From the IMG/VR virus record IMGVR_UViG_3300026136_000413, positions 1 through 28,980 of that record: a stretch of 28,980 nt of DNA; one strand, 5' to 3'. Position 1 is the stretch's first letter. Every line of letters starts with the position of its first letter. Below the pieces are notes generated by a model that ran no database searches, had not been told where the DNA came from, and was given only the letters and a program-made list of their open reading frames with translations. Source of the stretch: a virus. Position numbers and translations under genes: made by a program. Positions 1 to 28,980 of this stretch are shown one piece after another.

Positions 1-99
1 GCCATCTGGATACTTCTCTAACTTGGGGAGATCCGTAAGTGGATAACTCTCAGGCATTCCGCCTTTAGGGTCGTCGTATAATACGCATAGTATTTTCAT
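1..99 (-). CDS. fdh: NAD-dependent formate dehydrogenase, N-terminal 33 residues (runs off window)
   Basis: Seen: an ATG at 99, preceded by a strong AGGAG about 6 bases upstream, opens a frame that stays open for 33 codons to the window edge. It begins MKILCVLYDDPKGG and continues with SYPLTDLPKLEKYPDG. Known: this is the characteristic N-terminus of the single-subunit, metal-free NAD-dependent formate dehydrogenases of methylotrophs (Pseudomonas sp. 101 type, D-2-hydroxyacid dehydrogenase superfamily), which start KxLCVLYDDP and carry DLPKxxxYPGG at the same place. The enzyme oxidises formate to CO2 and makes NADH in the cytosol. Inferred: a phage-carried metabolic gene supplying NADH in a C1-using host. 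The catalytic Arg and His and the NAD site lie outside the window, so completeness is unknown. A promoter-like pair lies inside the end of the upstream uvdE gene. Confidence 0.8.
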   Translation of the reverse strand, partial: MKILCVLYDDPKGGMPESYPLTDLPKLEKYPDG

Positions 100-122
100 T
101 TTATCTCCTGTTAGTGTTATTG

Positions 123-151
123 ATTATACAGAATTCTCTAGGTATTGTCTA
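123..151 (-). promoter_or_regulatory. sigma70-like promoter for the formate dehydrogenase gene
   Basis: Minus-strand TAGACA (146-151), a 17-base spacer and a perfect TATAAT (123-128) stand 23 bases before the ATG at 99. The leader contains an AGGAG ribosome site, so this mRNA would have a normal leader, unlike the other sigma70-type promoters in this window. The boxes lie in the last codons of uvdE. Confidence 0.5.
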
Positions 152-1164
152 TATAATTGTTCCTGGGCCATGTTTTTACCTTTGGCCTCGACCTGTATGT
201 CGAAGTTTTCCGAGAACGATAGTGCCCAGTCGTTAACCTTCCTGTTTGGTAATAGGTCCGAGTGTGCTCGTAGTTTCTGTTTTTTGCAACCTCTGTCTAG
301 TAAATCTTTGATGTTGTGCATCTCTGTGTGTGTTTTGTCACCTAAGTCTGCAACTGCCAAGTGTTCATCTCTTGAATAAGAGTAGTGCATACTAGGCCTT
401 ACACCACGCCAACTGTCGATAACTCTTTTCACTCTGTCGTCATTTGCTTCAATATATTCCTCGTCTCTGATCCAATGATGATGTATGTCTAGCACAAGAG
501 CAAGATCCTTTTCCAATTCAAGACTGGCATCTAGTCCCCAACCCATTTCGTCATTCTCGATTGTGATCAGATTACGTGCCTCGGGAGATAACCTTGGTAG
601 TGCTTTACGTATGCCATCAGGTCCTTGTCTGCCAGAGATGTGTACATTAATCTTGCAACCATCCTGGAATGACTTACCAAAACCCATCCAACGTGCCATG
701 TCGGTATGGTATTCAAATTCTTCTATGCTACGTTCTACAATATCTGGTGTTGCACTTGAAAGCACACAGAATTGTCCTGGATGGAAACTTACCTTTACGC
801 CTAGTTTTCTAGCCATTTCACCTACAGGTGCAAATAACTTAGGCAGGTGGTTCTGTAATTCTGGTCTCTGCCACCAAGACTTCCAATCTTTTTCAGTGTA
901 ACCTTGAAGCATCTCACTACCTAGTCTCACCATCCTACGTTCAGGTGGCAGTGAGCCAACACGTTGTACCAGTCTACGTGCGGCAAGTGTGTTGTGTGTT
1001 AGTATGTCCCATTGGCGTTGTTCTGCCTCGTCCTTGTGCTCACGTAGCCAACGCATGGTTGTGGATCTGCCATTAAGTTCTCTGTCCTTGGCATTTACTT
1101 TCATGCCGCCAAATTCTTTCTCAGAGTTCAACCATTTGCAACAGAAACCAAAACGTCTTACCAT
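124..1164 (-). CDS. uvdE: UV-damage endonuclease (UVDE family)
   Basis: Nicks DNA immediately 5' of UV photoproducts and some other lesions, starting a repair route independent of UvrABC. The 346-residue protein covers the whole TIM-barrel family. Visible family motifs in order are FHPGQF (127-132), NVHISG (173-178), TIENDE (201-206), LDIHHH (225-230), RAHSD (299-303) and VEAKGKN (325-331). Together these supply the His, Glu and Asp ligands of the three-metal site. The start is right because FGFCCKWL matches the usual N-terminal strand. There is no convincing ribosome-binding site. Instead a sigma70-type promoter ends 6 bases before the ATG, predicting a leaderless message. It lies upstream of the formate dehydrogenase gene, whose promoter overlaps its 3' end. 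For a phage it would repair its own UV-damaged DNA in sunlit water. Confidence 0.93.
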   Translation of the reverse strand: MVRRFGFCCKWLNSEKEFGGMKVNAKDRELNGRSTTMRWLREHKDEAEQRQWDILTHNTLAARRLVQRVGSLPPERRMVRLGSEMLQGYTEKDWKSWWQRPELQNHLPKLFAPVGEMARKLGVKVSFHPGQFCVLSSATPDIVERSIEEFEYHTDMARWMGFGKSFQDGCKINVHISGRQGPDGIRKALPRLSPEARNLITIENDEMGWGLDASLELEKDLALVLDIHHHWIRDEEYIEANDDRVKRVIDSWRGVRPSMHYSYSRDEHLAVADLGDKTHTEMHNIKDLLDRGCKKQKLRAHSDLLPNRKVNDWALSFSENFDIQVEAKGKNMAQEQLYRQYLENSV

Positions 1165-1170
1165 GCCTTT

Positions 1171-1198
1171 ATTGTAACAGATATATGTAGTTTGTCAA
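1171..1198 (-). promoter_or_regulatory. sigma70-like promoter, leaderless geometry (uvdE)
   Basis: Minus-strand TTGACA (1193-1198), 16-base spacer, TACAAT (1171-1176), then 6 bases to the uvdE ATG. The TGA inside TTGACA is also the stop codon of the upstream ParB-like gene. A start of transcription 6-7 bases after the -10 box would fall on or next to the initiation codon. Confidence 0.6.
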
Positions 1199-1578
1199 TC
1201 TTTATAGAAGGCCCACTGGCCAATTATATCACTGCACTCCAGTTTGAAACCGTATTCTCTGTCGATGTCTCGCAGTATTTTGTTTGCCTTGGCCATGTTC
1301 AATCCTATGTCTGCTGGTAATGGCAAGGCTTCTATCTCTTTTTCTTTCATTGCTTTGGCGGCCTGTACCCTGTGCCAACCATCTGTCAACAAATAGTATC
1401 CGGAATCTTTTATGGGAGTTACAAGTATTGGATCAAACGGCTCTTCTTGTTTTTTAAGTTTGTTTATCCAACCTCTTTTTTCTTTATTAAGAGGACGTAC
1501 TGCACCGAGACCCATTTCAGCCATTGTAACAAGTTTATCAATGGGCACGAGTGTCCTTTTGAGTTTGATCTTTTTCAT
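1195..1578 (-). CDS. ParB/sulfiredoxin-fold domain protein
   Basis: A 127-residue protein. Residues 10-80 resemble the ParB N-terminal (ParB/Srx) fold. There is a lead strand VPIDKL, then PILVTPIKDSGYYLLTDG, and the signature DGWHR at 66-70, which corresponds to the DGxHR motif that binds nucleotide phosphates in this superfamily. No helix-turn-helix DNA-binding domain follows, so it is not a partition protein. Stand-alone proteins of this type in phages include nucleases and unassigned enzymes. The gene overlaps the DUF2061-like gene by one base (TAATG), so translation is probably coupled. Its stop codon is embedded in the -35 box of the uvdE promoter. The exact activity cannot be read from the sequence. 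Confidence 0.6.
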   Translation of the reverse strand: MKKIKLKRTLVPIDKLVTMAEMGLGAVRPLNKEKRGWINKLKKQEEPFDPILVTPIKDSGYYLLTDGWHRVQAAKAMKEKEIEALPLPADIGLNMAKANKILRDIDREYGFKLECSDIIGQWAFYKD

Positions 1579-1817
1579 TACTTAATGCCTTTAATTTTTT
1601 TATATGTTTTGTGGAGTGCATAGAACCATAATCCATTAATGCTTGGCTCAACAAGTGCAACAGCACCGGCCTCCCATAAACTGGCTCCTGTCATCACACT
1701 GACCACAGTCATTGCTATTATAATATGGCCAAATGTATAAATCAGTGCAAGTCCTAAACTTGAACTAGTTAATAATTTTTGAAATGCTCCTTGTATGCCT
1801 TGTGTAAACTCAGTCAT
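1578..1817 (-). CDS. DUF2061-like small membrane protein
   Basis: A 79-residue protein with a hydrophobic stretch at about 21-45, a second weaker one around 48-67 and a basic tail (YKKIKGIK). The order GHIIIAMTVVSVMTGASLWEAG, then VEPSINGLWFYALHKTYKK, resembles DUF2061. That family of predicted two-helix inner-membrane proteins has a conserved central Thr-Gly and a closing E..K/N..YY.HE pattern. No function is established for the family. It overlaps the GroES gene upstream by 8 bases and the ParB-like gene downstream by one base, so the three probably form one transcription unit. Confidence 0.55.
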   Translation of the reverse strand: MTEFTQGIQGAFQKLLTSSSLGLALIYTFGHIIIAMTVVSVMTGASLWEAGAVALVEPSINGLWFYALHKTYKKIKGIK

Positions 1818-2277
1818 TGCCCGGAAGTGATGTCATTTGTTGCATTCCACCAGTGTTGACGTATCCTGCTTGTTTTCTATTGAATTCTGGTTCATCGTCT
1901 GATACAAGGAGAATGTCATTCTCGTCAATCATTCTGACTTCTAATTCAACGCCTATCTCACCGGCAGATCCTTTTTCTTTTCTTTTAACTTTGAATGCTC
2001 TTGACCATCTGCCATGTGCAACCAATATCCATTGTCCGACTTTAACGTCATCTTGTAACCTACCTACGGCGTATACTTTGCCCCATCTAGGGTGTATGCC
2101 TTCTGCGGTGCCGTCGTCGTCAACTAATATGATTCCACCTTTGGATTTTGTTTCTCCAAAGTGCATATCGGATACCAACACTCTTTTCTTAAGTGGGATT
2201 ATATCATTCTCCACGGTGTATTGCTTACCACCATGAGAACCAAAACCTTTGTTCTGTAAGTCTTCTATCTGTCCCAT
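1810..2277 (-). CDS. groES: GroES-like co-chaperonin (T4 gp31 type)
   Basis: A 155-residue protein with a GroES barrel at about residues 28-130. The first strand PLKKRVLVSDMHF is followed by a loop around GETKSKGGIILVDD that occupies the place of the mobile loop contacting GroEL. Then come WGKVYAVG, VKVGQWILVAHG and a closing NDILLVSDDE. The extended sheet and the inserted segment KRKEKGSAGEIG make it longer than host GroES (about 95 residues), as in T4 gp31, which replaces GroES so that GroEL can fold the large major capsid protein. Inferred role: capsid-protein folding during infection. It is preceded by a TTGACG-17-TATAAT promoter only 8 bases from the ATG. The C-terminal tail after residue 130 is Gln/Asn-rich and probably disordered. 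Confidence 0.85.
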   Translation of the reverse strand: MGQIEDLQNKGFGSHGGKQYTVENDIIPLKKRVLVSDMHFGETKSKGGIILVDDDGTAEGIHPRWGKVYAVGRLQDDVKVGQWILVAHGRWSRAFKVKRKEKGSAGEIGVELEVRMIDENDILLVSDDEPEFNRKQAGYVNTGGMQQMTSLPGND

Positions 2278-2285
2278 ATAGAAGT

Positions 2286-2314
2286 ATTATATAAGATTTA
2301 TTCTAGTCCGTCAA
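2286..2314 (-). promoter_or_regulatory. sigma70-like promoter, leaderless geometry (groES)
   Basis: Minus-strand TTGACG (2309-2314), 17-base spacer, perfect TATAAT (2286-2291), then 8 bases to the GroES ATG. The -35 box and spacer overlap the last codons of the preceding 125-residue gene. No Shine-Dalgarno sequence fits between the -10 box and the start codon. Confidence 0.6.
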
Positions 2315-2675
2315 GAGCCGCTTCTATGCCTTTTTTAGGCGAGGCTTTTGGTTTTGTAGATTTCGTTACCTGTTTGGCTTGTGGCTTTGCAGTCATCACT
2401 GGTTTAGGTGCTGGTGCAGTCTTTCTAGGTGCCTGTGGTTTTGCTCTCGCAGGCCTGTCATCGACTCTGCCCTTTGGTTGCTCGTAGTATTTTTTTATGA
2501 CTTTGTCTTTTGACGTAATTATCTGACCGCCTGGTCCTAGCACATCACCACGTGCATTCACGTTCATGTTTCCAACTGCTATTTGATCTTCGTTGGTTGC
2601 TCTCAATTTTTCTATGTCGATCATTCTGCCCTGCATAGATCTGTACATTCTTTTTCTTGTTGGTCTTGCTACCAT
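2298..2675 (-). CDS. conserved-type phage protein with basic Pro/Lys/Ala-rich tail
   Basis: A 125-residue protein of unknown function. The N-terminal 60 residues look ordered and conserved in style (YRSMQGRMIDIEKL, IAVGNMNVNARGD, LGPGGQII). I recall similar proteins in T4-like marine phages but cannot name one. Residues 70-115 are a low-complexity Lys/Pro/Ala tract suggesting a flexible, nucleic-acid- or protein-binding tail. The C-terminus GIEAALDGLE is acidic. A good ribosome site (AGGAG) stands 6-7 bases before the ATG. There is no membrane segment or signal peptide. A virion or assembly role is possible but unsupported. Confidence 0.6.
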   Translation of the reverse strand: MVARPTRKRMYRSMQGRMIDIEKLRATNEDQIAVGNMNVNARGDVLGPGGQIITSKDKVIKKYYEQPKGRVDDRPARAKPQAPRKTAPAPKPVMTAKPQAKQVTKSTKPKASPKKGIEAALDGLE

Positions 2676-2693
2676 AATATGCTCCTATTACAA

Positions 2694-3719
2694 TTACTTA
2701 TCATCACGTTGATCACCTGGTCCTAAAATATCTCCAGGAAGGTCGCCATAGACGATCAAAACACTCCTAGGTTCGTCGCTGTCATTTACCGCTGTGTGGG
2801 TGTGCTCTAAAGTGTTGATCAGACATGGCCTATTCTTAAATGGTACCACGCCTGCTTTACCAAGTTTGAAATGATTTTTAGACCAATCGCCCTTCAAAGG
2901 CCAGTAAAATTTTTTACAACCTCGTATCACACTGTATTTTTTTCTACTATAATGGTCATCCCTGTGCATGAATAGATGGCTCTTTGGATACAGAGTCTGC
3001 ATTGAAATACTTAATATATTTTTGTAACCGACTTTATCTATTAAGAGTTCTTTCATTTTAGGTGCTTTAGACCAATCCATATCTAGAAACGGAAGATCTG
3101 ATTTTGTAGGTGAGTTTGTCTTTATATCCATTACTCCTCGAAAGGCTCCTGTGATATCTCTTACATTAATAGCATTCATCTCCTCAATGATGTCATCAAC
3201 TTCTGGAGTTTCGATGTCTAAAATCTTATATGGTGTGTAATCAGTGTCTGTTTTCCACCAGTGTGGACCATCACCATTTGCCAGATAACTTTTTATACTT
3301 TCAGGAAATTGGTTTTCTAGCACACAAGGTCTATCAACAGTAAAAACATATTTTGTAAAGAGATTCTTTCCGAAATCTCCACCGTCTATTTCTGTAAAAA
3401 CCCTATCTAGAAACACCCCTAATTTTGTGTGTATCCAGAGTTTCATGACTCCACCTTCGTCCCACATGGCCGCGGCAGGTTGATGTTCACTCCCATTTCC
3501 GTCAACGTAGTATCCTGTGTAAAGAGTGTGCTCTATACTTTCATCATTCAGTTTTACATCTTTGATTTCTGTTCTCTGTCCTGTATAAGGCAAGTTTAAT
3601 TCGTACCACCCATCATCTAAACTGAAATCTTCATCCAGTTTGAAATCTGTTCTATTGCCCGATAGGTCTAGTAGGAAATTTTCTTTTATGGGCCTGTTGC
3701 TCTCAATAGAAATCTTCAT
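2694..3719 (-). CDS. 2OG-Fe(II) oxygenase-like protein (Asp/Asn beta-hydroxylase fold)
   Basis: A 341-residue protein. The C-terminal 110 residues carry an iron-binding facial triad pattern, HRD at 252-254 (HxD) and the distal His at 308 in HTHTAVN, followed by R318 placed to bind 2-oxoglutarate. The surrounding LYPKSHLFMHRDDH and the closing VLIVYGD strand resemble aspartyl/asparaginyl beta-hydroxylase-like and prolyl-hydroxylase-like cupins. The N-terminal 180 residues are mixed beta-structure with no family I recognise. Substrate unknown; phage oxygenases of this type have been proposed to modify proteins or nucleotides. The start overlaps the stop of the upstream DnaE-like gene (ATGA), so the two are translationally coupled. 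No signal peptide is visible. Confidence 0.6.
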   Translation of the reverse strand: MKISIESNRPIKENFLLDLSGNRTDFKLDEDFSLDDGWYELNLPYTGQRTEIKDVKLNDESIEHTLYTGYYVDGNGSEHQPAAAMWDEGGVMKLWIHTKLGVFLDRVFTEIDGGDFGKNLFTKYVFTVDRPCVLENQFPESIKSYLANGDGPHWWKTDTDYTPYKILDIETPEVDDIIEEMNAINVRDITGAFRGVMDIKTNSPTKSDLPFLDMDWSKAPKMKELLIDKVGYKNILSISMQTLYPKSHLFMHRDDHYSRKKYSVIRGCKKFYWPLKGDWSKNHFKLGKAGVVPFKNRPCLINTLEHTHTAVNDSDEPRSVLIVYGDLPGDILGPGDQRDDK

Positions 3720-4237
3720 CGTAAAAATTCTTTGATGTCTAGATTGTAAAGTAAAGGGTTAATCTTGTGTACTCCAATCAAGAACAAACAGAAACTGGCC
3801 ACACTCGATCCTCTTCCAACTCCCCATACAATGTTGTTGGCTCGTAGTGTGTCAACAAAATATATTAAGAACTGTAACACTTTTACAAATTTTTTCTTCT
3901 CGAATAAATCATATTCGGTTTGCACTCTCATCTTTTCCTCATCGTTTTGGCATTTGTCTAATAGCCATTGTAACACATTTATTTGATAATACTTCTCTGG
4001 CATGTGCCAATTACCAATATTTATTGTGTCAAATTCTTCCACAGATTTTCTGTCTGGCACTGTTTTAATCAGCGGAAACCCTAATCCTGTCTGTTTTATT
4101 GCGTTGTTGTATTGCTCTGTTTCGCTGAAGAACAATTTAGAAATATCAAAGTCTGGATTGTTGTAAAGTAGGTCTATGGTTTCCTGTTCAGAAAATACCA
4201 CATCACCGTGTTCATTTGTTTTTGTCTTTGCCGCCAT
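3716..4237 (-). CDS. DnaE-like (C-family polymerase) palm fragment without catalytic motif
   Basis: A 173-residue protein. Its last 65 residues match the segment of bacterial DNA polymerase III alpha that precedes the active site: a helix ending in YFVDTLRANNI, then WGVGRGSSVAS (138-148), which parallels the GPGRGSxAGS phosphate-binding loop, then IGVHKINPLLYNLDIKEFLR, which parallels the DPLxxxLLFERFL segment. In DnaE the catalytic PDxDxDF motif follows immediately; here the protein stops exactly before it. No continuation exists in other frames, because the 2OG-type gene begins at the stop (ATGA overlap). So this is a discrete short gene rather than a frameshifted polymerase. It cannot be a polymerase by itself; nucleotide or DNA binding is the inference. 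The start is supported by AAAGG six bases upstream. Confidence 0.65.
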   Translation of the reverse strand: MAAKTKTNEHGDVVFSEQETIDLLYNNPDFDISKLFFSETEQYNNAIKQTGLGFPLIKTVPDRKSVEEFDTINIGNWHMPEKYYQINVLQWLLDKCQNDEEKMRVQTEYDLFEKKKFVKVLQFLIYFVDTLRANNIVWGVGRGSSVASFCLFLIGVHKINPLLYNLDIKEFLR

Positions 4238-4847
4238 CTAAAACCTTTGGTTGGAACTCAAATATTTTAGCATGGTACTCGTGCTGTTTGTCAACAGGAA
4301 TCTTTTGATTGTTCCAACTGAAATGTCCTGTGTATATGCCTTTGTCCAATTCTTCATCATATGTCGCCGTGTCGGGTCTTAACCACCATGGATCAAACGT
4401 GTTGTATTTTTCCGAGAACCAGTCCGGTCTATCTAAAAGTATAAGCTCTTTGCTGTCTTTGTCAACCGTATAGGTAATACCGTCGCCCTGCCAGGAACTG
4501 AGTGATATGTGATTTATGACAATCTTACTATCTAGTATGCTGTTGGCCTTGCAGAAACACACGGCCGCCATTATCTGATCGTAAGGTGGTTTTGGTAACT
4601 CGATAAACCTATTATTGGTATTAGTTTTCAAAATACCATATAATTTTTCATCACGCCATGTGGTAATTGTATTTGCAAACACTTGTTCAAAAAGACTTTT
4701 CAATCTTTCAAAGTATTCTGTCTGTTCTTTTAAATTTGCAGTGTGAGGTGTGAGTGATATTTCTACCTTGTACTCGTTAGGAAAAAGTTCTCCGTCGACG
4801 ATTATTATTGATTTAAATTTAGTTTTCCAAGTGAAACTGTTTGACAT
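4212..4847 (-). CDS. phage protein of unknown function
   Basis: A 211-residue soluble protein I do not recognise. The ATG at 4847 is chosen over two in-frame TTG codons just upstream. The chain starts with a beta-rich stretch (WKTKFKSIIIVDGELFPNEYKVEISL) and a helix with a Phe/Leu pattern (EYFERLKSLFEQVF). A middle domain follows with a Cys pair in AAVCFCKANS, and the C-terminal half is rich in Trp and Asp (SSWQGDGITY, FDPWWLRPD, HFSWNNQKIP). Its 3' end overlaps the DnaE-like gene by 26 bases, so the two are probably made together. No signal peptide, membrane helix or catalytic motif is obvious. Confidence 0.65.
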   Translation of the reverse strand: MSNSFTWKTKFKSIIIVDGELFPNEYKVEISLTPHTANLKEQTEYFERLKSLFEQVFANTITTWRDEKLYGILKTNTNNRFIELPKPPYDQIMAAVCFCKANSILDSKIVINHISLSSWQGDGITYTVDKDSKELILLDRPDWFSEKYNTFDPWWLRPDTATYDEELDKGIYTGHFSWNNQKIPVDKQHEYHAKIFEFQPKVLDGGKDKNK

Positions 4848-4859
4848 CAACAATACTTA

Positions 4860-5111
4860 CTAGTCTATGTTGATCAGGTCTCCAATATCTGGTTCGTTCC
4901 TTAATTTCTTGTTGTTCTTGTGCCAGGCCTCAATTCTTCTTTGTCTGATGGCATCACGATATGTGTTGAGAGCCATTTGTAGATTGGCCAACATTTCAGG
5001 ATTACGTCCACGTCTTGCTATTGCAACTTTTCTTGTGAGATCTTTAATCCTTTTTGAAATGTCCTCTTCGGACATATTACCTATTTCTTCTTGCATTGGA
5101 TGGAAATACAT
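4860..5111 (-). CDS. small charged helical phage protein
   Basis: An 83-residue protein, mostly helical and charged (SEEDISKRIKDLTRKVAIARRG, then LANLQMALNTYRDAIRQRRIEAW). The ATG at 5111 is preferred over in-frame GTG codons because a perfect AGGAGG lies 5 bases before it (5117-5122). It ends with an acidic EPDIGDLINID. The pattern suggests a short coiled coil that may form dimers. It sits directly behind the virion structural block, so a structural or assembly role is possible. No family is recognised. Confidence 0.65.
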   Translation of the reverse strand: MYFHPMQEEIGNMSEEDISKRIKDLTRKVAIARRGRNPEMLANLQMALNTYRDAIRQRRIEAWHKNNKKLRNEPDIGDLINID

Positions 5112-5123
5112 CACCACCTCCTA

Positions 5124-5687
5124 TTAGATATAGTTTTTGCCTAACTGATGCATCAATATGGTAGTGCCTCCATCTGCACTCATGAATTCATACAGATATC
5201 TACCTGATGTTGGACATGTGATTGTTTTAGAACTGCCATCTCCGCCATCAACATTTTCTGATACTTTCACACTGTTTGGAATTGTGATTGTGTGTGCTGT
5301 ACTGGCGTAGCCAATATCTAAAATTATTCTGCCCAGTTTGCCTGTTGCTGGTAGGTTCAGGAAACTCAAAGTTATTGAAGCATTGGTTGTCAAAGTTTGA
5401 TAATGACCTTTTTCATGGTCTAATGTGATTGCACCGCCTGTTGTGCCATGTGCGAACACTGTTTCTGAATTGTCTTTTAATTCTGCATCTGAAACAATAT
5501 TACCTGAGAAATCATTGTTAGCATTTAGGCTTGCCTTATTACTCTGTAGGTCTTCAATTTCAGTTTTTGTTTCCGTGAAGTTGTTCTTGATTGCATTGAA
5601 GTTGTCCCTCATGCCCTGAGAACTGTTGTCTTGTCCTGCTGTTGGGTATGTCCCGTCTATGTTTCCTGGTACTATGTTACTTGCCAT
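5124..5687 (-). CDS. virion structural / fibre-type protein, short
   Basis: A 187-residue protein. The N-terminus carries the motif GQDNSSQGMRDNFNAIKNNF. This is a variant of the motif that opens the three longer fibre genes to the right (GDTLR.AM.KIN.NF), and it is followed by a short helix (TETKTEIEDLQ). Residues 75-187 are a beta domain (GGAITLDHEKGHYQTL, LGRIILDIGYAST, TITIPNSVKV). It is probably a baseplate- or fibre-associated virion protein, with the shared N-terminus acting as the attachment part and the beta domain exposed. It overlaps the Ig-repeat gene by one base (TAATG). Confidence 0.65.
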   Translation of the reverse strand: MASNIVPGNIDGTYPTAGQDNSSQGMRDNFNAIKNNFTETKTEIEDLQSNKASLNANNDFSGNIVSDAELKDNSETVFAHGTTGGAITLDHEKGHYQTLTTNASITLSFLNLPATGKLGRIILDIGYASTAHTITIPNSVKVSENVDGGDGSSKTITCPTSGRYLYEFMSADGGTTILMHQLGKNYI

Positions 5688-7888
5688 TATGTTATATCCC
5701 TAAATCTTAGATATTTATCGTTGCTTCTCTCCACGGTTATAACATCTCCGTCTGCCGGCACCGATGCTATGTTGAAAACAATGGTCGTTTTTTGATTACC
5801 AACATCATGCGTAAGATGATAGTCTAATCCTCCTTCATCATCCCTTGTCTTGGTTGTTGTGCCAACTTTTACCAAAATATCTTCTTCATGCACTATTTCG
5901 TCTAGGGCAAAAGATAATGTAGACCCATCACCTGTAAATGTTGATGGTGAAACTTTGCTTGTTGATACAGAATATCTGTCTATTATAAACAGTATTTTTT
6001 TGAAATCTAAGTTTAAATCTTCTATCCTCTTCTTTAATTTTCCAGATGTGCCCGGTTTACAATACAATATTGGCACTGCTTTTATGTAACCCAGCGGACC
6101 TTGTGAGCCAGCCTGTTCTGTCTTCATCCATAACGGTAGGTAAGTCCATTCGTCATGACCCAATGCTTTGATCCTGTCTCTCATGTTTTCAACTGCATTT
6201 GGCCTTATTGTTGTTGCCCCTGTTTCTATCCCGTCATTGTTAACAAATCTATCAACAATATCTAAATAGACAACTTCGTAGATCACTGTGCCATTCTGTT
6301 TTGCAACCGCTGTTTTCAAATCACCAAAATATAATGTCACAGGTGCATGATTAGATTCCATTTGATTCTGATACGTTGTCAGTGTCTGTGTTTCCACTCC
6401 AGCAATCATCAACATCTTAGGCGTAAGTTTCATGCCGAAGTTTGCGTCCTCTGGTCTGTAAATCTCTTCTGGAGAATTAATATTTGGATCTTGTGCTATA
6501 TTGTAGAATATATTTTCGTCTATAAAAGAAGTTGCCTGTCCTTCAAAGGATCCATATTCAATTGATGTGTATGGTATGTCAACAAGCACTGTGAATGTTT
6601 TTGTTGCGGCCAGTTCTTCATACTGATCACTTACAGTCACAGTGAAAGTATAGGATCTAGTAGAATCTGTAAAGTCACTTGACCTGATTGTTCCAACCAG
6701 ATTGCCTAGGGGAGAAAGTGTAATGCCCGGTGGTAGGCTTCCTGATGCTAATTTGTAAAACAGAACTCTGTTCGGCTGTTCAGGATCTGCCTGTATGTTC
6801 AGTGTGCTTGGAATATCGGCATGTAAAGTTCCAACGTTTTCGTCTGTTGTGAATTGGATACCTATGTCTATGTCTCCCAACACTGTCATTGTGAATGATT
6901 TGTCTGTGAAAACCTGTTGTCCTGTGTCCATGGTTCTTGTTGCTCTCATGGTAAAGACGAAATCTGTTTGTACTTCTCCCTGCCTTGGAAGGAAACCAAA
7001 AATTTCTCCTGAATTTGAATCTATCTGTAGTCCTGTTGGCAATGTGCCGTCCTGCAATGAGTAGACGAAAGCATTTCCTGTTGAGTCAGCGTCTTCTATG
7101 TCTATTTTGATAACCACTTGGTTGTCGTGTCTGAATGTTCCTAGTGCTGTGTTAGTCAAGAACACAGGTCTTCTTTGAGATGAAAGGTCCATTGTGATTG
7201 GGAAATTGTTTATTTCCGTCATGTCCGCTGTGATATTAGGATTGTTCACGTTCCAATAGGCCGCCGAGTACACAAATATATGATTTTCTTGTGTTGTAAC
7301 CGAAGTTCCGTCACTCACTCTACAAGTGATAGGAAATGTCATTGCAATCTGTCTTGTCGAATCTTCAAAGTAGTCGTCAGTGAGCCTGCATATTCCTGTC
7401 AATTCTCCTGCTTCGCTCAAAGATAATCCAGGTGGCAATATTCCTGACTGTATTTCAAATCTCATATCTCTTCCAACTGCTCGGTCACCGTCTGTTGCAT
7501 GGAATTGGAAGTCTACACGTTCTCCGTCCAACACCCAATACAGTCCTACTCTAGTTGAGTCTGCAAGTTGTAACTGTCCAGCCGCAGTTGTGAATACTGG
7601 ATTGTCTTGTCCCTCGATGTCTAATGAAAAAGTTCTGTCTGTTATGGTACTGCCGGCCGTGGCTCGCACGACGAAGGTGTAAAGAGTTCTTTTGGCAACC
7701 TCAGCCGGAGTACCTGTAAGTAAGCCTGTGGAAGTCAGAGACATTCCAGTTGGTAGGCTTCCTGCGATTATGGAGTAAGTGATGGCCGTTGAGTCACTAG
7801 TATTCGCCTCAAGTTGAAGTGAATACGTGCTGTCTTCGGCGAATGTCGCCAATTTACCTTCTGTGGTTGTCCACACCGGTGTTGCCAT
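5687..7888 (-). CDS. virion structural protein with four Ig-like (He_PIG type) repeats
   Basis: A 733-residue protein. Four repeats carry the putative-Ig signature G(S/T/I)LPxG followed by a LxG turn: GSLPTG near 43, GILPPG near 149, GTLPTG near 281 and GSLPPG near 383, spaced about 100-130 residues. Residues 440-640 form a different domain (YRPEDANFGMKLTPKM, then VPILYCKPGTSGKLKKRIEDL). The last 88 residues form a beta domain beginning FTGDGSTLSFAL. No signal peptide is present, as expected for a virion protein. The Ig domains suggest weak binding to cell-surface carbohydrate. A strong ribosome site (AAGGAG) precedes the ATG, and a T4-late-like box lies just upstream, so it probably heads a late unit that includes the 187-, 83- and 211-residue genes downstream. 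Confidence 0.8.
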   Translation of the reverse strand: MATPVWTTTEGKLATFAEDSTYSLQLEANTSDSTAITYSIIAGSLPTGMSLTSTGLLTGTPAEVAKRTLYTFVVRATAGSTITDRTFSLDIEGQDNPVFTTAAGQLQLADSTRVGLYWVLDGERVDFQFHATDGDRAVGRDMRFEIQSGILPPGLSLSEAGELTGICRLTDDYFEDSTRQIAMTFPITCRVSDGTSVTTQENHIFVYSAAYWNVNNPNITADMTEINNFPITMDLSSQRRPVFLTNTALGTFRHDNQVVIKIDIEDADSTGNAFVYSLQDGTLPTGLQIDSNSGEIFGFLPRQGEVQTDFVFTMRATRTMDTGQQVFTDKSFTMTVLGDIDIGIQFTTDENVGTLHADIPSTLNIQADPEQPNRVLFYKLASGSLPPGITLSPLGNLVGTIRSSDFTDSTRSYTFTVTVSDQYEELAATKTFTVLVDIPYTSIEYGSFEGQATSFIDENIFYNIAQDPNINSPEEIYRPEDANFGMKLTPKMLMIAGVETQTLTTYQNQMESNHAPVTLYFGDLKTAVAKQNGTVIYEVVYLDIVDRFVNNDGIETGATTIRPNAVENMRDRIKALGHDEWTYLPLWMKTEQAGSQGPLGYIKAVPILYCKPGTSGKLKKRIEDLNLDFKKILFIIDRYSVSTSKVSPSTFTGDGSTLSFALDEIVHEEDILVKVGTTTKTRDDEGGLDYHLTHDVGNQKTTIVFNIASVPADGDVITVERSNDKYLRFRDIT

Positions 7889-7909
7889 TAACTTTACTCC
7901 TTACAAGGG

Positions 7910-7917
7910 TATTTATT
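7910..7917 (-). promoter_or_regulatory. T4-late-like promoter box
   Basis: Minus-strand AATAAATA, one or two substitutions from the T4 late -10 element TATAAATA, with no matching -35. It is followed by a 21-base leader containing AAGGAG and the ATG of the Ig-repeat structural gene at 7888. The position and the virion gene fit late transcription. This is a pattern match only. Confidence 0.45.
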
Positions 7918-7922
7918 GGATA

Positions 7923-8081
7923 TCAGTGGTGATTATTCTGTGTACGAATCCAGTGTTCTAGGTGCTGTTGGAGGTCTTCACGCTTGATCTTGTCTGATTC
8001 ACGCTTGATGGCTTCCTTCAAACGATTAATCTCAGATCGGGGAGATTTATACTGTCTCTGGTACCTGGTGTATTTCCTCAT
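7923..8081 (-). CDS. small basic helical protein, 52 residues
   Basis: An open frame of 52 codons from ATG (8081) to TGA (7923-7925) that fills the 218-base space between two structural genes. The product starts MRKYTRYQRQYKSPRSEINR and continues LKEAIKRESDKIKREDLQQH; it is highly charged, predicted helical, and ends NNHH. Support is the orientation, the fit between neighbours and protein-like composition. Against it is the absence of a ribosome-binding site; TATAAT lies 19 bases upstream of the ATG without a good -35 box. I do not recognise a family. Confidence 0.5.
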   Translation of the reverse strand: MRKYTRYQRQYKSPRSEINRLKEAIKRESDKIKREDLQQHLEHWIRTQNNHH

Positions 8082-8106
8082 AGATGTGTGTTGTGTCTAA
8101 ATTATA

Positions 8107-9474
8107 TTAAACGTTTATTTTACATGCCTGGGTTTTGAATGTCACAGATCCAGGAGAGATGTTTGTGGCTCTCAATCTAACATTATTTCCATCAATATCA
8201 ACACTGTAAGTGGCCACAGCACCTCCGCTGTAAGTTGATATAGATCCAAACGTGGCGATGTATGCGTTTGACCCATCATGTGTGACGTTGGCCTCAACCA
8301 TCTCGTGTCTACCGTTTGTGGCATCAACCGCGGATATAAAAAACTTGGCACTTCTGTCAACAGTTTTGTTAAATGAAGAAATTGTGTCAGTTTGTGAACT
8401 TGCTATGTCCTTCGTTGTATCAGAAATAGCCGAGTGGGTTAAAGCCGCACCCGCAGTCGCGAATGACAATGTGCCCGAACCGTCTGTTGTCAAGAACTGT
8501 CCTGCTGTTCCGTCCGTGGTTGGGAACACGAATCCGCTGATTGATACACCGCCTGTGCCACTACCTGATAATTCAAGGTCAGCATTAGACTCGGTGGTTG
8601 TTACAGTGTTGTCTCGTATTGTGATTCCATCTATTACCGCCGAAGTGGTTGCAGTAAGTGTGGTGAAAGTTCCTGCCAATGGTGTCGAGGCACCTATCAC
8701 TGTGTTGTCAATGGTTCCGCCATTGATGTCCGCTTTGGACATCACAACAGATCCTGTTCCTGCCGGTTCTATTGTTAAGTCAGAGTTGGATTGTGTTGTT
8801 GTAATTTTGTTGTCTGTTATCTTAATGTTCCCATCAACGGTAAGGGTGTTAAGAACTACACTTCCTGTTCCACCTGGTGTAAGGTTTAGGTCAGCGTTTG
8901 AAGATGTGCCAATGATGTTGTCATTAAAAGTAAGATTGTCTATTGTAGTTGTACCAACTAAACTAGTTGTGCCAGTAACATTCAAAGTTGACAGTGTTGT
9001 CAATCCAGATGGAACAGCCAATGTTGATGAAACCGAAGTTGCACCTGTCAGAGTTGATGTCCCTTCAACAGTCAGTGTGCCGTCAACAATAAGTCCATCA
9101 TTAATATTAATAATAGAAGAATCATCTGAACTTAAAGTTGTTCCATTAATCTTGATTGCGCCAAAAACCACAGATCCTGTGCCCGATGGAATCAAATTAA
9201 TATTCTCGTTTGATCTTGTGCCTTCTATGTTGTTGTCGTTGAATCGGAATGCTGGAAAATTCACTGATCCAGCACCTGCAGGTCCAAAAATCAAGTCATC
9301 ATTACTTCTGATTGTTTTAATCGAGTTTCCACTTATGAGGATGGCGTCAGATGATATACCAGGAGCCGTGTAGACTTCTGTGAAGTTCTCATTGATCTTA
9401 CGCATCGCCTCACGTAAAGTATCACCTGTACCGTCGTTTGCGTTAGATCCTCTGTTTATTACCTGTTGTGCCAT
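8107..9474 (-). CDS. tail-fibre / adhesin protein (455 residues)
   Basis: The N-terminus carries GTGDTLREAMRKINENFTEVY (residues 15-35), the attachment motif shared with the two fibre genes to its right. Residues 40-330 are short beta repeats of the type FNDNII.TSSNADL.L.P.GTGSVV, recurring about every 40-50 residues, consistent with a trimeric beta-helical shaft. The last 110 residues (from about 345) are one globular domain with AKFFISAVDA, THDGSNAYI and DIDGNNVRLRAT. The whole protein is a paralogue of the 1909-residue neighbour: same N-terminus, same shaft and one terminal domain instead of about a dozen. No signal peptide, no enzymatic motif. Probable role: host receptor binding. Confidence 0.8.
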   Translation of the reverse strand: MAQQVINRGSNANDGTGDTLREAMRKINENFTEVYTAPGISSDAILISGNSIKTIRSNDDLIFGPAGAGSVNFPAFRFNDNNIEGTRSNENINLIPSGTGSVVFGAIKINGTTLSSDDSSIININDGLIVDGTLTVEGTSTLTGATSVSSTLAVPSGLTTLSTLNVTGTTSLVGTTTIDNLTFNDNIIGTSSNADLNLTPGGTGSVVLNTLTVDGNIKITDNKITTTQSNSDLTIEPAGTGSVVMSKADINGGTIDNTVIGASTPLAGTFTTLTATTSAVIDGITIRDNTVTTTESNADLELSGSGTGGVSISGFVFPTTDGTAGQFLTTDGSGTLSFATAGAALTHSAISDTTKDIASSQTDTISSFNKTVDRSAKFFISAVDATNGRHEMVEANVTHDGSNAYIATFGSISTYSGGAVATYSVDIDGNNVRLRATNISPGSVTFKTQACKINV

Positions 9475-9475
9475 A

Positions 9476-12400
9476 TTAAACCTTCATTAACCTTCTCACC
9501 ACTGTTACAGTGTGCGTGTTAGTATTACTTATCGTACCTCTCAACCTGACATTGTCTCCAACTACGTCGGCAGTGATATCCACCATGTCGCCTGTGTGGT
9601 TAGTCACCCTACCAAATGTTGACAAATAAACGTTTGTGCCGTCATGTGTCAGGTTGGCATCCAGTGTTTCATATAAACCTAGAGAACCGCTGGCAGGATC
9701 ACTGATTGAAATCTGATATTTTGCACTTCTGAATTCTGTTTTGTCAAATGAGTCCAGTGTTGCAATGGAACTAGGTGCCCCGGCCGCCCTTGCAAGGTGT
9801 ACCCTGTACATGTTGACAGTGGTATCTGTGTTCTGTTGATTGTTCTCTGCCCGAAGTTCAACGTTGCCGCTGTTCATGGCCGCGGTGAATTTCATCAGAG
9901 GCGTAGTTGTGGAATGTGTGCTGATGTTTGCCACGTCATCTACGATGTAGGCATCCGCGCCATCTGATGTTACCATCAGTTCTGCTATCTGTGATTCATT
10001 CGCCGCATTTTTTCCAACAACAACATAGTTGGCAAGTTGATATGTGCTCTGTGCGAAACTGTCTAACACGTCATAAGCAAAACTTGTTCCTCGTAGCATG
10101 TGTATTCTGAATGCATTGACAATGGTGCTTCCGCCTGCTGATGAGGCCGCACTCAATGTCACAGTGTTTGATCCATCATGTGCCGCCGAAAGTGTGATCA
10201 TTGGAGTCGACTTGGATGACACGTGGTTGGCGTGTGACACAAAGGCCTCCGCACCGTTGGTGATCACAGACGCTTCTTGTATCTCCGAAGTGCCTTCGGA
10301 TGCGTTATGAGCCACGATCACATAGTGGGCACCTGTTTGACTCGTGTCTTGGAAAGTGTCTATTGGAGTGGCCGAACTTGATACTGTCGCTGTGTCAATC
10401 AATTTAGAGTCAGCACCTTCGGCATTGTTTTCAGTGTCCGCCAATCGTATCCTGTAGAATTTTACTTTGACGTCAGGTATATTACCCGCACACCTCAATC
10501 TTAGATTGCCTCCAGATATGTCCGCAGTCAGTGTCACCAGTGAAACGTGTGAGAAGTGTTCGTTGAATGCAGTTATGTAGGCATCTGTGCCATCGTGCAC
10601 CACAAGACATTCTATGTTGCTTGTGAAACCGGAAACAGTTTCTTTGGCAGAGATGTAATATTTTGCTCCCCTGTAACTCGAAGTTGCCCATGAGTCGAGG
10701 TTGTCAGTTTGTCCAACAGGTGCCTTCATGTGTACCCTGTATGCGGCAACCTTGGTCGAACCACCAGATGTTGAGGATGCCGACAGTGTCACAGTTGAAG
10801 AACCGTCATGTGCCGCTGTAAGATCAAGTTGGTTTGTTCCTTTCGTACTCACGTATGGTCCAGATGAAACAAAAGCACCTGTGCCATTTGTTATGACATT
10901 GGCTTCCTGTATCGATGCCGCCCCTTCAGTGGAGTTATATCCAATTATCACGTAGTGTGCACCGTCCACTTCCGTGTCTACGAATGTGTCAACTGCCGTT
11001 GAAGAACTCGATGCTACCACACCGCCTATCACTTTGGTGTTAGTGAATGTTTGTGTTGATGGTTCATCATTTAAAATTACTTTATAGAAAGTTATCCTTG
11101 TGTTGTCCTGTGCCACCACCACTCTCAATCTGAGAAGACCACCACTTATATCTGCTGTGAGATTTCCATTGATCAAACTTGCACTGCCACTGTGGTGTTC
11201 ATTGTATGAATTTATGAATGCGTTGGTGCCATCATGTACGACCAAGGCCTCAATGTTGCTTACCTCGTTGCTGTCTAGGTTGTTTAGTGATATGAAATAT
11301 TTCGCACCTCTGAAATCTGCGATTTGAAAACTGTCAATGGTTGCAGTTGAACTTGTTGGTGCTTTCAATCTGATTGCGAAAGCCTGCACAGTAGATGCTC
11401 CTGAAGTTGAACTTGCCTTGACACTTACTATCCCAGAAGATATTGTTGCAGATATCTCCAACATGTCTGTGCCTTTAGAACTAACATTTGGACCTTGTTG
11501 CACAAAAACATTTGTGCCGTCTGTTACTACCACTGCCTCACAAATGAAATTTTCAGTTGAACCTTTTTGACCAGTGATCACGTAGTGTACAGCATCAGTG
11601 ACACTGGCTTGGAATGCATCAAATTCAGTTGCAGTACTTGACACGATGGTGTTACCTATTATTTTCCTTGTGCTGTCACTGTTTGCCTCCTCGACTTCAG
11701 AGTCTCCAAATGCAACTACCCTGTTTACTATTACTTTTGTGCTATCGCCCGCTGTGGCCGATCCTCTTAATCGTAAAGAAGTTCCATTTATGTCTGCTGT
11801 TAGATTGATAAGGCTGTTATTGCCTGTAAAAAATTCGTTGTAGGTCGTAATGTATGCATTTGTGCCGTCATGTGTAACCAATGCTTCGATGTTTCCTGTT
11901 TCTCCTGTTGCCTGATTAACAACCGTGATGAAATATTTGGCTCCATTGTGTGGTCCGTGTGTGAATGCATTAAGAGTGGTCTCCGTACTGTCTATGATAC
12001 TCGTGTTAACAATGTCATTTACTAAACCTAATTCTCCAGCGAACCCTGTGCCTGTGCCATCACCAAGTCCAATTCTGTAATATGCCATTGTGTTGTTGGC
12101 CGAAACACTACTGCCATCTGAGTCTGTTGATCTCAATCTTATTTTGCTTGTACTGTCACCAGCGGACACCATGTCAGTGGTGTAAATTGGATGTTGGTCC
12201 GCTTCATCTGTGCTTACTATTGACGAACTCGTCATGAATGAATCTTGTAAGTTGTGGCAAAGCGATATCTTCTGTGTCTCGAAACTGCCATTTGCAACGT
12301 CATGATTTATAACATAGAATAAAGCGCCATCATACGTGCCTGCTGTGAACTCTGCACACGTGGTTGTGCCTGATGCTGATAGTGTGGCATGATTTCCTTC

Positions 12401-15205
12401 TGCCGCAACAGCATTCACTGTTGTTTCTTGTATTCCTCCAACAGTCAAAGTATCTGTGTCTGCCTTGCCGTCACCACTCGTGTACCCAGAAGAGTCATTG
12501 TCACCCAATCCGATCCTGTAGTAGGCCAGTGTGTTGGAGTTCGATTTTGAAGAGTCATCTAGTCTTCCACCATTACCTAGCAATCTCACATCACTTCCAC
12601 TGACGTCTGCGTCTGTCTCTAGGTGATTGTGACTTAGGTCAGTCCGCGTGATCGAAGATGACGTTATGAATGCATCTGAATTGTTGTGCATCACTGAATA
12701 TTTGAAAGTGGCCAGTCCGGAGTTTTCTATGTCATTTGAAACTCCCAAATACCATGCACTGTCGTAGGCAGATTTGTCAAAATCTGCAAGTGTTCTTTGT
12801 GTGCTTAATATGGAAGTACATGTTCCTGTCGCTGTGATGGTGTCTACCCTTGTCTCATTGGCACCACCAAACGTGACTCCTGCATTTAATCCAATTTTTC
12901 CAGTTGTGCCAGTTGAAGTGTTGTCTCCTAGGCCTATCGCATAATATGAAATTGCATTTTGTATCGCTGTTGATCCATCAGTAACACCAGTTGCTTTCAA
13001 TTCTATGTTGGAACCATTGACTCCAACATCAAATGCAGTGATGTCATTCATTGCACCTGTTTTCACCACATGTGAATCTGAAACAAATGCATCACGTGTG
13101 CTTCCATCGGAGGTGATCCCGTGGTGAACTGACAATTTGTTTATTTTGAATTCATTGTTGGTTATATCCTTCTGTACCATGTGATAGAACACACTGTCGT
13201 AATCGGATTGAGCAACGGTGTTGATGACTTTTTGAGTGGTCATGTCAGGATTGACGTCACCTCTGAAACTGTTTGTGTCTATCGTTGTTGATGCTGTGTT
13301 GCTGACTGTCTGTGCACCAATAACCTTTTCATAACTGTTGATTGTTGAGTCCGATTCGTTGTCTGCAAGAAGAACTCTGTACATTGTGCATCTACAAGTT
13401 CCTGCTGTACCATTGGAACCTCTCACTATTACATCACCTCCAAAAATAACTGCTGAAAATGTCACCAATTCGGTGTTGCCGGAATTGGTTGATAATTTAT
13501 TGTATTCGGTAATAAATGCGTCAGAGCCGTTGTGTACCACAAGCAGTTCAGCGTTCATTACTTCGTTTGTTGTTGTGTTGTTCACTGACACATAATACTT
13601 TGCTCCCCTGTAACTCGAAGTTGCCCATGTGTCTATTGTTGTAGTTGCACTCTCAACGTCTGCTATGACTTTTGTGGCCACGGGCCCATCTGAGTATCCT
13701 GATGAATCATTATCTCCCAAACCAAGCCTATAAAAAGTCAATGCATTGAACGTGGATTTAGTCGAACCGTCTGCCAGTGTGCCTGCCTGTCCTTTGAATC
13801 TTACTTTTCCTACTGACGTTCTTATATCAGTATTTGTGGAAATTATTTGATCGTCGTTATTTGTTTTAATAATTTGCGTTGTCCCATCAAAGGTATCAAA
13901 TGTGCTACCATCATCAGTCCCTTGGGCAATGGTTGTCTTGAATCCTGCATACTCGATTGAACTGTCAGCGGCGTCATATCTCTGCAAACAAAGATACCAT
14001 GCACTGTCATACTTTGCTTGATCCCACTCGTCTAGCAAACTGTCTGAGCCTGCACCTATATTTTCGTGAGCACCAACGGCTGTGTTTGCATCTATTTCAG
14101 TGAGTGATGAAAATCCAATCGTGTTCTTTGAGTCCTGGATGTCCGACTGTCCAAGCAAGATCGGACTGGTAACCCAACTGATTACTTTGCTACCATTCGT
14201 GCTTAGAAGTTGTCCTGAGTTACCATCTGCATTTGGTAACTTGAAATCCTTAAGGTAAACATATCCATTTCCATTTGCCTGCATTTCCAGGTTGGCATTT
14301 GACTCGATGGCTTTTATTTCATTATGTGCAATTTTCACTCCTGTGGTCGAAAGGGTACCATCTGCCGCAGGATCGAATGTAAGTGTTGTGAAATTTCCCG
14401 CCGCTGGTGTTGTTGCACCAATCACTGTGTTGTCTACCTCATTAGGAGTGCCACCACCATTAATGTCTATTTTTGAAATCTTCACAGATCCTGTGCCATT
14501 AGCGGCAAGATCAAAATTACTGTTGGTGGTTGTAACCCTTAAAATTTCAGCGTCCATTTCCAGATTGGAGTCAACTGTCAGTTTAGACACATTGACCACC
14601 CCTGTCCCGCCCGGCGTCAAAATAAGATCTGCGTTTGAACTGGTAGAAATTATGTTGTCATTGAAACTGAGATTGTCTACGGTTGTTGTACCAACGAACG
14701 ATGATGCACCTGACACAGTCAAAGTTGAAAGCGTCGTTTCATCAGTGACATTCAATGTTGAATTGATTGTGACTGCACCTTGTAAATCCGTCCCTTGTGC
14801 AGTCATGGTGCCATCCACGTTTACATTCTCATTGATGTTAACAATAGATGAATCCGTCCCGTGTATGCTAGTTCCAGAAAATCCTATGCCGTCTATGACC
14901 AATAACCCAGATCCATTTGGCACAATCCTGATGTCACCGTTTGTGTTAAGATTAGAAATGTTGTTGTCATTGATCTTGAAGTCTCCCATTATGACACTGC
15001 CTGTGCCTGACACTCCTAAATCAATACTTGCATTGGAAGATAGTGTTGCAATTTTGTTGTCTTGGAATCGTATGTCAGATTTTACAGGAGGAAATTCGAA
15101 TACTTCTGTAAAGTTATCATTGATCTTTACTGCGGCAGTTCTGATGCTATCACCTGTTCCGTCTGCTCCGCCCAGTGTACCGAGATCAATTGTCTTCTGT
15201 GCCAT
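9476..15205 (-). CDS. giant tail-fibre / adhesin protein (1909 residues)
   Basis: The largest gene of the window. Residues 1-345 mirror the 455-residue neighbour, with DGTGDSIRTAAVKINDNFTE and then shaft repeats (NDNIISTSSNADLILTPGGTG). From about residue 350 to the end stand about a dozen copies of a 90-130-residue domain with the core (A/G)AKY.I...., HDGT.A.I and ...ADI.G..LRLR. Two flavours partly alternate, one with HDGTDAYI and one with TNGAEAFV plus AAHDGS.TVTLSA. The last domain ends like that of the 455-residue protein (LTHDGTNVYLSTFG). The ATG at 15205 has AGGAG 7 bases upstream. It is one of the longest proteins expected in a phage of this size and is probably a distal host-recognition fibre. 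The repeats make recombination between units likely. Confidence 0.82.
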   Translation of the reverse strand: MAQKTIDLGTLGGADGTGDSIRTAAVKINDNFTEVFEFPPVKSDIRFQDNKIATLSSNASIDLGVSGTGSVIMGDFKINDNNISNLNTNGDIRIVPNGSGLLVIDGIGFSGTSIHGTDSSIVNINENVNVDGTMTAQGTDLQGAVTINSTLNVTDETTLSTLTVSGASSFVGTTTVDNLSFNDNIISTSSNADLILTPGGTGVVNVSKLTVDSNLEMDAEILRVTTTNSNFDLAANGTGSVKISKIDINGGGTPNEVDNTVIGATTPAAGNFTTLTFDPAADGTLSTTGVKIAHNEIKAIESNANLEMQANGNGYVYLKDFKLPNADGNSGQLLSTNGSKVISWVTSPILLGQSDIQDSKNTIGFSSLTEIDANTAVGAHENIGAGSDSLLDEWDQAKYDSAWYLCLQRYDAADSSIEYAGFKTTIAQGTDDGSTFDTFDGTTQIIKTNNDDQIISTNTDIRTSVGKVRFKGQAGTLADGSTKSTFNALTFYRLGLGDNDSSGYSDGPVATKVIADVESATTTIDTWATSSYRGAKYYVSVNNTTTNEVMNAELLVVHNGSDAFITEYNKLSTNSGNTELVTFSAVIFGGDVIVRGSNGTAGTCRCTMYRVLLADNESDSTINSYEKVIGAQTVSNTASTTIDTNSFRGDVNPDMTTQKVINTVAQSDYDSVFYHMVQKDITNNEFKINKLSVHHGITSDGSTRDAFVSDSHVVKTGAMNDITAFDVGVNGSNIELKATGVTDGSTAIQNAISYYAIGLGDNTSTGTTGKIGLNAGVTFGGANETRVDTITATGTCTSILSTQRTLADFDKSAYDSAWYLGVSNDIENSGLATFKYSVMHNNSDAFITSSSITRTDLSHNHLETDADVSGSDVRLLGNGGRLDDSSKSNSNTLAYYRIGLGDNDSSGYTSGDGKADTDTLTVGGIQETTVNAVAAEGNHATLSASGTTTCAEFTAGTYDGALFYVINHDVANGSFETQKISLCHNLQDSFMTSSSIVSTDEADQHPIYTTDMVSAGDSTSKIRLRSTDSDGSSVSANNTMAYYRIGLGDGTGTGFAGELGLVNDIVNTSIIDSTETTLNAFTHGPHNGAKYFITVVNQATGETGNIEALVTHDGTNAYITTYNEFFTGNNSLINLTADINGTSLRLRGSATAGDSTKVIVNRVVAFGDSEVEEANSDSTRKIIGNTIVSSTATEFDAFQASVTDAVHYVITGQKGSTENFICEAVVVTDGTNVFVQQGPNVSSKGTDMLEISATISSGIVSVKASSTSGASTVQAFAIRLKAPTSSTATIDSFQIADFRGAKYFISLNNLDSNEVSNIEALVVHDGTNAFINSYNEHHSGSASLINGNLTADISGGLLRLRVVVAQDNTRITFYKVILNDEPSTQTFTNTKVIGGVVASSSSTAVDTFVDTEVDGAHYVIIGYNSTEGAASIQEANVITNGTGAFVSSGPYVSTKGTNQLDLTAAHDGSSTVTLSASSTSGGSTKVAAYRVHMKAPVGQTDNLDSWATSSYRGAKYYISAKETVSGFTSNIECLVVHDGTDAYITAFNEHFSHVSLVTLTADISGGNLRLRCAGNIPDVKVKFYRIRLADTENNAEGADSKLIDTATVSSSATPIDTFQDTSQTGAHYVIVAHNASEGTSEIQEASVITNGAEAFVSHANHVSSKSTPMITLSAAHDGSNTVTLSAASSAGGSTIVNAFRIHMLRGTSFAYDVLDSFAQSTYQLANYVVVGKNAANESQIAELMVTSDGADAYIVDDVANISTHSTTTPLMKFTAAMNSGNVELRAENNQQNTDTTVNMYRVHLARAAGAPSSIATLDSFDKTEFRSAKYQISISDPASGSLGLYETLDANLTHDGTNVYLSTFGRVTNHTGDMVDITADVVGDNVRLRGTISNTNTHTVTVVRRLMKV
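10662..10692 (-). repeat. 31-base exact direct repeat, copy 1 (inside giant fibre gene)
   Basis: This stretch is identical to 13599-13629 and encodes HMGNFELQ in one frame but, in the real frame, ATSSYRGAKY. The two copies sit at the same place in two domain units 2.9 kb apart, while the flanking units differ. Confidence 0.85.
13599..13629 (-). repeat. 31-base exact direct repeat, copy 2 (inside giant fibre gene)
   Basis: Identical to 10662-10692, in the same reading frame (ATSSYRGAKY). It suggests a recent duplication or gene conversion between domain units. Confidence 0.85.
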
Positions 15206-15217
15206 AGAGATCTCCTA

Positions 15218-16834
15218 TTAACCCGTGCTTATTTTGACATCGTTTCCTGATCTAAACAGTCTGCCTGCCACTCCTGGGTCCGAAGTTGGTAGTGCAGTGA
15301 AGTCTATCTGTGCACCATCAACTTCTAAATTACCTTTTACTTGAGTTTTTGTGTGTCCAACTCTAAAACGTTCTGCCAATGAAGAGCCATCATGTGTTTT
15401 TACAAATACCTCATTGGAAGTACCTGATGTTCCATCCATTCTCAATTCTGCTCTTACATTACCTCCAGATTGTTGGAAGTCTATGCCGGGTTGGTTGGCG
15501 TCTGCTGTTCTTTGAAGTGTTATGATCGATGAGGCCGATTTGATGTGTAGTTGTGTGTCAGGTGAACTAACAGAACCAATACCCACCTGTCCGCCTGCTT
15601 TCAATAATATGTCACCAGTGCCATCTGTTTCTAGTGTGATGTCACCGTTTGTGCCATCAGTAATTTTGATTGTTCCTGAATCTGTTCCAGCGTTTGTGCT
15701 CAAAGTCAAATCAGTAGCGCCAGTGGATGTAACTGATCCTACAACTGAAACACCAGTTGCGGTTGTTTCAAACTTTTTAACATTGTCGTGATAAAGTTCA
15801 ACTGCACCGTCGGCAATACCCTTCACCATTGGTTCTGTGCCACTATCTTTAGAAAGTATTACATTGTTGTCACTCTGCAGGTAAAGGTTTCCTGTTCCTA
15901 CTTCTCTTACTATTGAATGACCTCCGTTGTGGAATATCCTTAGATCACCGGAATCACCAAATTTTATTTCGTCACTATCACCTAGTGTTAGATTTCCTAT
16001 GACTTTTACTGTGCCTGTGCCGGCCGCATCAAGTTCTAGATTGGCGTTTGATGCCGAAGTTGTAATTTTGTTGTCAGTGATGCTGATCCCATCATCGATG
16101 TTAAGTGTTCCTGTGACTTTGGCACCATCACCGGTTACTCTGAATTTTTCTACTAGACCTCCTGACACAGTAAAAGTGTCGAATATAATTTCGTTTGATG
16201 CTCCACTTGTGCCGTCCATCTTGATGTTGGCCGCATCAGTGCCTCCCGAGCCTTTGAAAGTTATTGCCGGCTGGTTGGCGTTGTCTGTTCTCTTCAAAAA
16301 TATTGTTGGAGTAGCGGCTGTTAGAAACAGATTACCCGTGATATCAATCACTCCAGCACTGGTGTCGAGAACCTTTGTGCCGTCATGATGTATTTCGACC
16401 TCCGCGGCATCTATAATTACTTTTCCAGTGCCACTGCCATCTATGTTCAGTGTGGCGTTTGAACCATTAGACACTATGGTGTTTGTGACTAATGAACCTG
16501 TTGTTGTGCTACCGTTGACTACAAATGGTCCAGAGGACACGATGTTACCTGTTCCGTTTGCTACAAAGGTGATGTCTGCGTTGGTATCCAACGAACTTAT
16601 TGTTGTGTTGTTTAGTGATAGCCTATCTATCTCAACAATTCCAGTTCCGTTTGCAATTATTTTCGTATCACCGTTGGTTGTTGGATTGATTAAAATTCCG
16701 CCCGATGATGTAGTGCCTGCCAAATCCGTATAGAGTTCCTCGAAGTTCGTGTTGATCTTCGTCATGGCCGTACGTAAAGTATCGCCCGTCGCTGTATTTC
16801 CTTCTATTCCTGTGTCTATTGTTTTTCTAGCCAT
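15218..16834 (-). CDS. tail-fibre protein (538 residues)
   Basis: The N-terminus shares the attachment motif (ATGDTLRTAMTKINTNFEELY, 15-35). Shaft repeats follow (NTNADITFVANGTGNIV, NANLELDAAGTGTVKV). Residues 181-247 and 441-507 are an internal duplication (DNANQPAITF...MDGTSGASNE...KFRV against DANQPGIDF...MDGTSGTSNE...RFRV). Between them is FGDSGDLRIFHNGGHS with DGAVELYHDNVKKFET, a block common in tail fibres of marine myophages. The C-terminus is short (GRLFRSGNDVKIS) without the terminal domain of the two neighbours, so it may act as a proximal or scaffold fibre. No Shine-Dalgarno precedes the ATG; a TAAATA box lies 14 bases upstream. Confidence 0.82.
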   Translation of the reverse strand: MARKTIDTGIEGNTATGDTLRTAMTKINTNFEELYTDLAGTTSSGGILINPTTNGDTKIIANGTGIVEIDRLSLNNTTISSLDTNADITFVANGTGNIVSSGPFVVNGSTTTGSLVTNTIVSNGSNATLNIDGSGTGKVIIDAAEVEIHHDGTKVLDTSAGVIDITGNLFLTAATPTIFLKRTDNANQPAITFKGSGGTDAANIKMDGTSGASNEIIFDTFTVSGGLVEKFRVTGDGAKVTGTLNIDDGISITDNKITTSASNANLELDAAGTGTVKVIGNLTLGDSDEIKFGDSGDLRIFHNGGHSIVREVGTGNLYLQSDNNVILSKDSGTEPMVKGIADGAVELYHDNVKKFETTATGVSVVGSVTSTGATDLTLSTNAGTDSGTIKITDGTNGDITLETDGTGDILLKAGGQVGIGSVSSPDTQLHIKSASSIITLQRTADANQPGIDFQQSGGNVRAELRMDGTSGTSNEVFVKTHDGSSLAERFRVGHTKTQVKGNLEVDGAQIDFTALPTSDPGVAGRLFRSGNDVKISTG

Positions 16835-16848
16835 ATTTCGGTTTTACA

Positions 16849-16861
16849 TATTTATTAAATA
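16849..16861. promoter_or_regulatory. palindromic late-type promoter box between divergent genes
   Basis: TATTTATTAAATA is a palindrome around a central T, so both strands read TAAATA: AATAAATA on the minus strand and ATTAAATA on the plus strand. It lies in the 32-base gap between the 538-residue fibre gene (ATG at 16834) and the only plus-strand gene (ATG at 16867). The minus-strand copy is 14 bases from its ATG, and the plus-strand copy only 5 bases. It may serve as a bidirectional T4-late-type promoter. Confidence 0.35.
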
Positions 16862-16866
16862 ATTAC

Positions 16867-17070
16867 ATGTTCGTAGAAACGCTCAAAACGTTGAAATTAT
16901 ACAAAAGAGAGAGCAAACTAGGAATCTGTCACACCGTAAGAAGGAATAACATAATATACGTGCTTAAATGCGACACCTGTGGTACAACATTCAAAAAACC
17001 AAAATCCAAGGTAGACCCAGAAAGGGTTGAAAAAGGCCACAAACATTTCTGTGATAGATGTGACCTATAG
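16867..17070 (+). CDS. small four-cysteine zinc-finger protein
   Basis: The only plus-strand gene. The 67-residue product is basic, with C35-x2-C38 (CDTCG) and C62-x2-C65 (HFCDRC), a typical treble-clef or zinc-ribbon spacing. The N-terminal 30 residues are basic (LKLYKRESK, HTVRRNNIIYVLK), suggesting nucleic-acid binding. Similar small finger proteins occur as stand-alone or HNH-associated modules in phages; no HNH catalytic residues are seen. It has no ribosome-binding site. It ends convergently with the next gene, both stops being the two halves of one CCTATAGG palindrome. Confidence 0.6.
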   Translation: MFVETLKTLKLYKRESKLGICHTVRRNNIIYVLKCDTCGTTFKKPKSKVDPERVEKGHKHFCDRCDL

Positions 17071-17808
17071 GTTTACCCAGTCTTTTTGTTGCTGATCGTC
17101 TGATATCCATCTCATCAAGTGAGCATAGATGCCTATCTTTATGTTGGGTTGATCACAATACCATCTCAGGAAAGAGTTTCCGTCTATGTATTCTCTCCGA
17201 TTAATAAAATAGAAATTGGTTTCGGGAAACTTTCTAAATGTTTGCCTTAGTTGGTACATCCATTCATATTTTAGATATGCCTTCATGCTCATACGTGATG
17301 GGTAATTTGGTGAGTTCTTGTATATGTTGTTTTGTATCCTGCTAGGTTCCTCCATCTCCCATTGTCTTGCACCCAATATGTCGAAGGCCAGTATGACAAC
17401 ATTTTTAACTCCAGACTCGGCCGCCATGAGCACTGCCGAACATCCGGACCCCCTGTTCAATGAAAAATCTTCAGTCTTTATCCTGCCACCCTTCTTTAAG
17501 TTGCCACCTCTCCAGATACGATAAATTTTAAGGCCACGTGGTGTGTCGTTTTCTTTGTCTCCGTCACAGATGTAGTCCCATTTGCTTATGTCATCGATGC
17601 CGTGGATCTGGGGAGATTCCTTTCCGTTGTTGTGCCATTTTGCAAGTTCTTCGTACATTGGGGGATTGACTGCAACAATATGATCACAGAGTTTTGGATG
17701 ATCCCTGTATATGGCATTGCAACCATATATCACACCATGGCCTTTCAGTTTGTCTATTGGAAAAATGTTTCTTGACTCACCATTGCCTATTACGAATGCA
17801 GTGTCCAT
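17065..17808 (-). CDS. sialyltransferase-fold protein (GT42/DUF115-like), copy A
   Basis: A 247-residue protein starting MDTAFVIGNGESR. The ATG at 17808 overlaps the IscA-type stop (TAATG), so an upstream in-frame start is not needed. Motifs are IGNGESR (7-13), GCNAIYRDH (29-37) and SGCSAVLMAAESGVKNVVILAFDI (121-144). This order parallels GT42 sialyltransferases such as Campylobacter CstII (GNGPSL, RCNxFY, then TSGxxxxxxAxxxGYKEIYLSGIDF) and the related DUF115/MAF group. Inferred: a Rossmann-like glycosyl- or nucleotide-sugar-binding enzyme. The donor is unknown. The Trp-rich C-terminus (RWYCDQPN, LMRWISDD) may be an acceptor site. A paralogue lies at 21749-22390. Confidence 0.62.
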   Translation of the reverse strand: MDTAFVIGNGESRNIFPIDKLKGHGVIYGCNAIYRDHPKLCDHIVAVNPPMYEELAKWHNNGKESPQIHGIDDISKWDYICDGDKENDTPRGLKIYRIWRGGNLKKGGRIKTEDFSLNRGSGCSAVLMAAESGVKNVVILAFDILGARQWEMEEPSRIQNNIYKNSPNYPSRMSMKAYLKYEWMYQLRQTFRKFPETNFYFINRREYIDGNSFLRWYCDQPNIKIGIYAHLMRWISDDQQQKDWVNL

Positions 17809-18143
17809 TACACCCCAAATGATTCTCCGCAACCGCAAGAACTTGAACTGTTGGGATTGCTTATTTCGAATTGAGAGCCAAAGACTTCTTCTTTCCAGTC
17901 TATCTTTGTGCCTGCCACGTACATCATTGACGCTTCGTCCACAACAAATCTACCTGTGTGCCAGTCTACGATCTCATCGTCTTTACCTATATCATCTTTC
18001 TTGTCAATGAATCCCCATTCATATTTGAAACCCGCACAACCTCCGCCCATTACTGCAAGGCTGATTGCATACTTGCCTGGGTTCTTGGCCAAAAGTTTTT
18101 CCATTTGGTTCTTTGCTTCGTCTGTTATATCAAACCATTTCAT
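17808..18143 (-). CDS. A-type iron-sulfur cluster carrier (IscA/ErpA/HesB-like)
   Basis: A 111-residue protein of normal length for the family. The three cluster-binding cysteines are present: C36 in GGGCAGFKY and C103 and C105 in the C-terminal CGCGESFG. The HesB fold is visible (ITDEAKNQMEKLLAK helix, ISLAVMGGGC strand, FVVDEASMMYVAGTKIDW). The family binds a 2Fe-2S or 4Fe-4S cluster and hands it to apo-proteins. HesB-like genes are known from T4-like marine phages. Inferred: it supports an Fe-S enzyme needed in infection. The 2OG oxygenases of this window are non-haem iron, not Fe-S, so the client is not identified. It overlaps copy A by one base. Confidence 0.9.
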   Translation of the reverse strand: MKWFDITDEAKNQMEKLLAKNPGKYAISLAVMGGGCAGFKYEWGFIDKKDDIGKDDEIVDWHTGRFVVDEASMMYVAGTKIDWKEEVFGSQFEISNPNSSSSCGCGESFGV

Positions 18144-18151
18144 AATAGTAA

Positions 18152-18472
18152 TTATCTTTCATTGTTCCCCATGTTTTGTAAACCCACTGACAGCCAAAAT
18201 CTCGTGGCGTCTTTTTTATACTGGAAACTCATATAACTGTTCTGCTCTTGCCAGTTGTGTTCGTATGGGTTGTCAGATTTAGGACCACGGAACCACCATC
18301 CCCATTTGCCTTGGCAGTTGACCTGGCACCATTCTATGCACTCTCCCATGATTCCATTACTGTTCATGTCAATGTTGAAACGAAATTTCTTCTGGTATCC
18401 GCAATCTTCAGGAATGTCGTCCAGTTCTGGCTTAATTTTTCTTACTTTGACTCTACCAAATGCTTTCCTCAT
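18152..18472 (-). CDS. phage protein of unknown function, Cys/Trp-rich
   Basis: A 106-residue protein. The ATG at 18472 is chosen because it overlaps the stop of the glycosyltransferase gene (ATGA). Visible: FRFNIDMNSNGIMGE, then CIEWCQVNCQGKWGWWF with three closely spaced Cys and four Trp, then SYMSFQYKKDATRFWLSVG. The last part looks like the closing strand-helix motif common in small phage proteins of the form SF...DA..F. The Cys cluster could bind metal, but there is no standard four-ligand spacing. I do not recognise a function; coupling to the glycosyltransferase suggests joint production. Confidence 0.62.
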   Translation of the reverse strand: MRKAFGRVKVRKIKPELDDIPEDCGYQKKFRFNIDMNSNGIMGECIEWCQVNCQGKWGWWFRGPKSDNPYEHNWQEQNSYMSFQYKKDATRFWLSVGLQNMGNNER

Positions 18473-19167
18473 TTCCAATTCTCCACTACAAATTGATCTG
18501 CACATTCCATTGGGTTAGGCAATCCATGGAATACAGCAACCTTGTTTTCTTTTTCGATCTTAGGCGGAGTCCTGAAGAACCGTTTTCCGTCCTTTGTTAA
18601 TAATTTTGTGTCCTTGAGGCCAATCATTTCCCATTTGTAACTTCTTATCCATTCATCGGGCCAGTGGTTTATGTCCGCACTCGCTCTTTTTGTTATCCAA
18701 TCTTGATCTCCGTGATTACTGCCGGTCACTCTGTTAGGATCTGCTATGTATTCATTCCATAGGTACTGCATGGTTCCAGACTGCCATTTCATACAACTAG
18801 AATTTGATAATTTCCAATTGGGCACTCTGCATCTGTTGAAGTCTCTTATAATATTAAACTTGCCAGGGTTGTGTGTAAACAATGAGTCTATGTTGTCGAA
18901 TATGACCACGTCAAGGTCAAAGAATAATATGTTTCCTTCTATAGGCAGGTCCGGTGAGAACATGTAAAGTTTGCTCCACCATGTTTTGATGTAAGGTTCA
19001 TTGGGCAATTTAATTACATTTATCTCAGGGTCAAGTCCGTTTGCATCGTCTGTAATGCAATGAAACTGAAAGGGCAAGGTGGTGTGCCTTTTGACCATGC
19101 TGTTTAACACGTTGGCATATTTTGAAATGTATTTGTTGCCCCACTTAACGCAAACTACGTGATTCAT
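18469..19167 (-). CDS. glycosyltransferase, GT-A fold (GT8-like)
   Basis: A 232-residue protein. It begins with HVVCVKWGNKYISKYANVL, the first nucleotide-binding strand and helix, and continues with FQFHCITDD. The DxD motif is in ILFFDLDVVIFD (D84, D86), which coordinates the metal of a sugar nucleotide. GDQDWI (153-158) and AVFHGLPNP (211-219) parallel the late conserved blocks of GT8-type enzymes. Function: transfer of a sugar from a nucleotide sugar; acceptor unknown (DNA base, virion protein or cell surface). It overlaps its neighbours by 23 and 4 bases and lies near a sialyltransferase-fold gene, so a glycosylation cluster is plausible. Confidence 0.8.
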   Translation of the reverse strand: MNHVVCVKWGNKYISKYANVLNSMVKRHTTLPFQFHCITDDANGLDPEINVIKLPNEPYIKTWWSKLYMFSPDLPIEGNILFFDLDVVIFDNIDSLFTHNPGKFNIIRDFNRCRVPNWKLSNSSCMKWQSGTMQYLWNEYIADPNRVTGSNHGDQDWITKRASADINHWPDEWIRSYKWEMIGLKDTKLLTKDGKRFFRTPPKIEKENKVAVFHGLPNPMECADQFVVENWK

Positions 19168-20248
19168 AACCCTTCCTCAATGTTTCCATTTGTATCTTTT
19201 GCCAGTCCTCGCTTTCCAGAGTGTAGGGATAATCACACTCATAAGTTCGACTACCTATTATTTTGATATCAGTTATATTTAAATTTCTTGACAGTGTTTC
19301 ATGTATGTCTTCGAACTTGGCATCTTTGCCAAATGTTCTTTGTAGGTCGACCTGTCCTATCTTGATGTAACCCAATGCCAGTTTAGGGTCTTCCCAGTCA
19401 TAACCATTAAGTTTTAACCAATCCCTATACTGATCCATCTCAGTTTGTTTCCAATCCCATGTGTCTTCGTCTATTGTTTGTCCCCATTCTATGTCAAACT
19501 CTCCAGAATAAAATTTTTGATGGTTTATCTCAGAGCAAGTGGCTTCATCCATTTTTACTGCACCCTCATCACGGAAAACTTCATACAGAGTCTTGCCCAC
19601 CTGTGACCAATGCAGATACACACCGCCAAGTTCTCTTCTATACCTGTTATTTTTGAAGAGCTCGTAATCCTCGTCGTGTAAGTCATGCCTTGGAGAATTT
19701 AGAAAAGTAGTGATTTGGGATGGCCTCATCCATTGTGGATTGGTCATTTTTTTACGATATGACAAAACCCAACTCTCTATCTCATGACAGAGATTGTTCA
19801 ACTGTCTTATAGAATACTTTGTTTTATAATCTGCTTGTTTGTAGTATTCTGACAGTTTCCATGCTGTACCTTGAAGTTCTTCAAAATATCTATGCAATAG
19901 ATTACAAGCATCATGTTTCAATCTGTAGCCATTGCGTTGAGAAAACTGGAAGTCGTCCTGGCTGAACATTTCTATCTTTTCATAGGGCGGATCAAAAGCA
20001 AAAGAATTGATCTGTGTGATGTTTTCATTCAATTTTTGTGTGAGATACCTAAGATCTCTTTTGCTGTCAGCGAATCCTAGGAAGCAAAAATTCTTTTCTA
20101 GAACTCTCTTTTGAATTAAATTATCTTGTAATGCCTCTAGCCATCTTTTGCCCAACGACGTATCATAAATCTCTACGTAGTAGGCAGTGTTGTCTAAACC
20201 AACCCTGACCAAATCAAATAGAAATTTATCCTCTTTTGTAGATGGCAC
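19145..20248 (-). CDS. phage protein of unknown function (about 367 residues)
   Basis: Start revised: the longest frame begins with TTG codons around 20287. The GTG at 20248, 6 bases after GGAG, is the best supported start, giving PSTKEDKFLFDLVRVG at the N-terminus. This section (AYYVEIYDTSLGKRWLEAL) recalls N-terminal domains of hypothetical proteins in marine T4-like phages. Later parts are helical and Trp-rich (NLCHEIESWVLSY; TWDWKQTEMDQYRDWLKLNG). Near 200-245 stands LHDEDYELFKNNRYRRELGGVYLHW, acidic and basic in alternation. No catalytic motif or membrane helix is recognised. It overlaps queD by 23 bases and the glycosyltransferase by 23 bases, so it is part of that operon. Confidence 0.6.
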   Translation of the reverse strand: MPSTKEDKFLFDLVRVGLDNTAYYVEIYDTSLGKRWLEALQDNLIQKRVLEKNFCFLGFADSKRDLRYLTQKLNENITQINSFAFDPPYEKIEMFSQDDFQFSQRNGYRLKHDACNLLHRYFEELQGTAWKLSEYYKQADYKTKYSIRQLNNLCHEIESWVLSYRKKMTNPQWMRPSQITTFLNSPRHDLHDEDYELFKNNRYRRELGGVYLHWSQVGKTLYEVFRDEGAVKMDEATCSEINHQKFYSGEFDIEWGQTIDEDTWDWKQTEMDQYRDWLKLNGYDWEDPKLALGYIKIGQVDLQRTFGKDAKFEDIHETLSRNLNITDIKIIGSRTYECDYPYTLESEDWQKIQMETLRKGYESRSLR

Positions 20249-20675
20249 TGTTGGCTCCGTGTTCCATACATTCAACACTAACCACAAAACATCTATTGTT
20301 CGTTTCTGCTCTGATCATGCTGTCTGCAAAATCAAAAGCATGTTTGGCGAACATTTCAGCACCAACTCCGTCCATTATTGTTAGACTTGCAAGATCCATT
20401 TCTTCCAACTCTTTAAATTTGTCGATGTGAGGATCATTACTGTCAAGAACAACTTTATGATCAAAACTGTTCTCCAACCATTTCTTTAATGGCTTGAGTC
20501 CACCGAAGTCCACTGCCCAATTTTTGTTGTCAAGGTCTTTACATCCAAAAGTAAATTTGAAAGCAAGACTGTATCCATGCAACAGATGGCAATGCGAATG
20601 ATCTGCATTGGGTTGTCTGAACACCGCTGATAGTCCTATGTTGTGTCCGTATGTTTTAGTTGAGTAGTAAGTCAT
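20226..20675 (-). CDS. queD: QueD-like 6-carboxy-/6-pyruvoyl-tetrahydropterin synthase
   Basis: A 149-residue T-fold enzyme. The motif HSHCHLLHGYS (26-36) retains the catalytic Cys (C29) and one zinc His (H33). VDFGGLKPLKKWLENSFDHK (55-74) matches the DFxxLK...DH block, and VECMEHGANSAIY (134-146) supplies the Glu at the pterin pocket. Two classical zinc ligands are replaced (F19 and Y35), but extra His at 26, 28 and 30 offer substitutes. I recall a proteobacterial QueD subfamily with this HC..LHGY form, so it need not be inactive. Function: synthesis of the 7-deazaguanine precursor, used by some phages to modify DNA or tRNA. No queC, queE or folE is in the window. AAGGAG stands before the ATG, inside a hairpin loop. 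Confidence 0.85.
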   Translation of the reverse strand: MTYYSTKTYGHNIGLSAVFRQPNADHSHCHLLHGYSLAFKFTFGCKDLDNKNWAVDFGGLKPLKKWLENSFDHKVVLDSNDPHIDKFKELEEMDLASLTIMDGVGAEMFAKHAFDFADSMIRAETNNRCFVVSVECMEHGANSAIYKRG

Positions 20676-20698
20676 CTTTTCTCCTTTTTTGATGACTT
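20669..20698 (-). promoter_or_regulatory. start-codon hairpin in front of queD
   Basis: In the mRNA, AAGTCATC (20691-20698 on the plus strand as gatgactt) and GATGACTT (20669-20676) form an 8-base perfect stem. The 14-base A/G-rich loop carries the ribosome site AAGGAG. The ATG of queD lies inside the 3' arm of the stem. Pairing would hide the start codon while leaving the ribosome site in the loop, so it could control translation. The base-pairing is seen directly; the function is inference. Confidence 0.4.
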
Positions 20699-20744
20699 GC
20701 AGAGTGTTTATAGAGGGATGAAAGTCTTTGAGTCCTCTTGATCA

Positions 20745-20999
20745 TCAGTTTAATTTCTTGTTTAACTTCTGATCTAGATCTGATTGGAATGCGGCATCTC
20801 TGATACGATTCGTCAGGTCGTTTGGTATATTTAATTCTCCATCGATTATACTTTTCAAGAAATGTATCATAACAGTGAATTCATTTCTGTTTGCAACTGT
20901 TTCGGGGTCAATTCCATGTTTTTCCATTGCGTTTAGCATGGCCTCGGATACATCTACAAGTGCCTTGATACTGGTTGAGTGTTTATCAAAATGAGCCAT
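20745..20999 (-). CDS. small helical phage protein
   Basis: An 84-residue protein, mostly helical: LVDVSEAMLNAMEKHGIDPETV, EFTVMIHFLKSIIDGEL, and a charged C-terminus (SDLDQKLNKKLN). The spacing of hydrophobic residues suggests a helical bundle or dimer. It overlaps the Sm-like gene by one base (TAATG), so both are from one message. I do not recognise a family; no DNA-binding or catalytic motif is visible. The 69 bases between this gene and queD hold a TATAAA box without a good -35 and the queD hairpin. Confidence 0.6.
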   Translation of the reverse strand: MAHFDKHSTSIKALVDVSEAMLNAMEKHGIDPETVANRNEFTVMIHFLKSIIDGELNIPNDLTNRIRDAAFQSDLDQKLNKKLN

Positions 21000-21304
21000 T
21001 ATGTTATTATACTAGGTTTCTTAGGTACTTCAATCTTACTGAAAACCCTGTTGTATTCCTCTCGAATTTTATCATTGATATATGCAATAGATGTGATCTT
21101 GTCTTTCGCTATATTGATAGGCTTGTCCTGTTGTGCGGTTGAGAAAAATGTTCCAAACGCCAGACCCTGTGGACCTTGCATTAGGACAAGTGCTTTCTCA
21201 ATACTGATGTATGAGTCTGCTCCGCTTTTGTAATTTGCAATCACTTCTTCTCCCGAAGCAAGTTTCAGAGTTATAAGATCTCCATCTTTTATATTTTCAA
21301 ACAT
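20999..21304 (-). CDS. small beta-rich protein, possibly Sm/Hfq-like fold
   Basis: A 101-residue protein with the strand pattern of a small beta barrel: GDLITLKLASGEEVIANY, then SYISIEKALVLMQ and LAFGTFFSTAQQDKPINIAKDKITSI. The opening resembles the first strands of Sm-like domains (a x-G-x-x-V-x-L-x-x-G pattern, as in Hfq and LSm proteins). The C-terminal 30 residues are helical and charged (NDKIREEYNRVFSKIE). No RNA-binding signature can be confirmed, so Sm-like is a structural guess. It has a perfect sigma70-type promoter directly upstream (TATAAT five bases before ATG) and no Shine-Dalgarno leader. It overlaps the downstream 84-residue gene. Confidence 0.55.
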   Translation of the reverse strand: MFENIKDGDLITLKLASGEEVIANYKSGADSYISIEKALVLMQGPQGLAFGTFFSTAQQDKPINIAKDKITSIAYINDKIREEYNRVFSKIEVPKKPSIIT

Positions 21305-21309
21305 ACCTT

Positions 21310-21337
21310 ATTATAAACTATCCTGCAAGATTGTCAA
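21310..21337 (-). promoter_or_regulatory. sigma70-like promoter, leaderless geometry (Sm-like gene)
   Basis: Minus-strand TTGACA (21332-21337), 16-base spacer, TATAAT (21310-21315), both boxes perfect, then 5 bases to the ATG at 21304. The -35 box lies inside the last codons of the upstream glycosylase gene. Confidence 0.65.
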
Positions 21338-21728
21338 TGTATTTTCTCAATTCTTTGTCTTGCACATTGGGAGGAATGTTGTTTTGAAAAAATATTTGGT
21401 AACTGTCAGACCCGTACTTGCCTATGCCGTGTAGATCACTGGCCTCTTTTTTATCCCATGTTAGATATTGTTCTGTCATTTTCCTTATCCGCTTCGATCT
21501 TACCTGCCACATGCCTAATGGTTTCAATAGTTGTTGCTGTGTTTCTAACCTTCCACGCAAGTACGCCTTAGGATTTGGATATCTTTTGAAAAGTTTTGGT
21601 AACACTATCTTCACGTGCTTTCGATATGTGAGATTCAAGCACATAACAGCAACCATGTGTTTCCAACGTTTGTGTGGTGCTCTTATCTGCTGTTGTACCA
21701 TTAGGTTATCTAACATGGGTCTAATCAT
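21318..21728 (-). CDS. MBD4-like HhH DNA glycosylase
   Basis: A 136-residue protein that matches, over its whole length, the helix-hairpin-helix-GPD glycosylase domain of animal MBD4. LLKPLGMWQVRSKRI (67-81) parallels LLKPLGLYDLRAKTI, and DLHGIGKYGSDSYQIF (98-113) parallels ELHGIGKYGNDSYRIF. VQDKELRKYIDNL (122-134) carries D124 at the position of the MBD4 catalytic Asp. No lyase Lys is at the Nth position, so it should be monofunctional. Known function of the family: removal of T or U from G:T and G:U mismatches, i.e. repair of deaminated cytosine. No iron-sulfur cluster motif is present. It is likely a stand-alone repair enzyme, transcribed from its own TTGACA promoter, without a leader. Assignment rests on recalled MBD4 sequence. 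Confidence 0.78.
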   Translation of the reverse strand: MIRPMLDNLMVQQQIRAPHKRWKHMVAVMCLNLTYRKHVKIVLPKLFKRYPNPKAYLRGRLETQQQLLKPLGMWQVRSKRIRKMTEQYLTWDKKEASDLHGIGKYGSDSYQIFFQNNIPPNVQDKELRKYIDNLAG

Positions 21729-21734
21729 GTTATA

Positions 21735-21763
21735 ATTTTAACTGCGTATTATTTTTTTGTCAA
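21735..21763 (-). promoter_or_regulatory. sigma70-like promoter, leaderless geometry (glycosylase)
   Basis: Minus-strand TTGACA (21758-21763), 17-base spacer, TAAAAT (21735-21740), then 6 bases to the ATG at 21728. The -35 box lies within the final codons of the preceding sialyltransferase-fold gene. Confidence 0.6.
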
Positions 21764-22390
21764 CTGCTTGTTGATCCATTTGGCTAGGCCTTCGTAGGTC
21801 TCTTGGAAAACATTCTTGTGTGCTTTCCATGTATCAGGCATTTTCCAATCCTCCTGATTTACCACCACCCACCTGCAGTCGGAATGTTCAAACAATTTTT
21901 CAAATTGGTATATCCAGTATCTTGGATCAACTGGCCTTTTGATATAGGTGTAGCCTTTGGAGCCTTTGTAAATGTTGTTCACGCCTTCCGGACCCTTATG
22001 CTCACCTATTCCGTATAGATCCATTCCCACTAAAAAGATCGCTTTGGGTTTGAAATTCATTCCAACCAGTGCGGCGAATTGTCCGGTGCCCCAGTGGAAA
22101 GGATCGTCCTGCCTTTTGTCGCCTTCGTAGGGTAGTTCGGGAACACACTTAACATTTGACCAATAAGCAAATTGTTCATACCAATTTTTCCTTGTGTAGA
22201 TGGTTGTGTTTTTGCCACAAGTATTTGCGGCTTCTTGACACATATGACGATCACATGCCACAACATATTCTAGATTGTGGTCACGGAATATGGCGTTACA
22301 GCCAACCATTGTGGTAATACCTTTGAGTGGTGTTAGATCAAAACCTCTCCTAGATTCACCATTGCCGATCACACTTACAAACTTGGTCAT
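21749..22390 (-). CDS. sialyltransferase-fold protein (GT42/DUF115-like), copy B
   Basis: A 213-residue paralogue of the protein at 17065-17808. It shares IGNGESR (8-14) and GCNAIFRDH (30-38), and has GTGQFAAL (101-108) plus IFLVGMDLYG (118-127) in place of the TSG...G.K.IYLSGIDF block of CstII-like enzymes. The same motif order as copy A with low overall identity points to an old duplication. C-terminal part: Trp-rich (DPRYWIYQFEKLF, WVVVNQEDW). Inferred: sugar transfer to a virion or cell surface component. A TTAAAT box lies 6 bases before the ATG but no -35 box, so its promoter is unclear. The 72 bases upstream are otherwise unexplained. Confidence 0.6.
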   Translation of the reverse strand: MTKFVSVIGNGESRRGFDLTPLKGITTMVGCNAIFRDHNLEYVVACDRHMCQEAANTCGKNTTIYTRKNWYEQFAYWSNVKCVPELPYEGDKRQDDPFHWGTGQFAALVGMNFKPKAIFLVGMDLYGIGEHKGPEGVNNIYKGSKGYTYIKRPVDPRYWIYQFEKLFEHSDCRWVVVNQEDWKMPDTWKAHKNVFQETYEGLAKWINKQLTKK

Positions 22391-22462
22391 AATGCTATTT
22401 AATCACCCCTTTAAACGCACACAGACGCCTGTACACTGCTGGTAAAATTGATCTGCATAAAG

Positions 22463-22732
22463 TTATACATCTGAGTCATTTTCGTGGATTAAATGCCATA
22501 CGGTCAGGTATCTGTCCCATGCTTTTTGTAAAGCAGGATACTTTCTTCTGAGCTCGATCGCCTCTGTTCCCACCATTTCTATCTCTGAAAATGCCTGTTG
22601 ATTGTCCTTGGCTTTTTGGCTTTGTTCTATCAAAATCTGTTCACCGTTTGGTAATTGTTGATACACAGTTTCTCCACCATCAGGTGACGTATAAATTGGT
22701 GCTGGAATTCTTCGCCTCTTGATTCTTTTCAT
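22463..22732 (-). CDS. conserved-type small phage protein
   Basis: An 89-residue protein. It starts with a basic segment (KRIKRRRIPAPIYTSPDGGETVYQQLPNG). It ends with a helix containing ELRRKYPALQKAWDRYLTVWHLI. I recall a small protein of this pattern in T4-like marine phages (RRIPAPxYTSPDGG... RRKYPALQ.AW), with no assigned function. No membrane segment or catalytic motif. The start overlaps the HIT gene's stop (TAATG), so it is produced together with it. Confidence 0.65.
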   Translation of the reverse strand: MKRIKRRRIPAPIYTSPDGGETVYQQLPNGEQILIEQSQKAKDNQQAFSEIEMVGTEAIELRRKYPALQKAWDRYLTVWHLIHENDSDV

Positions 22733-23133
22733 TAGTAGTGTTCTCTGTGGTCTGCTCCAGGATGTGCATATCTGATACCACCATAATGTTCTGCGTCATC
22801 GTCGTGCCTTGGTATGAAGTGTATGTGTGGCCACAGTATTGTCTGTCCGGCACAACGTCCTATGTTCATGCCCATGTTGAAGCCTTTCATTTTGCCTTCC
22901 TTGATCCAACGGTCGCCATACTCATAAGCAAGTTCATATGATTTGCCTATGTATTCTGGATTGTTTTTTTTGGGTATGAAAAGTGTGTGTCCTTCTACAC
23001 AAGGAAACTTGTCATTGAAAACGCCTGTGTACTCATTCTCAAAGAAAGGTGTGTCGTTTCCAAGCCAGGTCGATTCTTCGTAAGTGTCTATTGCTTCAAA
23101 TGGTTTCTTGTAGATAGGTTTTCGCGATTGCAT
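22732..23133 (-). CDS. HIT-family protein
   Basis: A 133-residue histidine-triad protein, the usual size. FPCVEGHTLFIPKK (43-56) matches the nucleotide-binding strand and turn of the family. NIGRCAGQTILWPHIHFIPRHDDD holds the triad, in the variant form W101-x-H103-x-H105, where the first His is Trp but the presumed nucleophile H103 and the last His are kept. GGIRYAHPG (118-126) parallels the GGVRxxIPG block of phage and bacterial HIT hydrolases with the WPH form. The family hydrolyses nucleotide conjugates such as diadenosine polyphosphates; the substrate here is unknown. It overlaps the 119-residue gene by 38 bases and the 89-residue gene by one base. Confidence 0.82.
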   Translation of the reverse strand: MQSRKPIYKKPFEAIDTYEESTWLGNDTPFFENEYTGVFNDKFPCVEGHTLFIPKKNNPEYIGKSYELAYEYGDRWIKEGKMKGFNMGMNIGRCAGQTILWPHIHFIPRHDDDAEHYGGIRYAHPGADHREHY

Positions 23134-23455
23134 TTGTTTTTATGATTCCTATCTTTATATTACTACTATTTGGTTTGTGTTGCAATCTAATTTTTTCCCA
23201 ATACTTTGTCTTTGGCACTGATGTATTGTGTTCAAGCACGTTCAATAAATTTACCAGTGCTTTCCTCACCTTTTCGGCGCCCCCATGTTTTTTACAGGTA
23301 TCTGATCTTCCCACGTCAACAATTTTTGAATTGATTTTAATCTTGTAAACACATGGCAACCTAATCCATTTGGTCACAGGATCTTTCCTGTGCGTTATTT
23401 TATAATCTTTAATTGTGTAGAGGTCTTGGATACTGTACCATTTAATATCTGGCAT
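23096..23455 (-). CDS. unknown protein, possible degenerate GIY-YIG-like fold
   Basis: A 119-residue basic protein. The section LPCVYKIKINSKIVDVGRSDTCKKHGG (33-59) has the spacing of a GIY-YIG core (VYxI, then the VG of a YIG-like strand) followed by a basic helix (EKVRKALVNLLNVLE). The Tyr residues of both motifs are missing or changed (CVY and DVG), and the catalytic Arg and Glu cannot be placed, so nuclease activity is doubtful. It ends inside the HIT gene (38-base overlap) and starts inside the exonuclease gene (14-base overlap). I make no functional claim. Confidence 0.55.
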   Translation of the reverse strand: MPDIKWYSIQDLYTIKDYKITHRKDPVTKWIRLPCVYKIKINSKIVDVGRSDTCKKHGGAEKVRKALVNLLNVLEHNTSVPKTKYWEKIRLQHKPNSSNIKIGIIKTNAIAKTYLQETI

Positions 23456-23981
23456 TTTTGATTCCTAGTTGCTTGTAAACCTTCTGTACTTTTTTTGCTT
23501 GGAAGTAGCAGTCTTCTAGTGCATTGTGTAAACCTGTCCTTTTTTCATCTAAGTCACGTGGTACCAGACTAAACAATGTTCTGCTATCTCTGATCTGCCA
23601 ATAGTTCCATGGAACAGGTATACCTATTTGAGCATAAAGGTTTTGGAGTATCGCATAGTCGAAAAGTGGTCCTTGGCACCAGAACACGTCAACACCAACA
23701 CACCATTTGTTGAGCGTTTTGATCATTGCATCTATGGATATTCTGTCTTTGTCGCCTAGTGCTTCTTCCATGATTTCTGGATCCTGTTTGCCCCACCAAT
23801 CCAGGGTGTCTTGCATTACATCTCTGCCCATTTCTGTCTGTGAGTCAACGTCAACACGGAAATACATTCCTTGTGCAGGCTCAACATTTGTGTATGGATC
23901 AAACTTAACACCACCTACTGTCAGTATAGTAGCATTTGGATTTGTGCTTAAAGTTTCCAGATCTATCATAGCATGAATCAT
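23442..23981 (-). CDS. DEDDh 3'-5' exonuclease
   Basis: A 179-residue protein of the RNase T/DnaQ fold. The four acidic residues and the His are present: D7 and E9 in MIDLETLST, D108 in QGPLFDYAIL, H152 and D157 in LHNALEDCYF. That is the DEDDh signature. The single-domain form with an ETLSTNPNATILTVG strand resembles the ExoVIII-like/Rv2179c-like and phage DexA-type nucleases. Probable role: degradation of nucleic acid ends or RNA in infection. Translation could start at residue 5 (MIDLET), but the first ATG (23981) is 6 bases after a perfect TATAAT, a leaderless arrangement. It overlaps the downstream 119-residue gene by 14 bases. Confidence 0.88.
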   Translation of the reverse strand: MIHAMIDLETLSTNPNATILTVGGVKFDPYTNVEPAQGMYFRVDVDSQTEMGRDVMQDTLDWWGKQDPEIMEEALGDKDRISIDAMIKTLNKWCVGVDVFWCQGPLFDYAILQNLYAQIGIPVPWNYWQIRDSRTLFSLVPRDLDEKRTGLHNALEDCYFQAKKVQKVYKQLGIKNARY

Positions 23982-23987
23982 AGCACA

Positions 23988-24015
23988 ATTATACTACTGA
24001 TCTACAAATTGTCAA
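23988..24015 (-). promoter_or_regulatory. sigma70-like promoter, leaderless geometry (exonuclease)
   Basis: Minus-strand TTGACA (24010-24015), 16-base spacer, TATAAT (23988-23993), then 6 bases to the ATG at 23981. Both boxes are perfect, in the 35-base gap after the upstream oxygenase gene. Confidence 0.68.
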
Positions 24016-24016
24016 C

Positions 24017-24760
24017 TTATGCTTGGTTGGTAAAGAATATCAAACTTTGTTTGGTAGTTATACCATTGGCCAGGAAATTGTCTGCACAATGCAATTGATC
24101 TTGATCCCACACCACACAACCGCCTGGCTCCCATTTGTATAGATTGTCTATCTCAAGGCCTTCGAGATACTCGTAAGGCATATGACTGAAATATTTCTTG
24201 TGTTCTTCTCTTGATATCTTGAACCCATCTGCGAGGTAATGAATACCTGGTTTGTCGTATGGTCTTTTCCACGTGCTTTGATCTGTGTTGCCCTTTTCAC
24301 CTGTGTTCGAATCCTTGTTGCCTTCGAGATAATTCCTTTGTTTGAAAGCAATGGTGTATGTATCTCTCCAGGCCTCATCATCGCTTTTCACATCAAGAGG
24401 CACTAGCACTGCTTTGTATGGGATTTGGTCTTTGTACCATCTCAAGTCAGCATGTATCTTCCATGGGATAATTGCTTCTTGCCATGCAAAAAAATCTAAC
24501 TTGTAGTCGCCTATTATGTTTGTGAGAGGGCCATGAAATATTTCCCTAAGAATACCTCCCTCTGGGTCATTAAAACTTGCACCCGAATATTTGCTGGTGC
24601 CTCCTACCTCTGGCCAATTTATTTTGCCTATCATCTTTTGCAGTGTTTGTAGTTCTGCATCGCCAATGAAATTGTTATGGCCTTTGCTAGGCGTATCGTT
24701 CGCCTTCATTTGTGATACCTGTGCTTCGTTGTATCTGTTATCTAGGTAAGTGTGGTACAT
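24017..24760 (-). CDS. 2OG-Fe(II) oxygenase-like protein
   Basis: A 247-residue protein. The iron triad is visible: H103 and D105 in KIHADLRWY (HxD) and H224 in DQDQLHCADNF. K237 (ITTKQSLIFF) is at the place of the 2-oxoglutarate-binding basic residue, and the sheet segments PYKAVLVPLDV and CVVWDQDQLHC fit a double-stranded beta helix. Middle residues 135-175 are an insertion, highly charged (NYLEGNKDSNTGEKGNTDQS). The N-terminus has a helix-rich lead. Substrate unknown; it differs from the other oxygenase-like protein (2694-3719), so the phage has two. A weak TTGACA-17-TAAGTT promoter lies 6 bases before the ATG. Confidence 0.68.
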   Translation of the reverse strand: MYHTYLDNRYNEAQVSQMKANDTPSKGHNNFIGDAELQTLQKMIGKINWPEVGGTSKYSGASFNDPEGGILREIFHGPLTNIIGDYKLDFFAWQEAIIPWKIHADLRWYKDQIPYKAVLVPLDVKSDDEAWRDTYTIAFKQRNYLEGNKDSNTGEKGNTDQSTWKRPYDKPGIHYLADGFKISREEHKKYFSHMPYEYLEGLEIDNLYKWEPGGCVVWDQDQLHCADNFLANGITTKQSLIFFTNQA

Positions 24761-24766
24761 GGTAAT

Positions 24767-24795
24767 AACTTACTACAAAAATATGTATTTGTCAA
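24767..24795 (-). promoter_or_regulatory. possible sigma70-like promoter, leaderless geometry (oxygenase)
   Basis: Minus-strand TTGACA (24790-24795), 17-base spacer, then TAAGTT (24767-24772, three of six matches to TATAAT) and 6 bases to the ATG at 24760. Weaker than the other members of the group. Confidence 0.4.
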
Positions 24796-24812
24796 TAATA
24801 GTTATTTTGCAG

Positions 24813-25064
24813 TTAGATGGCTTTTGAATTATCAGGAACTAATGTAGGTTTACCGCCCATTTCTAGCATTTTTTGGAATTCTGAAAATTGATTTTCATCG
24901 AAACAGTGGACCTCACCTGAAGACTGTGGATACATCTGTTGCATCATTAAGGAAGTATCTTTGGCCACTTCATAGCATGATGCGTGGTCGTCGTATGTTG
25001 TCTGCTCAAAGATGGCCTGACAATCCACACCAAAACATATTATTACTACCATGATAAATTTCAT
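24813..25064 (-). CDS. small exported protein with signal peptide
   Basis: An 83-residue protein. The ATG at 25064 (sequence MKFIMVVIICFGVDCQA) is preferred to an in-frame TTG because a ribosome site AGGAGAG precedes it and it yields a clean signal peptide, cut near VDCQA (residues 13-17). The mature part has several Cys (ASCYEV; VHCFDENQF) that may form a disulfide in the periplasm, and a C-terminus without structure. I recall small secreted proteins of this style in marine T4-like phages, with no known function. A TAAATA box lies in the end of the upstream gene. Confidence 0.65.
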   Translation of the reverse strand: MKFIMVVIICFGVDCQAIFEQTTYDDHASCYEVAKDTSLMMQQMYPQSSGEVHCFDENQFSEFQKMLEMGGKPTLVPDNSKAI

Positions 25065-25089
25065 TCTCTCTCTCCTGACCAAAAAATAT

Positions 25090-25320
25090 TTACTTGCGAT
25101 CTTGTTGTCGGAAAGTACGCACTTTAGTTCTCAACCTTATAAGGTCGTTGTCCAACATACGTATTCTGTCTATGAGAGCGATTAATGTCTTTGAAGTCGA
25201 ACCCAGTTTGGGTGTTATCTCTGTTGTTATGAATTTCCAAAGGAAATAAATGAAGTATGCTAAAAAGAACACTGCCACTGTGGGAAATCCGTAGTCGTTT
25301 ATCAATGCCACTAGGTCCAT
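25090..25320 (-). CDS. one-TM membrane protein with basic coiled-coil tail, tandem copy 1
   Basis: A 76-residue protein with an N-terminal transmembrane helix (residues 11-33, DYGFPTVAVFFLAYFIYFLWKFI). A charged helix of heptad-like character follows (LIALIDRIRMLDNDLIRLRTKVRTF). It overlaps by one base (TAATG) the next copy at 25320-25598. Two TM-plus-helix proteins in tandem resemble holin or accessory lysis proteins, or a membrane anchor of the cyclase operon, but no lysis gene is beside them. The function is open. Confidence 0.6.
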   Translation of the reverse strand: MDLVALINDYGFPTVAVFFLAYFIYFLWKFITTEITPKLGSTSKTLIALIDRIRMLDNDLIRLRTKVRTFRQQDRK

Positions 25321-25598
25321 TAGTCTTTCCTCGCATCTGTTTTTCCGTCAGCACGTGCTATCCTATCGGTGTCGATAGGTATACCCAATTGCTCGGAAAC
25401 TTCTTGATCTATTTTTATGATATCGTTATTCATTGTTTTGACTCTGTTGTCTAACTGTGTAATTACAGTTTCGATAAACTTAATCGAATTTACGATGCCA
25501 TTAAGAATATATTTTATAATGAACAGTATGAACACACCCATACCAGCCGTAGCGGCTATTGGTAATCCTAAATCTGCAACTATTGTCCAAAAATTCAT
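25320..25598 (-). CDS. one-TM membrane protein with coiled-coil tail, tandem copy 2
   Basis: A 92-residue protein with the same plan as its downstream neighbour: a transmembrane helix at 9-31 (LGLPIAATAGMGVFILFIIKYI), a helical tail (SIKFIETVITQLDNRVKTMNNDIIKID) and a charged C-terminus. Both N-termini align (LVALINDYGFPTVAV against WTIVADLGLPIAATA), which suggests a tandem duplication. It begins 11 bases after the CHASE2 cyclase gene. Like copy 1, it could be a holin-like protein or an anchor for another partner. Confidence 0.6.
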   Translation of the reverse strand: MNFWTIVADLGLPIAATAGMGVFILFIIKYILNGIVNSIKFIETVITQLDNRVKTMNNDIIKIDQEVSEQLGIPIDTDRIARADGKTDARKD

Positions 25599-25609
25599 TA
25601 TATGTGTAT

Positions 25610-27535
25610 TTAATCTTTGATAGTGTACACTTTTATTTCTTCAGTTTTACCCTTGACAGTGATGCTGTCTATGTATTCGAATGGATATGCTGTCTCTATT
25701 GTGTGCCTTGTTTCCTCACCAATCACTATGGTCTTACCTAATGTTTTGGATGAACTTTCCAGTCTACTTGCAAGATTAACTGCGTCACCTATCACAGAGT
25801 AATCAAATCTCTGTTCGGACCCCATATTGCCAACCAAGGCTTCTCCTGTGTTGATGCCTATTCCTATGTTGATTTGCGGAAGTCCCTCAGCAACCAAACG
25901 TATGTTTAATTCTTTTAACGCCACTTGCATTTCTATTGCACTTTTAATAGCCATTTCTCTATGTTTAGGATTATCTATGGGAGCGTTCCAGAATGCCATT
26001 ATACAATCTCCCATAAACTTGTCTATGGTTCCACCATTGGCAATAATGACATCTGTCATACGTGTTAGGAACCTATTGATCAGTTTTGTGAGACCTTCCG
26101 GATTGCCCTTGTACTTCTCGCTTATGGGTGTAAACCCTCTTATGTCTGAGAACAAGAAAGTCATGTTCCTTGTCTCACCGCCTAGTTTCAAAAGCGAAGG
26201 ATCTTTCTGTAATTTTTTAACCATGCCTGGATCTAGATAATGTTCGAATTGTTTCTTGATCTGTTTTCGTAATCTGCTTTGCGTAGCAAAATTATTGTAG
26301 GTGCTGTGTGACCAAATCAAAAATATGTAGAGCACTGCAAATGATGGATCAACTAGAAATCCTTTGTTTGCGTATGCAATAAATGATGCATAACTTATAC
26401 CACCTGTCACAAATAAAAGTAAAGGAACAGAAAATAACACCGACACCCTAGGTATCAGTAATATCATTAAAAGACCAAGTAAACCTATAAAAATTATTTC
26501 ATATGTATCTGCCTGCGGCGTCCTTAGTAGATGTTTACCAGTCAAAAGTGTGTCCAATGCCTGAGCACTAATCATCTGATCTGTTGTCAAACCATGTGGT
26601 GTGTATTTCAACACACTGAGTCCAGCGGCATCCATGCCCACCACAACAATTCTGCCTTTTATCTTGTTCTCATTAAATTCGCCAGAAAAGACTTCAGTGG
26701 CGGACATCTGCACATACTTTTGTGGATCAGCATAATTTATATACATTTCTGCATTATGATTGACCGGTATACCGGCTTTCTTACTGACAAGCACTTCATC
26801 TATTCCGTGTTCTTTTGCTATGACTTTAATCCTTTTGGAACCGTTTAGTAATCTAACATTTTCTAGTATCATGCTTGGATAAATTTTTCCGTTGATCCTT
26901 ATCAGCACGGGCATCTTTCTAACCACGGCATCTGGTTCAGGTGATGTAACATTCACGCCCATTCCAACCACTCCTGCACTTATCTTCTGTGTTGGTGAAA
27001 CTATACCTAGGTATTCATACAGCCAAGGTTTGACATTTCCTTTTTCAATTATCTGTGTTGTGCTTGGTAACTCTACACTGCTTTGGTTCTTTACACTCAT
27101 CAATATAACTGCCCTGCCGGATTCTTTCAACACGGTTGAAAATACAGCGTCGGTATCTAACAGTACAGCACCCAACTGGTCTCTTAATTCATTTGTCATG
27201 GGCATACTTTTTAGATACTCCGTCCCACTCATCCTGTCAGGTTCTGCAAACAGTATGTTGTAGTTGACAAGCACCGCTCCTGCGTCTGCTATCGTGGCGT
27301 GTAGCATGGCCATCACGTGCCTGGGCCATGGCCACTGTCCATATCTTTCTAGGTCCTTTTCGGTGATGTTGATTACAGTGACCGAATCACTGATAGTTTC
27401 TCTAGGATGTATCTGTTGGAAATAGTCCCAGGTTTTGTATCTCAAAGTTTTCACTGTGTCGCCGTTGTCTATCCTTATTCCCAACAATACAGCGGCTACG
27501 ATTATGACCATCCATATGCTTGTTAGTATCCTCAT
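25610..27535 (-). CDS. CHASE2-domain adenylyl cyclase (class III)
   Basis: A 641-residue membrane enzyme. Order: a TM helix (5-20); a CHASE2 sensor domain (about 30-335) with SVTVINITEKDLERYGQWPWPRH and VLVNYNILFAEPD; three TM helices (about 344-410); and a class III cyclase domain (about 455-640). The sensor lies outside the membrane and the catalytic part in the cytosol. Cyclase residues: D464 in LFSDIRGFTP and D510 in FMGDCIMAF (metal), K506 and D578 in RFDYSVIGDA (adenine selection), N587 and R591 in VNLASR (transition state). All are kept, so cAMP from ATP is expected. It is unusual in a phage. It starts inside the preceding membrane-protein gene (ATGA overlap) and ends 11 bases before the one-TM gene pair. 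Confidence 0.9.
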   Translation of the reverse strand: MRILTSIWMVIIVAAVLLGIRIDNGDTVKTLRYKTWDYFQQIHPRETISDSVTVINITEKDLERYGQWPWPRHVMAMLHATIADAGAVLVNYNILFAEPDRMSGTEYLKSMPMTNELRDQLGAVLLDTDAVFSTVLKESGRAVILMSVKNQSSVELPSTTQIIEKGNVKPWLYEYLGIVSPTQKISAGVVGMGVNVTSPEPDAVVRKMPVLIRINGKIYPSMILENVRLLNGSKRIKVIAKEHGIDEVLVSKKAGIPVNHNAEMYINYADPQKYVQMSATEVFSGEFNENKIKGRIVVVGMDAAGLSVLKYTPHGLTTDQMISAQALDTLLTGKHLLRTPQADTYEIIFIGLLGLLMILLIPRVSVLFSVPLLLFVTGGISYASFIAYANKGFLVDPSFAVLYIFLIWSHSTYNNFATQSRLRKQIKKQFEHYLDPGMVKKLQKDPSLLKLGGETRNMTFLFSDIRGFTPISEKYKGNPEGLTKLINRFLTRMTDVIIANGGTIDKFMGDCIMAFWNAPIDNPKHREMAIKSAIEMQVALKELNIRLVAEGLPQINIGIGINTGEALVGNMGSEQRFDYSVIGDAVNLASRLESSSKTLGKTIVIGEETRHTIETAYPFEYIDSITVKGKTEEIKVYTIKD

Positions 27536-27894
27536 TCTAGTTCCTTCATTCCCTCATATATGCCAGTTGTAAAAGCAATAATCAAAAGCAATACAATTAA
27601 TATGGCAGGACTTAATAACCATAGGTACCAGTAGTAACGGAATATGTTCTGTCCTTTTTCAAGTCTAATTTTTCTATTGTCGATGAACCAATGCACAATT
27701 CTTTTTATGAAATTTTTAACGTGTTGGTTTATAAACTTTGCCAACAGCCAACGTATCACTCTCATAACGATCAGTATGGGAGAACTCAACACGTCAAACA
27801 CTATCAGGAACACGTCTACACTGAAGTCTACGATGTTATCAGCGGTGCAGGCCTTACGCCATCTTTCCTTGATTGTTAATTTTTTATCGCTCAT
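27532..27894 (-). CDS. two-helix membrane protein
   Basis: A 120-residue protein beginning MSDKKLTIKERW. The ATG at 27894 overlaps the stop of the 41-residue gene (ATGA) and follows GGAGGCGG, so the longer frame upstream is rejected. Hydrophobic segments stand at about 25-52 (FSVDVFLIVFDVLSSPILIVMRVI) and 93-113 (LSPAILIVLLLIIAFTTGIY), with a basic amphipathic region between (KNFIKRIVHWFIDNRK). It is thus likely an inner-membrane protein with a basic cytosolic loop. No family is recognised. It is in the same overlapping run as the cyclase and the HlyD-type gene. Confidence 0.65.
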   Translation of the reverse strand: MSDKKLTIKERWRKACTADNIVDFSVDVFLIVFDVLSSPILIVMRVIRWLLAKFINQHVKNFIKRIVHWFIDNRKIRLEKGQNIFRYYWYLWLLSPAILIVLLLIIAFTTGIYEGMKELE

Positions 27895-28016
27895 CCGCCT
27901 CCGAATCCTGTCCAGTTCCATGGGTCTTTGAATTTATCCTCAACAGATTTGTGAGGTTTGGCCGTGCACCTTATACAAAGTCCAACTAGTATTCCTATCA
28001 AAAACCAACTCAACAT
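27891..28016 (-). CDS. 41-residue one-TM membrane protein
   Basis: A very short gene: ATG at 28016 overlaps the stop of the HlyD-type gene (TAATG), and its TGA overlaps the next ATG (ATGA). The product begins with a membrane helix MLSWFLIGILVGLCIRC and ends with DPWNWTGFGGG. Its upstream extension in the same frame is only a shadow of the HlyD-type gene. The flush overlaps on both sides are the main support; no family is recognised. It may be a small subunit of the membrane complex. Confidence 0.62.
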   Translation of the reverse strand: MLSWFLIGILVGLCIRCTAKPHKSVEDKFKDPWNWTGFGGG

Positions 28017-28717
28017 TATCTCTCCTGTAGCGCCTGTCCTATTCCGTTGTGGAAAGGTGTTGTGATATAACTCAACACAGTCCTTTCTCCAGTTAATATA
28101 AACACATACACATGGATACCAGGCACCAGATTGTATGTTGTGTCTCCGCTTGTAAAAAATTCTTTTTCTATTTGCAATTCTATATCGTACCATGCCGCGT
28201 TTTGTGATTGCACTGCATCTGGTGATATGGATATTACTCTAGCATTTATGCTATCAAATTTTAATTGATCCTGATTTGCCAGCCTCACTTTTGCATCCAT
28301 TCCAACCGTGACATATCCTCTGTCTTTGACCAATAGTCTTCCATTCACTATAAGTTTCTGATCTAATGGTACAAGTATTGCTAGTCCGTCCCCCTGTTTG
28401 ACAACGGAACCTGGATTTTTATAAGTTAATTCCTGTATCCTACCATCAATGTTTGCAACAATGTTTCTAGGTTCGTAACCAACTCCAGGATTGATTGTTA
28501 TTATGACATCACCTTTCTTAACGACATCACCTTGTTTATAATTTACAGCAACAATTTCTCCTGTTACCATTGTTCCTAGTTTTGTAATATTTTTTTCAGG
28601 AACAACAATGCCAACTGCCTGTGTTGTTATGTCTACTTTTGCAAACCACATCCACACGAAGAATACCACGAATAGAGTTGTAATCGCAAAAAAGAATCTA
28701 CTACTTGCTTTTGACAT
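28016..28717 (-). CDS. HlyD/PrtE-type membrane-fusion protein without coiled-coil hairpin
   Basis: A 233-residue periplasmic adaptor of type I secretion type. Order: a TM helix (8-26), half a lipoyl domain (47-78, TGEIVAVNYKQGDVVKKGD) and the second half (88-116, IDGRIQELTYKNPGSVVKQGD). A beta-barrel part (120-215) follows, and the signature ending YNLVPGIHVYVFILTGERTVLSYI, very near to the HlyD C-terminus (LxPGMxxxVxIxTGERTVLxYL). Between the lipoyl halves, where other HlyD proteins carry a long alpha-helical hairpin reaching TolC, only a few residues are left. It would therefore not span the periplasm by itself. Overlaps the transporter gene by 17 bases. Confidence 0.82.
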   Translation of the reverse strand: MSKASSRFFFAITTLFVVFFVWMWFAKVDITTQAVGIVVPEKNITKLGTMVTGEIVAVNYKQGDVVKKGDVIITINPGVGYEPRNIVANIDGRIQELTYKNPGSVVKQGDGLAILVPLDQKLIVNGRLLVKDRGYVTVGMDAKVRLANQDQLKFDSINARVISISPDAVQSQNAAWYDIELQIEKEFFTSGDTTYNLVPGIHVYVFILTGERTVLSYITTPFHNGIGQALQER

Positions 28718-28980
28718 AATTTATTATTTCTCCCACTGCTTGGTCACGTTGTTTTAAAAATTCAGTTGCCTTGGCATACTTGCTGGTACCCTGTAATGCC
28801 CTCGCCGCCAATATGTTTGAACCAATTAGCAATCCAATGTCCAGTGTGCCTGCTATTATCATCATGGCACCAACTGACATGATTACTATTGTCTGTAGGC
28901 CATTTAAAAATATTTCTATGTTGCTTTGTGTGTCCTGTGACATAGACACATTCCTTTTCCATGTAATTAAAAAGTACATG
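28701..28980 (-). CDS. type I secretion ABC-transporter membrane domain, C-terminal end, no ATPase (runs off window)
   Basis: A frame open to the window edge. Residues after SQDTQSNIE show GLQTIVIMSVGAMMIIAG and TLDIGLLIGSNILAARAL. These parallel the last two transmembrane helices of PrtD/HlyB-type exporters (LQSxxLGLGAxLVI, then GxMIAASILxxRAL). It then ends with QRDQAVGEIINYVKSK, in place of the linker to the ATPase domain. Walker A and B sequences do not follow; instead the HlyD-type gene starts. An ATG at 28943 behind AAAGGA would give an 80-residue protein, but homology-like sequence before it (TWKRN) suggests the gene continues beyond the window. Inferred: a transporter that has lost its motor or uses one from elsewhere. 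Confidence 0.62.
   Translation of the reverse strand, partial: MYFLITWKRNVSMSQDTQSNIEIFLNGLQTIVIMSVGAMMIIAGTLDIGLLIGSNILAARALQGTSKYAKATEFLKQRDQAVGEIINYVKSK

What the first reader, a model, noticed from the sequence alone, without database searches (positions are those of the whole stretch)
25610..28980. Phage operon joining a CHASE2 adenylyl cyclase to a pared-down type I secretion apparatus
Five genes overlap without a break (17, 1, 4 and 4 bases): an exporter membrane domain without ATPase, a HlyD-type adaptor without its hairpin, a 41-residue one-TM protein, a 120-residue two-TM protein and a CHASE2 cyclase. Translation coupling suggests one complex that spans the inner membrane and makes cAMP. 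An extracytoplasmic sensor plus an adaptor that may touch the periplasm could sense envelope state or host secretion and switch host cAMP signalling during infection. I know of no described phage system with this set.
Basis: partly seen in the sequence, partly recalled or inferred. Interest (0 to 1): 0.82.

Follow-up and report, generated by a model that had tools for sequence, protein, structure and literature searches.

The report
Jumbo-phage surface-export and cAMP cassette
Uncultured giant ocean phages carry a conserved gene set that looks built to put a large adhesive protein on the infected cell's surface through a stripped-down export channel, tied to an enzyme that should report on the cell envelope by making cAMP; it is a new variant of a phage curli-and-cyclase cassette already described.

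Summary
In detail: five tightly overlapping genes (17, 1, 4, 4 bases) at 25610-28979 (-). The contig ends inside the first gene. Related contigs complete the operon: FecR-cadherin giant protein (1005-1696 aa; one variant with RTX repeats) -> TolC -> ABC-exporter membrane domain (~250 aa) -> HlyD -> 41-aa -> 120-aa -> CHASE2 cyclase -> two paralogous one-TM proteins. At least 25 distinct contigs show the T1SS version. Compared with bacterial counterparts the exporter lacks its ATPase and ~70 residues of an intracellular loop, HlyD lacks a ~190-residue hairpin, and TolC has gained a charged N-terminal extension. No exporter ATPase was found in the phage contigs searched (longest 172, 148, 138 kb, all partial). 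Cyclase catalytic residues are intact, and the parts are under strong purifying selection. The carriers are marine relatives of 121Q/GAP32/Phosso-like jumbo phages. Within that lineage the same cyclase, with the same neighbours, follows either this set or a curli (T8SS) set; two contigs carry both. Curli+FecR+cyclase in pelagiphages is published; I found no description of the T1SS version. Best reading: surface display of the giant protein, with FecR as envelope-retained reporter and CHASE2-cyclase as sensor. Export, energy source and cAMP target are inferred.

The parts
28701..28979 (-). ABC exporter (T1SS-type) membrane domain, C-terminal 92 codons; the gene start lies beyond the contig end. 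Full homologues are 247-251 aa, with no nucleotide-binding domain
   Evidence: homology to full-length phage copies (A2); phrog_2392 ABC transporter E 2.7e-14 on the L090 copy; AF2 model of the L090 copy best matches HlyB 8dck and PrtD 5l22; no ABC NBD over the cut-off in contigs of this group except SufC
28016..28717 (-). HlyD-family adaptor, 233 aa, lacking the coiled-coil hairpin
   Evidence: HlyD_3 and Biotin_lipoyl_2; alignment to bacterial HlyD L145 skips residues ~75-263; dN/dS 0.025-0.07
27891..28016 (-). 41-aa one-TM protein (P41), also found before the cyclase in a curli-type phage contig (L073)
   Evidence: dN/dS 0.007-0.18
27532..27894 (-). 120-aa two-TM protein (P120), present in many but not all cassettes
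   Evidence: alignment A4, 17 sequences, 54-84% identity; dN/dS 0.08-0.15; AF2 model poor, pTM 0.28
25610..27535 (-). CHASE2-class III adenylyl cyclase, 641 aa, catalytic residues D464, K506, D510, N587, R591 intact
   Evidence: CHASE2 E 7e-40, Guanylate_cyc E 1e-23; D464, K506, D510, R591 in 61/61 and N587 in 60/61 phage copies
25320..25598 (-). P92, one-TM plus helix, phrog_18771; also next to csgF in HTVC008M and Melnitz
25090..25320 (-). P76, paralogue of P92 (phrog_18771), same neighbourhood
24813..25082 (-). P89, small conserved protein that follows the cassette in many contigs; membership uncertain

Best explanation
This is the downstream part of a phage-encoded surface-display and sensing cassette. 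Shown: in relatives the operon encodes a giant FecR-coiled-coil-cadherin(-RTX) protein without an evident signal peptide, a TolC-type outer-membrane channel with an added charged N-terminal extension, a T1SS-type exporter membrane domain without ATPase, a HlyD adaptor without hairpin, small membrane proteins and a CHASE2 adenylyl cyclase with intact active site; the parts are kept together under purifying selection. Inferred: during infection the stripped conduit carries or holds the giant protein across the envelope, C-terminus first, leaving its N-terminal FecR domain at the periplasmic side as a retained plug. CHASE2, the extracytoplasmic sensor of the cyclase, responds to that FecR module (or to the envelope state it reports) and changes cAMP output to host cAMP receptors. 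The curli version does the same with CsgG/CsgF, curlin-repeat proteins and a separate periplasmic FecR protein. The likely benefit is a remodelled surface of the infected cell (aggregation or 'sibling capture', or blocking of competitors) with cAMP as feedback. Drive without an ATPase would have to come from proton motive force, folding outside the cell, or a host NBD.
For: Conserved order in at least 25 distinct T1SS-type loci. Domains of the giant: FecR, Cadherin, RTX; TolC = OEP E 3.5e-51. FecR of the giant is homologous to the curli-phage FecR (phrog_37870 E 1.8e-32). The bacterial cyclases nearest to the phage ones sit beside T1SS genes in 37 of 79 loci and a FecR gene in 25 of 79; in whole genomes a Pfam FecR lies within about 13 kb of a CHASE2 gene in 12 of 20 (my reading of the coordinates). 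FecR lies near the N-terminus of RTX-bearing T1SS-type proteins in bacteria too. Same cyclase lineage and same neighbours with curli instead; two contigs hold both systems, each with its own cyclase (L020, L053). Purifying selection. FecR plus CHASE2-kinase operon linked to biofilm in Burkholderia (PMC5192318).
Against: No ATPase and a shortened intracellular loop: ATP-driven secretion of the usual kind is unlikely unless the host supplies an NBD. No direct evidence that FecR and CHASE2 touch, that the giant is exported, or that cAMP rises. The FecR giant and TolC are not in the window itself, because the contig ends. The C-termini of most giants show no canonical T1SS signal. In the Melnitz study no clumping was seen for the curli version (PMC9004378).
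Confidence: 0.5

Rival explanations
1. The cyclase is a host-takeover enzyme in its own right: it raises cAMP to steer host CRP-type regulators, and the export genes are separate surface-modification genes carried in the same operon.
For: Catalytic residues intact. Candidate alphaproteobacterial hosts have cNMP-binding proteins, whereas no phage receptor was found.
Against: The cyclase keeps company with FecR and a surface-export system in phages and often in bacteria, and phage contigs with two export systems have two cyclases; a free-acting cyclase would not need that.
Confidence: 0.2
2. The stripped conduit is not an exporter but a sealed or gated trans-envelope assembly for timing lysis, as proposed for the curli pore of Melnitz (PMC9004378); the small membrane proteins P92/P76/P120 would be holin-like parts and the cyclase the timer.
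For: No ATPase; shortened intracellular loop; several small TM proteins; P92/P76 flank both cassette types.
Against: No holin family match for P92/P76 or the variable slot proteins; the giant substrate with cadherin and RTX repeats is not explained.
Confidence: 0.13
3. A host or phage NBD works in trans, so this is an ordinary T1SS with split subunits.
For: The first intracellular loop is kept and the AF2 model matches HlyB. All carrier contigs are partial, so an NBD gene could lie in unsequenced parts.
Against: About 70 residues between TM4 and TM5, the region of the second coupling loop, are missing; apart from SufC the only ABC_tran hits in the contigs of this group are weak and below the family cut-off.
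Confidence: 0.12
4. Degenerate remnant of a captured bacterial T1SS without function.
For: Missing ATPase and hairpin.
Against: dN/dS 0.03-0.07 for TMD and HlyD; intact frames in dozens of contigs; the same deletions in almost all copies.
Confidence: 0.02

Closest known systems
Pelagiphage T8SS (curli) module with FecR and adenylate cyclase (HTVC023P-type podophages, HTVC008M, Melnitz; PMC9599517, PMC7029224, PMC9004378)
   Same: CHASE2 cyclase of the same phage family, FecR protein, surface-export genes in one operon, P92/P76 neighbours
   Different: Here the export machine is a pared-down T1SS with a FecR-cadherin giant protein; no CsgG/CsgF; carried by jumbo-phage relatives with only 28-33% DNA polymerase identity to HTVC008M and Melnitz
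Alphaproteobacterial T1SS loci with an RTX/FecR giant protein and CHASE2 adenylyl cyclase (e.g. L132, L135, L145, L155, L157)
   Same: TMD, HlyD, TolC, FecR giant and cyclase as neighbours; same order TMD-HlyD-cyclase in L145 and L135
   Different: Bacterial exporters keep the ATPase and HlyD its hairpin; some bacteria fuse a cNMP-binding domain to a HlyD adaptor; their cyclases are mostly 730-850 aa and form other branches
LapA-type adhesins with N-terminal retention module (T1SS)
   Same: Giant T1SS-type protein with an N-terminal domain that could be retained in the envelope
   Different: FecR domain instead of the LapA retention module; CHASE2/cAMP instead of LapD/c-di-GMP and LapG protease; retention not tested here
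Burkholderia BiofilmReg operon (LysM-FecR protein + CHASE2 histidine kinase, PMC5192318)
   Same: FecR and CHASE2 as neighbouring partners, linked to biofilm
   Different: Kinase output instead of cyclase; no exporter

Membership tests
Type I secretion system | ABC exporter with transmembrane domain and nucleotide-binding domain | tested here: not met
   TMD 247-251 aa only; no exporter NBD in the contigs of this group; the one strong hit is SufC beside a SufE-like gene
Type I secretion system | HlyD adaptor with lipoyl/barrel domains and periplasmic coiled-coil hairpin | tested here: not met
   lipoyl and barrel parts present, hairpin absent except a short remnant in L017
Type I secretion system | TolC-type outer-membrane channel | tested here: met
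   OEP E 3.5e-51 in relatives; cut off in the window; carries an extra N-terminal extension
Type I secretion system | Signal-peptide-free substrate, often RTX, encoded nearby | tested here: inconclusive
   FecR-cadherin giants upstream with no evident signal peptide; RTX only in L013
Phage T8SS/FecR/adenylate cyclase module (PMC9599517) | CsgG and CsgF | tested here: not met
   absent from T1SS-type loci; curli genes present in L073/L075/L076, HTVC008M, Melnitz; both sets only in L020 and L053
Phage T8SS/FecR/adenylate cyclase module (PMC9599517) | FecR-domain protein and cyclase of the same family in the same operon | tested here: met
   cyclase groups with curli-phage cyclases; FecR matches phrog_37870
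CHASE2 class III adenylyl cyclase | CHASE2 domain plus catalytic residues | tested here: met
   activity and ATP/GTP choice not testable here
LapA-like retained adhesin | N-terminal retention module lodged in TolC, released by a LapG-type protease | not tested
   N-terminal FecR position seen; retention is inference; no LapG search made

The most novel reading that the evidence does not exclude
An ABC-exporter fold that lost both its ATPase and an intracellular loop region, together with a HlyD without hairpin and a TolC with an extra periplasmic extension, forms an ATP-independent trans-envelope conduit in phage-infected cells, whose state is read by an adenylyl cyclase through a FecR-CHASE2 contact.
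Probability: 0.3. Interest if true: 0.87.

Novelty: new variant of a known kind. Interest (0 to 1): 0.66.

Why it matters
Surface-export cassettes with a cyclase now appear in T4-like pelagimyophages and podophages (published) and in jumbo phages (here), with two different export machines joined to the same cyclase family. That argues that the FecR-CHASE2-cyclase part is a general partner of surface export, and makes a long-open question, what CHASE2 senses, testable. It also offers a natural ABC exporter that seems to work without its ATPase.

Tried and rejected
Chance assembly: rejected by conserved order and selection. Exporter ATPase elsewhere in the phage: only SufC was found over the cut-off in this group. 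HTVC008M-like identity of the carrier: rejected; its capsid, portal and terminase proteins gave no hits in the 148-kb contig, and DNA polymerase points to jumbo phages. Origin of the cyclase from T1SS-linked bacterial cyclases of the L145 type: rejected (AU p 6e-6). Nesting of T1SS-phage cyclases inside the curli-phage group: drawn by the tree, but the AU test does not exclude the alternative (p 0.42). FecR-domain tree: unresolved between phage curli and bacterial giants. P120 structure: model too poor to search. Phage cAMP receptor: none found. Holin annotation of small proteins: no match. Host: only a weak hint from DnaK.

Full report
Observation. The five minus-strand genes exist with the stated overlaps. 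The window is an IMG/VR virus record of 28,980 bases and ends inside the exporter gene. Pfam assigns CHASE2 and Guanylate_cyc to the 641-aa protein and HlyD_3/Biotin_lipoyl_2 to the 233-aa protein. D464, K506, D510 and R591 are kept in 61 of 61 phage cyclases aligned and N587 in 60 of 61.

What lies upstream. 308 viral stretches encode relatives of the cyclase, of which the best 80 were kept. In contigs that reach further, the order is FecR giant - TolC - TMD - HlyD - (P41) - (P120 or other small membrane proteins) - CHASE2 cyclase - P92 - P76 - P89, with P92/P76 sometimes on the opposite strand. The giant has an N-terminal FecR domain, a long acidic coiled-coil-like stretch, cadherin domains and, in L013, RTX repeats; the TolC is an OEP protein. 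I count 28 distinct cyclase loci with at least one T1SS gene, one of them with curli genes as well; 24 further loci show neither, mostly because the contig ends near the cyclase.

How the export parts differ from bacterial ones. Against the full-length exporter of L145 (551 aa) the phage TMD aligns to residues 1-168 and 239-283: about 70 residues between TM4 and TM5 and the whole ATPase are gone. Against L145's HlyD it aligns to residues 14-74 and 264-417: about 190 residues of hairpin are gone; L017 keeps a short remnant. Bacterial TolCs align from phage position ~183-187 onwards, so phage TolCs carry roughly 150-190 extra charged residues at the N-terminus (shorter in L044 and L210). Whether that extension replaces the hairpin is my guess. 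AF2 gives the TMD pLDDT 80, and Foldseek ranks HlyB/HlyD 8dck first and PrtD 5l22 seventh. The only ABC ATPase over the cut-off in contigs of this group is SufC next to a SufE-like gene; the 148-kb and 172-kb contigs have no ABC_tran match at all. All contigs are partial, so absence is not proven.

Selection. NG86 dN/dS: TMD 0.03-0.07, HlyD 0.025-0.07, cyclase 0.04 in the closest pair, P41 0.007-0.18, P120 0.08-0.15. Several pairs are saturated at silent sites and were not used. The stripped machine is not decaying.

Who carries it. DNA polymerase of the other long T1SS-type or mixed contigs and of one curli-type contig (L076) is 64-66% identical to that of the 148-kb contig; the nearest isolates are jumbo phages Phosso, Vibrio phage 2.275.O, 121Q/PBECO4, CBB and GAP32 at 44-50%, and the clamp loader is 56% identical to PA5oct/MIJ3-type phages. 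HTVC008M core proteins give no hits in this contig. So the carriers are marine relatives of jumbo phages, not HTVC008M-like. A host in Alphaproteobacteria is only suggested (DnaK 68-70% against 64-65% in SAR86).

Partner swap. HTVC008M and Melnitz have CsgF-CsgG-curlin-FecR-curlin-cyclase with P92/P76 in front; L073 and L075/L076 have a curli version with the same P92/P76/P89 neighbours. L020 and L053 hold a T1SS-linked cyclase and, beside it, FecR-CsgG-CsgF with a second cyclase (L048 shows two cyclases and curli genes). In the cyclase tree all phage cyclases and the curli-linked Caulobacteraceae cyclase L160 form one group (100). Grouping the T1SS-phage cyclases with T1SS-linked bacterial cyclases of the L145 type is rejected (AU p 6e-6). 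The order of events inside the phage group is not settled (AU p 0.42). Phage HlyDs instead group, with moderate support (93), with HlyDs of marine alphaproteobacterial T1SSs such as L145 and the FecR-giant loci L152/L155. The T1SS-type operon therefore looks like a mosaic.

Bacterial background. Among 79 bacterial loci of the nearest cyclases, 37 have T1SS genes and 25 a FecR gene within about 10 kb. In 20 whole genomes with 0-10 FecR and 1-4 CHASE2 genes each, I read a FecR within ~13 kb of a CHASE2 gene in 12. With such counts in 1-5 Mb genomes, about one such case would be expected by chance (my estimate). In at least nine marine alphaproteobacterial genomes the HlyD adaptor next to the cyclase carries a cNMP-binding domain and small cNMP-binding proteins follow, which suggests direct gating of secretion by cAMP there. 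No such domain was found in the phage contigs.

Literature. Curli + FecR + adenylate cyclase in pelagiphages is reported (PMC9599517), with partial curli in PMC7029224 and PMC9004378. Five searches for a phage T1SS or a FecR/T1SS/cyclase link found nothing relevant; the library lacks most subscription papers and preprints.

Verdict. Observation confirmed; interpretation partly supported. The sensing and export steps are inference; gene set, conservation, structural losses and selection are shown.

Noticed in passing
L157:6104-12790 and L155, L158, L159, L162, L164, L172, L181, L152: Marine alphaproteobacterial operon: ABC exporter with C39-like domain, HlyD adaptor with N-terminal cNMP-binding domain, CHASE2 cyclase, then one or two stand-alone cNMP-binding proteins. 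Suggests direct cAMP gating of a T1SS.
   Followed up: partly
L104:4929-5491 (HTVC008M), L105:5210-5848 (Melnitz): The 'histidine kinase, sometimes two' said to precede csgF in PMC9599517 may correspond to the P92/P76 pair, which are 76-115-aa one-TM proteins without a kinase domain. Not checked against that paper's gene calls.
   Followed up: no
L114 (31.9-kb contig in a Rickettsiales MAG, MED657): A phage contig with the whole T1SS-type cassette appears to be binned into a bacterial MAG whose chromosome has its own FecR/T1SS/CHASE2 cyclase locus (L155).
   Followed up: no
L020:3848-11022 and L053: Phage contigs that carry both export systems side by side in opposite orientation, each with its own cyclase.
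   Followed up: partly
L109:1450-2187: SufC with a SufE-like gene upstream in the 137.6-kb phage contig, an Fe-S assembly pair; the window itself has an A-type Fe-S carrier at 17808-18143.
   Followed up: no
window 124-1164, 1810-2277, 20226-20675: UvdE UV endonuclease, Cpn10-like co-chaperonin and PTPS/QueD-like protein in the phage; the related 148-kb contig also has proteins that read as GroEL, DnaK, ClpB and DnaJ.
   Followed up: no
many loci (e.g. L003, L005, L014, L024, L025, L032): A large share of contigs end within a few hundred bases upstream of the cyclase, and the window ends in the exporter gene, which suggests an assembly break caused by variation or repeats in the export genes.
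   Followed up: no
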